Translations under genes and position numbers: made by a program | From: Humibacillus sp. DSM 29435 | GTDB taxonomy: Bacteria > Actinomycetota > Actinomycetes > Actinomycetales > Dermatophilaceae | Assembly (NCBI RefSeq): GCF_001758225.1 | Contig: NZ_MAST01000001.1 | Span: 372,001-436,000, forward strand | Direction of reading: 5' to 3' | Length of the DNA stretch: 64,000 nt | Shown here: positions 1 through 64,000 of the stretch, piece after piece | Position numbering within the stretch: position 1 is the stretch's first letter | Layout: each line of letters begins with the position of its first letter | The notes under the pieces: model-generated | What the model saw: the letters and a program-made list of their open reading frames with translations, nothing else | The model's database searches: none | What the model was told of the DNA's origin: nothing

Positions 1-763
1 GCACGAGGGCGGTGAAAGCCGTGGCGAGCTCCTGGTTCTTGCTCGAGGCCAGCACGGCGATCGGGTACCGGTTCACGGCCTGCGACGACTCCGGGAAGGT
101 GATGCCCTCGACCTTGTCGCCCGCGCCCTCGACGTCGGTCACGTAGACCAGCCCGGCGTCGGCCTCGCCGGTCTGCACCTTGTTCAGCACATCGGTGACC
201 GACTGCTCCTCACTGACTGCCTTGATCGTCAGCCCGGCGCCCGTCTCGACCTTCTTGGTAGCCGAGCCGCACGGCACCTCGGGCGCGCAGATGACGACCT
301 TGACGGCCGGGTTCGTGAGGTCCTTGAGCGAGGTCACCTTGGCCGGGTTCCCTGGTGGGACCGCGATCTCCAGGGTGTTCGAGGCGAAGTTGCTCGGGGA
401 GCCGGCTACCAGGTTGTCGCCGGTCGCCTTGTCCATGTTCTTGGTGTCGGCCGAGGCGAACACGTCGGCCGGAGCGCCCTGCTGCAGCTGGGTGACGAGG
501 TCGGAGGAGCCGGCGAAGCTGAAGGTGACTTTGGTGCCCGGGTGACTCGCCTCGAACTGGGTGCCGAGCTCGGTGAAGGTCTTCTTCAACGAGGCGGCGG
601 CGAAGACGGTGAGCGTGCCCGACCCGGCACTCGACGAACCGGTGGCCGCTGAGTCTGCGGGCGCCGGCGTGCTCGTGCTGCCACAGGCGGCGAGCGAGAG
701 CGCCATCCCGGTGGCGAGGGCGAGGGTCAGGGCTCTGGTGCGAGCGCTCGGAACGGTGATCAT
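1..763 (-). CDS. modA: ModA, molybdate ABC transporter substrate-binding lipoprotein (3' end off window)
   Basis: Reading leftward from ATG at 763, the protein has a short signal peptide ending in the lipobox LAAC, a Ser/Thr/Ala-rich linker, then the ModA signature region ASLKKTFTELGTQF and a Gly-Ser-Ser-Asp-Leu stretch of the oxyanion pocket. It would be anchored outside the membrane and hand molybdate or tungstate to the ModBC transporter, whose genes should lie left of the window. Its start overlaps the stop of the HTH-Mop gene by ATGA, so the two are co-transcribed. About 254 codons are visible and the C-terminus is missing. Confidence 0.9.
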   Translation of the reverse strand, partial: MITVPSARTRALTLALATGMALSLAACGSTSTPAPADSAATGSSSAGSGTLTVFAAASLKKTFTELGTQFEASHPGTKVTFSFAGSSDLVTQLQQGAPADVFASADTKNMDKATGDNLVAGSPSNFASNTLEIAVPPGNPAKVTSLKDLTNPAVKVVICAPEVPCGSATKKVETGAGLTIKAVSEEQSVTDVLNKVQTGEADAGLVYVTDVEGAGDKVEGITFPESSQAVNRYPIAVLASSKNQELATAFTALV

Positions 764-1155
764 GCGGGAACCTCCACGACGACATGGGTTGACTTGACCG
801 AGGCGACTGCCACCGAACCGATGGTCAGCCCGAGCTCTTCGACGCTCTCGGTGGAGAGCAGCGACACGATGCGATAGGGGCCGCACTGCATCTCGACCTT
901 GGCCATCACGCGGTCGGTGGTGATGGCGGTGACGATTCCGCGCATGCGGTTGCGGGCCGAGGCGGCGCCGATGGTGCCCACCTCTGCGGGGTGGGCCAGC
1001 TCTTGCGCCACGGCGGCGAGCTCGGCGCCGTCGACCGTGCGGCGACCGGAGTCGTCGGAGCCGCCCGACAGGCGGCCACTGTCGACCATGCGGCGCACGG
1101 TGTCGTCGGAGACCCCGAGCAGCCCGGCGGCTTCGCTGATACGCAGATGCGGCAT
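760..1155 (-). CDS. HTH (MerR/excisionase type) regulator with one Mop/TOBE molybdate-binding domain
   Basis: 131 residues from ATG 1155. The N-terminal part (about 1-60) is a MerR/excisionase-like helix-turn-helix (LRISEAAGLLGVSDDTVRRM). The C-terminal part (about 66-131) is a single Mop domain with the typical start RNRMRGIV and the ending STHVVVEV. Mop domains bind molybdate or tungstate. Being the first gene before modA, with a 4-bp overlap, it is probably the molybdate-responsive regulator of the uptake operon, a compact functional equivalent of ModE. An in-frame upstream extension exists but lacks family features, so the ATG before PHLRISE was chosen. Confidence 0.85.
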   Translation of the reverse strand: MPHLRISEAAGLLGVSDDTVRRMVDSGRLSGGSDDSGRRTVDGAELAAVAQELAHPAEVGTIGAASARNRMRGIVTAITTDRVMAKVEMQCGPYRIVSLLSTESVEELGLTIGSVAVASVKSTHVVVEVPA

Positions 1156-1373
1156 GAAGCGAACTGTACACACGCATCTGCTACCCGTCGAAGGGGCAGT
1201 ACGTGGCGCACGAAGCGTTCTCTCTACGTGAGACGCCCATCGAGAGGACCGTTCGTGTCGCACGAGACGTCCGCTCGCGGGCGGTAGTACGCCGCGAGGA
1301 GACATGGTGTGACGGGCGCCACCCGTCGCGACGGCGCTGTCGTGCGGCCCCGATGCGGCGGCATACTGGAGCC

Positions 1374-2735
1374 ATGACCACCACCGTCTCCCGCGAGCAC
1401 ACCGTCGAGCAGAAGCGCGTCCTGGCGACCGCGATCCCCGGCCCCAGGTCGGCCGCCCTGCAGCAGCGCAAGACCGCTGCGGTGTCGTCGGGCGTCAGCA
1501 CCGGGCTCCCGGTCTACATCGAGCGCGCGGCGGGCGGCATCCTCGTCGATGTCGACGGCAACCAGCTCATCGACTTCGGGTCGGGCATCGCTGTGACGAC
1601 GGTCGGCAACGCCGCGCCGCGAGTGGTCGAGCGGGTGACCGCCCAGGTCGCCGACTTCACCCACACCTGCTTCATGGTCACCCCCTACGAGGAGTACCTC
1701 GAGGTGGCTGAGGCCCTCAACGAGCTGACCCCTGGAGACCACGAGAAGCGTTCGGCCCTGTTCAACTCCGGCGCCGAGGCGGTCGAGAACGCGGTCAAGG
1801 TGGCCCGGTACTTCACCGGTCGACAGGCGGTCGTCGCGCTCGACCACGGCTACCACGGCCGCACCAACCTCACGATGGCGCTCACGGCCAAGAACATGCC
1901 CTACAAGCAGGGGTTCGGGCCGTTCGCGAACGAGATCTACCGCGCCCCGATGAGCTACCCCTTCCGCTGGCCCGGCGGCCCGGCCGACTGCGCGAAGGAG
2001 TCGTTCGACGTCTTCGTCTCGCAGGTGCAGACGCAGGTCGGGGCCGGCAACGTGGCAGCGGTCGTCATGGAGCCGATCCAGGGTGAGGGTGGCTTCATCG
2101 TGCCCGCGCCCGGCTTCATGAAACAGGTCAGCGAGTGGTGCACCGACAACGGCATCCTGCTCATCGCCGACGAGGTGCAGACCGGCTTCTGCCGCACCGG
2201 CGACTGGTTCGCCAGCGAGCACGAGGGCGTCGTGCCCGACCTCATCACCACCGCCAAGGGGATGGCCGGCGGGCTGCCCCTCGCGGGCGTCACCGGCCGC
2301 GCCGAGATGATGGATGCCGTTCACGGCGGTGGGCTCGGTGGCACCTACGGCGGCAACCCGGTCGCCTGCGCCTCCGCGCTCGGCGCGATCGAGACCATGA
2401 AGGAGGAGGACCTGTGCGGCCGCGCTCGCCAGGTCGAGGCGATCTTCCTGCCTCGCCTCCGGGCCCTGGCCGAGCGGTTCCCCCAGATCGGCGACATCCG
2501 CGGGCGAGGCGCCATGCTCGCGATCGAGCTGGTCAACGGCCCCGGTGACCTCACGCCCAACGCGGCGCTCACGGCAGCCGTCAACAAGGCGTGCCACGCC
2601 GAGGGCCTGGTCACGCTTACCTGTGGCACCTACGGCAACGTCTTCCGGTTCCTGCCGCCCCTCGCCGCGGGTGACGCCCTGCTGAACGAGGGCCTCGACA
2701 TCTTCGAGGCCGCCTTCGCGGCTGCCGCCGGCTGA
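1374..2735 (+). CDS. gabT: 4-aminobutyrate aminotransferase (class III PLP enzyme)
   Basis: 453 residues from ATG 1374. It is a class III aminotransferase: NSGAEAVENAVKVARY for cofactor phosphate binding, ADEVQTGFCRTG with the PLP-ring aspartate, and the Schiff-base lysine at about residue 295 in TTAKGMAGGLPL. Length and motif spacing fit GabT, which transfers the GABA amino group to 2-oxoglutarate to give succinate semialdehyde and glutamate. No succinate-semialdehyde dehydrogenase lies beside it. An upstream in-frame extension to 1203 has no conserved sequence and was rejected. A related omega-amino acid transaminase specificity cannot be excluded. Confidence 0.88.
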   Translation: MTTTVSREHTVEQKRVLATAIPGPRSAALQQRKTAAVSSGVSTGLPVYIERAAGGILVDVDGNQLIDFGSGIAVTTVGNAAPRVVERVTAQVADFTHTCFMVTPYEEYLEVAEALNELTPGDHEKRSALFNSGAEAVENAVKVARYFTGRQAVVALDHGYHGRTNLTMALTAKNMPYKQGFGPFANEIYRAPMSYPFRWPGGPADCAKESFDVFVSQVQTQVGAGNVAAVVMEPIQGEGGFIVPAPGFMKQVSEWCTDNGILLIADEVQTGFCRTGDWFASEHEGVVPDLITTAKGMAGGLPLAGVTGRAEMMDAVHGGGLGGTYGGNPVACASALGAIETMKEEDLCGRARQVEAIFLPRLRALAERFPQIGDIRGRGAMLAIELVNGPGDLTPNAALTAAVNKACHAEGLVTLTCGTYGNVFRFLPPLAAGDALLNEGLDIFEAAFAAAAG

Positions 2736-2862
2736 ACCCGGCTCAGACCCCCTGGTCGCTGGGCCGCAGCAGCGCTATCTTGGCGAGGGCTCGGTCGTGC
2801 ACGCGGATGCCGTGTGGGCAGGTCGGTCCACACGGCCGACTGCGAGGAAGGGCGGGCCGAGC

Positions 2863-3462
2863 ATGAGTGTGATCAGCAGAGGGTTCGGCGGGCGAGGCGG
2901 CGCGTCTGACCCCCGCGTTCCGCCGGGCCAGTACGTCACGCACGACTTTCCGGTGCTGTCGGCCGGCCCGACGCCGTACGTCGACACCGACGAGTGGTCG
3001 CTCGACCTCACCGACGTCGACGACTCCCGCAGCGCCTTGTCGTGGACCCAGCTGATGGCCAAGCCGATCGAGGAGTTCACGGTCGACCTCCACTGCGTCA
3101 CCACGTGGACCAAGCTCGGCACGACCTGGCGGGGCGTGCCGGTGAGCGCGGTGCTCGACGACCTCGACTCCGAGGCCGAGTTCGCGCTGGTGCACTCCTA
3201 CGGTGGCTACACGACCAACCTCCCCGTGGAGGACCTTCTCGACGGCAAAGCCTGGATCGTCTTCGAGTTCGAGGGCGAGCCCCTCGAGCCGGTTCACGGC
3301 GGGCCCGCCCGGCTGTTGGTGCCCCACCTCTACCTCTGGAAGTCGGCCAAGTGGGTCAACGGCATCGAGCTGCGTCACGATGACGAGCCCGGCTTCTGGG
3401 AGACCTTGGGCTACCACGAGTACGGCGACCCGTGGCTGGAGCAGCGGTACGCGGGCGACTGA
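2863..3462 (+). CDS. Sulfite-oxidase-like molybdopterin-dependent oxidoreductase
   Basis: 199 residues, starting at ATG 2863 (MSVISRGF). It matches the short oxidoreductase-molybdopterin-binding family (YedY/MsrP and sulfite oxidase fold) without signal peptide or heme domain. The Mo-ligating cysteine is probably Cys78 in TVDLHCVTTW, followed by the usual WRGVPV. The ending ELRHDDEPGFWE-GYHEYGDPW is typical of this family. It overlaps the flavin reductase gene by ATGA, which suggests that reductase supplies or accepts its electrons. The substrate is unknown; sulfite or an oxidised sulfur or nitrogen compound are possibilities. Confidence 0.85.
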   Translation: MSVISRGFGGRGGASDPRVPPGQYVTHDFPVLSAGPTPYVDTDEWSLDLTDVDDSRSALSWTQLMAKPIEEFTVDLHCVTTWTKLGTTWRGVPVSAVLDDLDSEAEFALVHSYGGYTTNLPVEDLLDGKAWIVFEFEGEPLEPVHGGPARLLVPHLYLWKSAKWVNGIELRHDDEPGFWETLGYHEYGDPWLEQRYAGD

Positions 3463-4196
3463 TGACGCCACGGATCCGATGGCAGCGCGCGCGCCTGGTC
3501 GACAGCCGGCTGGAGACACGCAGAGCGCGCACGCTGGTCTTCGACGTGCCGCAGTGGACCGGTCACGATGCCGGCCAGCACGTCGACGTCAAGTTGACCG
3601 GCGAAGACGGGTTCACTGCGCAACGCAGCTACTCCATCGCGTCGGCGTCCACCCCGGGCCGGTTGGAGCTGACGGTGCAGGCGGTCTCCGGTGGCATCGT
3701 GTCCCCCTACCTGGTCGACGCGATGCAGCTCGGTGACGAGCTCGAGCTGCGGGGCCCCATCGGCGGCTGGTTCCGATGGACGAACGAGCTGGCCGAACCG
3801 GTGCTGCTCGTCGGAGGCGGCTCCGGCATCGCCCCCCTGATGGCGATGCTTCGCCAGCGACTGCTCGCCGGTTCAGCGGCGCCGTTCCGCCTCGTCTACT
3901 CCGCCCGCACGCCCGACCACGTCTTCTACGCCAACGAGCTGCACGTGATCAGCCAGGGCAGGCGTGGCGTCGACGTCGACCTCCTCTACACCCGGTCGGG
4001 GCTCCCCGGCGACACCCGTCCGCCCGGTCGGCTCGTAGGCGACGACCTGCCCTTGGCGGCGCCGGACGCCGAGCCCACCCGCGTCTACGTCTGCGGCCCG
4101 AACGGGTTCGTCGAGAACGCAGCCCGGCTGCTCGTCGACCGCGGTCACCAGCCGGCGTCCATCCGGACGGAACGGTTCGGCTCCTCAGGAGGATGA
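3462..4196 (+). CDS. FAD/NAD(P)H ferredoxin-reductase-type oxidoreductase
   Basis: 244 residues from ATG 3462. It has the ferredoxin-NADP reductase fold: FAD-binding QRSYSIAS (R-x-Y-S) near residue 50, the pyridine-nucleotide loop GGGSGIAPLMAM near 120, and the C-terminal YVCGPNGFVENAARLL. No 2Fe-2S domain is attached. It starts inside the stop codon of the molybdopterin oxidoreductase gene and is followed with no gap by the DUF6510 gene, so the three form one translationally coupled operon. The likely job is electron transfer between NAD(P)H and the Mo enzyme. Confidence 0.87.
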   Translation: MTPRIRWQRARLVDSRLETRRARTLVFDVPQWTGHDAGQHVDVKLTGEDGFTAQRSYSIASASTPGRLELTVQAVSGGIVSPYLVDAMQLGDELELRGPIGGWFRWTNELAEPVLLVGGGSGIAPLMAMLRQRLLAGSAAPFRLVYSARTPDHVFYANELHVISQGRRGVDVDLLYTRSGLPGDTRPPGRLVGDDLPLAAPDAEPTRVYVCGPNGFVENAARLLVDRGHQPASIRTERFGSSGG

Positions 4197-4490
4197 ATGC
4201 ACTTCTCAGATGAACTCGCGCTCGACGGCAACGCCTTGGCCGGCCCGATGGCCGAGTTCTTCGCCGTCGACGTCACCTCGGCCCTCGTCACGTGCAACGA
4301 CTGTGGCGCGGCTGCGCCTCTTGCCGATCAGGCCGCCTACGTCGGCGGTCCCGGGTGGGTGCTGCGCTGCGCCGGCTGCTCGTCGGTGCTCGTGCGCTTC
4401 GTGACGACCCGCGACGCCGTTTGGCTCGACGTACGTGGGTCGGCGTCGTGGAAGATCCCGACCGCCCCCGTCCAGCGCAGCCTTCCTTGA
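4197..4490 (+). CDS. DUF6510 family small zinc-ribbon-like protein
   Basis: 97 residues. The start codon immediately follows the reductase stop, with a strong Shine-Dalgarno (TCAGGAGGA) inside the end of that gene. Two CxxC pairs (TCNDCGAA and RCAGCSSVLVRF) form a probable zinc ribbon or metal site. The family is recognised as DUF6510 and its function is unknown. Direct coupling to the Mo oxidoreductase and flavoreductase suggests an accessory role such as assembly or electron relay in that redox unit, which is inference. The stop codon merges into a 9-bp tandem repeat. Confidence 0.78.
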   Translation: MHFSDELALDGNALAGPMAEFFAVDVTSALVTCNDCGAAAPLADQAAYVGGPGWVLRCAGCSSVLVRFVTTRDAVWLDVRGSASWKIPTAPVQRSLP

Positions 4491-4552
4491 TGCCGCCGAT
4501 GCCGCCGATGCCGCCGATGCCGCCGATGCCGCCGATGCCGCCGATGCCGCGG
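4490..4552. repeat. 9-bp tandem repeat (ATGCCGCCG) x6 plus one variant unit
   Basis: Six perfect units ATGCCGCCG run from 4490 to 4543, followed by ATGCCGCGG. The tract starts on the last base of the DUF6510 stop codon and ends 11 bp before the stop codon of the convergent hydrolase gene. It thus fills the gap between two convergent genes. Confidence 0.95.
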
Positions 4553-4563
4553 CCGACCCGCGG

Positions 4564-5487
4564 CTAGTGGGCCGGCAGGTGCGCGTCGAGCCAGTCGACG
4601 ATCTCCTGCTCCACCTCGTCGCGGTTGGTCTCGTTGAGGATCTCGTGCCGAGCGCCCGGCCAGAGCGTGAGGGTCACGTCGTCGACCCCGGCCCGTCGAA
4701 GCTGTTCGGCGACCGCGGTGACGCCCTTGCCGCTGCCGCCGACCGGGTCCTGGTCGCCTGAGGCCAGGTGAACGGGCAGGTGCTTGGGCACTCTCGCGAC
4801 CACCTGGTCGGTGTTGACCGAGGCCAGGCCGCTGAGCAGGTCGCGGTAGCCACCCGCACTGAAGACGAAGCCGCAGTCGGGGTCGCTGATGTACTTGTCG
4901 ACCTCGTCGGGGTCACGCGAAAGCCAGTCGAAGTCGGTTCGCGCCGGCTTGAAGGCGCTGTTGTACTGACCGAAGCTGAGGGTGTTCATCAGGCCGCTCG
5001 GCCGGGCGTGACCCCGCAGCCGGGCCTGAGCGCTCGCCAGGGCGACGCCGACCCGGCCCAGTGCTCCGGCGCTACCTGCGGTTCCGGTCAGCACCAGACC
5101 AGCGATCTCGGAGCCGTGCTCGGCAGCGTAGGACCGGGAGAGGAACGAGCCCATGCTGTGGCCGAGCAGGAAGACGGGCAGCCCCGGCTGCTCCTCCTTG
5201 GCCCGTCGGGTCACCGTGGCCAGGTCGTCGACCACCCGTGTCCACCCGTCGTGGTCGGCGAACAGGCCCCGGCCGCCGGAGGTGCTGCCGTGGCCCCGGT
5301 GGTCGTTGGCGTAGACCGCGTAGCCGTGGTCGGTCAGACGCTGCGCGAACCTGGCGTAGCGACCGCTGTGTTCAGCCAGCCCGTGAGCGATCTGCACGAC
5401 GGCCTTCGTGTCTCCGTCGGGCAGCCAGCGGTGCACGAAGACCTCGGTGCCGTCGGTCGTGGTCAGCGTGAAGCCGCTGCTCTGCAT
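4564..5487 (-). CDS. Alpha/beta hydrolase, monoacylglycerol lipase/lysophospholipase type
   Basis: 307 residues from ATG 5487 with SD GAGGGA upstream. It has the HGLAEHSGRY oxyanion region, NDHRGHGSTSG, nucleophile Ser111 in GHSMGS, acid in SGDQDPVG and catalytic His in GARHEILNE. These are the hallmarks of the Hydrolase_4 (monoglyceride lipase) family. There is no signal peptide, so it acts in the cytoplasm on lysophospholipids, monoglycerides or other esters. A paralogue lies at 49922-50737 with the same HSGRY, GHSMG and RHEI-NETN motifs. The gene stands alone between two short tandem-repeat tracts. Confidence 0.87.
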   Translation of the reverse strand: MQSSGFTLTTTDGTEVFVHRWLPDGDTKAVVQIAHGLAEHSGRYARFAQRLTDHGYAVYANDHRGHGSTSGGRGLFADHDGWTRVVDDLATVTRRAKEEQPGLPVFLLGHSMGSFLSRSYAAEHGSEIAGLVLTGTAGSAGALGRVGVALASAQARLRGHARPSGLMNTLSFGQYNSAFKPARTDFDWLSRDPDEVDKYISDPDCGFVFSAGGYRDLLSGLASVNTDQVVARVPKHLPVHLASGDQDPVGGSGKGVTAVAEQLRRAGVDDVTLTLWPGARHEILNETNRDEVEQEIVDWLDAHLPAH

Positions 5488-5556
5488 GGGATCCCTCGAT
5501 CTCAGGTGGTGTCGTGCGGCGGCCGTGAGCCCGTGACTGCTCCGAACTCTACGGCC

Positions 5557-5596
5557 CACCGAGGCACCGAGGCACCGAGCCACCGAGCCACCGAGG
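5557..5596. repeat. 8-bp tandem repeat (CACCGAGG/C) x5
   Basis: Five contiguous 8-bp units: CACCGAGG twice, CACCGAGC twice, CACCGAGG once. They lie between the hydrolase start (5487) and the NYN gene stop (5612), so upstream of the hydrolase. Confidence 0.93.
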
Positions 5597-5611
5597 CGCT
5601 GACGCGTGAGC

Positions 5612-6637
5612 TCAGTCGAGCAGCTGCCAGAAACGTTCGCGCAGAACGAACCTCGAGCGTTCGTCGATGTCGTAGACGCCGAGCCGGTCGGAGAGGTCGA
5701 CGAGCAGCGCCTTGTCGAGCTCGCGGGGGATGTTCGGGCGCTCGGAGACAACGGTGCGACGCTGCGCCTCGGTGATCGTCTTCTTCCAGGTGTCGACGAC
5801 GCCACGCACCACTTCGTCGATGAGGGCGTCGTCGGGCGGGAGTCCTTGATGGTCAACCGAACCCAGACCGGTGGTGCTCGAGTACACGAGCTCGGGCGGG
5901 CGGGTGAGCCGGTGGTCGACCGGCTTCGGCAGCGCGGGAAGAGTGGCCTTGCGGCCGGCGAAGTCGGCCGGGGTGGGCCTCGGTGCCGATGCCGTGACGG
6001 CATCCTTGGCGGGCGCGGGCGACGACCCGTTGGCGGGCGCGTTCCCGTTGGCCGACGTCGCCGCCTCGACGGCGTCGACCGGGGTGCGGCGGGCCCGCAC
6101 GTTGCGGTCGATCGTCAACGGGTCGATGACGATGATCCCGTCGGCCTCGCGCTGCAGATGGCGCGACACGGCGTGGGACCGCCCTTGGGCGTTGGGCGCC
6201 GCCAACAGCACGACCTGCACCCCGTGGCCCTGGGCCTCCTCGACGGCCTCGGTGAGATCGTCGTCGCCGGACACGAGGTACATGACATCGGCCACCCGGT
6301 TCCGTCCGTGGGTGGCGAGGTCAAGGCCGATGCGCAGGTCGACCCCCTTCTGCTCCCCGCCGGGTGACATCCGGCCCAGCCGCAGCTTGACCCGGGGCAG
6401 CATCCCGATCTGCTCCTGGTAGCCGTCGGGTGCGCCCCCCGGGCTCGAGCCGGCGTCGTACCAGTTGACCCGCAGCAGCGGTAAGCCGCTCTCGGTCTCG
6501 GCCTGCGCGATCAGGGCCTCGATGAGCTCCCGGTAGACGATCGTCACGCCGCCGCGCAAGGAGGTGCCGGTCACCCGTGTGGCGGCAGAGGCCAGCAGGT
6601 AGCCGACATCCACATAAACCGCACAGTACGACCGCAT
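5612..6637 (-). CDS. NYN-domain (PIN-like, LabA/DUF88) ribonuclease-like protein
   Basis: 341 residues from ATG 6637. Residues 1-175 form a NYN/DUF88 domain with acidic metal-site candidates Asp10 (VYVDVGYLL), Asp100 (QKGVDLRIGLDL) and the SGDDDLTEAV loop at 124-131. Then comes a low-complexity Ala/Pro linker (about 185-245) and a helical C-terminal region (about 265-341) of unassigned type ending FVLRERFWQLLD. NYN proteins are RNases or RNA-associated proteins. No partner is obvious in the neighbourhood and the RNA target is unknown. Confidence 0.85.
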   Translation of the reverse strand: MRSYCAVYVDVGYLLASAATRVTGTSLRGGVTIVYRELIEALIAQAETESGLPLLRVNWYDAGSSPGGAPDGYQEQIGMLPRVKLRLGRMSPGGEQKGVDLRIGLDLATHGRNRVADVMYLVSGDDDLTEAVEEAQGHGVQVVLLAAPNAQGRSHAVSRHLQREADGIIVIDPLTIDRNVRARRTPVDAVEAATSANGNAPANGSSPAPAKDAVTASAPRPTPADFAGRKATLPALPKPVDHRLTRPPELVYSSTTGLGSVDHQGLPPDDALIDEVVRGVVDTWKKTITEAQRRTVVSERPNIPRELDKALLVDLSDRLGVYDIDERSRFVLRERFWQLLD

Positions 6638-6673
6638 GCCGCCAGCCTTTCACGGGCGGCGAGCCCTCGCCCC

Positions 6674-8536
6674 TCAGTCTGCGTCGCGAAGGGCGAGGTC
6701 GCGGCGCCGGACGATGGCTGCGCGCGTGTGGCTGGTCAGCAGATCGGGCCGACCGAGCGAGGAGGTGGTGAAGAACCGGGGCGCGTCGAGCGCGGCCAGG
6801 AACACCTTGGCCCGTTGCGACGGGCTGGCCTTGAGGCCGAACCGCTCAGCCAGCTCGCCCGACGCCATGCCACCCGCAGACGAGACCAGGTTGTTGGCCT
6901 TGGCGGCGATCCAGCACACGGCCGCGGCCGCTGTGTCGGCCCGGCCCTTGCGCCGAAAGATCTCGGGGTCTGCGGCAGCCGTGATGGCGAGCACCCGACG
7001 ACAGACGGTGCGGAACTCCACGTCGAAGCTCCCCGTCGCGAAGTCGTCGGTCAGAGCCAGCACCTCCTCGACCCGAGGTCGGATGTCGTCGGGCAGGTCG
7101 CTCCAACGAAACTCCTCGTCGGGCAGCGGGTCGTGGTCGAGATCGAGCAGGGCGGTACGGCCGCCGACGTGCTCGCTGCACGCGTCGAGCACGAACTCGG
7201 TGTAGTCCCAGTCGTCCAGGTCGTCCAGGTCGTCGAGGTCGTCCGGTGTGTCACGTGCGTTGCTGACGATCTCGATGTCGCCGACGCCCGCCAGACCGGT
7301 GGTGAGCTCGTAGGCGCGCAGGGCCGCTATGAGGTTGGTCGACTCTGGAGAGGTGGCCAGGCTCACGAAGTCGGCGCCCTCGCGGTCGACGGCGGCCAGC
7401 GTCGCTTGCCGCAGTGACGAGGGGAGACCGTCGCCGCTCATCGACCAGTCGACGAAAGCCCGCAGCACCTGAGGCAGCCGACGAGCCACGTCGGCCTCGA
7501 AGAGGAACCGCGACGGCAGCCAGTGGCCGAACAGTATTCCCAGCCGGGCCGGGTTCCAGCCGGACAGCTGCGGCTCGCCCGTGCTCACCGCGAAGCCGGC
7601 GACCAGGCCGAGGCAGTGGGAGTCGCCTGGTGACTGGTCGTCGAAGTGGATGCGGGCAGCGTGCGCCGAGCCGACGAACCCCTCGACGACGGATGCCGCC
7701 CGGCTGTGGTCGTCGGCCTGGGTCAGCAGGTGCCGGGTGAAGCCGTCCCCTTCGTCACTCGGCTGCGTGAGCGGCATCCGTTCGAGCAGCCAGCGCAGCA
7801 TCGGTCGGGCACTGGGCCAGGTATCGCTCTCGAACGGGTCGGCAGACGCCTCACCACGGTCGGCCGCACCTTCGACGACGGCTCGCGCCTCACCGAGACC
7901 AAGGGGTTCGAGCTGCACGAGGTCGATGCCCTCCGAGAGCTCCCGAAGTCGTTGGACGACCTCGGAGAACGGCTCGGGGGTCGGGAACGCGTCTTTCACC
8001 ACGACGCCGTAGAGGCTGTCGACGTAGACGATGAAGGAGGCGAGACCTCCACCGGGCCAACGGATCCCGAGCACGATGTCGAAGCCGTCTCCAGCGACCT
8101 CGGTCATCACCGCCGCATCGGTGACCTCGGTCTCGTCGAGGTCGCGCAGCCACGACGGCATCGGCTGACGCCGAGTCATCAGTGCGCGCCGAGCCAGGAC
8201 TCGCAGGTCGTCGTCGCGGGTGAGGTGACCCAGCACGGAGAGCAGGGCGGTCGTCTCGGCGATGTCGACGGCCACGAAGGTGTCGACGAGCAGGCGCAGG
8301 TCGACGTCGCTGGAGTGGTCGTCGCCCGTTGCCGGCCGCTCCGCCGCCACGACCAGCGTCGAGACGTAGGCCAGCAGGTCGAGGGGGTCGTCAGCGCGCA
8401 GGCGAGAACGCACCTCGAGGGCGAGGTGTGCGGTAGCCGGGTCGGACGCGGCCCCTGCCGGCGGACGGGCGTCGGCGTTGTGGGCCAGATGCAGTCGCCG
8501 ATCGCCACCTCGACCCCGTCGGGGCTTCTTCGCCAT
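6674..8536 (-). CDS. Hypothetical protein with C-terminal DUF6398-like domain
   Basis: 620 residues from ATG 8536. The basic N-terminus is followed by a long, mostly helical region resembling large uncharacterised actinobacterial proteins. A very acidic stretch near residues 430-445 (DDLDDLDDLDDWDY) is encoded by a short 9-bp repeat. The C-terminal 120 residues (FRTVCRRVLAITAA ... AERFGLKASPSQRAKVF) resemble DUF6398, which ends in a winged or HTH-like motif. I cannot assign a function. The gene lies 36 bp upstream of the NYN gene on the same strand, so co-transcription is likely. Confidence 0.7.
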   Translation of the reverse strand: MAKKPRRGRGGDRRLHLAHNADARPPAGAASDPATAHLALEVRSRLRADDPLDLLAYVSTLVVAAERPATGDDHSSDVDLRLLVDTFVAVDIAETTALLSVLGHLTRDDDLRVLARRALMTRRQPMPSWLRDLDETEVTDAAVMTEVAGDGFDIVLGIRWPGGGLASFIVYVDSLYGVVVKDAFPTPEPFSEVVQRLRELSEGIDLVQLEPLGLGEARAVVEGAADRGEASADPFESDTWPSARPMLRWLLERMPLTQPSDEGDGFTRHLLTQADDHSRAASVVEGFVGSAHAARIHFDDQSPGDSHCLGLVAGFAVSTGEPQLSGWNPARLGILFGHWLPSRFLFEADVARRLPQVLRAFVDWSMSGDGLPSSLRQATLAAVDREGADFVSLATSPESTNLIAALRAYELTTGLAGVGDIEIVSNARDTPDDLDDLDDLDDWDYTEFVLDACSEHVGGRTALLDLDHDPLPDEEFRWSDLPDDIRPRVEEVLALTDDFATGSFDVEFRTVCRRVLAITAAADPEIFRRKGRADTAAAAVCWIAAKANNLVSSAGGMASGELAERFGLKASPSQRAKVFLAALDAPRFFTTSSLGRPDLLTSHTRAAIVRRRDLALRDAD

Positions 8537-8623
8537 GTGGCAATGATGCCGGATGCCGGTTGGCAGCCCGGGGAACCCGGTCCCGGCCGCGTGTGTCAGG
8601 GCAGCGGCGCCGGTGGCAGCGCG

Positions 8624-9175
8624 CTACGGCCTGCGGCGGCCGAAGCCGGTGAGGGCGCCGAGCATCTCGCTCACCGTGCTCACCAGGTCGAGGGGGGCAT
8701 CATCACCGTGCTGGTGAGCCTGACCGTCAGGGATGGCCATGCAGGCGAGGAAGCGAGAGACCAGAGGGTCGGACGCCCTCTGGGCCAGGCCGGCGCTGAA
8801 GTCCATCGGGGCGCCCCTGAAGACGAGGACGGTGGTCAGGTCAGCCCGGGTTCGAGCGACCTCAGCAGGGGTCTCGGCGGCTGCGAGGTCAAGGGTGATG
8901 TCGATGTCGACCTTGCCGAGTCCGCGCTGCTCGACCCCGATCGCCTGCAGCCGGGCGTGATGTCGATCAGCATCGGCAACCGTCAGCGCCCCCGTTCCGT
9001 GGAACTCCAGCGTGAACGGCCCGAGCCTCGACCGGATGCGCCCCACGAAGTCGTTGCCGTGCACCTCGGTCACTGCGGCACCGGGAAAGCAGCGCCCCAC
9101 CATCAAAAGGTCGGTGAAGTGCGCCCACACGAGCTCGATCGGGGCGTCGAGAACTTTGCTGTGCGTCAGTTTCAT
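8624..9175 (-). CDS. SRPBCC/CoxG-like protein
   Basis: 183 residues from ATG 9175, with an SD-like CGAGGA upstream. It starts MKLTHSKVLDAPIELVW and carries GRCFPGAAVTEVHG then FTLEFHGTG, the pattern of the CoxG branch of the START/SRPBCC fold. In that branch the consensus CIPG lies on the membrane-binding/ligand face. CoxG helps assemble or anchor CO dehydrogenase in carboxydotrophs, but homologues occur widely without cox genes, as here. A lipid or hydrophobic ligand-binding role is the safest description. The gene is divergent from the DUF4097 gene. Confidence 0.72.
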   Translation of the reverse strand: MKLTHSKVLDAPIELVWAHFTDLLMVGRCFPGAAVTEVHGNDFVGRIRSRLGPFTLEFHGTGALTVADADRHHARLQAIGVEQRGLGKVDIDITLDLAAAETPAEVARTRADLTTVLVFRGAPMDFSAGLAQRASDPLVSRFLACMAIPDGQAHQHGDDAPLDLVSTVSEMLGALTGFGRRRP

Positions 9176-9307
9176 CGGAATCCTCGACTGATCGGGAAAG
9201 GCGGCGGCCGCTCCCACCAGTCCTACCCCAGATGACGGTCGCGTGCGGGGCTGCTCGCCCGGCCGCGTCACCGCTACCGTGAGGGTCGAGGGTGGAAGGG
9301 GTGGGCC

Positions 9308-10240
9308 ATGAGCGACGACCACGAGCCGGCGGCGGAGTTCGGGCCACGTCCGCAACTGCCACCGCGACCACCCGTACCGGATGACCGCATCCACGGAGAC
9401 ACCCTGGACGCGATGGGCGAACGGTCGTGGACAGGGTCACCGGGGGCCGCCCCGGCCCCAGGCCCCGACACGCATGGGCCGCCGGCGCGCACGCCGTCGC
9501 CGACAGCGCGGCGCCCCCGCTTCCCGGCGCAGGAGTCGGGGCGGCGCAACCGGCGTCGCCTGGTCGTGCTCGGCGCCGGTGCGCTGCTGCTGATCGGCGG
9601 CCTCAACGTGGGTCGAGACGTGGGGTCCGTGGAGCAGCACACCCGGTTGACCCATGCCGTGACCGGCATCCGGGTGAACGGTGTCGCGGGTGACGTGGAG
9701 GTCTCAGGCGGCGCTCGCGCCGGCACGGTGGAGCTGACCCGGCGGCTGCCCGAGGGGAGTGACCCGTCGTCGCCGGCAGGCGAGACCTGGGAGGGGAGCA
9801 CCCTGGTGATCGATGCCGACCCCGGGTGCGGCCCACTCGTGTTCGGCTGTTCAGCGGACTACACGCTGCGCGTTCCCGACGGCACCGCGGTCACCGTCGA
9901 CGACGGTTCGGGCGACCTGAAGCTCGGCGGAGCGCTGGGTGTCGTCGACGTCAAGACCGGCTCGGGAGACATCACGGCCGACGACGTCAAGTCGGAAGCG
10001 GTTGCGGCCCGTTCGGGCAGTGGAGACATCGACCTCGGCCTGGCGCAGGCACCGGGCCGACTCACCGTCACGTCGGGCTCGGGTGACGTCGAGCTGACGG
10101 TGCCGTCGAACGACACGTATGCCGTCGACCTGACGAGAGGCTCAGGCGACGACGAGGTCACCGTCACGAACGACCCCGCCAGCCCTCGAAAGGTGCAGAT
10201 CCAGACGGGCTCCGGCGATGTGAAGTTCGGCTACCGCTGA
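9308..10240 (+). CDS. Membrane-anchored DUF4097-type beta-strand repeat protein
   Basis: 310 residues. The Pro-rich cytoplasmic N-terminus (1-78) is followed by a basic patch and a single membrane segment (LVVLGAGALLLIGGLNVG, about 84-101). The exterior region is a parallel beta repeat: SGD motifs recur roughly every 20 residues (DGSGDL, TGSGDI, SGSGDI, SGSGDV, RGSGDD, TGSGDV). This is the DUF4097 (DUF4098) pattern. Such proteins are common in actinobacteria, often with PspC or PadR genes, and their function is unknown. None of those partners is adjacent. Confidence 0.8.
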   Translation: MSDDHEPAAEFGPRPQLPPRPPVPDDRIHGDTLDAMGERSWTGSPGAAPAPGPDTHGPPARTPSPTARRPRFPAQESGRRNRRRLVVLGAGALLLIGGLNVGRDVGSVEQHTRLTHAVTGIRVNGVAGDVEVSGGARAGTVELTRRLPEGSDPSSPAGETWEGSTLVIDADPGCGPLVFGCSADYTLRVPDGTAVTVDDGSGDLKLGGALGVVDVKTGSGDITADDVKSEAVAARSGSGDIDLGLAQAPGRLTVTSGSGDVELTVPSNDTYAVDLTRGSGDDEVTVTNDPASPRKVQIQTGSGDVKFGYR

Positions 10241-10399
10241 CACGTCATCGGGCCAGCGGTAGCCGGACTCGCCCCCCACTGCTGCTGCGGTCACGAACTC
10301 CACGGCAGCGGCTCCTCATCAGGAGCGGATGCCTCGAGGCTAGGACCACGAGGCCGGACGCGTCCAGTGTTTGAACCAGATTGGTGACAGACGCTGCTG

Positions 10400-10819
10400 T
10401 CAGCTCGGCGAGCCCGCCGCGAGATCGGTCCCGTCGTCGTCGTCGAAGGCGGAGTGCATGTCGTCGGGTACGGGCGTGCGGGGCCACTCGGCACTGGGCC
10501 GGGCGTCCGTGGCCCCGGTGGGGGAGGTGGCGGGACTGCCCGCCTTGTCGCGCTGCTCCACGAGCTTGTCGAAGCCCTTGTCGACCTGGGAACGAACCTT
10601 CGTCACCGTGTCGATGTGTTTGTCGTTGGTGTTCTCGGCCACCTTCGCCTGGGCCTTGTCGAGGGCGACGTCGACTTTCTCGCGGTTCTCGGCAGCGAAA
10701 CTGCCTACCATCCCCACGGCCGCCTTCACCAGCTCGGCGACGGCATCGCCGAAGTCCTTGGCCTTGTCCTGGAGGTGCACCTCGTCGGCCTTGCGCTTCA
10801 TGTCCTCACCGAACGTCAC
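10400..10819 (-). CDS. MT0933/Rv0909-like antitoxin family protein
   Basis: 139 residues from ATG 10819. The region VDVALDKAQAKVAENTNDKHIDTVTKVRSQVDK follows the short helical Lys/Asp/Ala pattern of the MT0933-like antitoxin family (Rv0909 of M. tuberculosis, paired there with Rv0910). An acidic disordered tail follows. The Rv0910-type toxins are SRPBCC proteins; none adjoins this gene, the nearest being the CoxG-like gene 1.2 kb away. It may therefore be an orphan. A purely structural stress protein is an alternative. Confidence 0.65.
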   Translation of the reverse strand: MTFGEDMKRKADEVHLQDKAKDFGDAVAELVKAAVGMVGSFAAENREKVDVALDKAQAKVAENTNDKHIDTVTKVRSQVDKGFDKLVEQRDKAGSPATSPTGATDARPSAEWPRTPVPDDMHSAFDDDDGTDLAAGSPS

Positions 10820-10925
10820 GGTGACTCCTTCCCTCGCTGGACGGTCACGCCGAACGGCGTGCGTACTCCCACCAGCGTCCTGGATGCCGGCCCGTCAGGG
10901 CAACCCGGGATCACCACGGCCCAAC

Positions 10926-11028
10926 CCTGAACCGACCCCGACCCAACCCCTGACCCAACCCCTGACCCGAGCCTGACCCGAGCCTGACCCGAGCCCGACC
11001 CGACCCAACCCCGACCGACCCGGCTTGC
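10926..11028. repeat. Degenerate 11-12-bp tandem repeat tract (CTGACCC-based)
   Basis: The tract contains two 12-bp units around CCCTGACCCAAC, then three 11-bp units (GCCTGACCCGA twice, GCCCGACCCGA once at 10971-11003), then decayed GACCCAACCCC copies. It fills the gap between the GNAT gene stop (11049) and the antitoxin gene start (10819), so it would sit in the antitoxin 5' region. Confidence 0.85.
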
Positions 11029-11048
11029 TCGGGTCGGTCGGCGACCGC

Positions 11049-12227
11049 TCAGCCCGGAACCACCGAAGGTCGACCGTGCTCCGTGTCGGGCAGCAGCTCC
11101 CAGTGCAGGCCGTCACCCCAGCCACCGCCGGCGAGCTCGTCCACACGGTGCTCGCGACCGAAGGCTACGAAGCCGTTCGACTCGAGCACCCGGTTGCTCG
11201 CCGCGTTGTCGGCCGCCGTCTCGCCCACCATCCGGCGCAGCCCGAGGCCACCCTCGCTCAACGGCGTCAACGCGTGCCGGATGGCGAGGCGCGCCCCCGT
11301 CTTCGCGGCACCGCGCCCCCGCGCGCTCGGGAAGAGCTGGTAGCCGAGCTCGGCCGTGTCGCCGATGGGTCCCCAACGGCTGAAGACGACCATGCCGCCG
11401 AGCGCGCGGTCGGTGGCGGTGTCGGCGACGCACCACTCGACCGACGCTCCCTCGGACATCAGCTCGAACCGGCGCCGGCGCCACCCCTCGAAGGTCTCGC
11501 GGCGCAGCACCGCGTGGGCCGGCATCCAGTGCACGGGGTCGTTCTCGCGGTTCTCGATGGCATCGATGTCGTCGACCCGCCACGGCCGCAGCCGGATGCC
11601 GTCCAGCTCCAGCACCGGCGCCGTCAGCCAGGGGTGCCGCGGGCTCATCGCGTCGCCGCGCCCCAGGCTGGCCTGCCAGGTGTCGAGGGCCGGGCCTTCG
11701 GGGTCGTTCGAGTCGACGTGCGACTCGGGCAGGGTGCCGTGGAAGGTGAATCCAGTGGCCCAGGCCACCCGGCGCGACCCCCAGTTGCCGACGACGGCGC
11801 GCCAGTGGAGCCGAGTCACCGGTCGACCCCACGGCTCGGCGGAGAAGGCGTGGGCCGCCACGAGCCGAACCGCGCGCGCCATGACTCCCTGCCCGCGAGC
11901 CTCGGGGTGCAGGCCGAACCCGAGCGAGGACGTGGTGGGCGTCGCACCGGGGCGCAGGTCGATCGAACCGCCGTAGGCCGGGGCGCCGTCGCGGTCGATC
12001 TCGATCGCCCACTGTCGGGCCCCGAACGGGTCTGCCCAGTCTTTGCAGGTCTGTTCGACCCGGGCCACCGCCTGGTCGAGGGTGTAGCCGCGAGGCACGG
12101 TGGTCCACCGAAGCATCTCGGGGTCGGTGCACTGCTCGGTGATGGCAGGGGCGTCGGCGAGCGTGTGGCCCCGCAGGGTCACGATGCCGTCGCTCAGGGT
12201 GGGCACAGTTGCGCTGACGCTCGACAT
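11049..12227 (-). CDS. Tandem-domain GNAT N-acetyltransferase
   Basis: 392 residues from ATG 12227. Two RimJ/RimL-type acetyltransferase domains are joined in one chain: domain 1 (about 10-180) with the acetyl-CoA motif LGFGLHPEARGQGVMARAV, and domain 2 (about 195-390) with AELGYQLFPSARGRGAAKTG and NAASNRVLESNGF. Both keep the R/Q-x-x-G-x-G/A pyrophosphate loop, so both may be active. RimJ/L relatives acetylate protein N-termini or small amines; the substrate is unknown here. The gene is divergent from the phosphatase gene with about 100 bp between. Confidence 0.87.
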   Translation of the reverse strand: MSSVSATVPTLSDGIVTLRGHTLADAPAITEQCTDPEMLRWTTVPRGYTLDQAVARVEQTCKDWADPFGARQWAIEIDRDGAPAYGGSIDLRPGATPTTSSLGFGLHPEARGQGVMARAVRLVAAHAFSAEPWGRPVTRLHWRAVVGNWGSRRVAWATGFTFHGTLPESHVDSNDPEGPALDTWQASLGRGDAMSPRHPWLTAPVLELDGIRLRPWRVDDIDAIENRENDPVHWMPAHAVLRRETFEGWRRRRFELMSEGASVEWCVADTATDRALGGMVVFSRWGPIGDTAELGYQLFPSARGRGAAKTGARLAIRHALTPLSEGGLGLRRMVGETAADNAASNRVLESNGFVAFGREHRVDELAGGGWGDGLHWELLPDTEHGRPSVVPG

Positions 12228-12330
12228 GGGGTCAGCCTGCCAAACCTGGGCCGCGGTGGGCGAGCCGATTACCGTCGCCATTGCCAGGCCGACTCGTGAC
12301 GGCGCCGTCGAAGTGGCTAGCGTGGAGACC

Positions 12331-13158
12331 GTGGACACCGACGAGGTCATGACCCTGCTGCAGAACGTGGCCGACGAGGTCATCAACCCCCGCTTCCGGT
12401 CGTTGACAGCCGGAGAGATCCACGAGAAGAACCCCGGCGACCTCGTGACCGTCGCCGACCGCGAGGCCGAGGTGCTGATCACCCGCGTGCTGAACGCCGT
12501 GTACCCGGATGCCGTCGTGCTGGGGGAGGAGGCCTACGCCGGCGACCCAGCGCTCATGGGGCGCTACCTCGCCGCCGACCACGCCTTCACCGTCGACCCG
12601 GTCGACGGCACGAAGAACTTCGTGCACGGCTCGGCCGACCACGCCGTGATGGTGGCCGAGACCCGGGGAGGTCAGACCGTTCGGTCGTGGATCTGGCAGC
12701 CCCAGCACGGGCTCGGGTATGCCGCTGAGCTGGGCGGCGGTTGCTACCGAAACGGCGTTCGCGTGAGCCGTGAGACCCCGACTGCACTCACCGATCCCGC
12801 CGAGCTGCGGGGGCGCACCTCGAAGCGGTCGTGGATCGGGGCCTCCCTCGACGGACTATCGCCCATGACACTCACCTGGGTGTCGTGCGGAATCGACTAC
12901 CCCAAGCTCGTCGAGGGCGAGGCCGACTACATCCTCTACCGCGGCGCCGCTCCGTGGGACCACGCGCCGGGGTCGCTGATGCTGGCCGAGGTCGGCGGCT
13001 TCGTGGGCACGGTCGGCGGTCGTGCGTACCAACCGCGCGACAACGACACGGGCGGGCTCATCCCCGCTGCCAGCCAGGCCGCGTACGACGTGGTGCTGCG
13101 GTCGCTGCGGGCGAGCCGGCTGCTCGAGGCCGACCGGCACGCGGTTCCCTCCGACTGA
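12331..13158 (+). CDS. Inositol monophosphatase family enzyme (HisN-like candidate)
   Basis: 275 residues from GTG 12331 (an in-frame GTG at 12322 is also possible). It has the full Mg-dependent phosphatase signature: VTVADREAE, GEEAYAG (metal-binding Glu), DPVDGTKNFVHG (Asp-Pro-Val-Asp-Gly-Thr) and WDHAPGSLMLAEVGG. Members dephosphorylate inositol-1-phosphate, or in actinobacteria histidinol phosphate (HisN). The sequence cannot separate these roles, and no histidine genes are nearby. Upstream in-frame sequence to 12100 has no family similarity and lies in the divergent promoter region. Confidence 0.88.
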   Translation: MDTDEVMTLLQNVADEVINPRFRSLTAGEIHEKNPGDLVTVADREAEVLITRVLNAVYPDAVVLGEEAYAGDPALMGRYLAADHAFTVDPVDGTKNFVHGSADHAVMVAETRGGQTVRSWIWQPQHGLGYAAELGGGCYRNGVRVSRETPTALTDPAELRGRTSKRSWIGASLDGLSPMTLTWVSCGIDYPKLVEGEADYILYRGAAPWDHAPGSLMLAEVGGFVGTVGGRAYQPRDNDTGGLIPAASQAAYDVVLRSLRASRLLEADRHAVPSD

Positions 13159-13414
13159 CGACGGTTGGTGCGCCGGTCAGGTGATCTGCCGATTCGCCCA
13201 CGACCACGACGGCATCCGAGTAGCGTGAGGAGGATCGGCCAACGGGCCGGTTCGCACCATCAGAAGAGACGCCGACCGTCCCCGGCGCCGTTCACCGCCG
13301 ACCGCGGCTGAGGGCCAGGGTGACGCAGTCTCTGCACGCTCGATGCACCGCAGCTTCGTTCATCGCAGTTCCTCAGCAGTCTCGTGGCTCCAATCACGAC
13401 AGGTGAGCAACGCC

Positions 13415-16400
13415 ATGTCGATGTGGGACGACCTACCGCAACCTCTTCGCGACTCCGGCGCGCTCGACGGCGTCCGCCCGCTGCTCGACGACCTGACCGG
13501 GTCGGGCCCGACCGAGACGACCGACGCCGACGGCACGTGGCGCAGCTGGACCGCCGACCAGAACCTGACCAGACCACTCGCCCTCGACCCGCGCACCGGT
13601 GGGTTCGGGGCGGGCCAGGGATCCACCGGCACCCCGATCGAGCTCACCGACCCGCACGTCACGGCGGAGGTCGGCCTGCACCTCGACGGTCCCGGTGGGT
13701 CGACCGACGGTGGCTGGCGGGTGCGCGTCGGGTCGCCGTCGTTCCTCGTGCGGCTGCCGTTCCTGCGGGGCGCGATGCTCGACCCGCAGGGACAGCTGCG
13801 AGCCGACCCGAGCAAGCCGTCGGTCGGGTTCGTGCTGCCCGCCCTGCGGCTGCAGCTCAAGCAGCTCGCCGGCGGCTCGGTGGGCTTCTCGGTGCTGTCG
13901 GCCAGCACCGGCGGCCCGCCCGTCGACCAGATCTACGAGTTCATCCGGATGGACCCGCCCTACGCCCTGCTCGGCCCGTCGGATGCCGTCGGGTTCGCCT
14001 TTCGCACAGCCGTGCTCGACCTGTCGGGCACGGCCGGGCCTGGGGTGCCGGCGGGCGCACGGGCCATGCCCGGCGACTGGCAGGGCTTCTACCTGCCGGA
14101 GGCGCGTCTCTTCGTGTCGCCGAACGGGATGGAGGGCATCGCCGTCAGCGCTGGGGTGCGCAACCTTTGGATCGGTATCGGCATCCACGAGGGCGTCACC
14201 GGGGTGTTCGAGGCCGAGGTCGTCAACCGTGGCACCAACCCCGGCGTCGACGTGCACTTCGCCACCGCTGCCGGCGAGCCGATCGGCGACCCGGGTGTCG
14301 GGGCGGCGCAGCTGCCCGAGATCTCGACCCTCTACGTCGACGTTCACGGCGGCCTGGCCCCGATCACCCTGACGATCGGCGTCGACGGGGTCGCGCACCC
14401 GAACGTCGACCGCGTCACGGTCACGACGCCACCGGCGGGAAGCCTCGCCATCATCGTCACGGCCACCGACGCCGCGCTGCACACGACGACCCGCACCTTC
14501 GCGGCCACGCGGCGAATCGAGCCGGTCACCCCGGGTGTCAGCGGGATGCCGGTCACACTGACCGACACCTCTCACCAGACCGACCGGATGGTCGTCGCGT
14601 CCCAGACCGCCATCAGTGTGACCCTGCGGCTCGGGAGCGGCGTCGCGGCCGATTGGTCGTGGGCTGGCGGCGGGGCCTCGAACGAGAGCGAGGCCACGGT
14701 GCCGGTCGCCGCCGGCGCGACGGTCAGCGTCACCGCCACGACGATCGCCGGTCGAACGCAGTCGCTCGACTGCTACTTCCTCTTCGACCACCCGAAGCCC
14801 GACGAGGGCCACGACTACGCCGTGAACCCCGCCAACACCCACGCCAACCCCTCCATCGACCGCACCCACCCGGCGGGGGCGCCGACCTTCCTCGACGACG
14901 CCCGCGCCCGGCTCGCGGTGGTGGGGGCGGCCACCGCTCTGACGGTCAGCGGCTACGCCTCCTACGAGGGCGTCGAGGCCCAGCACGACCACAACCTGCA
15001 CCTGAGCGAACGTCGCCGGGCGGCCATGTTGGACGCTCTCACCGACGCCGGCTTCACCGCGCTGACCGAGGGGGAGGCGCTCGGCACCGAGCGGGCCGAG
15101 CACCCCGAGACCTTCGACGGTGATCCGGTGCCCGACCAGCCGGGTTCACCGGGATGGTGGCGGGGGCGGGCGGTGACGGCCGACCCACCTGCGGCCGTCA
15201 CCGTCACCGGCGACGTGGCCCGCGGCATCCCGCCCCCTGCCGTGGACACCGACCCACCCCCGCACGACCCCGGCCGACCCGACTGCTTCCACAAGCTGGG
15301 CGCCCGGGTCGAGCTCGTGCGCAGCACCTTCGTGCGGTGCGAGGTGTACGGCGAGTTCGACATCGAGACCGCCACGGAGCAGCGGCTGGCGGCCCACGGC
15401 ACCGCCCCGTTGCGGTCGGGCCCTCGCAACCCCAGCGACGGCATCGTCGCCTTCCTGGTGCGGCTGCGCATCGCGGAGGACCAGGGCTCGTGGGTCGTGA
15501 ACGGTGAGTTCCGGGCTGCCGAGGGCGACCTCGACGGGCTCGCCGAGATGACCGACAGCCAGTCGAACGCGGTCACGCTCAACGTGCTCGGCGCCCTCAG
15601 CATCCTCGCCCCCCTCACCTCGTCGGCGACCGAGCTGTCGCCCGCAGCGGGGGCCGTCGTCGCGCTGGGATCGATCGCGCTCGGGGCGAGCGACCTCATC
15701 CACACGAAACGGCTGACGCTTCGGGGGGCGGAGATCGTCGTCAGCCAGGGCGTCCTCGGGGCCGACGGCACCACCACCGCCTCCGACCGCGGCACCCAGG
15801 TCAGCCTGCTGTTCGACCTCGAGATCGCGTTCTGGTTCGACCTGACCCTCGTGCGCGTCGACCCGGCCCAGCCCATCGTCACCCGCTACAAGGCGATCGG
15901 GGTGCGTTCGCAGTGGGGCGCCGGGGCAGGGGGCTCGCTCGACTACGTGCCGTTGCCGATCTTCGACCCGAGCCGGGGCTACTCACTCGACATCCCCGCC
16001 GGTTCGCTCTCAGCCGTGCCACCGCTCGACAACGTGCTCCGCATCCTCGGTGTGCGGGTCAGCCGTGACAACCCGACCTACCTTGAGGTCGAGGTGGGTC
16101 TGGGTCTCGACCTCGGCATCATCACCATCGACACGGTGCGGGTGCGGGCGCGCGTCGACGGGCCCCCGCTCGACCTGCAGCTGACCAAGTTCGGCGCGAG
16201 CATCGACATCGCCAACGTCATCACCGGCAGCGGCGAGGTGGCCTTCGAGCCGGGCGGCTTCTCGGGCTCTTTCGACCTGCAGATCATCCCCATCCACGTG
16301 CGCGGCAGCGCCACCTTCACCTTCCGCCGTGACGCGACCGGCCTGAGCGGAGTGCTGCTCGGCGCCGAGATCGAGTTTCCGGTGCCCCTCGTGCTCGGCA

Positions 16401-19400
16401 GCTCGGGGCTCGGCATCTTCGGGTTCATGTTCGGGGTCGGCGTGAACCACACCCGCATCGAAGGCACGGGGCAGGTGCCGGCCCTCGACTGGTTGCGCGA
16501 CCAGCTCGGACGCCCCGGCGGAGTGATGGACGGCGCCGGCTGGCAGCTGCATCAGGGCGGGTTCGCCTTTGCGGCAGGGGTGCTCGTCGGAACCCTCGAG
16601 GGCGGCTTCGTCGTGCACCTCAAGGGCCTCGTGGTCATCGAGGTGCCCGGGCCGAGGCTGCTCTTCGTCATGAAGGCCGACGTGCTCAAGCTGCCGCCCA
16701 GCCTCGGCGACCCGAACCAGAGCGCCACCTTCCTCGCCGTGCTCGACCTCGACTTCGGCCGAGGCACCATCACGATCGGCATCGTCGCCGAGTACGAGAT
16801 CGAGGCCATCCTCAAGATCCGCATCCCCGTCACTGCGTTCTTCGACACCAACCACGTGCCCGACTGGTTCGTCGAGCTCGGCACCTACCAGGACCGCGTC
16901 ACCGTCGAGGTGCTCGACGTGATCAGCGGCAGCGGCTACCTGATGATCCACGGCAACGGCGTGAGCATCCCCGTGCCCGGCTTCCCGAGCGTGCCGAACG
17001 GCCTGGCCATCGCCACCGGCTTCCACATCAGCGCGGTGCTCATGGGCAGCAAGGCCGCCCGGCTCTATCTCGAGGTGGCGGGCGGCTTCGACGCGATCGT
17101 CGGCTTCGACCCCTTCTTCGTCGCCGGCAAGATCTACGTCCGCGGCGAGCTGCGCCTCTTCGTCGTGAGCATCGGCGCGTCGGCCGAGCTGACCGTCATG
17201 GTCGGCAAGCGCACCATCGACGGGGTCGTGCACGACGACCCCTACGTACACGGCGAGGTGTGCGGCTCGGTCGACCTGTTCTTCTTCGAGATCAAGGGGT
17301 GCGTGTCACTGACGATCGGCAACGAGCCGGAGGACAACCCGGCCGCCAAGCCGCTCGTGGCCGGGGTGAGCCTCGTCTCCCGTTCCCCCGCGCTGGTCGA
17401 GGGCACCGCCACCGGTCGTGCCGTCGACGCCAAGATCGGGGATGCCGTCGACGCGGCCACCACCAGCCCGCCCCCGCTCCCGGTCGTGCCCCTCGACGCC
17501 ATCCCCGTCATCAGCTTCTCCACGCCCCCGCGAGTCGTCGCGAACTCGGTGCTGGGCGGTCAGCCACTCGGTCAGAACGGCGCGGCCGCCAACCCGTGGA
17601 CCCGCATCGGCGACCGCTGGTGGCGCTACGAGGTGGCCTCGGTCACGCTCCAGGGCCCGCTGCTCCCACCGCCGCCAGAGGGCAAGACCCCCAGCTCCTG
17701 GTGGACCGGAGCCCCGGCCGGCACCACCGTTCCGGTCACGGCCCTGGCCCTGCTCGACTGGCTTCCCACCCCGTTCTCGAGGGCCCTGCCCTACGGCGAG
17801 CAGCTGACCACCTCCGTCGTCGACCGCTGGGGAACGGTGTGCCAACCCGCCGCTCCGGCCGCTCCGGTGCTGTGGACCTTTGACGGCAAGCCGACGGGCC
17901 CGAGCGCTCCCGGCTGGCGGCTGACCGGCATCCCGTGGCCCGACCCGCCCGACACGATCCGATCGGCGCCGGTCGAGGGCGGGCTGACCGTGACCGAGCC
18001 GTGGCGCACGGGCGACGCCGTCATCGACCTCATCCAGGGCACCGATCCCGCGGTCGTGCTGGCGGATGCCGTGCCGTGCCAGCGCGGGCAGGTCGAGCAG
18101 GTGGGGCAGGTCGAGCAGGTGGGGCAGGGCGCGCAGCAGCTCTCGGGGCTCGCGCGGCTGGGGCCGGCTCTGGCCGCCGACGACCCCGGTCGTCCGAGCG
18201 CTCTCGCCAGCGCGTGGTCGGCCGCCCCCGCCGACGTCGCTCTCGAGGTGCTCGACGAGGGGGTGGCCCTGGTCGACGTGCAGGCCACGCTCGCCTCTCG
18301 TTCGTGGGACCCGGCGGCCGGCGACGGCCGGTTGGGCTGCCGCGGAGCGATTCTCAGGGCTCCCTGGCGCGACTCGCTCGACCCGGCCCCGAGAGGCTCC
18401 GAAGACGACCGGGGCGAGGTCAAAGCGGCCTGGTCCGAGTCGGGGTTCGACCCTCACGAGCTGCGCGATGCCGTGCGGTTCACCCCGGGCACGGGGCTGG
18501 ACGCCGCGAGCTTCCTGCTGCTCGTGCCCGAGCGCGCCCTCGCGGGCGGGCTCGTCATCGCGGCGCAGAAGAGCGACGGCGGCATCCTGTTCGAACGTGA
18601 CGTCGAGCCCGCCGACCTCGTGGGCGCGGCGCACCCGCTTCCCCCGGCCTGGGTCGACCCTGGCGGCCCGTGGGCCGACCCGGTCATCCGCGCCGGCTCC
18701 TACGCAGCCCGGGTGCGTGCGACATCGACGGTCGGCCACACCTTCGTGCTCGTCGACCTCGACCGGTTGCCCGACCTGGCCTCCTCGGTCGTGATCGGCT
18801 GGCGAGAGGAGCAGCTTCCCGGACGGAGTAAGGCCAGAGCGCCCTTCTACGTCGTGGCGGCCACCGGCGTCGTCGGGTCGGAGGGCTGGCGCCAGAGCTG
18901 GGACACCGAGACGACGGCCCAGGACCAGGAGGCGTTGCAGACCGCGCTCACACAGGACCCCGACGACCACGCGCTCTTCGCGCCGTCGACGACCTACACC
19001 CTCGACATCGCGTGGGTGGCGGCGTGGCAGAAGGGGGATGCCCAACCCGGCTCGACGGAACCGGGAACGGTGCAGCCTGCCGTGACCCAGTCGTTCCGGT
19101 TCCGCACCGACGCAGCCACCCAGTATCCACACGACCTCGCGCCGTGGCTGCTGACGACCGCGCCCGGCATGGACGACGTGGGCTGGTTCTGCCGTGAACC
19201 TGTGCGTATCGCCTTCGCCACACAGAAGGTCGGCGACCTCTACGCCGCGTACGGCAAACAGCTCAAGGTCGTCGTGCGCAGTGCCTCGGGTGCTCACCCC
19301 GCGCCGCCTGGAGGCACCCCAGGGTCAGGGTTCGTCGTTCCCCTCGAGGTGGGTGAGTACCTCACCGACGCCACCCAGCTCACCGTTCGCACCCCGTGGG

Positions 19401-20188
19401 AGCAGGCGGTTCGCGACCTGGCGCCGATCACCGACGGGATGCGGTGCATCGACGCTGTCGGTGAGTGGGCGCACCACACGGTGCTCGAGCTGCCCTACGA
19501 CTTCGAGCCCCTGACCGACTACCTCGTCGACGTGCACGCGGCGGGCGCGGGGGAGGGTCTTACGACCGAGAACCGCATCCACCGCATCGGGTTCACGACC
19601 TCCCGGTTCCGTGACCTCGACGACCTGGTGTCGTTCATCGCCCCCGCGACGGTGCGCGGACGTCTCGTACCGACCCCCGCCGGGCTGTCCGCCCTGCCCG
19701 ACCGGCCCACAGGCGACGAGGTCGACACCGCCTTCCAGGCGGCCGGCCTGTCGGTGCCGCAGACGCCGACCTTCCCCGCTGTCGACGTGCTGTGGTCGGC
19801 GGATGCCGTGCCTCAGCCGATCGCGCTCGTGCTCGAGTCGAGTGAGCCCCTCTGGCGCTCGAGGCTGCTGCCGACCGTGGTCACCGGCCCAGTCGATGCG
19901 CTCGACCCGACCCACCAGTGGTGGAAGGCCGTGCTGGGCCAGTGGTTGTTCCTGGCCGACAGCACGACACCCGTAGCGGCCGGTGAATTCCCCAGGGCGA
20001 CCATCACGCGAATCATCCACTGCCCCGGTGATACCCGTGCCATCGCCGTGCTCGCTCCCGGCGCTCGGGGGCAGGAGGTGCGGCTCGACCTCGTCGTCGC
20101 CGTCGACGCGGTGGCCTCGATTCCCGAGAAGCGGGCGACGGCCGTGCGGATCGCCCTGCTGCGAGCACCATGGGAGGTGGAGGACTGA
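13415..20188 (+). CDS. Giant beta-rich protein with OmpA-like segment
   Basis: 2257 residues from ATG 13415 (GTG 13403 is also possible). No signal peptide or membrane helix is visible. Regions: 1-300 globular; about 310-450 Ig-like strands; about 455-570 resembling an OmpA C-terminal peptidoglycan-binding domain (VSGYASYEG ... HNLHLSERRRAAML). About 760-1310 is a very long run of alternating beta strands rich in Gly, Val and Leu (e.g. GLGLDLGIITIDTVRVR), possibly the DUF6603 type. The last 940 residues are Pro/Trp-rich with many short beta modules. The stop overlaps the next giant gene by ATGA. I do not recognise a function; a large structural, adhesive or lipid-handling scaffold is possible. 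Confidence 0.8.
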   Translation: MSMWDDLPQPLRDSGALDGVRPLLDDLTGSGPTETTDADGTWRSWTADQNLTRPLALDPRTGGFGAGQGSTGTPIELTDPHVTAEVGLHLDGPGGSTDGGWRVRVGSPSFLVRLPFLRGAMLDPQGQLRADPSKPSVGFVLPALRLQLKQLAGGSVGFSVLSASTGGPPVDQIYEFIRMDPPYALLGPSDAVGFAFRTAVLDLSGTAGPGVPAGARAMPGDWQGFYLPEARLFVSPNGMEGIAVSAGVRNLWIGIGIHEGVTGVFEAEVVNRGTNPGVDVHFATAAGEPIGDPGVGAAQLPEISTLYVDVHGGLAPITLTIGVDGVAHPNVDRVTVTTPPAGSLAIIVTATDAALHTTTRTFAATRRIEPVTPGVSGMPVTLTDTSHQTDRMVVASQTAISVTLRLGSGVAADWSWAGGGASNESEATVPVAAGATVSVTATTIAGRTQSLDCYFLFDHPKPDEGHDYAVNPANTHANPSIDRTHPAGAPTFLDDARARLAVVGAATALTVSGYASYEGVEAQHDHNLHLSERRRAAMLDALTDAGFTALTEGEALGTERAEHPETFDGDPVPDQPGSPGWWRGRAVTADPPAAVTVTGDVARGIPPPAVDTDPPPHDPGRPDCFHKLGARVELVRSTFVRCEVYGEFDIETATEQRLAAHGTAPLRSGPRNPSDGIVAFLVRLRIAEDQGSWVVNGEFRAAEGDLDGLAEMTDSQSNAVTLNVLGALSILAPLTSSATELSPAAGAVVALGSIALGASDLIHTKRLTLRGAEIVVSQGVLGADGTTTASDRGTQVSLLFDLEIAFWFDLTLVRVDPAQPIVTRYKAIGVRSQWGAGAGGSLDYVPLPIFDPSRGYSLDIPAGSLSAVPPLDNVLRILGVRVSRDNPTYLEVEVGLGLDLGIITIDTVRVRARVDGPPLDLQLTKFGASIDIANVITGSGEVAFEPGGFSGSFDLQIIPIHVRGSATFTFRRDATGLSGVLLGAEIEFPVPLVLGSSGLGIFGFMFGVGVNHTRIEGTGQVPALDWLRDQLGRPGGVMDGAGWQLHQGGFAFAAGVLVGTLEGGFVVHLKGLVVIEVPGPRLLFVMKADVLKLPPSLGDPNQSATFLAVLDLDFGRGTITIGIVAEYEIEAILKIRIPVTAFFDTNHVPDWFVELGTYQDRVTVEVLDVISGSGYLMIHGNGVSIPVPGFPSVPNGLAIATGFHISAVLMGSKAARLYLEVAGGFDAIVGFDPFFVAGKIYVRGELRLFVVSIGASAELTVMVGKRTIDGVVHDDPYVHGEVCGSVDLFFFEIKGCVSLTIGNEPEDNPAAKPLVAGVSLVSRSPALVEGTATGRAVDAKIGDAVDAATTSPPPLPVVPLDAIPVISFSTPPRVVANSVLGGQPLGQNGAAANPWTRIGDRWWRYEVASVTLQGPLLPPPPEGKTPSSWWTGAPAGTTVPVTALALLDWLPTPFSRALPYGEQLTTSVVDRWGTVCQPAAPAAPVLWTFDGKPTGPSAPGWRLTGIPWPDPPDTIRSAPVEGGLTVTEPWRTGDAVIDLIQGTDPAVVLADAVPCQRGQVEQVGQVEQVGQGAQQLSGLARLGPALAADDPGRPSALASAWSAAPADVALEVLDEGVALVDVQATLASRSWDPAAGDGRLGCRGAILRAPWRDSLDPAPRGSEDDRGEVKAAWSESGFDPHELRDAVRFTPGTGLDAASFLLLVPERALAGGLVIAAQKSDGGILFERDVEPADLVGAAHPLPPAWVDPGGPWADPVIRAGSYAARVRATSTVGHTFVLVDLDRLPDLASSVVIGWREEQLPGRSKARAPFYVVAATGVVGSEGWRQSWDTETTAQDQEALQTALTQDPDDHALFAPSTTYTLDIAWVAAWQKGDAQPGSTEPGTVQPAVTQSFRFRTDAATQYPHDLAPWLLTTAPGMDDVGWFCREPVRIAFATQKVGDLYAAYGKQLKVVVRSASGAHPAPPGGTPGSGFVVPLEVGEYLTDATQLTVRTPWEQAVRDLAPITDGMRCIDAVGEWAHHTVLELPYDFEPLTDYLVDVHAAGAGEGLTTENRIHRIGFTTSRFRDLDDLVSFIAPATVRGRLVPTPAGLSALPDRPTGDEVDTAFQAAGLSVPQTPTFPAVDVLWSADAVPQPIALVLESSEPLWRSRLLPTVVTGPVDALDPTHQWWKAVLGQWLFLADSTTPVAAGEFPRATITRIIHCPGDTRAIAVLAPGARGQEVRLDLVVAVDAVASIPEKRATAVRIALLRAPWEVED
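18089..18124 (+). repeat. 18-bp perfect direct repeat x2 inside the giant gene
   Basis: CAGGTCGAGCAGGTGGGG occurs twice head to tail and encodes QVEQVG twice, in a linker of the giant protein near residue 1560. The unit is a multiple of three, so copy changes would keep the frame. Confidence 0.9.
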
Positions 20189-23100
20189 TGGACCTGATCG
20201 CCAACAGCTGGCTCTTCCGGGCCGAGGCGATGCGCCTCGACTGGGGCGCTGCCCTCGAGCGGCAGATCGCCTTTCTGCGCCAGTCGCAGTCGCCCTTCAT
20301 CGAGCAGGTCATGCCCAAGGGTGACGTGCGGGAGGCGGCCAAGCGACGGGGTGGAGACGTGCACGTGTGGTGGGCGTGCAGCCGCCGACTGGGCGTGCCG
20401 CGGGGCGCCTTCACGGTCTGGACGCGCCTCGGTGCCGACGACGCCCTGGCCCGGGTGGATCTGAGCCCCGAAGCCGACGCCGAGGGTGTGCTGTTCACCT
20501 GGGGGCCGGTGGAGGCCGCGGTGGTCGAAGTGCAGTACACCCCGGTCGACATCGCGAGAGCGACCCGGGTGCAGCTGCACCGCACCTCGGGAGCCCTGCG
20601 AGACCTGGTGGCTGCGGTGCCGGTGCCGGCGGGCAGCGGAGACCCGACGGTCGTGCGGCTGCGCTGTTCGGGCGCGACCTCGGTGCGCGTCGACAACGGC
20701 TCGGTCACCTCGGTGCGGCTCGCGTCGTTGGCCGACGTCGTGAACGCGCCCGACTGGAAGCCGGTCGAGCTCGTCGGGCTGCCGTGCGACGACCCGTGGA
20801 GTGCGACCGCCTACGACTCGAGCCCCCAGGGCCTGCTCGACGACCTCACCTCACCCGTGGAGGCGGCGGTCGGCCGTCTCAAGCGGGGGGCGCCGCCGTT
20901 CGGCTGGTGGCCGCTCACGCAGTCGGGGCGGATCGCCCCCGCCTGGCAGAGCGCCGACCCGGAAGCGCTGGTGAAGGAGGTCTGCGCCGAGCTGCTGCCC
21001 GAGCTCGAGCCGATGTATGCCGCCGGTGTGCGCGAGTGGGCCCAGTGGGCGCTGGAACAGGTGCGAGCCGTGGCGGGCCCGACCCAGGACGGGCGCAGCT
21101 CGAGCCTCGACACCGCCGCCACGATCCGCCCGTTCTCGCTGCTCGTGCTGCCGGCCCAGACCGACCCACTACTGAATCTGGCGACCGGCTTCGGCACGAC
21201 CTACGGGTTCGACACGCGGCTGCCGGTCGACTACTGGCCCAACGGCGAGCAGCAGATCGACTTCATGGTGACCGCCGACTACAGCTCGCTCGGACGCCCG
21301 CGGCGCGGGAAGGGCCGGCTCGCCGCCTACGCCCCTCAGGTCGGGCCGCACGTCATCAGCGCCCCGGCGACGGGGCTCGAGGCCGAGCGCGTCGGGCTGG
21401 TCGGGCCGGCCCACCCCAACGAGCCGTGGCGTGAGAGCGTGCGTGTGTCGTGGGACGCCCTGCCGACCACCGCCTTGCTCGGGCGCGTCAGCGCCGGCGT
21501 GCTCGGCCGGTACGACGCGTCCGGCTCGGTGGCCGAGTGCCTGGCGCCGCCGCGTGACTCCGGCGGCTACCGACCACTGAGCCTGTCGCCCGACGCGCCG
21601 GCCGGAGAGGCCGGCCACGACCGGATCGCGTTCGCCGACGGCGGGGTCGACATCCCGATCGGCAGTGGCGGTAGGGATGTCGGCTACGGCGTGACGCTCG
21701 TCGATGTCCACGGGGTGTGGTCGGCGTGGCGCGATGTCGCCTACGCCGGAGACGAACCGGGGCCGCAGGCGCCGCGCGTGGTCTCGCTGGCCCTCGACAG
21801 CAGCTTCGGCGGCAACGCGGCGGCCTGCCCCGGCACGCTCCGGTTGGAGGTCGCGGTCAACTGGGCCGAGCGCACCCCGGCCCACGTGGTCGGGCGAGCC
21901 CTCTACTTCCCGATGGCCACGGCGCTGTCCGAACCTCCGGTCGGGCTCGGCCCCGAGGCACCGACCCCTCCGGGGTGCTTCCGCCGTGACTTCGCCCTCA
22001 GCTTTCCCAGCGACACGCCCACGCCCAACGGCTGTACGGTCTCGACCCTCTCGGCTGATGGCACCACGGTCGTCCCGGCCGGTCCCGGGCAGGGCGACGG
22101 TGGCCGGCGCTACGCCATCGAGGCGGCCATCCCCACCCTCGACTGGACCGTCACCGGTCGCTGGGGGGTTCGGGTCTGGCTCCGCAGCCACCTGTCGGTC
22201 GGAGTCTCGCCGACCGCGTGGGTGCCCGGCGACACCCATCCGGCCCGCGCCGTCGCCGCGAGCCCGGTGCCGGTGGTCCCCCTGCCCCCGCCCGCCCCAC
22301 CTGGCGTGCCCCTGGGCAGCACCGTTGACTCGCAAGGGTGTTCGCATATCAGGGTGCACTGGTCGCTGCCCGGTGGGAGTGGCGGAGGCGGGGTGCGCAC
22401 CTCGGTCGTCTGGGAGGTCTCCGAGACGGCGCTACGACTGCACCGCGGGTTGACCCCGAAGGCACCGGAGACCGACCCTCCCGGCGTGCGGCTCGCTGCC
22501 CTGTGGGCGGCGTACGACGAGCTGACGGAGACGGCCCGACGAGCAGCCTTCCGCCGTATCCGCGAGGTCGACGTGTCGACTACGAGCGTCGACGTGGCTC
22601 TGCCCAAGGGCTCGACCGACATCCACCTGTTCACCGTCACGACGCAGTCGATGACCGGGATCGAGTCGCCCTGGCCCGGCGCCGGAAACCCTGACGCCCA
22701 CCTGCACCTCCAGGCGGCCATCGCGCCCCGTCTGGTGCAACCGTCTCCGCCGCTCGCTCGCACCGTGGTGAACGACGACGGGTCGCTCACCGTGCGGCTG
22801 CTGAGTGCCAGCCGAGCTCCGGTCGACCGGTTCCTGGTGTTCGCCACCCGGTCGGAAGCAGCGGCCCGAGACCGCGAGAGCATGGGTCCGCCAGTGGCCT
22901 CCGTGGCCGTGGTGGGCCCACCGACGGGAACCGACCCGGTGACGAACGCCCCGATCTACGAAGCCACCTGGAGCGGAGTGCTCACCTCGTCATGGAGCCC
23001 GTGGCTCATCCGGGCCGTGGCGAGACCGGTCGACACGCTGCCGGTACAGGGCGTGCGTGGCGTGACGTCAGCGGCATCCGAGATCGGGTCGGTGCTGGTG

Positions 23101-23874
23101 CCTCCGTCGACGCCACCTGACCTCGACGGGTTGGCCGCCGACCTCTGGGGCGCCGATCACGATGGGGTGGTCGTGCGAACCTCCACGAGCGCACCCGTCG
23201 GGGTTCTGGCGAGCGGTGCCCACCGCCTCGGCGGAACTGCCGGCGACGTGGTGCTCCCGGCGGTGGCGCTTTCGACGTTTGCCGAGTCGGCCCTGACGAG
23301 CCCGCCCGCTGACGCGAACACCACGCCGGTCATCGAGCGCGGTGTGCGCACAGCGGGTCGGACGCCGCTGGCGCTGTGGTTCCGGCGCCCGGTGGCGACC
23401 GACCCGGTGACGGTGACGCTGCGTCTGCTCGACCCGTTCGGCCGGGTCACCGAGCGCGTCGTGGCGGTGCCCGGCTGGGTGCCGCCCCCACCGTTCACGG
23501 TCACGATCGCCGGTGTCACGGCTCGCCCGGCTGGCGTGCTCGTCGGCGTCGACTCCGACGCGAGCGCCGCGGCGGCGGCCGGGGTGGTCATGCACGTGCG
23601 GGCCCTCAAACGCCGCGTCTTCGGTGGGGGTGGCCGGCTCGGACCGATCCGGTGGCCGCTGCTCACCGTCGTCGAGGGCGACTTCGTGCTGGCCGCCATT
23701 CCGCTCGGGCTCCCGATCTTCCCGTCCGACGGCGCGATCCACGTGGTGCGGAGCCGGGCCCCGTTCAACACCGCCCGCTTCGCGGTCTGGATCCCGGTGC
23801 TCGCCCCGCTGAGTATCGCCGTCACCCTGACCGACCCCGACGGCGCCACCGCCACGGCCACCGGCTCCGTCTGA
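20188..23874 (+). CDS. Large Ig/FN3-like modular protein, partner of the giant beta-rich protein
   Basis: 1228 residues. ATG 20188 overlaps the preceding stop (ATGA), with SD GGGAGGTGGAGG just upstream, so translation is coupled. There is no signal peptide or membrane segment. The N-terminal 100 residues are helical and unlike known domains (MDLIANSWLFRAEAMRLDW). Later parts show repeated Ig/FN3-like beta modules (VTLVDVHGVWSAWRDV; PPPAPPGVPLGSTVD; SSWSPWLIRAVARPV; RPVATDPVTVTLRLLDPFGRV). The Pro-rich linker PVPVVPLPPPAPPGV separates them. Function is unknown. Coupling suggests the two giants form one complex or surface structure. Confidence 0.78.
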   Translation: MDLIANSWLFRAEAMRLDWGAALERQIAFLRQSQSPFIEQVMPKGDVREAAKRRGGDVHVWWACSRRLGVPRGAFTVWTRLGADDALARVDLSPEADAEGVLFTWGPVEAAVVEVQYTPVDIARATRVQLHRTSGALRDLVAAVPVPAGSGDPTVVRLRCSGATSVRVDNGSVTSVRLASLADVVNAPDWKPVELVGLPCDDPWSATAYDSSPQGLLDDLTSPVEAAVGRLKRGAPPFGWWPLTQSGRIAPAWQSADPEALVKEVCAELLPELEPMYAAGVREWAQWALEQVRAVAGPTQDGRSSSLDTAATIRPFSLLVLPAQTDPLLNLATGFGTTYGFDTRLPVDYWPNGEQQIDFMVTADYSSLGRPRRGKGRLAAYAPQVGPHVISAPATGLEAERVGLVGPAHPNEPWRESVRVSWDALPTTALLGRVSAGVLGRYDASGSVAECLAPPRDSGGYRPLSLSPDAPAGEAGHDRIAFADGGVDIPIGSGGRDVGYGVTLVDVHGVWSAWRDVAYAGDEPGPQAPRVVSLALDSSFGGNAAACPGTLRLEVAVNWAERTPAHVVGRALYFPMATALSEPPVGLGPEAPTPPGCFRRDFALSFPSDTPTPNGCTVSTLSADGTTVVPAGPGQGDGGRRYAIEAAIPTLDWTVTGRWGVRVWLRSHLSVGVSPTAWVPGDTHPARAVAASPVPVVPLPPPAPPGVPLGSTVDSQGCSHIRVHWSLPGGSGGGGVRTSVVWEVSETALRLHRGLTPKAPETDPPGVRLAALWAAYDELTETARRAAFRRIREVDVSTTSVDVALPKGSTDIHLFTVTTQSMTGIESPWPGAGNPDAHLHLQAAIAPRLVQPSPPLARTVVNDDGSLTVRLLSASRAPVDRFLVFATRSEAAARDRESMGPPVASVAVVGPPTGTDPVTNAPIYEATWSGVLTSSWSPWLIRAVARPVDTLPVQGVRGVTSAASEIGSVLVPPSTPPDLDGLAADLWGADHDGVVVRTSTSAPVGVLASGAHRLGGTAGDVVLPAVALSTFAESALTSPPADANTTPVIERGVRTAGRTPLALWFRRPVATDPVTVTLRLLDPFGRVTERVVAVPGWVPPPPFTVTIAGVTARPAGVLVGVDSDASAAAAAGVVMHVRALKRRVFGGGGRLGPIRWPLLTVVEGDFVLAAIPLGLPIFPSDGAIHVVRSRAPFNTARFAVWIPVLAPLSIAVTLTDPDGATATATGSV

Positions 23875-23981
23875 CGTAGACCAGGACCGAGACCTTAGGC
23901 CCCGTGACGGCTGTGGGCGTGGGGTGGCAAGGTCGTGGGAATGAGGTGGCCAACCCGGTCGCCGCGACCCAGGAGCACGCC

Positions 23982-24380
23982 ATGAATGACCAGAGTGTCG
24001 TCACGTTCGGCAGCTTCGCTCTCGACTGCGCCGACCCGGCAGGGGTGGCGCAGTTCTACGCCGACCTGCTCGGTGGTTCGGTGTTGGCGCAGCCGGAAGG
24101 AGACTGGTTCACCGTTCGATGGGACGGCCCCGACCTCGCCACCCAGCTCGCCCCGAACCACGAGCCCCCCGACTGGCCGAGGGGCCAACAGCAGGCGCAC
24201 CTCGATCTGAAGGTCGGCGACATCGCCGCCGCCCACCGCCGGGTGCTCGAGCTCGGCGGCACCGCTCTTGACCCCGTGGAGGCGCCGCAGCCGTCACCCG
24301 AGCGGGGGTTTCGGGTCTACGCCGATCCGGCCGGTCACCCGTTCTGTCTCTGCCGACCCTCACCCGAGGCCTGGGGCTGA
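23982..24380 (+). CDS. VOC (glyoxalase-like) family protein
   Basis: 132 residues from ATG 23982, with SD CAGGAG at suitable spacing. It is a single glyoxalase-like/VOC domain: FALDCADPAGVAQFYADLLGG at the start, QQAHLDLKVGDIAAAHRRV in the middle with a metal-type His, and FRVYADPAGHPFCLC at the end. This fits the Glyoxalase_6 subgroup. The substrate cannot be told; members include bleomycin-type resistance proteins and dioxygenases. The 3' end overlaps the convergent dinB gene by 21 bp. Confidence 0.85.
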   Translation: MNDQSVVTFGSFALDCADPAGVAQFYADLLGGSVLAQPEGDWFTVRWDGPDLATQLAPNHEPPDWPRGQQQAHLDLKVGDIAAAHRRVLELGGTALDPVEAPQPSPERGFRVYADPAGHPFCLCRPSPEAWG

Positions 24381-25433
24381 GCCGCCTGCTGAGCCGCCTG
24401 CTGCGGCCCTGTGGCGGTCGGGGCGAGGCTTGGGGAGCGGGATCGTCACGCCGACCAGGGTGACGCCACGACCGTCCTGCTCCCAGCCGGTTCGTGGGAG
24501 CAGCCCCAGCGCCGCCGCCCCGACGATCGCGGGGTCGGTGGTGGGCTCGGGCAGCGGGCCGCGCTGGGCTACCTGCACCCCGTCGTCGTAGCGCACGACC
24601 ACCTCGAGACGGGTCGGCAACCGCTCGTCGTCGCTCAGCCGGGCCAGGGCCCGCTGCACCGAGGCGCACAACACAGCCTCGACCGTGGATCGGGTGCGGG
24701 TGGTCGGGAACGAGCGCGTCGCGCCGACCGAACCCCTCGGGCCAGGTAGGCGGATCGTCGCGTCGTCGGTGCCGGCCGCGATGGAGACCATCCGCCTCGC
24801 CATGGCGGTCGACAGGCCACGACTCAACAGGTCGTCGACCGACAGCCCGTAGAGGTCTGACACCACGAACATCTCTGCCGTGTGGAGCTTCTCGTAGGTG
24901 ACCGGCCCGACACCCCACAGGTCGTCAAGGCGCAGCCGGGGGCGCACCCGGGCCTCGAGCTCGGCGTCGACGACCACGACCCCGTCGGGCTTCGCACGAC
25001 GGCTGGCCAGCTTGGCCATGAGCTTGGTGCGACCCGCGCCGACGCTCACGGGCAGACCGACCTCCCGACGGGCCGCCGCCCGGATCGCCTCGGCCATGCC
25101 GGCGACGTCGCCGCGATCGCGACCGGTGACATCGAGGAAGGCCTCCTCCATCGAACCGGGCTCGACGAGCGGCGTGAACCGCCGGAACACCTCGAACAAC
25201 CGGGCCGACGCCGCTGCGTAGGCCTCCCCTCGCACCGGCGCCACGAGCACAGCCGGCCACCGCCGACGCACCTGGCCCAACGGCATCCCGGCGTGGATGC
25301 CGAGGGCCCGTGCCTCGTAGCTCGCGCACGCGACGACCTGCCCACCGACCACCATCGGCACGCCGCGGTAGCGAGCGTCGTCGCGTTGCTCGACCGCCGC
25401 GAAGAACGCATCGGCATCGGCGTGCAGGATCAC
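24360..25433 (-). CDS. dinB: Y-family DNA polymerase IV
   Basis: 357 residues from ATG 25433. It has the Y-family layout: HADADAFFAAVEQ (catalytic Asp6) at the N-terminus, SYEARALGIHAGMPL finger, SVGAGRTKLMAKLASRRAKPDG palm, LWGVGPVTYEKL helix-hairpin-helix thumb, and a little-finger domain to the end. It carries out error-prone translesion synthesis. The usual S-x-D-E metal motif reads SMEEAFLD (94-101), with Glu96 replacing the invariant Asp. The change is conservative and the rest looks intact, so an active enzyme with altered metal use is possible. A Ser/Gly/Ala tail ends the protein. Confidence 0.88.
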   Translation of the reverse strand: MILHADADAFFAAVEQRDDARYRGVPMVVGGQVVACASYEARALGIHAGMPLGQVRRRWPAVLVAPVRGEAYAAASARLFEVFRRFTPLVEPGSMEEAFLDVTGRDRGDVAGMAEAIRAAARREVGLPVSVGAGRTKLMAKLASRRAKPDGVVVVDAELEARVRPRLRLDDLWGVGPVTYEKLHTAEMFVVSDLYGLSVDDLLSRGLSTAMARRMVSIAAGTDDATIRLPGPRGSVGATRSFPTTRTRSTVEAVLCASVQRALARLSDDERLPTRLEVVVRYDDGVQVAQRGPLPEPTTDPAIVGAAALGLLPRTGWEQDGRGVTLVGVTIPLPKPRPDRHRAAAGGSAGGSAPGLG

Positions 25434-25486
25434 GTCACCACCCTGCCCTCCACCGCCGACAACAGGGCCAGGGTGAGGGTGAGGCC

Positions 25487-26446
25487 TCAGTAGCCGGCGC
25501 GGTCGAGGGCCTCGGTGGTGAGGGTGCGGCCGAGGTCGATCATCTCGGCGGCCTTGTGGAAGTCGAGGGTGCGCACCGCGTTGGACGGAACGGTGACGAG
25601 CACGTCGGGGGGGTTGGCGGCCATCCGGAAGCGACAGATCAGGGCGCTCATCGTGTCGAACGACATGGTGAGCAGGTCGAGCATGCCGAGATCGGGGGCC
25701 TGCGGCTCGGGGGCGACGACATCATCGACCAACCCCTTGCGATAGCCCACGGAGAGCCGGGTCGCGATCGATCTGAACCGCTCCGACTCGATCGACTCGG
25801 TGGCTCGCCGCAGTCGCGCAGCGATCTCCTCGAGGGGGCGATGCTCGGCGGTGACCTTGACGGGAGTCGTGGGCTCGTTCGCGACCCGGGCACCCGAGAG
25901 GGAGACCGCGATGGTCAGGTCGGAGTCGACCGCCGCCGTCGGCTCGATGGGCACCGGGTTGATCAGCCCGCCGTCGACGAGCGTGCGACCGTTCACGACC
26001 ACGGGCGTGATGACGCCCGGGATGGCGATGGACGCACGAATCGCGTGCTCGACCATGCCGTGCTGGAACCAGACCTCGCGTCGTGCGTTGATGTCGGTCG
26101 CGACAGCGGTGTAGGGGATCACGAGCTCGTCGATCATGGCGCCCTCGAGGATCTCGCCGACCTTGGCGATGATGCGCTCGGCCCGGATGGCTCCGCCGGG
26201 CGACATGATGCTGACGTCGAGCAACCGCCACACCTCGCGCTGGGTCAGGCTGCGCGCCCAGTCGGTGTACTCATCGAGCTTGTTCGCCGCCGCCACGCCA
26301 CCGACGAGGGCTCCCATCGAGGTTCCCGCGATGGCCACGACCTCGAAGCCGCGCTCGCGGATCACCTCCAGAGCTCCCACGTGGGCATACCCACGTGCGC
26401 CTCCTGACCCGAGCACGACCGCCGCGCGCATCCCTTCGCCTGCCAC
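25487..26446 (-). CDS. Patatin-like phospholipase family protein
   Basis: 319 residues from GTG 26446 (ATG 26431 is an alternative). It has the complete patatin catalytic set: oxyanion loop GSGGARG (13-19), nucleophile Ser43 in GTSMG and Asp158 in DGGLINP. It resembles the bacterial RssA/YchK type. No signal peptide is present, so it is probably a cytoplasmic or peripheral lipid acyl hydrolase. It lies 54 bp upstream of dinB on the same strand and is divergent from the LacI gene. Confidence 0.88.
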   Translation of the reverse strand: MAGEGMRAAVVLGSGGARGYAHVGALEVIRERGFEVVAIAGTSMGALVGGVAAANKLDEYTDWARSLTQREVWRLLDVSIMSPGGAIRAERIIAKVGEILEGAMIDELVIPYTAVATDINARREVWFQHGMVEHAIRASIAIPGVITPVVVNGRTLVDGGLINPVPIEPTAAVDSDLTIAVSLSGARVANEPTTPVKVTAEHRPLEEIAARLRRATESIESERFRSIATRLSVGYRKGLVDDVVAPEPQAPDLGMLDLLTMSFDTMSALICRFRMAANPPDVLVTVPSNAVRTLDFHKAAEMIDLGRTLTTEALDRAGY

Positions 26447-26564
26447 CCTTCGACACTAATGCGGTCGCGCGTCGCAGCGGCCAGGGGTCTCTTTCGGGAC
26501 GCTCGGTGACGCTCGGCCACCAGCTCGGGCAGCCGGCGCCAGGGCGATTTTCGGACCGGCCCCC

Positions 26565-26594
26565 TTGCGCTCGGACCGCGGGTTCGGGCACTAT
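26565..26594 (+). promoter_or_regulatory. Weak candidate promoter for the LacI gene
   Basis: TTGCGC (26565-26570), an 18-bp spacer and CACTAT (26589-26594) form a plausible but imperfect sigma-A promoter. The palindromic operator begins 11 bp downstream, where bound repressor would block transcription. Confidence 0.35.
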
Positions 26595-26604
26595 GGACCA
26601 CGGA

Positions 26605-26618
26605 TGTAAGCGCTTACA
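26605..26618. promoter_or_regulatory. LacI-family operator palindrome TGTAAGCGCTTACA
   Basis: A perfect 14-bp palindrome with central CG, the classic form of LacI/GalR-family operators. It lies 74 bp before the LacI-type gene start and has an AT content above its surroundings. It likely mediates autoregulation. I found no second copy just before the ABC binding-protein gene, so the whole cluster may be read from here. Confidence 0.8.
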
Positions 26619-26691
26619 GAGGTGTCGGTCAGAATCCGACCGGCCCGGGCGCTCGCCCATCTCGACGACGAGACCCGAGGGGACCACGCTT

Positions 26692-27732
26692 GTGACGATC
26701 GCTCGCCAGACCGGCTCGGGAGCCACGATCTACTCGGTGGCCGAGCACGCCGGCGTCTCGATCGCCACCGTGTCGCGGGTGATCCAACGGCCGGAGGTCG
26801 TCGCGGCCGGCACCCGCCAACGGGTGCTCGACGCCATCGAGACGCTCAGCTACGTGCCGGTCAGCGCCGCCCGCAGTCTGGCCGTGCGGCACCACGAGGC
26901 GCACGGGCTCGTGCTCCCCGAGCTGTCCGGCCCGTACTACGCAGAGCTGCTGATGGGTTTCGAGGCCCGCGCGGCCGAGCTCGGGCAGAGCGTCATCCTG
27001 TTGCTGGCCGACAGCAAGAGCGACCTGCCGCGGGCAGTGCGACAGCTTGCGACCCGGGTCGATGCCCTCGCCGTGTTCGGTGAGGTGGTCGACCAGCCGA
27101 GCGTGCAGCGGGTGCTGCAGGCCGGCAAGCCGGTGGTCGTCATCGCCGGCGAGCACCGTGCCGGTGTGGAGTCCATCGCCGCCGAGAACACCTCCAGCGC
27201 CGCGCAGCTCACCGAACACGTTCTCAAGCACGGTCGCAAGCGCCTGCTCTTCGTCGGTGACCCCGACGCGGCTCCCGACATCTCCGGCCGCTACGCGGGT
27301 TTCGTGCAGGCGCACCGGTCGCGACGACGCAAGCCGGCCGATCCGGTGCGCATCGCCTTCCGCGAGAACGACGGCACCGCCTTCGCCGACCGCATGCTGA
27401 CCGGCGAGCATGTCGCCGATGCGCTCGTCTGTGCGAACGACGAGCTCGCCCTGTCGATCATGACGAGGTTGCAGGATGCCGGGCACTCCGTTCCCGACGA
27501 CGTCGCCGTCGTCGGGTGGGACGACGTCATGACGTCCCGGTACGTGCGACCCGGTCTGACCACCGTGCGTCAGCCCGTGGGAGGGCTCGGCCGACTGGCC
27601 GCCGAACGCCTGCACGAGCTGGTGAGCGGCGGTGCCGTGAACGACGACCCTCAGGTGCTGCCGACCCGCATCGTGCTGCGCCAGTCGTGCGGCTGCCCGC
27701 CCGGCGGCGTCCCGGCTCCTCCTCGCTCCTGA
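26692..27732 (+). CDS. LacI-family transcriptional regulator
   Basis: 346 residues from GTG 26692, with SD CGAGGGGA about 7 bp upstream. The N-terminal HTH (IYSVAEHAGVSIATVSRVIQ) and hinge are followed by a periplasmic-binding-like sugar sensor with VCANDELALSIM and VVGWDDVMTSRYVRPGLTTV. It ends with the frequent SCGC motif. It heads a sugar transport and glycosidase cluster and has a LacI-type palindrome in its leader, so it is probably the local repressor released by an oligosaccharide. Start choice: the HTH begins about 14 residues in, and the upstream extension has no domain. Confidence 0.9.
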   Translation: MTIARQTGSGATIYSVAEHAGVSIATVSRVIQRPEVVAAGTRQRVLDAIETLSYVPVSAARSLAVRHHEAHGLVLPELSGPYYAELLMGFEARAAELGQSVILLLADSKSDLPRAVRQLATRVDALAVFGEVVDQPSVQRVLQAGKPVVVIAGEHRAGVESIAAENTSSAAQLTEHVLKHGRKRLLFVGDPDAAPDISGRYAGFVQAHRSRRRKPADPVRIAFRENDGTAFADRMLTGEHVADALVCANDELALSIMTRLQDAGHSVPDDVAVVGWDDVMTSRYVRPGLTTVRQPVGGLGRLAAERLHELVSGGAVNDDPQVLPTRIVLRQSCGCPPGGVPAPPRS

Positions 27733-27803
27733 CCAGCGACCACCTGACCGTCCACTTGACCGACCGACGAGACCCGAGCACGTCCGAGAAAGAGAGAACC
27801 CTC

Positions 27804-29081
27804 ATGAAACGCAGTATTGCCATCACCGTGGCCGGCCTCACGGCAACCGCTCTCACGCTGTCCGCGTGTGGACGCAGCACCGACAGCACCGGCGCGGGGA
27901 GCCCCGAGACCGGCTCTGCCGTCAGCACCGGCGCCGCCAAGGGCACCATCACCGTCTGGGCCATGGGCGCCGAGGGCGACAAGCTGCCCGACCTTGCCAA
28001 GGAGTTCGAGGCCGCCAACCCAGGGGTCAAGGTCAATGTGACTGCCATCCCTTGGGATTCGGCGCACGACAAGTTCACCACAGCGATCACCGCCAACAAG
28101 ACACCTGACGTGGCCATGGTCGGTACGACGTGGATGGGAGAGTTCGCCGGGCTCGACGCCCTCGACCCCACCCCCCCGTCGATCGACAAGAGCGCGTTCT
28201 TCCCCGGCGCCCAGAAGACGACCGAGGTCAACGGCACCTCGTTCGGCATCCCCTGGTACGTCGAGACGCGAGTCGTCTACTACCGCACCGACCTGGCCAA
28301 GAAGGCCGGCTTCGACGCCGCCCCCACCGACTGGGACGGCCTGAAGGCGATGGCCAAGGCGATGCAGACCAAGGCCGGGGCCAAGTGGGGCATCGGGCTG
28401 CAGGCGGGCGGCACCGGCTCATGGCAGTCGATCATGCCCTTCGCCTGGTCGAACGGCGCCGAGCTCACCAAGGACAAGGGCTACAGCTTCGACAGCCCCG
28501 AGATGCTGGAGGCGGTCAAGTACTACCAGTCGTTCTTCACCGACGGCATCTCCAACAAGGCCGCACCGGCCACCCCGACGACGGAGCCCGACTTCGCCAG
28601 CGGCAAGGTGCCGATGTTCATCTCCGGGCCGTGGGAGATGTCGGCCGTCGAGAAGGTCGGCGGCGCCGGCTTCAAGGACAAGTACAACGTTGCGAAGATT
28701 CCTGCGAAGAAGCAGTCGTCGTCGTTCGTCGGTGGCTCCAACCTGGCCGTCTTCAAGAACACCCAGAACCGCGACGCGTCGTGGAAGTTCGTGAAGTGGC
28801 TGTCTGACCCCAAGGTGCAGGTCAAGTGGTACGGCATGTCGACCGACCTCCCGTCGGTGCAGAGCGCGTGGGAGGACCCGACGCTCTCGGGCGACAAGAA
28901 GCTCGCGGTGTTCGGCGAGCAGCTCAAGACCGCTCAGGCGCCGCCGTCGTTCGCGACGTGGGAGCAGGTCATCACCTCCTTCGACACCGAGATGGAGAAG
29001 GTGACCAAGACGGGAGCCGACCCGGCCGCTGCCCTCAAGACCGTGCAGCAGCAGGCGCAGTCGATCGGGACGGGCCAGTAG
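27804..29081 (+). CDS. Sugar ABC transporter substrate-binding lipoprotein
   Basis: 425 residues from ATG 27804 with SD GAAAGAGAGAA. Signal peptide with lipobox LSAC (Cys22), then a Ser/Thr/Gly linker and a family-1 extracellular solute-binding fold: GTITVWAMGAEGDKLPDLAK, TPDVAMVGTTWMGEFA, GIPWYVETRVVYYR, MFISGPWEM. Such proteins bind oligosaccharides outside the cell. The two permease genes follow immediately. Neighbouring glycosidases suggest beta-glucan oligosaccharides as ligand, which is inference. Confidence 0.92.
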   Translation: MKRSIAITVAGLTATALTLSACGRSTDSTGAGSPETGSAVSTGAAKGTITVWAMGAEGDKLPDLAKEFEAANPGVKVNVTAIPWDSAHDKFTTAITANKTPDVAMVGTTWMGEFAGLDALDPTPPSIDKSAFFPGAQKTTEVNGTSFGIPWYVETRVVYYRTDLAKKAGFDAAPTDWDGLKAMAKAMQTKAGAKWGIGLQAGGTGSWQSIMPFAWSNGAELTKDKGYSFDSPEMLEAVKYYQSFFTDGISNKAAPATPTTEPDFASGKVPMFISGPWEMSAVEKVGGAGFKDKYNVAKIPAKKQSSSFVGGSNLAVFKNTQNRDASWKFVKWLSDPKVQVKWYGMSTDLPSVQSAWEDPTLSGDKKLAVFGEQLKTAQAPPSFATWEQVITSFDTEMEKVTKTGADPAAALKTVQQQAQSIGTGQ

Positions 29082-29084
29082 GCC

Positions 29085-30044
29085 ATGTCGCTTCCGACGA
29101 CCGCGACGGAGGTTCCGGCAGTACCGGGTGACAGCTCGGGCCCGCCGGCCAAGCCCGCAGGCAGCAGAGCCGGCCGGCGGGAGGCGCGTGCCGCCTGGAT
29201 TCTCGCGGTGCCGTTCTGCGTGCTGTTCCTGACGTTCACCGCGTGGCCGGTGGTGCAGTCGCTGTTCATGTCGTTCACCGACACGAAGGCCCGCGACCTA
29301 CGCAACCCGTTCAACGTCAACATCATCGGGCTCGACAACTTCACCAAGGCGCTCGGTGACCCCGTCTTCCGCAAAGCCGCCCTCAACACGGCCTACTTCG
29401 TCGTCATCGGGATGCCGCTCACGCTTGCTCTCGCGCTCGCCGCCGCCGTGGCGCTCGACAAGGGCATCACCCGGTTCCGCTCGGTGTTCCGGCTGGGCTT
29501 CTACATCCCGGTCATCACCTCGATCGTCGCCGTCGCCGTGGTCTGGCGCTTTCTGCTGCAAGACCCGGGCGGCCTGATCAACACCGCTCTGGGCTGGGTC
29601 GGGATCAGTGGCCCGAACTGGCTCGGAGACCCCAGCTCGTCGATGCCCGCCCTCATCATGATGGCGTCGTGGCGCAACTTCGGCACCGGCATGATCATCT
29701 TCCTGGCCGGCCTGCAGGGGGTGCCGCAGTCGCTGCACGAGGCCGCGGCCATCGACGGGGCGGGCGTCTGGCAACGCTTCCGGCACGTCACCCTGCCCCT
29801 GCTACGACCGACACTGCTCTTCGTGTCGGTGACGACCGCGATCGGCTACCTGCAGTTCTTCGAGGAGCCGTTCGTGATGACCCAGGGCGGTCCGCTCAAC
29901 AGCACCGTCTCGGTGTCGATGTACACCTACAACCAGTTCGGCTTCGGCAACTACGGGCTCGCCTCGGCGATGAGCTATCTCATCTTCTTCGTCATCGCCA
30001 TCGTCACCGCGATCCAGTTTCGGCTGCTCCGAGAGAGGACCTGA
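29085..30044 (+). CDS. Sugar ABC transporter permease, MalF/UgpA type
   Basis: 319 residues, starting 3 bp after the binding-protein stop. A cytoplasmic basic N-terminus is followed by six predicted membrane segments. The EAA loop HEAAAIDGAGVWQRFRHVTL, which docks the ATPase, is present. It pairs with the following permease. No ATPase gene is in the cluster, so a shared MsmK/MsiK-type ATPase elsewhere would energise uptake, as usual in actinobacteria. Confidence 0.92.
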   Translation: MSLPTTATEVPAVPGDSSGPPAKPAGSRAGRREARAAWILAVPFCVLFLTFTAWPVVQSLFMSFTDTKARDLRNPFNVNIIGLDNFTKALGDPVFRKAALNTAYFVVIGMPLTLALALAAAVALDKGITRFRSVFRLGFYIPVITSIVAVAVVWRFLLQDPGGLINTALGWVGISGPNWLGDPSSSMPALIMMASWRNFGTGMIIFLAGLQGVPQSLHEAAAIDGAGVWQRFRHVTLPLLRPTLLFVSVTTAIGYLQFFEEPFVMTQGGPLNSTVSVSMYTYNQFGFGNYGLASAMSYLIFFVIAIVTAIQFRLLRERT

Positions 30045-30045
30045 C

Positions 30046-30945
30046 ATGAGCGTCGACACCCGCCGCCCACCGTCGTCAGCGAAGGCACCGGATCCCATCA
30101 AGACCTCAGAGTCGGGAATGGTCGGGTCGAGCCGCAACGGGCACTGGTGGCTGTACGTCATCCTGGCGCTGGCCCTCGTCGTCGTCATCGCCCCGTTCGT
30201 GTGGATGGTGCTCGGCAGCTTCAAGGGCGAGGGTGAGCTGCGTCAGATCCCGCCCACGTGGTGGCCCGAGAAGGCCTCGCTCGACAACTACACGCAGCTG
30301 TTCTCGAGGTTGTCCTTCGGCACCTACTTCCTCAACTCGACCATCGTGGCGGTCGTGGTGACGGCCGGCAACCTGCTCTTCTGCTCGATGCTCGGCTATG
30401 CCCTCGCGATGCTCGAGTTCCGGGGCAAGAAGGTCATCTTCGCCGCCGTCATGACCACCTTGATGATCCCCGGCGTCGTGACGTTCGTGCCGCTGTTCGT
30501 GCTCGTCGCCAACGTCGGCCTCGTCGACTCGCTGCCGGGCCTGTTCCTGCCGTTCCTGGTCGCCCCGTTCGGGGTCTTCCTGATGCGCCAGTTCATCCTC
30601 GGCCTGCCCAAGGACCTGCTCGATGCCGGTCGGGTCGACGGGGCCGGCGAGCTGCGAATCTTCCGCCAGATCATCCTGCCCCTCTGCGGGCCGGCACTGG
30701 CCACGCTAGGCATCCTCACGTTCCTGGGCAGCTGGAACAACTTCCTGTGGCCACTCGTCGTGGCGCAGTCGGAGACCCACTACACGTTGCCCGTCGCCCT
30801 GGCTCTCTACTCGACCGGCCAGAACAGCACCAACTACGGGCTGCTCCTGGCGGGCGCGACGGTCGTCATCATCCCGATCCTCGTCGTGTTCCTGGTCTTC
30901 CAGCGGCGGTTCATCGAGGGCATCGCCACCACGGGCATCAAGTAA
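30046..30945 (+). CDS. Sugar ABC transporter permease, MalG/UgpE type
   Basis: 299 residues, beginning 1 bp after the first permease stop with SD GAGAGGA. Six membrane segments are visible; the EAA-type loop reads LLDAGRVDGAGELRIFRQII and the C-terminus ends VFQRRFIEGIATTGIK, typical of MalG-like CUT1 permeases. Together with the upstream permease it forms the membrane channel of the cluster transporter. Confidence 0.92.
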   Translation: MSVDTRRPPSSAKAPDPIKTSESGMVGSSRNGHWWLYVILALALVVVIAPFVWMVLGSFKGEGELRQIPPTWWPEKASLDNYTQLFSRLSFGTYFLNSTIVAVVVTAGNLLFCSMLGYALAMLEFRGKKVIFAAVMTTLMIPGVVTFVPLFVLVANVGLVDSLPGLFLPFLVAPFGVFLMRQFILGLPKDLLDAGRVDGAGELRIFRQIILPLCGPALATLGILTFLGSWNNFLWPLVVAQSETHYTLPVALALYSTGQNSTNYGLLLAGATVVIIPILVVFLVFQRRFIEGIATTGIK

Positions 30946-30999
30946 CCACGGCTGCGTCCCGAACGACCGGCTTCCCGAACCACCGAACGGAGCTCAACC

Positions 31000-32661
31000 A
31001 TGTCAGCAGCCCTGCCCAACCTCCCCACCTCCACCGATGAGACAGCGGCAGCGTCGCCGCACGGCGCTGTCGGGCGAGCCAGCACGTCGCGACGCACCCT
31101 GCTGGTCAGCGGGGCGGCATCCGTCGCGGCCTTCGCGTTGCTGCCCTCCCGAGCCTCCGCGCAGACCCTGGGCTCTGCGCCTGCGCTGATCGGAACGACG
31201 ACCACCGACGCGACCCGGCGAACGCAGTCACGCCGGTGGGCGGCCGACACGTGGCGCAGCCTGGAGCGCATGACCGACTCGCGCACCGGCCTACCGGCCG
31301 ACAACATCGCCGAGTCGCTCGCGGCCGCAGACCGTTCGGGGTACACCAGCCCGACCAACATCGGTGGCTACCTCTGGTCGACCGTCGTGGCGCGTGAGCT
31401 CGGCCTGATCACGCACCGCGAGAGCACGGCACGACTCATGCGCACCCTGCACACCCTGGCCCGCCTGCAGCACCACCGGCCGAGTGGCATGTTCTACAAC
31501 TGGTACGACGAGGCCACCGGTGACGTCATCACCACCTGGCCCGACAGCGGTGACATCACCTACCCCTTCGCCTCCAGCGTCGACAACGGCTGGCTGGGCG
31601 CTGCGCTGCTCGTCGTCAAGGGCGCCGACCGCACCGCCGCCCCGCTCGCCGCGCGCCTGTTCAAGCGGATGCGCTGGGACATGTACTACAACGAGCACAG
31701 CGCAACCCGCCCCGGCGGGTTGATCCACGGCGGCTTCTACGACGGCGCGACCCCGCCCGACTACGTCGGCGTCGTCGGCAACTACATCGGGGTGGGTGCC
31801 GACGTCACCTACACGCCGAACTACTACGACACCACCGTCTCCGAGACCCGGATCACCACCTACCTCGGGCTCATCACGGGGCAGATCCCGGCCAAGAACT
31901 ACTACGCGCTCTGGCGCACCTTTCCCGACTCGTGCGACTGGTCGTGGCCCGAGATGCAGCCGGTCGGTGTCACGCGCACCTACTTCGGTCAAGAGGTGTA
32001 CGAAGGCGCGCACACCTACCGCGGCCTGCACGTCGTGCCCGGCTGGGGTGGCAGCATGTTCGAGGAGCTGATGCCGGACGTCTTCGTGCCCGAAGAGCGC
32101 TGGGCGCCGCGCAGCTGGGGGCGCAACCACCCGTTGCACGTTCGCGCCCAACGTGAGCACGGTCTGCTCGAGGCCGACTACGGCTTCTGGGGGTTCTCAC
32201 CCTCGAGCAACCCGGCCGGCGGCTACCGCGAATACGGCGTGGACGCCCTCGGACTCAACCCTGACGGCTACTTCTCCGACCAGGAGAGCACCAACTACGA
32301 CCCGGGCTACGGCGACTGCCGCCCCGCCACGAACCCCAACCCCACCTACGGTGACGGCGTGGTGACACCACACGCGTCGTTCCTGGCGATGATGCACGAG
32401 CCGCATCAGGCCTACCGGAACCTGGCCGGCATCCAGCACGAGCTCGGCGCCTACGGTCGCGGTGGGTTCTTCGACGCGGTCGCCGTGCGCTCAGGCACGA
32501 TCGCACGGCGCTACCTGGCGCTCGACCAGGCAATGATCATGGGCTCGTTGGGTAACGTTCTGTGTGACAACGTGATCCGCCGTGCCTTCAGCACCCGGGC
32601 CGTGGAACGGGCCCTGCGGCCGGTCATCGGCGTCGAACAGTTCGGGGCGGGGTGCGCCTGA
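31000..32661 (+). CDS. Tat-exported glucoamylase-family / GH144-like glycoside hydrolase
   Basis: 553 residues. The N-terminus has a twin-arginine signal (SRRTLLVSGAASVAAFALLP) with likely cleavage after SRASA, so it is folded before export. The mature part matches the DUF3131/glucoamylase (PF10091) alpha-alpha-barrel type: TGLPADN, SPTNIGGYLWSTVVA, MFYNWYDEATG, SSVDNGWLGAAL, GWGGSMFEELMPD, DYGFWGFSPSSNP and PHASFLAM. Relatives in GH144 are endo-beta-1,2-glucanases. It would cut an extracellular glucan so that the transporter can import fragments. Exact linkage specificity is inferred. Confidence 0.8.
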   Translation: MSAALPNLPTSTDETAAASPHGAVGRASTSRRTLLVSGAASVAAFALLPSRASAQTLGSAPALIGTTTTDATRRTQSRRWAADTWRSLERMTDSRTGLPADNIAESLAAADRSGYTSPTNIGGYLWSTVVARELGLITHRESTARLMRTLHTLARLQHHRPSGMFYNWYDEATGDVITTWPDSGDITYPFASSVDNGWLGAALLVVKGADRTAAPLAARLFKRMRWDMYYNEHSATRPGGLIHGGFYDGATPPDYVGVVGNYIGVGADVTYTPNYYDTTVSETRITTYLGLITGQIPAKNYYALWRTFPDSCDWSWPEMQPVGVTRTYFGQEVYEGAHTYRGLHVVPGWGGSMFEELMPDVFVPEERWAPRSWGRNHPLHVRAQREHGLLEADYGFWGFSPSSNPAGGYREYGVDALGLNPDGYFSDQESTNYDPGYGDCRPATNPNPTYGDGVVTPHASFLAMMHEPHQAYRNLAGIQHELGAYGRGGFFDAVAVRSGTIARRYLALDQAMIMGSLGNVLCDNVIRRAFSTRAVERALRPVIGVEQFGAGCA

Positions 32662-32730
32662 CCCCGCCTGATCATGGCGACACACGCCCACCAGATCTCT
32701 GACCCATGCTCACGAGGAGGGCCCTGACGA

Positions 32731-34608
32731 ATGCGGCCGACGACGTGCATCACCGACGACGGGGTCGAGTTCCGCGACCTCAACGGCAACGGGTCGATGG
32801 ACCCCTACGAGGATCCGCGGCTCGCTGTCGACGCCCGGGTCGACGACCTGCTCGCCAGGCTGTCGCTGCCGGAGAAGGTCGGCCTGATGTTCCACACGGT
32901 CATCGAGGCCGGGCCTGACGGTTCGCTGCTCGAGACGCCGGGCGCCATCAGCAAGTCGGCCGCGACTGACGTCATCACGCGAAAGCACCTGTCGCACTTC
33001 AACGTGCACGCCCTCCATGATGCGCGAACGGCGGCGCGCTGGCAGAACAACCTGCAGGCGCTGGCCGAGACGACACCGCACGGCATCCCCGTGACGATCT
33101 CGACCGACCCCCGTCACGCGTTCATCGAGAACGCGGGTGTGTCGTTCTCCGCCAAGGCGTTCTCGCAGTGGCCCGAGCCGCTCGGGCTCGCCGCGCTGCG
33201 CGACGCCCGCCTCGTGCGGCGCTTCGCCGACATCGCCCGGCAGGAGTATGTCGCCGTGGGCATCAGGGCGGCGCTCCACCCCACGGTCGACCTCGCCACC
33301 GAACCGAGATGGGCTCGGCAGGCCGGAACCTTCGGTCAGGACGCAACGCTGACGACCGAGCTGGGTGTCGCCTACCTGCAGGGATTCCAGGGTGACGCGC
33401 TGACGGGCACGAGCGTGGCCTGCACGACCAAGCACTTCCCCGGTGGCGGGCCTCAGCTGCACGGCGAAGACGCCCACTTCCCCTACGGACGCGAGCAGGT
33501 CTACCCAGGGGGGCGGTTCGCCGACCACCTGTCGCCCTTCCCCGCCATGATCGAGGCCGGAACGGCGGCGATCATGCCGTACTACGGGATGCCGGTCGGT
33601 CTCGAGATCGACGGGGCCGCCGTCGACGAGGTGGGCTTCGGCTACAACCGGGCCGTGATCACCGACCTGCTGCGCGGAACGCTCGGCTACGACGGTGTGG
33701 TGCTCACCGACTGGGAGCTGGTCAACGACAACCACGTCGGTGACCAGGTGCTGCCGGCGCGGGCCTGGGGGGTCGAGCACCTCGCCCCCCCCGCGCGGCT
33801 GGAGATGATCCTCGCGGCCGGCGCCGACCAGTTCGGGGGTGAGGAGTGTGTCGAGCTGCTGCTCGAGCTGGTCGCCCAGGGCCGGGTGACGCAGGCCCGG
33901 ATCGACGAGTCGGCGCGGCGGTTGCTGACGGTGAAGTTCCGCCTCGGACTGTTCGACGATCCCTACGTCGACGAGGACGTCGCGGCCGAGACCGTCGGTC
34001 GTCGCGACTTTCGCGACGAGGGGTATCTGGCCCAGGCACGGTCGGTGACCGTGCTGACGAACGTCGCCGTCGATGGCGAACCGGGCGAGGCGAGGTTGCC
34101 ACTCGCGAGCGGCCTGCGGGTCTACGCGGAGAACCTCTCGCAGGCGGCAGTCGAACGCCACGGCAAGCTCGTCGACCGCCCGGAGGATGCCGACGTCGCG
34201 GTGGTGCGCCTCTCGGCTCCCTTCGAGCCCAGGTCAGACCTCTTCCTCGAGTCATGGTTCCACCAGGGGAGTCTCGACTTCCCGCCCGGGCTCGTGGCCC
34301 GGCTGGAGCGGGTGGCGCGACAGTGCCCGCTGGTCGTCGACGTGGTGCTCGACCGACCGGCCGTGCTCACGCCCCTGCTGCCCTTCGCGAGCGCCGTCGT
34401 CGCCAGTTTCGGCACCAGCGACGAGGCGCTGCTCGATGCCCTGACCGGAACGATCCCCCCGAGCGGCAGGCTGCCCTTCGACCTACCCCGCTCGATGGAG
34501 CAGGTACGGCAGCACCCGGAAGACGTCGCGGGCTATGACGATCCGCTCTTCGGCTTCGGTCATGGCCTCACGCTGGAGCCCGATGACCCTCCTCACCACG
34601 AGGTCTAG
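32731..34608 (+). CDS. Glycoside hydrolase family 3 beta-glucosidase
   Basis: 625 residues from ATG 32731, with SD ACGAGGAGG. It starts with the frequent GH3 leader DLNGNGSMDPYEDP, then the (beta/alpha)8 domain containing KHFPGGG and the nucleophile Asp327 in VVLTDWE. A C-terminal alpha/beta sandwich with PPSGRLPFDLPRS follows. There is no signal peptide, so it acts in the cytoplasm on imported oligosaccharides. It follows the exported hydrolase by 69 bp and precedes an NTF2-like gene by 9 bp. Shorter than many GH3 enzymes, since it lacks an FN3 tail. Confidence 0.9.
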   Translation: MRPTTCITDDGVEFRDLNGNGSMDPYEDPRLAVDARVDDLLARLSLPEKVGLMFHTVIEAGPDGSLLETPGAISKSAATDVITRKHLSHFNVHALHDARTAARWQNNLQALAETTPHGIPVTISTDPRHAFIENAGVSFSAKAFSQWPEPLGLAALRDARLVRRFADIARQEYVAVGIRAALHPTVDLATEPRWARQAGTFGQDATLTTELGVAYLQGFQGDALTGTSVACTTKHFPGGGPQLHGEDAHFPYGREQVYPGGRFADHLSPFPAMIEAGTAAIMPYYGMPVGLEIDGAAVDEVGFGYNRAVITDLLRGTLGYDGVVLTDWELVNDNHVGDQVLPARAWGVEHLAPPARLEMILAAGADQFGGEECVELLLELVAQGRVTQARIDESARRLLTVKFRLGLFDDPYVDEDVAAETVGRRDFRDEGYLAQARSVTVLTNVAVDGEPGEARLPLASGLRVYAENLSQAAVERHGKLVDRPEDADVAVVRLSAPFEPRSDLFLESWFHQGSLDFPPGLVARLERVARQCPLVVDVVLDRPAVLTPLLPFASAVVASFGTSDEALLDALTGTIPPSGRLPFDLPRSMEQVRQHPEDVAGYDDPLFGFGHGLTLEPDDPPHHEV

Positions 34609-34617
34609 GTTGTCGGC

Positions 34618-35010
34618 ATGGAAGCTTGCCATCTGCTGACTTCGCTCTGCGAAGCGATCGACGACCACCGTTGGGGTGACCTGCCGATGTTGCTGCACGA
34701 CGACTTCACGTGCCGGTACGCGCACACGGGCGAGACCTTCGACAAAGACGCGTGGGTGCGGTTGAACGTGGAGTACCCCGGGTTCGAGCACCTGGTCGTG
34801 CACGACCTGGTGTGCTCAGACCGTCGTGCCGTGGCCCGATGTGCAGTCACGGCCCGAGTCGACGGCCATCTGGAACGGTTCGAAGTCGCCACCTTCGTCG
34901 CTTCGGAGGACGGCCTCATCAAGGACATGACCGAGGTCTGGACCGACGTGGCGCGAACCCCACCCGTGGGCACCCGACCGGGGCAGGCCGGAGGTGCCCC
35001 AATCGGTTAG
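34618..35010 (+). CDS. NTF2-like / SnoaL-type small protein
   Basis: 130 residues. Cone-shaped NTF2-fold pattern: an N-terminal helix with LCEAIDDHRWGDLPMLLHDDF, then strands TCRYAHTGETF, RAVARCAVTARVDG and FEVATFVASEDGLIKDMTEVW. It begins 9 bp after the GH3 stop and is probably the last gene of the sugar cluster. Members are enzymes or ligand-binding proteins; the role here is unknown. Confidence 0.75.
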   Translation: MEACHLLTSLCEAIDDHRWGDLPMLLHDDFTCRYAHTGETFDKDAWVRLNVEYPGFEHLVVHDLVCSDRRAVARCAVTARVDGHLERFEVATFVASEDGLIKDMTEVWTDVARTPPVGTRPGQAGGAPIG

Positions 35011-35062
35011 GGCCTCCGGCTCCGAACACGTGATGAGCGCACAGCAGCGCGCACCACGCTTG

Positions 35063-35134
35063 GGCGGCTGGCCCGTTGAGGTACGTTAACCGCCACCCCA
35101 GAAGCCTGGCATCGCGAGAGCGAGCCAGGCTTTT
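35063..35134 (+). ncRNA. Candidate structured RNA, copy 1 (32-bp element plus hairpin)
   Basis: The 32-bp block 35063-35094 (starts GGCGGCTGGC, ends GTTAACCGCC) recurs exactly at 35563-35594. Seven bases later comes a hairpin: 9-bp stem AAGCCTGGC/GCCAGGCTT (35102-35110 with 35124-35132), one unpaired A (35111), a 4-bp stem TCGC/GCGA and a GAGA tetraloop, then T residues. The second copy has the same layout with another stem sequence, which supports a paired RNA. It is 53 bp after the NTF2-like stop. It could also be a repeat-associated transcription terminator. Confidence 0.45.
35102..35134 (+). terminator. Rho-independent terminator candidate
   Basis: Strong hairpin with a 9-bp outer stem, a 4-bp inner stem, a GNRA-type loop and TTTT at 35131-35134. 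It would end transcripts of the sugar cluster and forms the 3' part of the candidate RNA copy 1. Confidence 0.65.
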
Positions 35135-35189
35135 CGGGTTGTCGAACGGGCCGGTTGTCATTCTGGCCGGGGCCGGGGCCGGGCAGGTC

Positions 35190-35438
35190 TCAGCCCACGT
35201 AGCCCTCGACCGTCTTCTCGCTGCGCACCGACGCCTCTTCGGGGTTCTCGCCGAACTCCCGCTTGGCGCGGCGCTGGCGCAGCAGGTCCCAGCACTGGTC
35301 GAGCTCGACCTCCAGAGACCGAAGGCGACGGTGCCCGTCGTCTGGGGTGATGCTGCCCTGCTGGAGCGCGGTGCGCAGCCGGTGCTCCTCGTCGATGAGC
35401 GACCCGATGTGTTCCTGGATGTTCACGTCTTCAGCCAT
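35190..35438 (-). CDS. DUF2630 family protein
   Basis: 82 residues from ATG 35438 (MAEDVNIQEHIG). It matches the small actinobacterial DUF2630 family: SLIDEEHRLRTAL, LRSLEVELDQCWDLLRQRRAKREFG and SVRSEKTVEGYVG. Two helices with strong heptad character suggest a coiled-coil hairpin. Function is unknown. It lies alone between the two 32-bp direct repeats. A longer in-frame start at 35486 lacks family similarity. Confidence 0.85.
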   Translation of the reverse strand: MAEDVNIQEHIGSLIDEEHRLRTALQQGSITPDDGHRRLRSLEVELDQCWDLLRQRRAKREFGENPEEASVRSEKTVEGYVG

Positions 35439-35562
35439 CTCGCCACTATGGCACGACGCAGTCGGGACCGAAATGCGATGTATCAACCAGCGCGAGGAGC
35501 GCTCTGAGGGGCAGGGATGGTGCGGGGAGTTGGGGGACGCCCCGCACCACCCAGACAGCTTT

Positions 35563-35630
35563 GGCGGCTGGCCCGTTGAGGTACGTTAACCGCCGACAGG
35601 AGCCCGGACCCCGCACCGGGGCCGGGCTCC
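35563..35630 (+). ncRNA. Candidate structured RNA, copy 2 (32-bp element plus hairpin)
   Basis: 35563-35594 is identical to 35063-35094. After four bases there is a hairpin: 9-bp stem GGAGCCCGG/CCGGGCTCC (35599-35607 with 35622-35630), one unpaired A (35608), then CCCC/GGGG (35609-35612 with 35618-35621) closing a small loop. The stem sequence differs completely from copy 1, while stem length, bulged A position and inner stem length are kept. Only weak T residues follow. Confidence 0.45.
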
Positions 35631-35715
35631 TCTACGTTCGCCACGTCCCTTCGGGCCGCTTGCGTTCCTCAGCGTCCAAAGCGTCCAAAGCGTCCACCCC
35701 GTGGCGGGCCGAACG

Positions 35716-36087
35716 TCATCGGCCCTGCCTCGTGGTGGTTGCGGTGGTGGCCGAAACGATGGTGGTTCCCGTGGACGTCTTGACCTGGAGCGACCGGATC
35801 TCATCGGTGGACAGTGCCGTTGCGCCCGTCACCCGGGCGTCGCCGGTGGGGGTGACCCGCCAGGAGGCCACCGTCGTCGACCGACCCGCGATGTCGGTGA
35901 CCCACAGCAGCAGTGGCCCGGCGCCGGTTGACCCGGATGCCGCCGTGGCCACGACGTGGGCCGTGGGCGGGGTGGTGGCAAACAGGCTGGGGCCGAGCAG
36001 GCCACCCAGCACGAAAGTGCTCACGGCGGCCGCCACACCGATGGCGCCCACTCGCCACCGCCTCCGCTTCGCCGGGTTCGGAGTCAT
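35716..36087 (-). CDS. Small membrane-anchored exported protein, anti-sigma-K C-terminal-like
   Basis: 123 residues from ATG 36087. A basic start (PAKRRRWRV) precedes one membrane segment (GAIGVAAAVSTFVLGGLLG); the exterior part has short strands (LLLWVTDIAGRSTTVASWRV ... LQVKTSTGTTIV). This resembles the outer domain of RskA-type anti-sigma factors but lacks the cytoplasmic zinc-binding domain and a sigma gene neighbour. It could be a remnant or a small envelope protein. Overlapping frames in the same stretch look like shadows. Confidence 0.55.
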   Translation of the reverse strand: MTPNPAKRRRWRVGAIGVAAAVSTFVLGGLLGPSLFATTPPTAHVVATAASGSTGAGPLLLWVTDIAGRSTTVASWRVTPTGDARVTGATALSTDEIRSLQVKTSTGTTIVSATTATTTRQGR

Positions 36088-36319
36088 CGGACATCACGTG
36101 CGGGCCACCGGTCGGACGGGCCAGGTCGAGCAGGTGGGTCAGCCCGGAGACCGCAGCCCCTCTGGCGCTCGTCATCACGACCGCTCTCCTCGGCGCGGCG
36201 AGAGCCCTTCCAAGCTCGGCCCGATAGAGGACCCCCCATTCGCGGCCACTGCCCGCCGCCCACCCCGAATCCCGCCGAGAGCTGAATCCGAGCTGTGGCG
36301 GGGGAACCCGGGATGCCGG

Positions 36320-37051
36320 TCAGCGCTGTCGGGAGATGAGGGCCGCCGTGCCGTCGAGTAGCAGCTGTAGACCGAGCTCGAACTCCTCACGGTAGAAGTC
36401 GTCGGTGTCGTCATCGAGCGCGGCCGGGCCGGCTGCGGCGAGGTTCGGAAACGCCTCCGGGTCGATGAGCTGCACGATGTACTGGAGGTAGGCCCCTTGC
36501 GGCCCGTCGGGATCGACCGGGCCGACGAGGCCCATCTGCGCCGACTGGCGCACGTGGTTCTGGCCCCACCCATCGACGGCCAACATGACGGAAAGCCGTT
36601 GCTGGTACGTCAGAGGCGTGCTGGCGAGGGCCTCGAGACCGGCCTCGGTCCAGCCGATCACGTTGGGGGTCAGCGGCGGTGACGGTTGGGCCACCGTGAC
36701 TGACCATGGGTGGGCCAGCCGCTGCTCAGCCACGCGGGTGGCCCACGAGGTGACCCGGTGGCGCCAGTCGTCCTCGGCCCGGTAGACGACGTCGGGCGGC
36801 CCGTAGGCCTCGTCGAGCATGACGAAGTGCAGCTCATCTTTGCTGTCGACGTAGCGGTAGAGCGACATCGTGGTGAACCCCACGGCCGCGGCCACACTCT
36901 TCATCGACACTGCGTCGAGTCCCTCGGCGTCGGCGATCGCCACCGCCGCTGCACCGATCTCGGTGAGCGTGAGCGACGGCTTTGGGCCGCGTCGCCCCGG
37001 GGGCTCCTGGCCCCACAGCATCTGGAGGTAGCGGGGCAGCGCGATCGTCAT
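36320..37051 (-). CDS. TetR-family transcriptional regulator
   Basis: 243 residues from ATG 37051. The HTH lies near residues 26-75 (SLTLTEIGAAAVAIADAEGL ... MSLYRYVDSKDEL); the C-terminal ligand domain resembles TetR_C_1 (tetracyclin-repressor type), ending EFELGLQLLLDGTAALI. It is divergent from the MFS exporter gene with an AT-rich gap of about 90-100 bp, the standard layout of a repressor and its efflux target. Confidence 0.88.
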   Translation of the reverse strand: MTIALPRYLQMLWGQEPPGRRGPKPSLTLTEIGAAAVAIADAEGLDAVSMKSVAAAVGFTTMSLYRYVDSKDELHFVMLDEAYGPPDVVYRAEDDWRHRVTSWATRVAEQRLAHPWSVTVAQPSPPLTPNVIGWTEAGLEALASTPLTYQQRLSVMLAVDGWGQNHVRQSAQMGLVGPVDPDGPQGAYLQYIVQLIDPEAFPNLAAAGPAALDDDTDDFYREEFELGLQLLLDGTAALISRQR

Positions 37052-37106
37052 GGTCAGATCCTAGTCAACTGCTTGCCAGGTACACCGTTGCGGGTTACAT
37101 TCAGCG

Positions 37107-37128
37107 TGCACCATAAACACTATGTGCA
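37107..37128. promoter_or_regulatory. Candidate TetR operator between tetR and MFS gene
   Basis: Inverted half sites TGCAC (37107-37111) and GTGCA (37124-37128) are separated by a 12-bp AT-rich spacer just upstream of the exporter start. A possible promoter (TTGCGG at 37088, CATAAA at 37112) overlaps it. Position fits repressor control of both divergent genes. Confidence 0.45.
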
Positions 37129-37149
37129 ATATACAGATTGGACTCTGAC

Positions 37150-38745
37150 ATGGCGACCACCACCGCCGGACGCCGCGAGTGGATCGCACTCGGCGTTCTC
37201 TGCCTTCCCCTGCTCATGGTCTCGATGGATGTCTCAGTGCTGTTCTTCGCGGTGCCGCACATCTCGGAGTCGTTGCAACCCAGTGCCACCCAGGTGCTGT
37301 GGATCTTCGACGTGTACGGCTTCGTCCTCGCCGGCCTGCTGCTGACGATGGGCTCGGTGGCCGACCGCATCGGTCGCCGTCGGCTGCTGCTGCTCGGCGC
37401 GCTGGCCTTCGCCGCCGCCTCGGTGCTGGCCGCCTACTCCGGCAGCGCCGAGCAGCTCATCGCCGCCCGCGCCCTGCTCGGGGTGGGCGGCGCCACCCTG
37501 ATGCCCTCGACCCTCGCCATCGTCCGCACCCTGTTCGTCGACCCGGTCGGGCGGGCCAAGGCGATCGGCGTCTGGTCGGCCGTGATGGCAGGCGGGGTCG
37601 GCGTCGGCCCGGTCGTCTCGGGCATCCTGCTGGCCCACTTCTGGTGGGGATCGGTGTTCCTGATCAACGTGCCGGCCATGGTCGTGCTGCTCGCCGTCGC
37701 CCCGTTCCTGCTGCCCGAGTCACGCTCCGCAGCAGCCAAGGTCGACCTCTTCAGCTCGGTCCTCTCGCTCGCCGCGATCTTCCCGGTCGTGCACGCCATC
37801 AAGCAAGGTGCCACCTCCGGCCTCTCCTGGACGGTCGTGCTCTACGCGCTGGGCGGTACGTTCGTCGGAGTGCTCTTCGTGCGCCGTCAGCGCCACCTCA
37901 AGGCGCCGATGGTCGACCTGCGCCTCTTCGCGCAACGGGGTTTCAGCGGCTCGGTGACGGTGCAGATGGTCGCCATGTTCGGCCTCATGGGCAACGCCGT
38001 GCTGATGACCCAGTACCTCCAGTCGGTGCTCGGCTTCACCGCCCTGACTGCGGCCCTCTGGAGCCTGTTGCCGTCGGTGTTCGTCGGCGCGGCGGCCCCG
38101 ACCGCCGTGGCGCTGGCGGCGCGGCTCGGCCGCCCGATCGTGATGGCCTCGGGGTTCGTCGTCGCCGCCGCCGGCTTCATCGGCCTACAGGTTGCCGGGG
38201 CGCATTCGAGCATCCTCCCGGCACTGGTGTGCGCGTCGTTCGTGGCCGTCGGCCTCGTCTCGGTAGCCACCCTGGTCACCGAGTACGCGGTCGGCGTCGC
38301 CCCACCCGAGCGCACCGGCGCCGTATCGGCCCTGTTCGAGACCGCCGGCGAGCTGGGCGGAGCCCTGGGCTTGGCCGTGCTGGGCAGCGTGCTCAGCGCC
38401 GTCTACGCCGCCCGCGTCGTGCCGCTCCTGCCGCTCGGACTCACGCCTGGCCAGTTGGCCGCCGCCACCCAGACCCTCGGGGATGCCGGCGTCATCGCGG
38501 CCGATGTGACGGCCCGGGCCGGGGGCGGGGTGGGTCAGCAGGTGCTCGACGCCGCACGCACCGCCTACGTGGCGGGAATGCACACCACCGGGCTGGTCGC
38601 GGCGAGCGTGCTGCTGGTCGGAGCCGTGGTCGCCGCAACGACGCTTCCGCGCGTCGCTGCCGGGGTCTCGATGCCGGAACAGCCTCAGCCGGCTTCGAGT
38701 AAAGAGACCGACCAGCTGGGCCCCGCGCGTGCAGACCGTCCCTGA
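37150..38745 (+). CDS. MFS multidrug exporter, DHA2 (EmrB/QacA) family
   Basis: 531 residues from ATG 37150 (TTG 37138 is an in-frame alternative). It shows about 14 membrane segments, the conserved MFS loop GSVADRIGRRRLLLLG between segments 2 and 3, and motif C-like GGVGVGPVVSGILL, which marks drug/H+ antiporters. It exports small toxic compounds using the proton gradient. Control by the divergent TetR protein is likely. The substrate is unknown. Confidence 0.9.
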   Translation: MATTTAGRREWIALGVLCLPLLMVSMDVSVLFFAVPHISESLQPSATQVLWIFDVYGFVLAGLLLTMGSVADRIGRRRLLLLGALAFAAASVLAAYSGSAEQLIAARALLGVGGATLMPSTLAIVRTLFVDPVGRAKAIGVWSAVMAGGVGVGPVVSGILLAHFWWGSVFLINVPAMVVLLAVAPFLLPESRSAAAKVDLFSSVLSLAAIFPVVHAIKQGATSGLSWTVVLYALGGTFVGVLFVRRQRHLKAPMVDLRLFAQRGFSGSVTVQMVAMFGLMGNAVLMTQYLQSVLGFTALTAALWSLLPSVFVGAAAPTAVALAARLGRPIVMASGFVVAAAGFIGLQVAGAHSSILPALVCASFVAVGLVSVATLVTEYAVGVAPPERTGAVSALFETAGELGGALGLAVLGSVLSAVYAARVVPLLPLGLTPGQLAAATQTLGDAGVIAADVTARAGGGVGQQVLDAARTAYVAGMHTTGLVAASVLLVGAVVAATTLPRVAAGVSMPEQPQPASSKETDQLGPARADRP

Positions 38746-38911
38746 CCAGGGGGCATATCGCGCAGCTTGAGGGTGCGCGTAGCAGGCATGAACCGGTGTT
38801 GGCTGCAGGCCGATGAAAATCTAATTGGGCGACGTAGACCCGCAACCAAGGACGCGTCACGGCACCCTCGGTGCTTGGCCAAGCGGCATCCTCAAACGGG
38901 TTCAAGGGCGG
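38746..38911. other. Gene-free stretch, lower GC, no clear feature
   Basis: No convincing gene on either strand; the open frames here lack family similarity and start signals. A less GC-rich piece around 38815-38830 (GAAAATCTAATT) stands out from the surroundings. Together with the damaged gene that follows, this looks like a rearrangement scar. Confidence 0.5.
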
Positions 38912-39256
38912 TGTACAGGCGGTCCGGAAGGACCACGTCGATCTGCCGGCAGGGGGATCGAGGGGGACCTGTACCGCCTCGACAACACGCCTTGGTTCGC
39001 ATTCGGCGTCGCCCCGGACGATGTGATCGAAGCACGGCCCGACGCGGACGGCGTGCTCTGGTTTCGTCAGGTTCGAGAGCGCGGGGGCCGCATCGTGGTC
39101 AGGGTGATCCCACGTGATGATGGCCCGCTCGGCGGCGACCGCCAGGGCATCCTCGACGTGTTCGAGCCGCTGGGCGTTGGAGCCGAGGGGATGTCGAGCC
39201 CCGTCAACATGGTGGCTCTTGACATCGGGCAAGACGCACCGATGGCGTCCGCGTAG
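38912..39256 (+). pseudogene. DUF4265-like gene fragment with a probable frameshift
   Basis: From about 38961 the frame reads GDLYRLDNTPWFAFGV, VIEARPDADGVLWFRQVRERGG, then LGVGAEG and NMVALDIG, the full central and C-terminal pattern of DUF4265. The expected N-terminal strand is not in this frame; a plausible piece (VRKDHVDLPAGG, from about 38920) is in another frame, and no start codon with an SD is seen. A small deletion or insertion near 38955 would explain this. A shortened but functional gene is the alternative. Confidence 0.5.
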
Positions 39257-39332
39257 AGTCCATCCTTGCCACCGACCAGTGTGGGGCAGCGGTCTGGGGC
39301 GATCCGCGCGCGCCGAGCGTAGGTTGGTCGCC

Positions 39333-40163
39333 ATGGCCGCCCACCTCGACCGCCACCCGGTCACGGGTCAGCCGTTCGCCTCACCCGTGCCGCCGGGAAC
39401 GGGATGGCCCGGTGACCCGGCCACGGCGCAGACCCCCGTCGCCCGAACCAGCGCCGCGGTCGAACGGCTGGCGAGGGGAGCACGCGGCATCCCCGAGCTC
39501 GACGCCCGCATCAGCGTCTGCCGAGCCTGCCCCCGACTGGTCGCCTGGCGAGAGTCCGTGGCGCGAGAGGGCCGGCGCGCGTCGTTCGCCGACCAACCGT
39601 ACTGGGGCCGGCCCGGGCCGTCGTTCGGCGACCCGGAGGCCACCGTGCTCATCGTCGGACTGGCCCCGGCCGCGAACGGCACCAACCGCACCGGGCGGAT
39701 GTTCACCGGCGATCGTTCGGGCGACTGGCTCTACGCCGCCCTCTACCGGGCCGGCTACGCAAGCCAGCCCACGTCGGTGGCGGCCGGCGACGGGCTCGAG
39801 CTGACCGGCATCCGCATCGTCGCCGCGGTGCGGTGCGCGCCGCCCGAGAACAAGCCGACGACGGTCGAGAAGGCGACGTGCGCCGCGTGGCTCGACCGAG
39901 ACCTCGAGCTCGCCGAGCCGAGGCTGAGGTCGATGCTGGCGCTGGGGTCGATCGGCTGGGATGCCGCGCTCGGCGCAGCCCGTCGGCGGGGGTGGAGCGT
40001 GCCGCGCCCGAAGCCACGGTTCGGGCACGGCGCCGAGGCGCTGCTGACCACCGCGACCGGGCGGGAGGTCCGTCTTGTCGGCAGCTACCACGTGAGCCAG
40101 CAGAACACCTTCACCGGCAAGCTCACCGAGGCGATGCTCGACGCGGTGCTCACTCGTCTGTGA
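39333..40163 (+). CDS. Family 5 uracil-DNA glycosylase (UdgB type)
   Basis: 276 residues from ATG 39333. Motif A reads [19 protein letters not shown], as in UdgB, where the polar Asp of other uracil glycosylases is absent. The C-terminal motif is [15 protein letters not shown]. Cysteines in [17 protein letters not shown] and TCAAWLDR would hold the 4Fe-4S cluster. The enzyme removes uracil and some deaminated purines from DNA. It ends in a 14-bp overlap with the convergent kinase gene. Confidence 0.88.
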
Positions 40164-40806
40164 ACGCCCAGCCGTCGGGGGCGTTGCGCACGTGACGGTC
40201 GGCCCTGGCCGAGCTCGCGCCCACCAGCCGCGCATTCGGCTCGTCAGTCCCCTCGACCCAGGTGCGAGCGTCGTGCTCGGCCTTCCCGAAGTCGACGTGC
40301 CGCTGCACGAGTCGCTCGAGTCGCACCCGTTCGTCACCGGTGACGAACCACACCTCGTCGACCGCGGCGCGGGCTCGGGGCCAGGCGCCGACATCGAGCA
40401 GTAGGTAGTTACCCTCGGACACCACCAGTCGAGCGGCCGGGGGGACGACCATTGCTGCGGCCAATGGCTGTTCGAGGTCGCGGTCGAAGCCGGGCGCGTA
40501 GATCCACGACGCGTCGTCGGTGCGTATGCGTTCGAGCAGGTGGGCGTAGCCTTCCGCGTCGAAGGTGTCCGGGGCGCCCTTGCGGCTCAGGGCGTCCACC
40601 CTCGCGAGCTGCACGTCGGCGAGGTGGAAGCCGTCCATGGGCACGTGGGCCACCCATGCGGGGCCGCGGGCCCGTGCCACTTCGCGCACGATGGCCTCGG
40701 CGAGCGTCGTCTTGCCCGCCCCCGGCGTGCCCCCGATGCCGAGGATGGCCCGGCCTTCCGCCGGAACCAGCGCCATCGCAGCCTGGGCCAACGCCTCGAT
40801 CGTCAT
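40150..40806 (-). CDS. P-loop nucleoside/nucleotide kinase family protein (uridine-kinase-like)
   Basis: 218 residues from ATG 40806. Walker [16 protein letters not shown] (25-39), a substrate motif [11 protein letters not shown] (DGF/DGFH as in pantothenate and fructose transport kinases), [12 protein letters not shown] and a lid-type Arg pair in [14 protein letters not shown]. This is the YfdG/FruK-like PRK superfamily used for sugars, nucleosides or pantothenate. The substrate is not evident and no pathway genes adjoin it. Confidence 0.85.
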
Positions 40807-40966
40807 CGACCCAGTGGATCATCTCCGCGGGGCTCCGGGCCACTCCGGCCCCGAGGGCGGCTTCGGATGGCCGGCCGGCACCCACCACGGATGCTGCGGC
40901 GGTGCCGCCAGCCTGAGCCGGCCCGCAGCTGCGCGCTGTCAGTCGAGTCCGGGTTACCGTTGATAG

Positions 40967-41488
40967 ATGGCGGGCCAACCTCCTTACTTCGAGAGCCCGG
41001 TCGAGAAGCAGATCCGCGAGGCGCAGGAACGCGGCGACTTCGATGACCTACCCGGTGCCGGAAGACCCCTCGACCTCGGCGACCTCAACGACCCCGACTG
41101 GTGGGTCAAGCGGCTGGCCAAGCGTGAGCGGCTCGACCTGGGCGGGGCGCTTCCGGGGGCGCTCGGGTTGCGCAAGGAGGCCTCGGGCTTTCCCGGGTCG
41201 CTGGCCGACGTGCGCCGCGAGGAGCAGGTGCGTGAGATCCTCGACGACTTCAACCAGCGCGTGCTTGCCGACCGCTTACGGCCGGCGGTCGGCAGGCTGC
41301 CCCCCGCCATCGCCAAGACCGTCGACATCGACGACCTGGTGCGACAGTGGGTGCAGCTTCGAGAGCGGATCACGGCCGAGGCGCAGGAACAGGCCGAGGC
41401 GATGGCTCGGGCCCGGGCGGCCGAGGAGGCGTCCGAGCGAGCGGCCCGTCGTGACCGTTCCTGGTGGCGCTCGCTTCGTCGCCGCTGA
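40967..41488 (+). CDS. DUF1992 (DnaJ C28 conserved domain) protein
   Basis: 173 residues from ATG 40967. The N-terminal half is the DUF1992 signature: ESPVEKQIREAQERGDFDDLPGAGRPLDL then DPDWWVKRLAKRE. The C-terminal half is a long charged helix (RITAEAQEQAEAMARARAAEE), probably coiled coil, ending in basic residues. Relatives include the C-terminal part of DNAJC28. Bacterial function is unknown. Confidence 0.87.
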   Translation: MAGQPPYFESPVEKQIREAQERGDFDDLPGAGRPLDLGDLNDPDWWVKRLAKRERLDLGGALPGALGLRKEASGFPGSLADVRREEQVREILDDFNQRVLADRLRPAVGRLPPAIAKTVDIDDLVRQWVQLRERITAEAQEQAEAMARARAAEEASERAARRDRSWWRSLRRR

Positions 41489-41655
41489 CTCGGGCGCCCA
41501 CGCCCCGAGCGCCGGTGATCGCGCCGTGCCTGTGCCACCGTCACCCGACGCCCCTCGCGACCTGCTGCGCCTGCACCGGTCTGCCACGCTGCCGCCGGTC
41601 GGGCCGGAGCCCTATGGTCGGGTCTACGGGACCGTCCTGCGACGAAGGAGTGGCG

Positions 41656-43482
41656 ATGAGTGACACCGAACCGACCGGAGCCTCTGGCTCGGTACTGACC
41701 GATGAGCCGACGGAGGGGGCGCAGGCCTGGTTCGGCGCCCTCGAAGAGGCGGTCGCCAGCGGTGAGGTCTCACGGGTTGTGAACCTTTTCGGCGACGAGT
41801 GCTACTGGCGTGACCTCGTCGCGCTCACCTGGAACCTGCACACCGCCGAGGGGCGCGACCAGATCTCGGACCTGCTCGGCAGCGTGGGCCCGGCGGCGTG
41901 GCCGCGGAAACTGGTGGTCACCTCGGAGAGTGCGGCCGACGGCGTCGTCGAGGCGTGGTTCACCTTCGAGAACGAGAACTTCGTCGGCAAGGGCCTGGTT
42001 CGCCTGCGCGACGGGCGGGCCTGGACGTTGCTGACCAGCGCGCAGAGCCTGAGAGAGTTCCCCGAGCCGTCGGGTTCGCGGCGGGCGCGGGGCGCCGACC
42101 ACGGCCTCGACATGGCGGTGGAGAACTGGCTCGACCGGCGACACTCCCAGGTCGAGTCGTACGGCACCGACACCCAGCCCTACGTGCTGGTCGTCGGCGG
42201 GGGCCAGGGCGGCATCGGTCTGGCGGCCCGGCTGACGCGCCTCGGGGTGCCCAACCTCGTGGTCGACAAGTACCCACGTCCCGGTGACCAATGGCGTAGC
42301 CGCTACCACTCGCTCTGCCTGCACGACCCGGTCTGGTACGACCACATGCCCTACCTGCCCTTTCCCGACCACTGGCCCGTCTTCACTCCCAAGGACAAGA
42401 TGGGCGACTGGCTGGAGAGCTACACCAAGATCATGGAGCTCGACTACTGGAGCAACACCGAGGCGACCTCGGCGAGCTACGACGAGAGCACGCAGACGTG
42501 GACCGTGCACCTCTCCCGAGAGGGTCAGGAGGTGGTGCTGAACCCGACGCACCTCGTGCTGGCGACCGGGATGAGCGGCATCCCCAGCATCCCCACCCTG
42601 GCGGGGCAGGAGGTGTTCCTCGGCGACCAGCACCACAGCAGCCAGCACCCCGGCGGAGCGAAGTACGCGGGCAAGCGGGTCGTCGTGATCGGGTCGAACA
42701 ACTCGGCCCACGACATCTGTGCCGACCTGTGGCAGAACGGTGCCCAGCCGATCATGCTGCAGCGCTCGAGCACGCACATCGTGCGCTCCGACTCGCTCAT
42801 GGAGACCGTGCTCGGCCCGCTCTACTCCGAGGAGGCCGTGGCGGCCGGTGTCGACCACGACCAGGCCGACCTGATCTTCGCCTCGATCCCCTACAAGGTG
42901 CTGCCCGACGTGCAACGGGTCGCGTTCGACGCGATCCGCGAGCACGACAAGGACTTCTACGCCGCGCTGGAGCGGGTGGGCTTCGACGTCGACTTCGGCG
43001 ACGACGACTCGGGGCTGTTCCTGAAGTACCTGCGCCGGGGATCGGGCTACTACATCGACATCGGCGCCTCCGAGCTGGTCGCGAACGGCTCCATCAGTCT
43101 CGTTCGCGGCCAGGTCGACCACCTGAGCGAGCACGCCGTGGTGCTGACCGACGGCACCGAGATCGAGGCCGACGCCGTGGTCTACGCCACGGGCTACGGG
43201 TCGATGAACGGGTGGGCGGCCCAGCTCATCAGCCAGGAGGTGGCCGACCGGGTCGGCAAGTGCTGGGGGCTGGGCTCTGACACGGCCAAGGACCCCGGGC
43301 CGTGGGAGGGCGAGCTACGCAACATGTGGAAGCCCACGCAGCAACCGCACCTGTGGTTCCACGGTGGCAACCTGCACCAGTCGCGGCACTACTCGCGGTA
43401 TCTGGCCCTGCAGCTCAAGGCGCGTCTCGAGGGCATCGACACCCCGGTCCATGCGCTGGCCGAAAGCCACCACCTCTCCTGA
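41656..43482 (+). CDS. FAD-dependent monooxygenase with N-terminal NTF2-like domain
   Basis: 608 residues from ATG 41656 (SD GAAGGAG). Residues about 20-140 form a NTF2/SnoaL-like domain. Then come the FAD Rossmann motif VVGGGQGGIG (about 181), the middle QWRSRYHSLCLHDP, the NADPH motif VVVIGSNNSAHD (about 341) and the late YATGYGSMNGW. This is the flavin-containing (YUCCA-like) monooxygenase type. It would oxygenate an organic substrate using NADPH and O2. The NTF2 fusion recurs in actinobacterial and fungal FMOs and may shape substrate entry. The substrate is unknown. Confidence 0.88.
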   Translation: MSDTEPTGASGSVLTDEPTEGAQAWFGALEEAVASGEVSRVVNLFGDECYWRDLVALTWNLHTAEGRDQISDLLGSVGPAAWPRKLVVTSESAADGVVEAWFTFENENFVGKGLVRLRDGRAWTLLTSAQSLREFPEPSGSRRARGADHGLDMAVENWLDRRHSQVESYGTDTQPYVLVVGGGQGGIGLAARLTRLGVPNLVVDKYPRPGDQWRSRYHSLCLHDPVWYDHMPYLPFPDHWPVFTPKDKMGDWLESYTKIMELDYWSNTEATSASYDESTQTWTVHLSREGQEVVLNPTHLVLATGMSGIPSIPTLAGQEVFLGDQHHSSQHPGGAKYAGKRVVVIGSNNSAHDICADLWQNGAQPIMLQRSSTHIVRSDSLMETVLGPLYSEEAVAAGVDHDQADLIFASIPYKVLPDVQRVAFDAIREHDKDFYAALERVGFDVDFGDDDSGLFLKYLRRGSGYYIDIGASELVANGSISLVRGQVDHLSEHAVVLTDGTEIEADAVVYATGYGSMNGWAAQLISQEVADRVGKCWGLGSDTAKDPGPWEGELRNMWKPTQQPHLWFHGGNLHQSRHYSRYLALQLKARLEGIDTPVHALAESHHLS

Positions 43483-43484
43483 CC

Positions 43485-43548
43485 GCGATGGGGCCACACT
43501 GCGATGGGGCCACACTGCGACGGGGCCACGGGCCGTGGGGCCACACCT
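43485..43548. repeat. 16-bp tandem repeat (GCGATGGGGCCACACT) x4, last two degenerate
   Basis: Units 1 and 2 are identical (43485-43500 and 43501-43516). Unit 3 has three mismatches and unit 4 is more diverged, both still 16 bp long. The tract starts just after the FMO stop codon. Confidence 0.92.
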
Positions 43549-43714
43549 GACCCGTGAGCGCGGTCAGGCTGGGAGGCGACTGATAGTTCGCTGAACATCA
43601 TTGCAGGGCAGGGGAACTCTGGGTGGTGCGCCTTCCCGAGACGGTGCTTCTGGGTCTAGGTTCGGTTGTCGTCGACACCGTCGGTCGGCGACTGGCCACC
43701 CTGAGGAGACCCGC

Positions 43715-45394
43715 ATGAGGCGCACCACCCCCCGCATCGCCGTCATCGTCGCCGGTGCCGTCGGCTCGCTCGTGCTGGGGGCCGCTGCGCCGGCTCTCGC
43801 CCGAACCGCCCAGGCAACGAGCACGGCCAGTTCGGGTTCGAGCGCCCCCAGCTCGACCAGTGCCGAGCGGCTCGCGCCGCGCACGTACTTCACCATGGCG
43901 CCCGACGGGTCGAGCGGGCTCACCCAGGGTGGGGCCGGCATCCCGAACATCGACTCGGTCAAGAAGACGATCTACGCCTACTACGGAGACCCCGGTACCG
44001 GCATCTCGAACAAGACCGTCTCGCCCTACATCAGCGAGCTCGAGAACCGCACGGAGCAGGTGCGGGCCACGCTGAAGTGGCGCTACCGCGAGTCGGTGAG
44101 GGAGGGCAGGAAGCCGGCGATCGTGCTCGACGCCGACGACACGACCCTGTGGACCTACGACATGGAGGTTCACGACATGAAGTTCGTCTTCGACCCGGTG
44201 CTGCAGGACGAGTGGGTTCAGGACCAACGTTTCCCGGCCACCCCCGGCATGGTCACGCTCGTCAACGAGGCCGAGGCCATGGGCTTCACCATCTTCGGGC
44301 TGACCGGCCGCAACAACGGCCAGAAGGAGGCCACCGTCGCCAACCTGGACAAGGTGGGCTACCGCGGCTTCACGGCGGAGAACTACTTCACCAAGTGGCG
44401 TTCCACCGACCCGATCCCCGCCTACATGGCGGGCAAGTGCGTCAACATGACCGCCTGCACCACTGTGGAGTACAAGGCCGGCACCCGCCGCCACATCGTG
44501 AAGGACCTCGGCTACGACATCACCCTCAACCTCGGTGACCAGTGGTCAGACCTGATGGGCGGTTACGCCGACCACAACGTCAAGCTGCCGAACCCGACCT
44601 ACTACCTCCCGTCGCCGAACCTGCCCGGCAAGAGCCAGCCCTGGCTGGCGCCGCGCACCCACTTCGTGATGGCGCCCGACGGGTCGAGCGGTCTGCACAG
44701 CGCCGGCGAGGCGATCCCCAACATCGACTCCGTGAAGAAGACGATCTACGCCTACTACGGCGACCCCGGCACCGGTATCGCGAACAAGGTGTCGTCTCCG
44801 TACATCTCCGAGCTGGCCGCCCTCGAGGCCAAGCAGACCCCCCGCGTCGTGGCGGCGTGCCGGCAGGCGGTGCGCCAGGGTAAGAAGCCGGCCGTGGTCC
44901 TCGACGCCGACGACACGACGTTGTGGACCTACGACATGGAGGTCAACGACATGAAGTTCGTCTTCGACCCCGTGCGCCAGGACTACTGGGTGCAGAACAA
45001 GCTCTTCCCGGCGACTCCCGGGATGCCGTCGCTGGTGGCCGCCGTCGACGCGGCCGGGTGTCAGGTCATCGGTCTGACCGGTCGCAACAACGGGCAGAAG
45101 GACGCGACGATCGCCAACCTGAACGAGCAGGGCTACCCCCAGTTCTCGAGCGGCTTCTACTTCACCAAGTGGCGTTCGACCGACCCGGTACCGGCCTACA
45201 TGGCCGGCAAGTGCGCCGACCCGACGCACTGCACGACGATCGAGTACAAGTCGGCCACGCGGGCCTACATCGAGTCGCGTCAGTTCGGTCGCTACAATAT
45301 CGTCGCGAACCTCGGTGACCAGTTCAGCGACCTCATCGGGGGCCATTCGAACACCTCGGTCAAGCTGCCCAACCCGACCTACTACCTGCCGTGA
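43715..45394 (+). CDS. Exported acid-phosphatase-like protein with two duplicated HAD domains
   Basis: 559 residues from ATG 43715, SD TGAGGAG. Signal peptide (IAVIVAGAVGSLVLGAAAP, cut near ALA) and a Ser/Thr linker precede two nearly identical HAD domains (about 50-305 and 310-559). Each has IPNIDSVKKTIYAYYGDPG, the nucleophile motif VLDADDTTLWTYDMEV (Asp139 and Asp397, 258 residues apart), LTGRNNGQK and NLGDQ-SDL-GG. This is the class B/plant-type acid phosphatase family, secreted to free phosphate from organic esters. Both active sites look complete. Confidence 0.88.
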   Translation: MRRTTPRIAVIVAGAVGSLVLGAAAPALARTAQATSTASSGSSAPSSTSAERLAPRTYFTMAPDGSSGLTQGGAGIPNIDSVKKTIYAYYGDPGTGISNKTVSPYISELENRTEQVRATLKWRYRESVREGRKPAIVLDADDTTLWTYDMEVHDMKFVFDPVLQDEWVQDQRFPATPGMVTLVNEAEAMGFTIFGLTGRNNGQKEATVANLDKVGYRGFTAENYFTKWRSTDPIPAYMAGKCVNMTACTTVEYKAGTRRHIVKDLGYDITLNLGDQWSDLMGGYADHNVKLPNPTYYLPSPNLPGKSQPWLAPRTHFVMAPDGSSGLHSAGEAIPNIDSVKKTIYAYYGDPGTGIANKVSSPYISELAALEAKQTPRVVAACRQAVRQGKKPAVVLDADDTTLWTYDMEVNDMKFVFDPVRQDYWVQNKLFPATPGMPSLVAAVDAAGCQVIGLTGRNNGQKDATIANLNEQGYPQFSSGFYFTKWRSTDPVPAYMAGKCADPTHCTTIEYKSATRAYIESRQFGRYNIVANLGDQFSDLIGGHSNTSVKLPNPTYYLP

Positions 45395-45427
45395 GCCACG
45401 GGTGGCCCGCCGTTCGCGCACCAGCGG

Positions 45428-46060
45428 TCAGCGTCGCCGGGCCACCACGGCGTACAAGGGGTCGCCCCGGTAGGTGCCGCCCTGCTCGGGCGGCGCCGGG
45501 GTGCGCCGAGACACCTCAGGCTCGGTGAAGCCGCCGGCGCGCCGCAGGTAGTCGACGACGAGGCCGCAGCGGCCGGCATCCGTCTCCTGCAGCCAACCCC
45601 GCACGGCCTTGGTGGGGAAGCAGCGGTTGGAGAAGGTGATCACCACCGGTGCGGCCGGCGTCAGCACGCGACCCACCTCGGCGAGCACCTCGACCGGGTG
45701 GGTGAGGTAGTCGACCGACACGCAGCACAGGGCCGCGTCGAAGGCGCCGTCATCGAAAGGCAGCCTGGGGTCGGCGTTGAGGTCATGCACCACCCGGCGC
45801 GATGCCGCTGGGTTCGCGTCGAGCTCGTCGACGTTGAGCCCCAGCACGGTCAGCGACTCGGGCGCGGTGGTCAGGTGCGACACCCACGACGACATCAGGT
45901 CGAGCACCCGACCCGACACCGCCAGCTCGTCGTAGAGCTGCCCCACTGCAGCGATGGCCGCATCGTCGATGTGGGTGACCAGGCGCGGGAAGGCGTAGAA
46001 GTCGGGGTCGGGGCCCGGATCGGCGCGATCCAGGAAGCCCTCGGGCAGCGCATCACTCAT
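45428..46060 (-). CDS. SAM-dependent methyltransferase (type 11-like)
   Basis: 210 residues from ATG 46060; an in-frame start at 46090 is possible. The fold is recognisable although the first motif is unusual: GRVLDLMSSWVSHL in place of the glycine-rich SAM loop, then VLGLNVDELDANP, DPRLPFDDGAFDAALCCVSVDYL and EVGRVLTPAAPVVITFSNR. Close relatives are annotated as class I methyltransferases. The substrate is unknown. It is divergent from the YciI/sigma pair. Confidence 0.78.
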   Translation of the reverse strand: MSDALPEGFLDRADPGPDPDFYAFPRLVTHIDDAAIAAVGQLYDELAVSGRVLDLMSSWVSHLTTAPESLTVLGLNVDELDANPAASRRVVHDLNADPRLPFDDGAFDAALCCVSVDYLTHPVEVLAEVGRVLTPAAPVVITFSNRCFPTKAVRGWLQETDAGRCGLVVDYLRRAGGFTEPEVSRRTPAPPEQGGTYRGDPLYAVVARRR

Positions 46061-46185
46061 CGGGCCAGCCTTGCACTGCTCATCTTCCAAGTTCGCGGCT
46101 ACCCTTCTGTCGATCGGGGCGGAGGCCGTTCGTGTAGTGGGTGAGGGCAGCCACGCCGGCGCCCCCTGACCGAGAGGGAAGCACC

Positions 46186-46560
46186 ATGAAGACCTACCTG
46201 ATCAGCCTGATGTCGGCCGACGGCCCACCCCCTGACGATCTCGACGTCTCGCAGGTGATGGGCGACCTCGAGCTGGTCAACGCCGACATCCGCGCGGCGG
46301 GGGGATGGGTGTTCGCCGGTGGCCTGGCCGACACGGCATCCGCCACGACCCTGCGGCCCGGCCGGGGCCGTGAGGCGGTGCTCACCGACGGCCCCTTCGT
46401 GGAGGTGAAGGAGCACCTGGGCGGGATCTCGGTCGTCAAGTCGAACGACTACGACCAGGTGATCGGCTGGGCCCGGCGTATCCACGCGGCTACCGGCCTG
46501 CCGATCGAGGTGCGCCCGTTCATGGGCGACGGCGACCCCGGTATGCCGGCCACCGAATGA
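46186..46560 (+). CDS. YciI-like DGPF-domain protein, partner of ECF42 sigma factor (module 1)
   Basis: 124 residues from ATG 46186, SD GAGAGGGAA. YciI/DGPF ferredoxin-like fold with the family motif DGPF at 68-71 (LTDGPFVEVKEHLGG). It lies 7 bp before an ECF sigma gene of the type always found beside DGPF proteins (ECF42). DGPF proteins are not membrane anti-sigma factors and their exact role is unresolved. The same gene order recurs at 62.9-61.2 kb. Confidence 0.9.
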   Translation: MKTYLISLMSADGPPPDDLDVSQVMGDLELVNADIRAAGGWVFAGGLADTASATTLRPGRGREAVLTDGPFVEVKEHLGGISVVKSNDYDQVIGWARRIHAATGLPIEVRPFMGDGDPGMPATE

Positions 46561-46567
46561 GACGCCC

Positions 46568-47818
46568 GTGAGCCGAGCGCCCGAACCCGACGTCACGAGT
46601 ACTGCCATCGCCGCCGTGTTCCGGGAGGAGCACGGCCGGGCGGTGTCGGTGCTGATCCGGGCGCTCGGCGACATCGAGCTCGCCGAGGATGCCGTTCAGG
46701 AGGCCTTCGCTGTAGCCGTCGAGCGCTGGCCGACAGACGGGCTGCCGCCCAGCCCGGCAGGGTGGCTCATCACGACGGCCCGAAACCGCGCCATCGACCG
46801 GCTGCGGCGTGAGGGGAGTCGAACCCAGCGGCATACCGATGCCCTGCTGCTCTACGCCCAGCACGACGAGGCGCCCCCACGAGAGGAGGGCCCGGTGCGC
46901 GACGACCGGCTGCGGCTCATCTTCACCTGCTGCCACCCCGCTCTCGGCCGCCCGGCCCAGGTGGCACTCACCCTGCGGCTGCTCGGCGGGCTCACCACGG
47001 CTGAGATCGCTCGCGCCTTCCTGGTGCCGGAGGCGACGATGGCGCAGCGTGTGGTGCGCGCCAAGAACAAGATCCGCGACACCGGCATCCCCTACCGCGT
47101 GCCGCACGACTCTGACCTGCCCGAGCGACTGGCGGCGGTGCTCGCGGTGATCTACCTCGTGTTCACCGAGGGCCACCGGGCAACCTCCGGTGACACTTTG
47201 GTGCGTACCGACCTGTGCGCCGAGGCGATTCGGCTGGCCCGGGTGCTGGCCGAGCTGATGCCCGACGAGCCCGAGGTCACCGGGCTGCTCGCGCTGCTGC
47301 TGCTCACCGACGCGCGACGCGCGACGCGCACCGATACGTCGGGTCAGCTCGTGCTGCTGGCCGACCAACCGCGCGAACGGTGGGACCTACGGCTGATCGC
47401 AGAGGGGCATGCTCTGGTGCGAGAGTCCCTGCGCCGCAACGCTCCTGGCCCGTACCAGATACAGGCTGCCATCAACGCGGTGCACGCCGACGCCCTCACC
47501 TTCGCCGAGACCGACTGGCGGCAGGTCGTCGCGCTCTACGACCAGCTGCTCGCGATCGCTCCCACCGACGTGGTGCGCCTCAACCGCGCCGTTGCCGTCG
47601 CCGAGGTCGAGGGCCCGGCCGTCGGGCTGAGCCTTGTCGACGCGCTCCAGCTGCGAGACGCGGCGGCGTGGCACGTCGCCAGGGCCGACCTCCTCCGCCG
47701 ACTCGGCGCCACGTCTGAGTCCGTCGCGGCCTACGACGCTGCGATCGGGCTGACCGCCAGCGGGCCCGAACGCCACTTCCTGCTGGCCAGACGGAACGCC
47801 TTGCCGCGGGTCGACTGA
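46568..47818 (+). CDS. ECF42-type RNA polymerase sigma factor (module 1)
   Basis: 416 residues from GTG 46568. Region 2 (AVFREEHGRAVSVLIRALGD ... AVQEAFAVAVERWP, ARNRAIDRLRREG) and region 4 (ALTLRLLGGLTTAEIARAFL) are followed by a long helical TPR-like C-terminal extension (about 195-416; YQIQAAINAVHADALTF, VVRLNRAVAVAEVEGP). This extension is diagnostic of ECF42 and is thought to be needed for activity. No membrane anti-sigma gene adjoins; the DGPF gene sits directly upstream. Confidence 0.92.
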   Translation: MSRAPEPDVTSTAIAAVFREEHGRAVSVLIRALGDIELAEDAVQEAFAVAVERWPTDGLPPSPAGWLITTARNRAIDRLRREGSRTQRHTDALLLYAQHDEAPPREEGPVRDDRLRLIFTCCHPALGRPAQVALTLRLLGGLTTAEIARAFLVPEATMAQRVVRAKNKIRDTGIPYRVPHDSDLPERLAAVLAVIYLVFTEGHRATSGDTLVRTDLCAEAIRLARVLAELMPDEPEVTGLLALLLLTDARRATRTDTSGQLVLLADQPRERWDLRLIAEGHALVRESLRRNAPGPYQIQAAINAVHADALTFAETDWRQVVALYDQLLAIAPTDVVRLNRAVAVAEVEGPAVGLSLVDALQLRDAAAWHVARADLLRRLGATSESVAAYDAAIGLTASGPERHFLLARRNALPRVD

Positions 47819-47852
47819 CGCATCACCCGTACCCGCGAGTAGATTCTCCGCC

Positions 47853-48797
47853 ATGACCGCATTGACGGATGCCGCCCCCACCGACCTCGCGGCCCCCTGG
47901 GGTGGCACCAGCCGCTTCGCCGACCTGCGCGGGCCGGTTCACTGGGTTGACTTCGGCGGGCCCGACGAACCTACCGGCGGGCCACCGGTGGTGCTGGTGC
48001 ACGGGCTGGGCGGGTCTCACCTGAACTGGGTGGGCATCGGTTCGACGCTCGCCCGCAACCACCGGGTGGTGGCTATCGACCTCGCCGGGTTCGGGCTGAC
48101 GCCGGCGCACGGCCGGTCGACGAGCGTGCGGGCGAACGCTGACCTGCTGGGCCGGTTCGTGCGCGAGGTCATCGGCGAGCCGGTTGTGCTCGTGGGTAAC
48201 TCGATGGGTGGGATGATCTCGCTGCTGCTCGCCGGGCACCACCCCGAGCTGGTGAACGCCCTGGTGCTCGTCGACCCGGCTCTGCCGACACCCAACCAGC
48301 GACCGGACCGTCAGGTGCTCGTCGAGTTCATGATCTACGCCACCCCGGTCGTCGGCGAGGTCTACCTGACTCGCGCCACGAAGCGCTACACCGACCGGCA
48401 GCGGGTGATGAGCACGGTCGCGATCTGTTTCGCCGAGCCGTCGCGCGCCGACGCGGAGGTCATCGACGCCGACATCGCCCTGACGGCTTACCGCGGAACG
48501 CAACCCGGCCCGGAGAAGGCGTTCCTCGGGGCTGCCCGCTCCCTCGTCAAGGTGCTGCGGTCGGGTAGCCGGTACCCAGCCCACATCCGGGGTGTCGACA
48601 AGCCGGTGCTGCTCATCCACGGCGAGCTCGACAAGCTCGTGCCGGTCGCGGCAGCACGGCTCACCGCGGCTGACAACCCGTCGTGGCAGACCGAGTTCCT
48701 CCCGGGGGTGGGCCACACGCCGCAGCTCGAGCGCCCCGACCTCGTGCTGGCCCGGCTCGTGCCGTGGCTGTCGCAGCTGCCGGCCAGCTCGTCCTGA
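47853..48797 (+). CDS. Alpha/beta hydrolase
   Basis: 314 residues from ATG 47853. VVLVHGLGGSHLNW (oxyanion), nucleophile Ser118 in GNSMGG, acid in IHGELDKLVPV and catalytic His in GVGHTPQLERPD. It lacks a signal peptide. The fold class is secure, but the reaction (esterase, haloalkane-type or lyase) cannot be read from sequence. It stands 34 bp after the sigma factor gene on the same strand, so co-transcription with module 1 is possible. Confidence 0.87.
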   Translation: MTALTDAAPTDLAAPWGGTSRFADLRGPVHWVDFGGPDEPTGGPPVVLVHGLGGSHLNWVGIGSTLARNHRVVAIDLAGFGLTPAHGRSTSVRANADLLGRFVREVIGEPVVLVGNSMGGMISLLLAGHHPELVNALVLVDPALPTPNQRPDRQVLVEFMIYATPVVGEVYLTRATKRYTDRQRVMSTVAICFAEPSRADAEVIDADIALTAYRGTQPGPEKAFLGAARSLVKVLRSGSRYPAHIRGVDKPVLLIHGELDKLVPVAAARLTAADNPSWQTEFLPGVGHTPQLERPDLVLARLVPWLSQLPASSS

Positions 48798-48834
48798 TCG
48801 AGCGTCAGAGCCGACGGTCAGATCTGAGCACTGT

Positions 48835-49047
48835 TCACTCGACCCCGATGGTGACCTCTGTCGACTTGACGAGTGCCACCACGGGGCTGCCTTCTGCGAG
48901 AGCCAGGTCGACTGCGGCGTCGCGCGTGATCGAGGAGGTGATGACCTGCTCGCTGCCGTCGAGCTTGATCTTGACTACGGCCATGGCCTCACCGAGCACG
49001 ACCGATACGACGGTGCCGGGCAGCTGGTTGCGGGTGGAGAGCTTCAT
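48835..49047 (-). CDS. Molbindin: single Mop/TOBE domain protein
   Basis: 70 residues from ATG 49047 with SD AAAGGCA. The whole protein is one Mop domain: LSTRNQLPGTVVSVVLGEAM, VKIKLDGSEQVITSSITRDAA and GSPVVALVKSTEVTIGV. Such small proteins assemble into hexamers that store molybdate or tungstate. It stands alone; the modA/Mop-regulator operon is at the other end of the window. Confidence 0.88.
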   Translation of the reverse strand: MKLSTRNQLPGTVVSVVLGEAMAVVKIKLDGSEQVITSSITRDAAVDLALAEGSPVVALVKSTEVTIGVE

Positions 49048-49273
49048 GAGGTGCCTTTCGCGTTGAGTAGAGACCGACGCTAGAGCGGTGGGCGACTCGA
49101 CCGCAAAACACTCCGCTGCTGCGCGCCTTTCCTGCCGATCTGGCCTGAGCTGCGAGGGATCGGGGCGGTGGTGGACGTCAGTCGGGCCACGACGTCACTT
49201 GTCGGCTCAGTCGTCGCCTGGAGTCGGACCCGGCCCGGGAACGTAGGCTGGCCCTGAAGAAGGGATTGCGGAT

Positions 49274-49891
49274 ATGGACGCGCATGACTGGGACGAGCGG
49301 TATGCCGCTCACGACCTGGTGTGGTCGGCCGAGCCCAACCAGTTCGTCGCCGAGCTGGTGGGGGCGCTTTCGCCGGGCAGTGCCATCGACGTGGCAGCGG
49401 GGGAGGGCCGCAACGCCATCTGGATGGTCGAGCAGGGCTGGACGGTGACCGCTGCCGACTACTCAGCCGTCGCGGTCGACCGGGCCCGGGCACTGGGTGA
49501 CCAACGGCTCGGTGACCGGGCCTCGAGCTTGACGACCGTAGTGGCCGACGCCACCCTGGCGCTGCCGGGTGGGCCGGGCGCTTACGACCTGGCGCTGTTC
49601 TCGTACCTGCAGCTGCCGGCATCCATGATGCGCGAGGCGCTCGCGGCCGCGATCGAGGCGGTGCGCATTGGTGGCCACGTCATTGTCGTCGGTCACGCCG
49701 GGCGCAACCTCGAGCAGGGCCATGGCGGGCCGAGCGACCGGGCTGTTCTGTACGACCCCGACGAGGTGTTGACCGCGGTCGCCGACCGGCCTGTCGAGGT
49801 CGAGAGCTCGCAGATCAGGGTGCGCCGCGTCGAGACCGAGCAGGGGCCGCGCGAGGCGCTCGACACCGTGGTGGTGCTGCGCCGCGTCTGA
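49274..49891 (+). CDS. SAM-dependent methyltransferase (TehB/thiopurine-like class I)
   Basis: 205 residues from ATG 49274, SD AAGAAGGGA. WDERYAAHDLVWSAEPNQF opening is typical of this group. The SAM motif is AIDVAAGEGRNAIWM, followed by VTAADYSAVAVDRA and the motif-4 region YDLALFSYLQLP. Relatives act on small molecules such as tellurite or toxic thiols. The substrate is unknown. Confidence 0.87.
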   Translation: MDAHDWDERYAAHDLVWSAEPNQFVAELVGALSPGSAIDVAAGEGRNAIWMVEQGWTVTAADYSAVAVDRARALGDQRLGDRASSLTTVVADATLALPGGPGAYDLALFSYLQLPASMMREALAAAIEAVRIGGHVIVVGHAGRNLEQGHGGPSDRAVLYDPDEVLTAVADRPVEVESSQIRVRRVETEQGPREALDTVVVLRRV

Positions 49892-49921
49892 CGGTGCCAC
49901 CGAGCCCCAGTGCGGCCCGGC

Positions 49922-50737
49922 TCAGTCGCCCGGCTGGGCCGGCAGATTAGTGTGGATGAACGCGATGACGTCAGCGAGAACCTCTTGCTGGTTGGTCTCG
50001 TTGAAGATCTCGTGCCGGGCCTCCGGGTAGCTCTTCGCCGACGAGTGCTGCCCCGCGAGGGCCGCCCATCCCACCGCCGACTCGCGCATCGGAACGAGCT
50101 GGTCGTGCTCTCCGTGCAGCCACAGGATCGGGGTGTCGACCTGTCCGGATGCCGTGATCGCGTCGATCGCCTGCTGGATGGCCAGGATGGTCGGACGCTT
50201 GAACGGGCCGTGCCACACGAGGGGATCGGCCACGTACGCCTCGCCGACGGCCGGGTCGCGGCTCAGTGTCGACGGGTCGATCGGCACGTCAGGGATCTCT
50301 TCCGGGGCCAGCAGCGCATCGAGTGCTGACCAGGAGCCGATGACGGGGCCGGAGAGCACCGTGCACGCCAGGTCGGCGCCCCATTGCTGGGCGTAGCGGG
50401 CCCCGATCATGCCCCCCATGGAGTGCCCGACCAGCACCATCGGCAGGCCCGGGTGCTCTGATCGGGCGCGCATCTCCAGCAGGTGGACGTCGTCGACGAC
50501 CTTCTCGAAGTCGGTGATCAGCACAGGCTCGCCATCACTCTGCCCGTGCCCGACGTGGTCGACCGCGTAGACGACGGCCCCGTCGTCGACGAGGCGTTGC
50601 GCGACGTGCTCGTAGCGGCCGGAGTGTTCGCCATAACCATGCACCAGCAGCACGACGTAGGTGGTGTGGCCCCCGGCCCACCTCCGGCCGAAGATCGATC
50701 CTGCGTGGCCTTGGTAGCGGAAGTCGGTCTCGTCCAT
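49922..50737 (-). CDS. Alpha/beta hydrolase, monoacylglycerol lipase type (paralogue)
   Basis: 271 residues from ATG 50737, SD GGTGAGGGTGG. It shares the architecture of the hydrolase at 4564-5487: LVHGYGEHSGRYEHVAQRL, Ser106 in GHSMGG, LHGEHDQLVP and ARHEIFNETNQQEVL. It is shorter by about 35 residues. The two probably arose by duplication and act on monoglycerides or lysophospholipids in the cytoplasm. It ends 30 bp from the convergent methyltransferase gene. Confidence 0.87.
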   Translation of the reverse strand: MDETDFRYQGHAGSIFGRRWAGGHTTYVVLLVHGYGEHSGRYEHVAQRLVDDGAVVYAVDHVGHGQSDGEPVLITDFEKVVDDVHLLEMRARSEHPGLPMVLVGHSMGGMIGARYAQQWGADLACTVLSGPVIGSWSALDALLAPEEIPDVPIDPSTLSRDPAVGEAYVADPLVWHGPFKRPTILAIQQAIDAITASGQVDTPILWLHGEHDQLVPMRESAVGWAALAGQHSSAKSYPEARHEIFNETNQQEVLADVIAFIHTNLPAQPGD

Positions 50738-50823
50738 GCCGCCACCCTCACCTGAATCCAACTCTCTGGCAAGGGCTTGGAAACCCGACTGTTATGGGAG
50801 TGAGCGGGATCGCCGGGGCCGGC

Positions 50824-51039
50824 TCAGCAGCGTCCGTACTTCTTGTGCACCGCCTGCTTGCTCACGCCGAGCTGGGCAGCGATGTCGGCCCAGGCCAACC
50901 CGCTCACCCGCGCGCGGCGCACGACGGCCGCCTCGGTGCGGTCGGCGGCACGACGCAGCTCACGAGCCGCAGCAAGGGCGGCTCGCGGGTCGTCGTCGCC
51001 CGTGGCCTGCGCAAGTCTCATCACGTCGCCCACCTCCAT
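50824..51039 (-). CDS. Small HTH DNA-binding protein
   Basis: 71 residues with start ATG 51039 (MEVGDVMRLAQ), 9 bp after a TGGAGG SD. A charged helix (AALAAARELRRAADRTEAAVV) is followed by an HTH (GLAWADIAAQLGVSKQAVHKKYG) at the extreme C-terminus. A longer frame to ATG 51117 exists but would overlap the promoter and operator described at 51079-51134, so the shorter start is preferred. It is likely an autoregulator; other targets are unknown. Confidence 0.72.
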   Translation of the reverse strand: MEVGDVMRLAQATGDDDPRAALAAARELRRAADRTEAAVVRRARVSGLAWADIAAQLGVSKQAVHKKYGRC

Positions 51040-51078
51040 GTCAGCCAGCCTCCACACGCCGTCGACGGTCGTCGTCTC

Positions 51079-51094
51079 GTCAACCTTGATTGAC
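51079..51094. promoter_or_regulatory. Operator-like palindrome GTCAAC-N4-ATTGAC (site 2)
   Basis: One mismatch from a perfect GTCAAC-N4-GTTGAC dyad. It starts directly downstream of the predicted -10 box of the HTH gene and is exactly 40 bp from site 1 on the same DNA face. Confidence 0.55.
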
Positions 51095-51123
51095 ACCCTA
51101 GCCAGCACCCTGGGCATAGTCAA
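51095..51123 (-). promoter_or_regulatory. Sigma-A type promoter of the small HTH gene
   Basis: On the minus strand TTGACT (51118-51123), a 17-bp spacer and TAGGGT (51095-51100) form a near-consensus promoter reading toward the HTH gene. The -35 box lies within palindrome 1 and the start region in palindrome 2. Confidence 0.65.
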
Positions 51124-51134
51124 CGAAGGTTGAC
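51119..51134. promoter_or_regulatory. Operator palindrome GTCAAC-N4-GTTGAC (site 1)
   Basis: Perfect 6-bp inverted repeat with a 4-bp spacer that overlaps the -35 box of the HTH gene promoter. Its pair lies 40 bp away, about four helical turns. Confidence 0.65.
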
Positions 51135-51267
51135 GATCGCAACTCTCGCTCTCGGTGAGTCAGGGCCAGACTCTCCGCTCCAGGTTCTGTGCTCGCCATG
51201 TTGCTCATCGGTCTGATCCTCTTCGGCTCGATCGTCGGAGCGCTGCGGCAGCCGCGATACTGACGAG

Positions 51268-51666
51268 ATGACCCTCGAGCTGTCGCACACGACCGTGAAC
51301 GCGCGCAACGCCTACGCCCAGTCGGTGTGGTGGGCCGACCTGCTCGGCTACCACGAGGATCCCGACGACCCCAACCTGCCCGGTCACGAAGAGTGCATGG
51401 TCTTCTCGGCCGATGGCTCCCACCGCATCCTGTTCATCGAGGTTGCGGACGCGAAGGCGGGTCGCAACCGCATCCATCTGGACCTGCGGCCGGTCGAACG
51501 CACCCGCGACGAGGAGCACGACCACGTGCTCTTGCTGGGTGCGACCGACGTCGACGACCGCCGCACCGCAGACGGACGCGGCTGGTTCGTGATGGCCGAC
51601 CCGGAGGGTAACGAGTTCTGCATCCTGCGCAGCGAAGCCGAGCGCCGGTCTGCGGGTGACGCCTGA
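51268..51666 (+). CDS. VOC (glyoxalase/bleomycin resistance-like) family protein
   Basis: 132 residues from ATG 51268. Opening LELSHTTVNARNAYAQSVWWADLLGY, metal-type His in NRIHLDLRPVER and ending GRGWFVMADPEGNEFCIL define a VOC fold of the Glyoxalase_6 type. It is related in kind, not closely, to the VOC protein at 23982. The substrate is unknown. Confidence 0.86.
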   Translation: MTLELSHTTVNARNAYAQSVWWADLLGYHEDPDDPNLPGHEECMVFSADGSHRILFIEVADAKAGRNRIHLDLRPVERTRDEEHDHVLLLGATDVDDRRTADGRGWFVMADPEGNEFCILRSEAERRSAGDA

Positions 51667-51738
51667 CCCGGAGGCGCCCAGGCCGTGGCGTCCGGGGCGT
51701 GGCGCCCGGAAGGACGGACGGTCTGCGACGATGCTCGC

Positions 51739-52074
51739 GTGACCGTCGCCCGTTCGATCGTGCTCTTCGTTCTCGCCGCCGTCGCCGAGATCGGTGGGGC
51801 CTGGCTGGTCTGGCAGGGGGTACGAGAGCACCGCGGCTGGGCCTTCATCGGTGCCGGCGTCATCGCGCTCGGCCTGTACGGCTTCGTCGCAACCCTGCAG
51901 CCCGACGCGAACTTCGGCCGCATCCTGGCCGCTTACGGCGGCGTGTTCGTGGCCGGCTCTCTGCTCTGGGGGATGGTGGTCGACGGGTTCCGCCCCGACC
52001 GCTGGGACGTGGTGGGGGCGACCGTCTGCCTCGCCGGTGTTGCCGTGATCATGTTCGGGCCTCGGACCGTCTGA
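51739..52074 (+). CDS. YnfA/UPF0060 family membrane protein
   Basis: 111 residues from GTG 51739, the length typical of the family. Four membrane segments: [56 protein letters not shown] and [19 protein letters not shown]. The AEIGG and AYGGVFV motifs are diagnostic. It is a small-multidrug-resistance-like inner membrane protein. Function is not firmly established. Confidence 0.88.
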
Positions 52075-52174
52075 GGCGGTGGGGCTGCCCCTTGCCGCTC
52101 GCAGTGCGCACGCCGCAGCACGCACTCTGGACGCGTGGCCCCAACGGGTGGACCATGGCTACACGGAGGCCGCC

Positions 52175-52705
52175 ATGAACGCTGAACCCTCACTCGCCGG
52201 ACGCCGCCTCGATCGCGCCGCGGTGGACCCCCCGACTGGTCAGCGGGTCGACACCCCCGTCGAGATGGCGGCGTACTTCGAGCGGGTGAGAGCGCACCGC
52301 TCCGAGCTGCGCGAGTCGGTGGCGGCGGTCGGCCTGGCGCTCGAGTCGCCCATCGCCCGTGGGGGCGCCTGGCGTGAACGGGTGCGGGCAGCGCTGGCTG
52401 AGCTGGCTCACGACTTCGCCGCCCATATCGACCTGACCGAGAGCCCGGGCGGAATCTACGACCGGGCCAAGCACACCGCACCGCGACTGTCCGTGGCGGT
52501 CGACCGCCTGCTCACCGAGCACCGCGACTACCGCGACGCGATCGGCGGTTACCTTGCGGTGCTCGAACACGGCGGCACCACTGCCGACCTCCCAGCCTTT
52601 CGCGAGGAGCTGACCACCCTGGTGGGTCGGTTGGTTCGTCACCGTCAGGCCGGTGGCGACCTCGTGTACGAGGCCTACGAGGTCGACCTCGGCGGATCAG
52701 ACTGA
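52175..52705 (+). CDS. Hemerythrin-like domain protein
   Basis: 176 residues from ATG 52175 with SD ACGGAGG. Helical, with metal-type His/Glu pairs in AAHIDLTESPGG, LTEHRDYRD and LVRHRQAGGDLVYEAYEVD, the latter being a recurrent ending of actinobacterial hemerythrin-domain proteins. It might bind a di-iron centre and sense or carry oxygen species. Assignment is based on pattern only. Confidence 0.65.
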   Translation: MNAEPSLAGRRLDRAAVDPPTGQRVDTPVEMAAYFERVRAHRSELRESVAAVGLALESPIARGGAWRERVRAALAELAHDFAAHIDLTESPGGIYDRAKHTAPRLSVAVDRLLTEHRDYRDAIGGYLAVLEHGGTTADLPAFREELTTLVGRLVRHRQAGGDLVYEAYEVDLGGSD

Positions 52706-52783
52706 ACGTGGGCCGGTGAACCTTGCCCGGCCGGCTCGCAGCCTCGGCGCAGGATCGTCTCAGGGGGGCTGCGTAGCCTCATG

Positions 52784-52828
52784 ACCACGTCGACGCCGAC
52801 CACATCGACGCCCACCACATCGACGGCA
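52784..52828. repeat. 15-bp tandem repeat (ACCACATCGACGCCC-like) x3
   Basis: Three contiguous 15-bp units differing at a few positions: ACCACGTCGACGCCG, ACCACATCGACGCCC and ACCACATCGACGGCA. They lie directly upstream of the SD of the 54-residue gene. Confidence 0.88.
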
Positions 52829-52841
52829 GAGGAGGCCGGCC

Positions 52842-53006
52842 GTGCTCACATCACGAGGGTGGCGGGTGTCGCCTGCCCTGGTTCTCTGCGCTCTGCTGCT
52901 GGCCGTGACGGCGTTCTTCGTGGCTCACCCCACCGCCGACAGCTCGACCGTGCCGCCGCCCGTCAGCAGGGCGACCGCCACCCATCCGGCCGCCCACCTG
53001 CGCTGA
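52842..53006 (+). CDS. Small single-pass membrane protein (54 aa)
   Basis: GTG 52842 lies 6 bp after a perfect GGAGG SD (52831-52835). The 54-residue product has a short basic start, one membrane segment (ALVLCALLLAVTAFFVA) and a Ser/Thr/Pro-rich tail ending AAHLR. I do not recognise a family. The strong SD and clean hydrophobic helix argue for a real gene over an overlapping longer frame that runs into the convergent methyltransferase gene. Confidence 0.55.
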   Translation: MLTSRGWRVSPALVLCALLLAVTAFFVAHPTADSSTVPPPVSRATATHPAAHLR

Positions 53007-53070
53007 GCACCTTTCGGCGGCCGACGTTCTCGTGCGGTCGTCACGAGCCACGAGCCACGAGCCACAGGCC

Positions 53071-54366
53071 TCAGCCGAGCTGCGAGATCACGCCCGGCTC
53101 GAACAGGGGGCGGAGGTCGAAGCCGGCCTCTCCCTCGAGGCTGGTGCGCGAGGCCAGCACTTGATGCAGCTGGATCTCGTTGCGTTCGAAGGCAATGCGT
53201 GAACCGGCGAGATAGAGGCCCCAGACCCTTGCGGTGGCGAGCCCGGTGAGCGCTACCGCGTCGTCCCAGTTCTTCGAGAGGTTGGCGTTCCAGCCGGCCA
53301 AGGTGCGTGCGTAGTGCTCACGGAGGTTCTCGTGGTGCCGCACCTCGAGACCCTCGTCCTCCATGACCCGCACGATCTCCCCCGATCCGGTGAGCTCACC
53401 GTCGGGAAAGACGTAGCGGTTGATGAACCCTCGTGCAGGCAGCCCCCCGTGCCGGTTGTCGGGCCGGGTGATGCAGTGGTTCAGCAGCCGGCCCTCGTCA
53501 CGTAGGCGCTCGCGCAGGAAGCGGAAGTAGGAGGGGTAGTTCTTGATGCCGATGTGCTCGGTGAGACCGATGGAGCTGATCGCATCGAAGCCGCGCTCGG
53601 TGACGTCGCGGTAGTCGCTGTGACGCACTTCGGCCCGGCCGGCGAGGCCCTCGCTCTCGATCCGAGCCTGCGCCCAGCTCGCCTGCTCACGTGACAACGT
53701 GACGCCCAGGGCGGTCACGCCGTAGTGCCTGACCGCGTGGCGCACCATGCCACCCCAGCCGCAGCCGACGTCGAGAAGTCGCATTCCGGGCTCGAGGCCG
53801 AGCTTGCGGGCAACGAGGTCGTACTTGTACGCCTGTGCTTGCTCCAGCGAGGAGGTGTCGGTGGGATAGCACGCGCACGTGTAAGTCATCGACGGGCCGA
53901 GCACCAGCTCGTAGAACGCGTTCGAGACGTCGTAGTGGTGGCTGATCGCGTCGGCGTCGCGCCGACGGCCGTGGCGGAGACCATGAGCGAGTCGCGTGGC
54001 CGTGCCCGGTGTCTCGGTCTGCGGCAGCTCAGGCAGGTGCACGCCGGCCCGGCCGACGAACGCCGCCAGCTCAGCGGCATCCGTGAACGAGGGTCGCTTC
54101 GCTACCAAGCCGCTGCCGAAGAGCGAGAGCACCTCGTAGGGATCTCCTTCGTTCATCTCGTCGATGAGAAGGTCGCCCATGAGGTAGGCCCGCGCCATGC
54201 CGAGCATTCCGGGGGCGGTGAGCAGGTAGTTGAGGCCGCGTTCCGTGAGGAGGCGGATGACGAGGCCGTCGGGGCGGCCACCCGTCGAGCCGTCGTAGGC
54301 CACCACGTGGAAGGGGGCGTCAGCACCGAACAGCCGATCGAAGGCCTTTCCCACTGTGAGCGTCAT
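53071..54366 (-). CDS. CFA-synthase-family methyltransferase (probable fatty acid 10-methylation, TmsB/BfaB-like)
   Basis: 431 residues. ATG 54366 overlaps the upstream oxidoreductase stop (ATGA). The N-terminal DUF7884-like region is followed by the SAM domain: MTYTCACYPTDTSSLEQAQ, LLDVGCGWGGMVRHAV, GVTLSREQASWAQARI, SIGLTEHIG and HENLREHYARTLAGWN. Close relatives add a methylene from SAM across an oleoyl-phospholipid double bond. In actinobacteria the pair with an FAD oxidoreductase makes 10-methyl (tuberculostearic-type) acids. A plain cyclopropane synthase is the alternative. Confidence 0.85.
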   Translation of the reverse strand: MTLTVGKAFDRLFGADAPFHVVAYDGSTGGRPDGLVIRLLTERGLNYLLTAPGMLGMARAYLMGDLLIDEMNEGDPYEVLSLFGSGLVAKRPSFTDAAELAAFVGRAGVHLPELPQTETPGTATRLAHGLRHGRRRDADAISHHYDVSNAFYELVLGPSMTYTCACYPTDTSSLEQAQAYKYDLVARKLGLEPGMRLLDVGCGWGGMVRHAVRHYGVTALGVTLSREQASWAQARIESEGLAGRAEVRHSDYRDVTERGFDAISSIGLTEHIGIKNYPSYFRFLRERLRDEGRLLNHCITRPDNRHGGLPARGFINRYVFPDGELTGSGEIVRVMEDEGLEVRHHENLREHYARTLAGWNANLSKNWDDAVALTGLATARVWGLYLAGSRIAFERNEIQLHQVLASRTSLEGEAGFDLRPLFEPGVISQLG

Positions 54367-55865
54367 CGCGCCTGTACCGCCTTCTCGTAGAGCGAGGGGA
54401 GTCGCCCCTCGGGGTCGTACTGGTGTTTCACCGGTCGGTAGGCCGTGTCGCCGTAGAGCGCGGAGAAGGTGGCCAAGTCGTAGTAGGCGTCGGAGTAGAG
54501 CGACTTGTGGCCCCCCACGGAAGTCACCTCGTGCTCGATCCGGCGGTTGACGTCGCCATCGGTGCCGCCGGGCTCGATCGCGACCGTCGACCAGAACCCG
54601 ACATTGACGTAGGGCTCACCGTGGCGCATCGGGTAGAGCGGCCACGGCGGCTCGTCGGTGGCCGCAGCACCGACCTCGGCGGTCGCAGCTGGGGTCGGCT
54701 GCCGACCTTGCCCAGCAGCCGGCTGGGCGCGAAGGCGGATGGGGCAGAGCCAGATCGGCTCGATCGGCACCTCCCGAAGGAACCACGAGAGAAACTCGCT
54801 CGCACGCTCCAACGGGATCTCGACGTCCTGGATCACGCGCTCGCGGGCAGGCCTGTGCCGTCGCCGGTCGATGGCCGCCATGACGCCGTGCCCCTGCTCG
54901 AACGCGACGATCTTCCAGTACACGTCGCTGCGCAGCAGTCTCTTCGGCCAGAGCCGCCGCACGAGCGGATGCTGCGCTCCGAACGCGCGGCTGCACCAGA
55001 ACCAGTCGGTGTCCCAGCGCCAGAGATAGTCGTGGGCGGTGAGCACATCGGTGCGCCGCTGCTGGATCGAGCGGTAGAACACCTGCCGCCCGGTGTAGTC
55101 GCTCGGCCGGATGCGGCCCTCGAGGTCGTCGCTCCAGCGACCCAGGCTGAGATAGCACTCGGTGGCCGAGAACACGACTCCGTCGACGAAGTCGACGCGC
55201 TCCTGATCCCAGCGTTGCTCGGCCACGACGGTGCCGATCGCCTGCACCAGCTCGTCGACCGAGGCGAAGCGCACGTGCCTCAGGTGAACGTAGGGCACCG
55301 CGCGCTCGAGCTCGATGACGAGGTCGAGCGCGTAGCCCAGGGAGCCGTAGGAGTTGGGGAAGGTGCGGAACAGCTCGGCGTGCTCGCCGTCGGGGCGTGC
55401 CGTGACCACCGTGCCAGCGCCGGTGAGGATGCGCATCTCGCGCACCGACTCGTGCGGCAGCCCGTTGCGGAACGACGATGCCTCGATGCCGAGGCCGGTG
55501 ACTGCCCCCCCGATGGTGATGGTGCGCAGCTGGGGCACGACGAGGGGCACGAAGCCGTGGGGGAGCAGCAGGTCGACCAGTTCTTCGTACGTCGTCATGC
55601 CGCCCACCCGCGCGGTGGGGGTTTCCGTCTCCGAACCGGGGTCGAGCTCGATGAGGCCGTGGAAGGCCGAGACGTCGAGGCCTGTAGAGGTGTTTCTGGA
55701 CCGGGCGCGAAAGAGGTTGGACGTCGACTTGGCCAGCCGTACCTGGCGACCGGAGGGTAGGTCGGCGTAAGCCCGTTCGATCGCCTCGAGTGCCCGCTCG
55801 TGCTGAGCAAGGGCCCGGGCGCGGTCGGGCGTAGGTGCCGCCGGTGCAACCGGAGAATAGGTCAC
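54363..55865 (-). CDS. FAD-binding oxidoreductase (TmsA/BfaA/UfaA1-like)
   Basis: 500 residues from GTG 55865. The FAD-linked PCMH-type domain is visible (LRTITIGGAVTGLGIEASSFRNG, VREMRILTGAGTVVTARP), followed by FPNSYGSLGYALDLVIEL and YLWRWDTDWFWCSRAFGAQHP. The ending DSAY-like SDAYYDLATFSALYGD is common to the DIMINUTO/UfaA1 group. It probably reduces the 10-methylene fatty acyl intermediate made by the following methyltransferase to the 10-methyl form. The genes overlap by 4 bp. No third gene (tmsC type) is adjacent. Confidence 0.82.
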   Translation of the reverse strand: MTYSPVAPAAPTPDRARALAQHERALEAIERAYADLPSGRQVRLAKSTSNLFRARSRNTSTGLDVSAFHGLIELDPGSETETPTARVGGMTTYEELVDLLLPHGFVPLVVPQLRTITIGGAVTGLGIEASSFRNGLPHESVREMRILTGAGTVVTARPDGEHAELFRTFPNSYGSLGYALDLVIELERAVPYVHLRHVRFASVDELVQAIGTVVAEQRWDQERVDFVDGVVFSATECYLSLGRWSDDLEGRIRPSDYTGRQVFYRSIQQRRTDVLTAHDYLWRWDTDWFWCSRAFGAQHPLVRRLWPKRLLRSDVYWKIVAFEQGHGVMAAIDRRRHRPARERVIQDVEIPLERASEFLSWFLREVPIEPIWLCPIRLRAQPAAGQGRQPTPAATAEVGAAATDEPPWPLYPMRHGEPYVNVGFWSTVAIEPGGTDGDVNRRIEHEVTSVGGHKSLYSDAYYDLATFSALYGDTAYRPVKHQYDPEGRLPSLYEKAVQAR

Positions 55866-56024
55866 GACACCGTCTTATCAAATGAATCTGATGTTGTGCA
55901 GTGCCAGTGGCGTTGGACAGTAGGGGGCCGCGGTGTGCCTGGATGCCGTCGGCAGAAGTCGTGGCGCTGTCGGACCAGATCGCTGAAGCAACCCTTTCGC
56001 CGCCAGATGCGTCTAGGGTCGGCG

Positions 56025-56076
56025 GCGCAGACGAAGGGCGCAGACGAAGGGCGCAGACGAAGGGCGCAGACGAAGG
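56025..56076. repeat. 13-bp tandem repeat (GCGCAGACGAAGG) x4 in the sigma gene leader
   Basis: Four perfect units end 7 bp before the ATG of the sigma gene. Each unit contributes GAAGG, an SD-like core, and the last one runs into GGGGGCGG before the start codon. Unit length is not a multiple of three. Confidence 0.93.
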
Positions 56077-56083
56077 GGGGCGG

Positions 56084-56635
56084 ATGCGGCAGCACGACGA
56101 CGACTATGTGGAGTGGGTGACGGCTCGCCAGGCCGGCCTGCTGCGTTTCGCGTACTTGCTGACCGGTGATTCGCATTCGGCCCAGGACCTCGTACAGACC
56201 GCCCTGGCCAAGGCCTACCTGAAGTGGGACACGCTGCGGGTCGAGACCTCGCGAGGAGCCTGGGTGCGGCGCATCATCGTCAACGAGCAGGCCAGCGTCT
56301 GGCGCCGCCCGTGGCGCCGGCACGAAGTGGTGAACACGCCCTATCTGGAGTTCATCGATGTCGGTGAGGTCTCGGTCGCCGGTCGAGCCGGTCCGATGGC
56401 GGCAGGCGGCGGTTGGCCGGAGGGTACACAGCCGGGCGGGTTCGACTCCCAGCTCTGGGAAGTCGTCTGCAGCCTGCCTCCGCGGCAACGTGCCGCCGTC
56501 GTGCTCCGGTACTACGAGGAGCTCTCCGAACGAGAGACCGCTGATGTGCTCGGCTGCTCACTCGGAAACGTGAAGAGCCAGACCCACCGGGCGCTGGCAG
56601 CACTCCGTGTCAAGCTCGAGGAGGTGCGGTCATGA
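56084..56635 (+). CDS. SigE-family ECF RNA polymerase sigma factor
   Basis: 183 residues from ATG 56084. Region 2 reads YVEWVTARQAGLLRFAYLLTGD and AQDLVQTALAKAYLKWDTLR; region 4 reads LPPRQRAAVVLRYYEELSERETADVLGCSLGNVKSQTHRAL. The RFAYLLTGD and KSQTHRAL variants define the SigE (M50-like) actinobacterial group. The upstream in-frame extension encodes only the translated repeat and was rejected. It overlaps the next gene by ATGA, typical of sigma and its anti-sigma factor. Confidence 0.9.
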   Translation: MRQHDDDYVEWVTARQAGLLRFAYLLTGDSHSAQDLVQTALAKAYLKWDTLRVETSRGAWVRRIIVNEQASVWRRPWRRHEVVNTPYLEFIDVGEVSVAGRAGPMAAGGGWPEGTQPGGFDSQLWEVVCSLPPRQRAAVVLRYYEELSERETADVLGCSLGNVKSQTHRALAALRVKLEEVRS

Positions 56636-57900
56636 GCCCTGCACAACGTGGCCGTCAGCTTGAGTCGGAGGTGTCCCCGGCCTTACGGCGAATCGCCGAG
56701 GCGACCTCACCCGAGAGGGCAGCGCCCGAGGGTGATGGGCTGGCCCGCGCAGCCATCGCCCAGGCGGTCGGGATCCGGCGGCGTCGACGTCTCGCCGGGG
56801 CGGCCGTGGCCGCAGCGGTGGTCGTGGCGGTTGCCGTTTCCCTCGTCATGCGTCCCGGATCTTCCGCACCGGTTCCGGCTGGTCCGACGATGGGAAGCGT
56901 CAGCCGCTCAGCGCCGACCGTCGGGGCCACGAAACCGGTGACGCCTCGGGTCACGGCTCGGGTCACGGCCAACCTGCCCGCTCTGCAGGAGTCTACGAGC
57001 CCATCGATCGTCGGCCGTGTTGTTCGGCCCTACGTCGTCGACGGGGTCTACCACGGCGAGTCGGGAACGGTGCGTCTCGGGAGCCAGGAACAGCTGCGCG
57101 GTCTTGTCGACGTGCTCAACCTCGCGGGCGGGGCTCGAGTGCTCAGGCTCGAGCCACCGGGTGGGCCAGTCAGCACCGTGGTGCAGAGCGCGGGAGGTCG
57201 CAAGGTGCTTAGCCTGCCGGCGGTGAGCGGCCCGACCGTGGCCGACGCCTCCGGTACGAGGTTCGCGATGCTCGACGTGGGCACCGAGTCGTTGACTCTC
57301 CGCGATCAGCGGGGAACGGTGCTGGAGCAGACGCCGGCACCTGGCATCCGTTCGATCGCCGGCTTTGCGGGTAACCGCGTTCTCGTCACGAACGACGCGG
57401 GCGCGGCGCTGTGGAACCTGGCGTCGGGAGCGGTCGAGCCGTGGACGAGCGATCGGGCCCTGGACGCCTCGGACGCCGCGGCGGCAGCTCTTCTGCTGTC
57501 GGGCGTCGACTCGGGGCTGTCTTGTTGGAGCGTGCGGTCGACGACCGAACGGGGGACGTCGGCGGCGTCTCACTGTGGCTCGGCTGTTCCCATTGCGCTC
57601 ACGGCCGACGGTCGGTACGTGCTGGCGCGAGAAGAGCCGTCGAACGGACAGGAGCAGGTTCTCGTTCTTGACGCGTCTACCGGTGAGCCCGCTCTGGCCG
57701 TCGCCGTGGGCGAGGACGCGACCGTGACCCAGACCGGGTTCCGTATCGGGCAGGAGGAACTCGTGCTGGATGTCGTGGGACGCCAGGGTGGCCACCGGCT
57801 CGTCGGTTGCACCCTGAAGGGCCGGTGTGAGTCGTTGACGTCGACCGTCAGCGCAGAGACCTCGCGTGATCTGGAGCCCTACCTGCTGGTGCGCGACTGA
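56632..57900 (+). CDS. Membrane protein, putative anti-sigma partner with beta-propeller-like exterior
   Basis: 422 residues, overlapping the sigma gene by 4 bp. A cytoplasmic N-terminus (1-48; LRRIAEATSPERAAPEGDGL), one membrane segment (LAGAAVAAAVVVAVAVSLVM, about 49-70), a Ser/Thr/Pro linker and a large exterior beta domain with WD/propeller-like repeats (ALWNLASGAVEPWTSD, QVLVLDASTGEPALAVAVG). No zinc-binding HxxxCxxC is present. Position suggests anti-sigma control of the sigma factor, and the exterior part could sense a ligand. This is inferred from context. Confidence 0.68.
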   Translation: MSPAQRGRQLESEVSPALRRIAEATSPERAAPEGDGLARAAIAQAVGIRRRRRLAGAAVAAAVVVAVAVSLVMRPGSSAPVPAGPTMGSVSRSAPTVGATKPVTPRVTARVTANLPALQESTSPSIVGRVVRPYVVDGVYHGESGTVRLGSQEQLRGLVDVLNLAGGARVLRLEPPGGPVSTVVQSAGGRKVLSLPAVSGPTVADASGTRFAMLDVGTESLTLRDQRGTVLEQTPAPGIRSIAGFAGNRVLVTNDAGAALWNLASGAVEPWTSDRALDASDAAAAALLLSGVDSGLSCWSVRSTTERGTSAASHCGSAVPIALTADGRYVLAREEPSNGQEQVLVLDASTGEPALAVAVGEDATVTQTGFRIGQEELVLDVVGRQGGHRLVGCTLKGRCESLTSTVSAETSRDLEPYLLVRD

Positions 57901-57961
57901 CTCCTGCTGTCGTTTCGAGCCCGTCGTCAAGGATGCCGTCGAGCAGGCGCCGACCGGCCGG

Positions 57962-59551
57962 TCACGGGCTGTGGTCGGGTGGCCCGGTGGTGAAGGTGGT
58001 GCGCCAGCGCTGCCAGGTGTGCCAGGTGTGCCAGGTGACGCCGGTGTCGGTGATGGTCGCGGTGAGATGCTTCTCGTGGACGTAGATGTGGTGTCGCCGG
58101 CACAACAGGGCGAGGTTGCCCAGACAGGTGGTGCCGCCATCGATCCAATGCCGCACGTGGTGGGCGTCGGTCCATTGGGCGGGGGTGGAGCAGCCCGGGA
58201 ACGAGCAGCCCTTGTCGCGGAGCCACAGGGCGGTGCGCATGGCCCGGGTGACGAGGCGTTCTTCCCGACCGACGTCCAATGGTTGGGAGTCGGAACCGAG
58301 GACGACGGGGATGATCGTGGCGTCGCACGCCATCCGGCGCACGATGGCGGCGCTGAGCACGTCACCACTCAGACACGACCCACCACCCGGTTTGGGCTTG
58401 GTCGTGGCCCAGTCCGGTGGGCAGCCGTTCGCGGCCCAGTCCCGCAGGGTCTCGAAGCCCATCGTGACGACGATCTTGGCCTTGTCCGTCGACGGCACTT
58501 CATTGGGTGATGAGACCCCGCGGGCGACGAGGTCGAGCAGGGCGTCCATCCGGCGCTGGTGCGGTGGTCGGGGGTCGTCCTCGATCTTCACCCCGGCCTC
58601 GTCAGTCAATGGGCGGGGTGCGGACAGGGGGTCGATCGCGGCCTTGAGGGTCGCGGCGCCTTCGGGGTCGAGAGTGCCGCTCATTCCGACCATCCCGGCC
58701 GCGTTCGGGCTGGTGAACCACAGGCCGCGCGCGTCTCGGCGTTTCTGGTCGTGTTCGTCCGCGTTCTTCGGGGGGCGGACCTGGTCGGCGAGCTCCCGGG
58801 CGAGCCTGGCGAGCTGTTCCCACCGCAGCAGGGGTGCTTGTTCGGTGAGGTGGGTGACGGCTTGGGCGAGGTCGCCGGGGTCAGCGACGGGCTTGAGGCG
58901 GTGGAAGAAGTCGATGACCTGTGCGGCCTTACCGACGGTGACCCGCCCGGTCTGAGTCTGCTGTCCCGCGGCGGCGGTGTCGCCGGCGGTTCCGCCGGTG
59001 ACGGCCTCGCGCAGCTGGGCCCAACGGGGCTCGTTGAACGCGGCCCCACACGTCACGACCGCTTTGGCAGCGCTGGCGGTCAGAGTGGGGTCGACCGTGC
59101 GCAACCAGTCGACCCGCGACAGGCCACCCGGGGAAGCCACGCCGCGGGCCTCGAGCTGGGTCACCAGGCGCACCAGGTTGACCTCCTTGTGGTGTTCCAC
59201 GGCGCCGAGCTGGGTCACCGACTCGAGCAGGTCAGGCTCGCTCATCCGGGCCGGTTCCATCTGGGGACGGTCCAGGCTCGCGGCCGCGAACGCGAACCCC
59301 GACGCGTACGCGCCGGACACGTTCGACCAGTTCGCCCAATGGACCGTCAACGGCTCCGGGAACTCCCGTGAAAGCCGCGAGGCGCCTGTCGAAGCCGCCC
59401 CGGGCACCGGCCTTGGAGCCGGATCAGCGGCATCCGTGCTGGGGGTGGACCAGAACCCGGCCGCCGCGGTGCCCCCGGTGGCACGCTGGCTCGACTCGAG
59501 ATCGGCCAGCTGCTGCCGGAGCCTCTCGAGAAGCGAACCCTTCGTGTTCAT
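57962..59551 (-). CDS. DUF222 (13E12 repeat) / HNH endonuclease family protein
   Basis: 529 residues from ATG 59551. The N-terminal 300 residues are a DUF222 helical region (VTQLGAVEHHKEVNLVRLVTQLEARG, GLWFTSPNAAGMVGMSGTLDPEGA). The C-terminus has an HNH zinc-finger nuclease motif: KGCSFPGCSTPAQWTDAHHV, HWIDGGTTCLGNLALLCRRHH. This family is multicopy in actinobacteria and often treated as a putative mobile or REP13E12 element, with function unproven. The tail holds a 9-bp repeat coding WHTWHTW. No other mobile gene lies beside it. Confidence 0.88.
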   Translation of the reverse strand: MNTKGSLLERLRQQLADLESSQRATGGTAAAGFWSTPSTDAADPAPRPVPGAASTGASRLSREFPEPLTVHWANWSNVSGAYASGFAFAAASLDRPQMEPARMSEPDLLESVTQLGAVEHHKEVNLVRLVTQLEARGVASPGGLSRVDWLRTVDPTLTASAAKAVVTCGAAFNEPRWAQLREAVTGGTAGDTAAAGQQTQTGRVTVGKAAQVIDFFHRLKPVADPGDLAQAVTHLTEQAPLLRWEQLARLARELADQVRPPKNADEHDQKRRDARGLWFTSPNAAGMVGMSGTLDPEGAATLKAAIDPLSAPRPLTDEAGVKIEDDPRPPHQRRMDALLDLVARGVSSPNEVPSTDKAKIVVTMGFETLRDWAANGCPPDWATTKPKPGGGSCLSGDVLSAAIVRRMACDATIIPVVLGSDSQPLDVGREERLVTRAMRTALWLRDKGCSFPGCSTPAQWTDAHHVRHWIDGGTTCLGNLALLCRRHHIYVHEKHLTATITDTGVTWHTWHTWQRWRTTFTTGPPDHSP

Positions 59552-59689
59552 GACTCAAACCCTAGAGGCCACCACCGACACTCCCCAGCGCGCGGAATCG
59601 GCTTGTCCACAACCGAACTGGCTACTCGACTGTACGAAAGTGGCCACTCGACCTGAGCGCTGCGGCCACGAGGTCGTGGAGTGGGAAGC

Positions 59690-60475
59690 TCAGGGGCAGT
59701 GCCAGCCAGTTGCCCCTCCTGACTGCAGCGCGAAGCGCGTGGCTTCGCCGACAATTCCGTCGGGCACGTTGCCGGTCGCTCGCTGGAACCGCTTCACCAC
59801 GGCTGCAGTCTGCCGCCCGAACGACCCGTCAACCGAGATCGTGCACCCCTGTGAGCGAAGGGCCCGTTGCAGCGTCACGACGTCGGCACCCCTTGATCCG
59901 GCCCGTAGTGTGCGCCCGCTCAGGGCGCGGCTGATGATCGTCACCCATACGACACGGTCGACCCGGCCTGAGGTGTCGACGACGCCTTCGGTGCCACGCG
60001 CGACGTTGAGAATGGCAGCCCTGGTCTGTGGCCCGTACGATCCGTCGACGATGACAGGCCCCAGCTTTGCGTCGTTCAGGAGGCACTGCAGGGCTGCAAC
60101 GGGAGCCCCCTCGTCTCCCGGTCGCAACAGCGGATAGGAGGGCAGGGTCCGCTGACAGTCAACCTTGGCGGGCGTCACCGCGCTTGGCTGAGCCGAGGGT
60201 GAGGTCGTCGGCGCCTGGGCCGCGGAGGTCGGCGTCGTCGGGACGGCGGATGAGCTCGCACTGCCTGCCGACACCGCGCCGGTGGAGGGCACAGCGGCCC
60301 CGGTGGGTGATGCGCCTGTCGCCGAAGAGGTGACGACCGGGCCGGTCGGTGCCGAAGGGGCGTTGGCGGTGCAACCCGTGAGTGCCATGACTCCGGCGCA
60401 GAGCAACGTCGACAGCGTGGCGGCCCGGCCGGCAGAGATCGTGTCACGGGTAGCGTGTCGAGCCGTCGATCGCAT
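59690..60475 (-). CDS. Lipoprotein with two peptidoglycan-binding domains
   Basis: 261 residues from ATG 60475, SD GAAGAGGG. Signal peptide with lipobox LTGC, a long Ser/Thr/Ala/Pro linker (about 37-95) and two PG_binding_1 repeats: RPGDEGAPVAALQCLLND ... GSYGPQTRAAI and RAGSRGADVVTLQRALRSQ ... GSFGRQTAAVVKRFQ. It would be attached to the membrane and bind the cell wall. The catalytic partner domain, if any, is on another protein. Confidence 0.87.
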   Translation of the reverse strand: MRSTARHATRDTISAGRAATLSTLLCAGVMALTGCTANAPSAPTGPVVTSSATGASPTGAAVPSTGAVSAGSASSSAVPTTPTSAAQAPTTSPSAQPSAVTPAKVDCQRTLPSYPLLRPGDEGAPVAALQCLLNDAKLGPVIVDGSYGPQTRAAILNVARGTEGVVDTSGRVDRVVWVTIISRALSGRTLRAGSRGADVVTLQRALRSQGCTISVDGSFGRQTAAVVKRFQRATGNVPDGIVGEATRFALQSGGATGWHCP

Positions 60476-60639
60476 GGTCGCCCTCTTCTCGGGTCGGTTC
60501 TCGCGCACCGCCATATCCGCTGCCGGTGAAAATCGCACCCGCGGCCTCGATACCAAGACGCGCGCCGGCGGTGCAAGGTTGCGTGGGTCCTCGAGAAAAC
60601 TCATGGTGAGGGTGGCCGCGCGCCGATAGTTTGACCCGC

Positions 60640-61170
60640 GTGACAACCGAACGCACTGACCCACCGCTGGCGACCGACGAAGCCACCACCCTGGTCGCCT
60701 TTCTTGACTACCACCGCGACACGTTGCGGATGAAGACCGAAGGGCTGACGCAGGGGCAGCTGGCGCAGCCGCTCGCGCCGTCGAGCCTCACCCTCGCCGG
60801 CCTGTTGAAGCACCTGGCGCTCGTCGAGACCAGCTGGTTCGACGAGGTGCTGCACGGTCGGCCGATGGGGGAGCCGTGGTCTGAAGTCGACTGGGATGCC
60901 GACCCCGACTGGGAGTTTCGCACCGCCGCCGACGACAGCCCCGAACAGCTGCGGGCGATGCTGGATGCCGCTGTCGAGCAGTCACGGCGCAACATCGACG
61001 AAGCCTTGGCCGCCGGGGGTCTCGACCATCTGTCGGTGACGCTTGACCGGAAGGAGAACCAGCAGTTCAGCCTGCGCTGGATCCTGCTGCACCTCATCGA
61101 GGAGTACGCCCGCCACAACGGGCATGCCGACTTCCTGCGTGAGGCCATCGACGGCGTCACGGGCGAGTGA
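60640..61170 (+). CDS. DinB-like / DUF664 family protein
   Basis: 176 residues from GTG 60640 (TTG 60631 is in frame). Four-helix DinB fold with metal His in LAGLLKHLALVETSWF, then W-S-E-V-D-W spacing and HLIEEYARHNGHADFLREAIDG at the end, which is the DUF664 signature. These proteins resemble mycothiol- or bacillithiol-dependent transferases. Mycothiol is normal in actinobacteria, so such a role is plausible. It is divergent from the lipoprotein gene. Confidence 0.85.
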   Translation: MTTERTDPPLATDEATTLVAFLDYHRDTLRMKTEGLTQGQLAQPLAPSSLTLAGLLKHLALVETSWFDEVLHGRPMGEPWSEVDWDADPDWEFRTAADDSPEQLRAMLDAAVEQSRRNIDEALAAGGLDHLSVTLDRKENQQFSLRWILLHLIEEYARHNGHADFLREAIDGVTGE

Positions 61171-61179
61171 CCGCGCCGG

Positions 61180-62463
61180 TCACGGCGAGGCGCGACGTAG
61201 GCAGAACCGTCGCAGGGCCTCAGTCGGCATGATCTCGGCGAGCTCTCGGTAGCGGCGACCCGCAGCTTTACGACGACCCGTGCGCCACGCAATGTCGGCC
61301 AGCGTCAGGCTCGCGTCGCGGCTCGCGTACGTAGCTGAGTCTGCCTCGAGGTCCGCCAGCTCGTCCTCGACCCGTTCGAGTGAGGTGCCCGCGTCGCTGT
61401 CCGTCGGCAGCGTTCCGGCGAGGATGCCGTGGGCTGTCGCCGCGAGCCGAGCGACCCGTACCGACGGGGCCGGCCACACCCCTTCCAGGGCGTGGTAGAG
61501 CGACACGACCTGTGACCAGTCGGTGTCATCGAAGCTGCTTGGGCTCGAATGCAACCCGGCGATCGCAGCTTGGATGGCGAACCGGCCGCTGCCTCGAGTC
61601 GCGAAGGTGGCGTCGGTCAGGCCGGCGGCGAGCAGCCCGCGGTCCCACAACGATCGGTCGACCTCGTCGAGGGGCAACGCAGTGCCCGAGTCGTCGAGTC
61701 GGGCCGAACGTCGGGCGAGGCCGAGTCGGATGACGGCTCGCAGCCCCCGCACCTCCGGATCGTCTGGGAAGGCCCGCACCAGCGAGTCGGCGATCGACAG
61801 TGACTGGGCACCCGTGTCGTCGAACGCGGTGGCAGGGTCGAGGCTGGTGCGGTGCGCGACGGTGAACATGCCTGCCACGCAGGCGAGCACGACCGGCAGC
61901 CGAGTCTTCGCCTCGGCTCGACCCGGAACGCGGAACTCGCCACGCGCCTGGGCCAGTGCCTTCTTGGCCCGGGTGAGCCGAGCGGCCGTGGCGGCGTTCT
62001 GCAGTCCGAGGTGGTGGGCGATCTCGGGCACCGAGAGGCCGCACACCACGCGTAGGGCCAGTACCATCTGCGAGCTGGGCGTGAGCGCGTCGTCACAGGC
62101 CACGAACAGCAGGGCGACCCGGTCGTCCAGGTCGTCACCGAACCCGGAGTCCGGGGCGTCGTCGGGTAGTTCGGGGGTAGCCATGGCACGCCAGGTCGCT
62201 TCGGTCGGATCCGTCTCGGGCGGAAGGAGCGTGGGCGCCAGTCGCCGCTCCACCGCCCGGCGCCGGGTCTCGTCGACCCAGGCCCGTTTGGCTACAGCGG
62301 TGCACCAGGCGGCGAACGAGTCGATGTGACCGTCGTGAGCGGCGGCGCGTGCGACCGCCTCGGCCGCGTACTCCTCGGCCTCGTCGAGACTTCCCGTGAA
62401 CGAGGCCAGGGCCCGCACGACGCGGGGCCAGGCATCGTCGAACTCGCTTCGGGTCGGCCGCAT
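61180..62463 (-). CDS. ECF42-like RNA polymerase sigma factor (module 2)
   Basis: 427 residues from ATG 62463. Region 2 (WPRVVRALASFTGSLDEAEEYAAEAVARA, WCTAVAKRAWVDETRRR) is more diverged than in module 1; region 4 (MVLALRVVCGLSVPEIAHHLGL) is clear. The long helical C-terminal extension (YQIQ-like FAIQAAIAGLHSSPSSFDDTDW; TLADIAWRTGRRKAAGRRYREL) matches the ECF42 design. It follows the DGPF gene with a 40-bp gap, same order as module 1. Confidence 0.85.
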   Translation of the reverse strand: MRPTRSEFDDAWPRVVRALASFTGSLDEAEEYAAEAVARAAAHDGHIDSFAAWCTAVAKRAWVDETRRRAVERRLAPTLLPPETDPTEATWRAMATPELPDDAPDSGFGDDLDDRVALLFVACDDALTPSSQMVLALRVVCGLSVPEIAHHLGLQNAATAARLTRAKKALAQARGEFRVPGRAEAKTRLPVVLACVAGMFTVAHRTSLDPATAFDDTGAQSLSIADSLVRAFPDDPEVRGLRAVIRLGLARRSARLDDSGTALPLDEVDRSLWDRGLLAAGLTDATFATRGSGRFAIQAAIAGLHSSPSSFDDTDWSQVVSLYHALEGVWPAPSVRVARLAATAHGILAGTLPTDSDAGTSLERVEDELADLEADSATYASRDASLTLADIAWRTGRRKAAGRRYRELAEIMPTEALRRFCLRRASP

Positions 62464-62503
62464 CGCGCCATTGTGCCGCCTTGAGCCGACTACCCGATAA
62501 AGG

Positions 62504-62899
62504 TCACGACATCGGGAAGACCTTGCGCCACTCGATCGTGCTGGCCGTCGGCACCAGCGCGGCGATCGTGCGTGCCATCTCGGCGTCGGCCACTTCCACG
62601 AGGTAGAAGCCGCTGACGATCTCGGAGGTGTCGGTGAAGGGGCCGTCGGTGTACACCGCGTCGTCGGCCTTGCGGTCGCTCTGGCCCGGGGTCACCACGC
62701 CGCCGTACTTGGAGTCCTGAAGCGCCTCGCCGCCGATGATGCGGGCCCCCATGGCTGCCACCGCCTTGGCGAAGACGCCGTGGGCGGGAAAGCCGCCGTT
62801 CATGTCGTTCGCGTGCTCGCTCGGCTCGGCGGCCCCGGGAAGATAGGCGTCGGAGTTCCAGTCGCCCTCACGGATCAGGTACAGGTAGGTGTCGGTCAT
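62504..62899 (-). CDS. YciI-like DGPF-domain protein (module 2)
   Basis: 131 residues from ATG 62899, SD GAGGAGA. DGPF at 85-88 (VYTDGPFTDTSEIVSGFYLV), with a YciI-type fold. Together with the sigma gene downstream it forms the second DGPF/ECF42 pair of the window. The sequence is clearly different from the module 1 protein, so this is not a recent copy. Confidence 0.9.
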   Translation of the reverse strand: MTDTYLYLIREGDWNSDAYLPGAAEPSEHANDMNGGFPAHGVFAKAVAAMGARIIGGEALQDSKYGGVVTPGQSDRKADDAVYTDGPFTDTSEIVSGFYLVEVADAEMARTIAALVPTASTIEWRKVFPMS

Positions 62900-63026
62900 G
62901 GCTGTCTCCTCTGTGAGTGGGTTCTGCTCACGTGGCGGGGGTCCGTCACACCATCCTGACGAACTCACACCCGCAGAATCGACATCGAGGCCCGACCGGT
63001 TCCGGAAGTCTTCGGCGAAGTGCGGC

Positions 63027-63812
63027 TCAGATGACCGAGGCGGCCCCGCCGTCCATCGGCACGATCGCACCGGTGATGTAGCCGGCTCGTTCCGACGCGA
63101 GGAACAGCACGGCATCCGCGATCTCGGCAGGCTCGGCCGGTCGGCCCATCGGGATCGAGGCGATCTTCTGGGCCCGCAGCTCATCGACGGTGCGACCGGC
63201 GGCTCGCGACTGCGCCTCCAGCCCCGCCTCGACGCGCGAGGTTCGCGTCATTCCCGGGCTCACCGCGTTGACCCGAACTCCTTGTGCGGCATACGCGCTG
63301 GCGAGCCCGACGGTGGCGAGCATGAGGGCGGAGTTGGCCGCTCCACCAGCCACGTGCATGGGGTCGGCTCGGCGCCCACCCTGCCCGATGACGTTGACCA
63401 CGACGCCCGCGCCGCGGCCGGCCATCAGGGCGATCACGGGTTGGGTGACGTGCAGGTAGGTGAAGTACTTCGCGTCCATGGCGTCGCGGTAGGCGGCCGC
63501 ATCGAGCTCGGCGGGCGGGTGTCGGCGGGCCGCACCCGCACAGTTGACGAGCACGCTGATGGGGCCGTGCGCGGTCTCGACGCGCGCGACCATCGTCGCC
63601 GCCGCGTCCGGATCCCTCAGGTCGGCGACCATCGTGTGCATCACAAGGCCGTCGGCGGCGAGCTCGTCTCGGGCCCGTTCGAGGTTCTCCAGGCTGCGGG
63701 ACACCCCGACGACCACGGCGCCCTCCTCGGCCAGTGCTCTGGCGCAGGCCAGGCCGATGCCTTTGCTTGCGCCGGCGACAAGGGCGAGCCTGCCGGCCAG
63801 ACCGAGATCCAT
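63027..63812 (-). CDS. SDR-family oxidoreductase-like protein with altered catalytic residues
   Basis: 261 residues from ATG 63812, SD AGGAG. Classical SDR Rossmann fold: VAGASKGIG (12-20) for NAD(P), NCAG (90-93) in place of NNAG, and the late VRVNAVSPGMTRT and ITGAIVPMDGG. The catalytic YxxxK is replaced by His153 and Gly157 in DPMHVAGGAANSALM, and the expected Ser lies in VIGQGG. Relatives with YIAGSAGNAAL-type sites exist. Reduction or dehydrogenation activity is uncertain. Confidence 0.82.
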   Translation of the reverse strand: MDLGLAGRLALVAGASKGIGLACARALAEEGAVVVGVSRSLENLERARDELAADGLVMHTMVADLRDPDAAATMVARVETAHGPISVLVNCAGAARRHPPAELDAAAYRDAMDAKYFTYLHVTQPVIALMAGRGAGVVVNVIGQGGRRADPMHVAGGAANSALMLATVGLASAYAAQGVRVNAVSPGMTRTSRVEAGLEAQSRAAGRTVDELRAQKIASIPMGRPAEPAEIADAVLFLASERAGYITGAIVPMDGGAASVI

Positions 63813-63899
63813 CAGGGTGCTCCTAGGTAGTCGTTGGTGCGTTCGGTGACGCGGGATCATGGGTAGGCGACCTGCCGGGGCGGATGCCGCGGGCCGGGC

Positions 63900-64000
63900 T
63901 CAGCGCAGCTTGGTGAGCCGCCCTTCCAGCGCGGCCACCCGGTGCTCGTTTCCGGTGAGCGCGAGGTATCGCTCGCGGAAGACCGCCAGCAGGGCGTCGT
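63900..64000 (-). CDS. C-terminal fragment of an unidentified protein (5' end off window)
   Basis: An open frame enters from the right edge on the minus strand and stops with TGA at 63900-63902. The 33 visible residues (ending VAALEGRLTKLR) are charged and helical. Codon use fits the neighbours, but there is too little to name the family. The gap of 87 bp to the SDR gene suggests a shared transcript. Confidence 0.5.
   Translation of the reverse strand, partial: DALLAVFRERYLALTGNEHRVAALEGRLTKLR

Follow-up and report, generated by a model that had tools for sequence, protein, structure and literature searches.

How does one genome come to carry two identical 32-nt blocks at a distance of 500 nt, both with a hairpin downstream, and do these twins belong to an RNA? 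The question is raised by a stretch of 64,000 nt from Humibacillus sp. DSM 29435 (contig NZ_MAST01000001.1, positions 372,001 to 436,000), in the following termed the window, for which an initial annotation had proposed a candidate new structured RNA. The two blocks (copy 1, 35063–35094, and copy 2, 35563–35594, both on the plus strand; GGCGGCTGGCCCGTTGAGGTACGTTAACCGCC) agree in 32 of 32 nt and flank a DUF2630 gene (Pfam PF10944, 35190–35438, minus strand), just as had been described. A search of the 5.02-Mb genome for a third copy found none, leaving the total at two, and 100 dinucleotide shuffles did not yield a single match to the block at up to three mismatches. What had escaped notice is the nature of the 32-nt block, which forms the conserved, folded core of the element: it folds on its own, with a GGCGG...CCGCC stem that encloses a near-invariant interior. 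As a whole, the predicted RNAs fold better than 200 of 200 shuffled sequences (z = −6.0 for copy 1 and −3.5 for copy 2). Unlike the identical cores of the window, those of the same-genus relative (L022) differ from each other at 5 of the 32 positions, which suggests that gene conversion has recently acted in the window genome or that one copy has diverged in the relative.

Each core is indeed followed by a GC-rich hairpin with a single unpaired A on the 5′ side. The hairpin of copy 1 (35100–35134, plus strand) consists of an outer stem of 11 bp, the unpaired A, an inner stem of 4 bp and a GAGA loop, with the outer arm ending in TTTT on its 3′ side, while that of copy 2 (35598–35631, plus strand) has 10 bp, the unpaired A, 5 bp and a CAC loop. 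The outer stems, originally counted as 9 bp, are thus longer, and the inner stem of 4 bp holds for copy 1 only. The view that the two stems share almost no sequence applies to the inner stems, which differ throughout, and not to the outer arms (AGAAGCCTGG / AGGAGCCCGG), which are identical at 8 of 10 positions and contain the two compensated changes. Two hairpins in one genome are weak grounds for a structured RNA, and it is the comparative evidence that carries the claim.

A covariance search for copies in relatives had been set beforehand as one test, and further copies were found. A pattern search, together with a covariance model derived from 27 copies (R1), retrieved true members from 22 of 188 genomes of the same family, with E values between 3e-17 and 7e-5 under the model. 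The carriers belong to nine genera, within which every sampled genome is positive, and include Terrabacter, Terracoccus, Humibacillus xanthopallidus, Intrasporangium (I. oryzae, I. flavum and I. chromatireducens) and Lapillicoccus. Each genome has between one and three copies, in syntenic positions: two or three, in most cases three, in Terrabacter (as grouped here), and one or two in the other genera. In the same-genus genome G001, both copies occupy the equivalent location, with a spacing of 526 nt. Five weaker matches within the family (E 0.005–0.045) turned out on inspection to be simple terminators or coding sequence, and recurrent matches to AGCCCGTCGAGGAACATGAACC within the family lacked stem and hairpin. 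Outside the family, the covariance search of 396 genomes of the order returned plain terminators or coding sequence throughout, and one-mismatch matches, which we take as chance, were all that a pattern search yielded in 395 genomes of the class. A pattern scan of 84,980 species genomes found true members in the same clade only; its matches in Promicromonospora, Hamadaea, Roseicyclus, Natronospirales, Acetothermia and Alphaproteobacteria came without stem and hairpin. Plasmid matches comprised the terminator sequence alone, in Streptomyces, and phages and viral contigs contained no member. Within the sequences searched, the family is restricted to a clade of Intrasporangiaceae/Dermatophilaceae.

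The homologues share the consensus AGACTTnG RCGGYTGGCCCGTTGWGGTACGTKAACCGYC, followed by the hairpin. Their cores align nearly without gaps in 22 distinct rows, and compensatory changes are present in the core stem (GRCGG/CCGYC, GGTGG/CCACC). The second pair of this stem is GC in 10 rows, AU in 7 and GU in 5, and the third is CG in 20 and UA in one. Double-change cells in the stem number 8 compared with 1.5 in shuffled alignments, a value reached in none of 500 shuffles, and sliding the register by one to three columns leaves no double change at all; as the shuffles ignore relatedness, this outcome is supportive and not to be read as a probability. G025 offers a further compensated change, A-U for G-C at pair 5 (GGCGATT...AATCGTC), which the automatic alignment misplaced. 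The stem is otherwise mostly invariant: true covariation in the alignment is confined to two pairs, three pairs show no variation and are uninformative, and the sixth is C.A in the Terrabacter type termed A below. The interior of the core, TGGCCCGnnGnGGyACG, is nearly fixed. A simple loop seed is disfavored, since variation falls in the predicted apical loop (GNNGN) and the paired or bulged portion does not change; the modeled core looks more like a shape for recognition.

Downstream of the core, a terminator-like hairpin is present in all members but one (29 members in total, G021 being the exception). Across the homologues its sequence has changed and its structure has been kept, with compensatory pairs in the alignment. 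Most tails 3′ of the hairpin are poor in T, and scanning the window region with strict terminator criteria reported no terminator at these elements; with such tails, termination is no more than a likely role for the hairpin. The exceptional copy from Intrasporangium oryzae (G021; L023:4103–4134) adjoins DUF2630, has no clear terminator hairpin, has one broken stem pair and overlaps at its end with the end of an opposite-strand neighbor gene. This copy may be decaying.

The regions upstream of the cores are conserved in their own right and differ between copies. Copy 2 is preceded by a pair of motifs, GTATCA-N18-CTGA (35480–35507, plus strand), and by a 5′ hairpin that the initial annotation had also missed (35515–35552, plus strand; GGTGCGGGG...CCCCGCACC, with a G-rich loop). 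The inverted repeat of this hairpin is kept with compensatory changes in Terrabacter and in genus g26, where the equivalent reads GGAGCGGGA...TCCCGCTCC. Upstream of copy 1, comparison with L022 outlines a region (35015–35062, plus strand) with a small hairpin, GCGCACAGCAGCGC, which is probably promoter plus 5′ leader; the block is visibly conserved with G001, though the preceding gene differs. Among the Terrabacter copies, types A, B1 and B2 can be distinguished, the upstream region being conserved within each type and different between types. Type A, common to copy 2 of the window, has GTATCA-N18-CTG followed by the GGTGCGGGG...CCCCGCACC hairpin with its G-rich loop; in type B1, three GCAAG-like direct repeats with a spacing of 11 bp accompany a GTCGTC/GACGAC hairpin; and in type B2, a CCTGGG/CCCAGG hairpin goes with a conserved block. 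The B1 repeats (L069, about 1920–1970, and relatives) resemble a response-regulator binding site.

The motif GTATCR-N18/19-CTG occurs upstream of 12 of the 29 members, which include close relatives and are not 29 independent cases, at 42–128 nt from the core, with an expectation of 0.006 per 170-nt interval of the same loci. It is absent from over half of the members, copy 1 among these. Because its internal spacing is fixed and its distance to the core is variable, we consider the pair promoter-like. A scan of the window region for the sigma-70 consensus found none, and as the hexamers of the motif do not fit that consensus, our guess is that an alternative sigma factor or an activator reads the motif. 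In the window's own genome, GTATCR-N18/19-CTGA has 18 matches, compared with one for the reversed pattern. Two of them (C23:40499 and 40541) point away from each other across 14 bp, and several of the 18 look coding. The matches may mark a regulon controlled by an alternative sigma factor or an activator.

Do the neighboring genes belong to the system? DUF2630 adjoins a copy in three genera, including that of the window and two Intrasporangium genomes, and it does not lie upstream of the type A copy in Terrabacter, where the motif and the 5′ hairpin of copy 2 persist although the preceding gene is a different one. DUF2630 is probably not part of the RNA system and a mere neighbor in some genera. 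Other copies lie near genes for GH15-like (a label assigned by eye)/ACT, OTCase, inositol phosphatase, flavodoxin-like or arabinofuranosidase proteins, and the copies examined have no downstream gene in common.

We regard it as probable that the copies are paralogous genes of one clade-restricted small-RNA family, with a common core, different upstream control and action in trans, because they are free-standing, have their own upstream signals, a covarying core and a terminator-like hairpin, and occur as few syntenic copies. A co-oriented SnoaL-like gene ends 53 nt before the start of copy 1, and a terminator-like hairpin follows the core in every member except G021, so that core and hairpin could instead form a 3′-UTR or terminator module that ends upstream mRNAs and sets their stability or processing, without any free sRNA. 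This is unlikely, given that the preceding gene differs even within the genus (SnoaL-like in the window genome, alpha/beta hydrolase in the congener), that a divergent gene precedes copy 2 and several other copies, and that the conserved upstream motifs suggest promoters of their own.

That the block acts as DNA, as an operator, recombination site or small mobile repeat, might be concluded from an exact 32-nt repeat with identical copies in one genome, but it is very improbable: there are just one to three syntenic copies per genome and none in plasmids, phages or viral contigs, the compensation in the stem and the one-sided terminator-like hairpin point to RNA, and the short near-palindrome TTGAGGTACGTTAA is not kept in relatives. 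We give hardly any credence to a cis-acting riboswitch or attenuator, in which the core would be the aptamer and the terminator hairpin the expression platform. A compact conserved core directly 5′ of a terminator-like hairpin is the arrangement such an element would have, but no conserved co-oriented gene lies downstream, where DUF2630 and other minus-strand genes follow, and no antiterminator is evident because the stems of core and terminator do not overlap.

Known families do not account for the element either. Rfam 15 returned no match at the gathering thresholds for the window and six homologous loci, and below the thresholds matches were at chance level, none of them credible, in agreement with the initial annotation, which had named no matching family. 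The proposal of a new structured RNA is thus supported by the further copies in relatives, by the lack of an Rfam family and by the covarying core stem. The 6C RNA of Actinobacteria is likewise a short sRNA with hairpins and without a known target. It owes its name to two loops that each contain about six cytosines (PMC4046766); neither such loops in sequence or folds nor an Rfam match were found here, which rules out this identity. The G-run loop of the hairpin upstream of copy 2 (35515–35552) is a mirror of the 6C RNA C-run loops. The ANTAR-target RNA, common in Actinobacteria, also has two adjacent hairpins. Its definition calls for a pair of hexanucleotide loops with A1 and G4 (PMC8164766), and it is ruled out by the predicted loops, GUUGW in the core and GAGA or CAC in the terminator. 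The closest parallel in organization is provided by sibling sRNAs (LhrC of Listeria, the sibling sRNAs of Neisseria, duplicated CsrB), which likewise occur as several copies per genome with a common core, each copy with its own control region, as the differing upstream regions would provide here. At least two homologous genes per genome, as in siblings, are present in the window genome (two), its congener (two) and Terrabacter (two to three), although their sRNA nature is inferred; unlike those siblings, the family has no Rfam relationship to them and is limited to one actinobacterial clade. Actinobacterial trans sRNAs have a mean length of 90 nt (PMC4046766). Trans sRNAs of such a length are ordinary in Actinobacteria, and sRNAs in several separately controlled copies are likewise familiar. 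For these soil actinobacteria, no sRNA study turned up in a limited search of the literature.

Under the small-RNA reading, each gene would give rise to an RNA of about 80–120 nt, with a 5′ part that varies and often forms a hairpin, then a short linker (AGACTTnG or nGCTTnG), the 32-nt folded core and the 3′ terminator-like hairpin; the transcript of copy 2 would probably extend from about 35513 to about 35635. The different upstream control regions may feed different signals into one regulator, and one account of multicopy sRNAs describes how differential regulation of the copies lets different signals enter one network (PMC6262261). Perfect or near-perfect complements of the core were sought as mRNA targets, and the search returned only its own genes and chance matches, with no conserved target. 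From the sequences, we infer that the conserved core most likely binds a protein or mRNAs, with the RNA acting in trans. A more speculative picture, which we find rather doubtful, is that the core is a compact protein- or ligand-binding RNA fold not seen before, with the variable apical loop and the fixed internal bulge (GGCCCG NN G N GGYACG) as recognition surface, and that a distinct promoter class (GTATCA-N18-CTGA), along with other regulators, activates the copies, which would form a clade-specific regulatory hub. The analysis adds to the soil actinobacteria an RNA family that is well bounded and offers a covarying core, natural paralogues and alignments ready for use, and its two or three copies per genome, which differ in their upstream regions, provide a usable case for the duplication of sRNA genes and their acquisition of new control.
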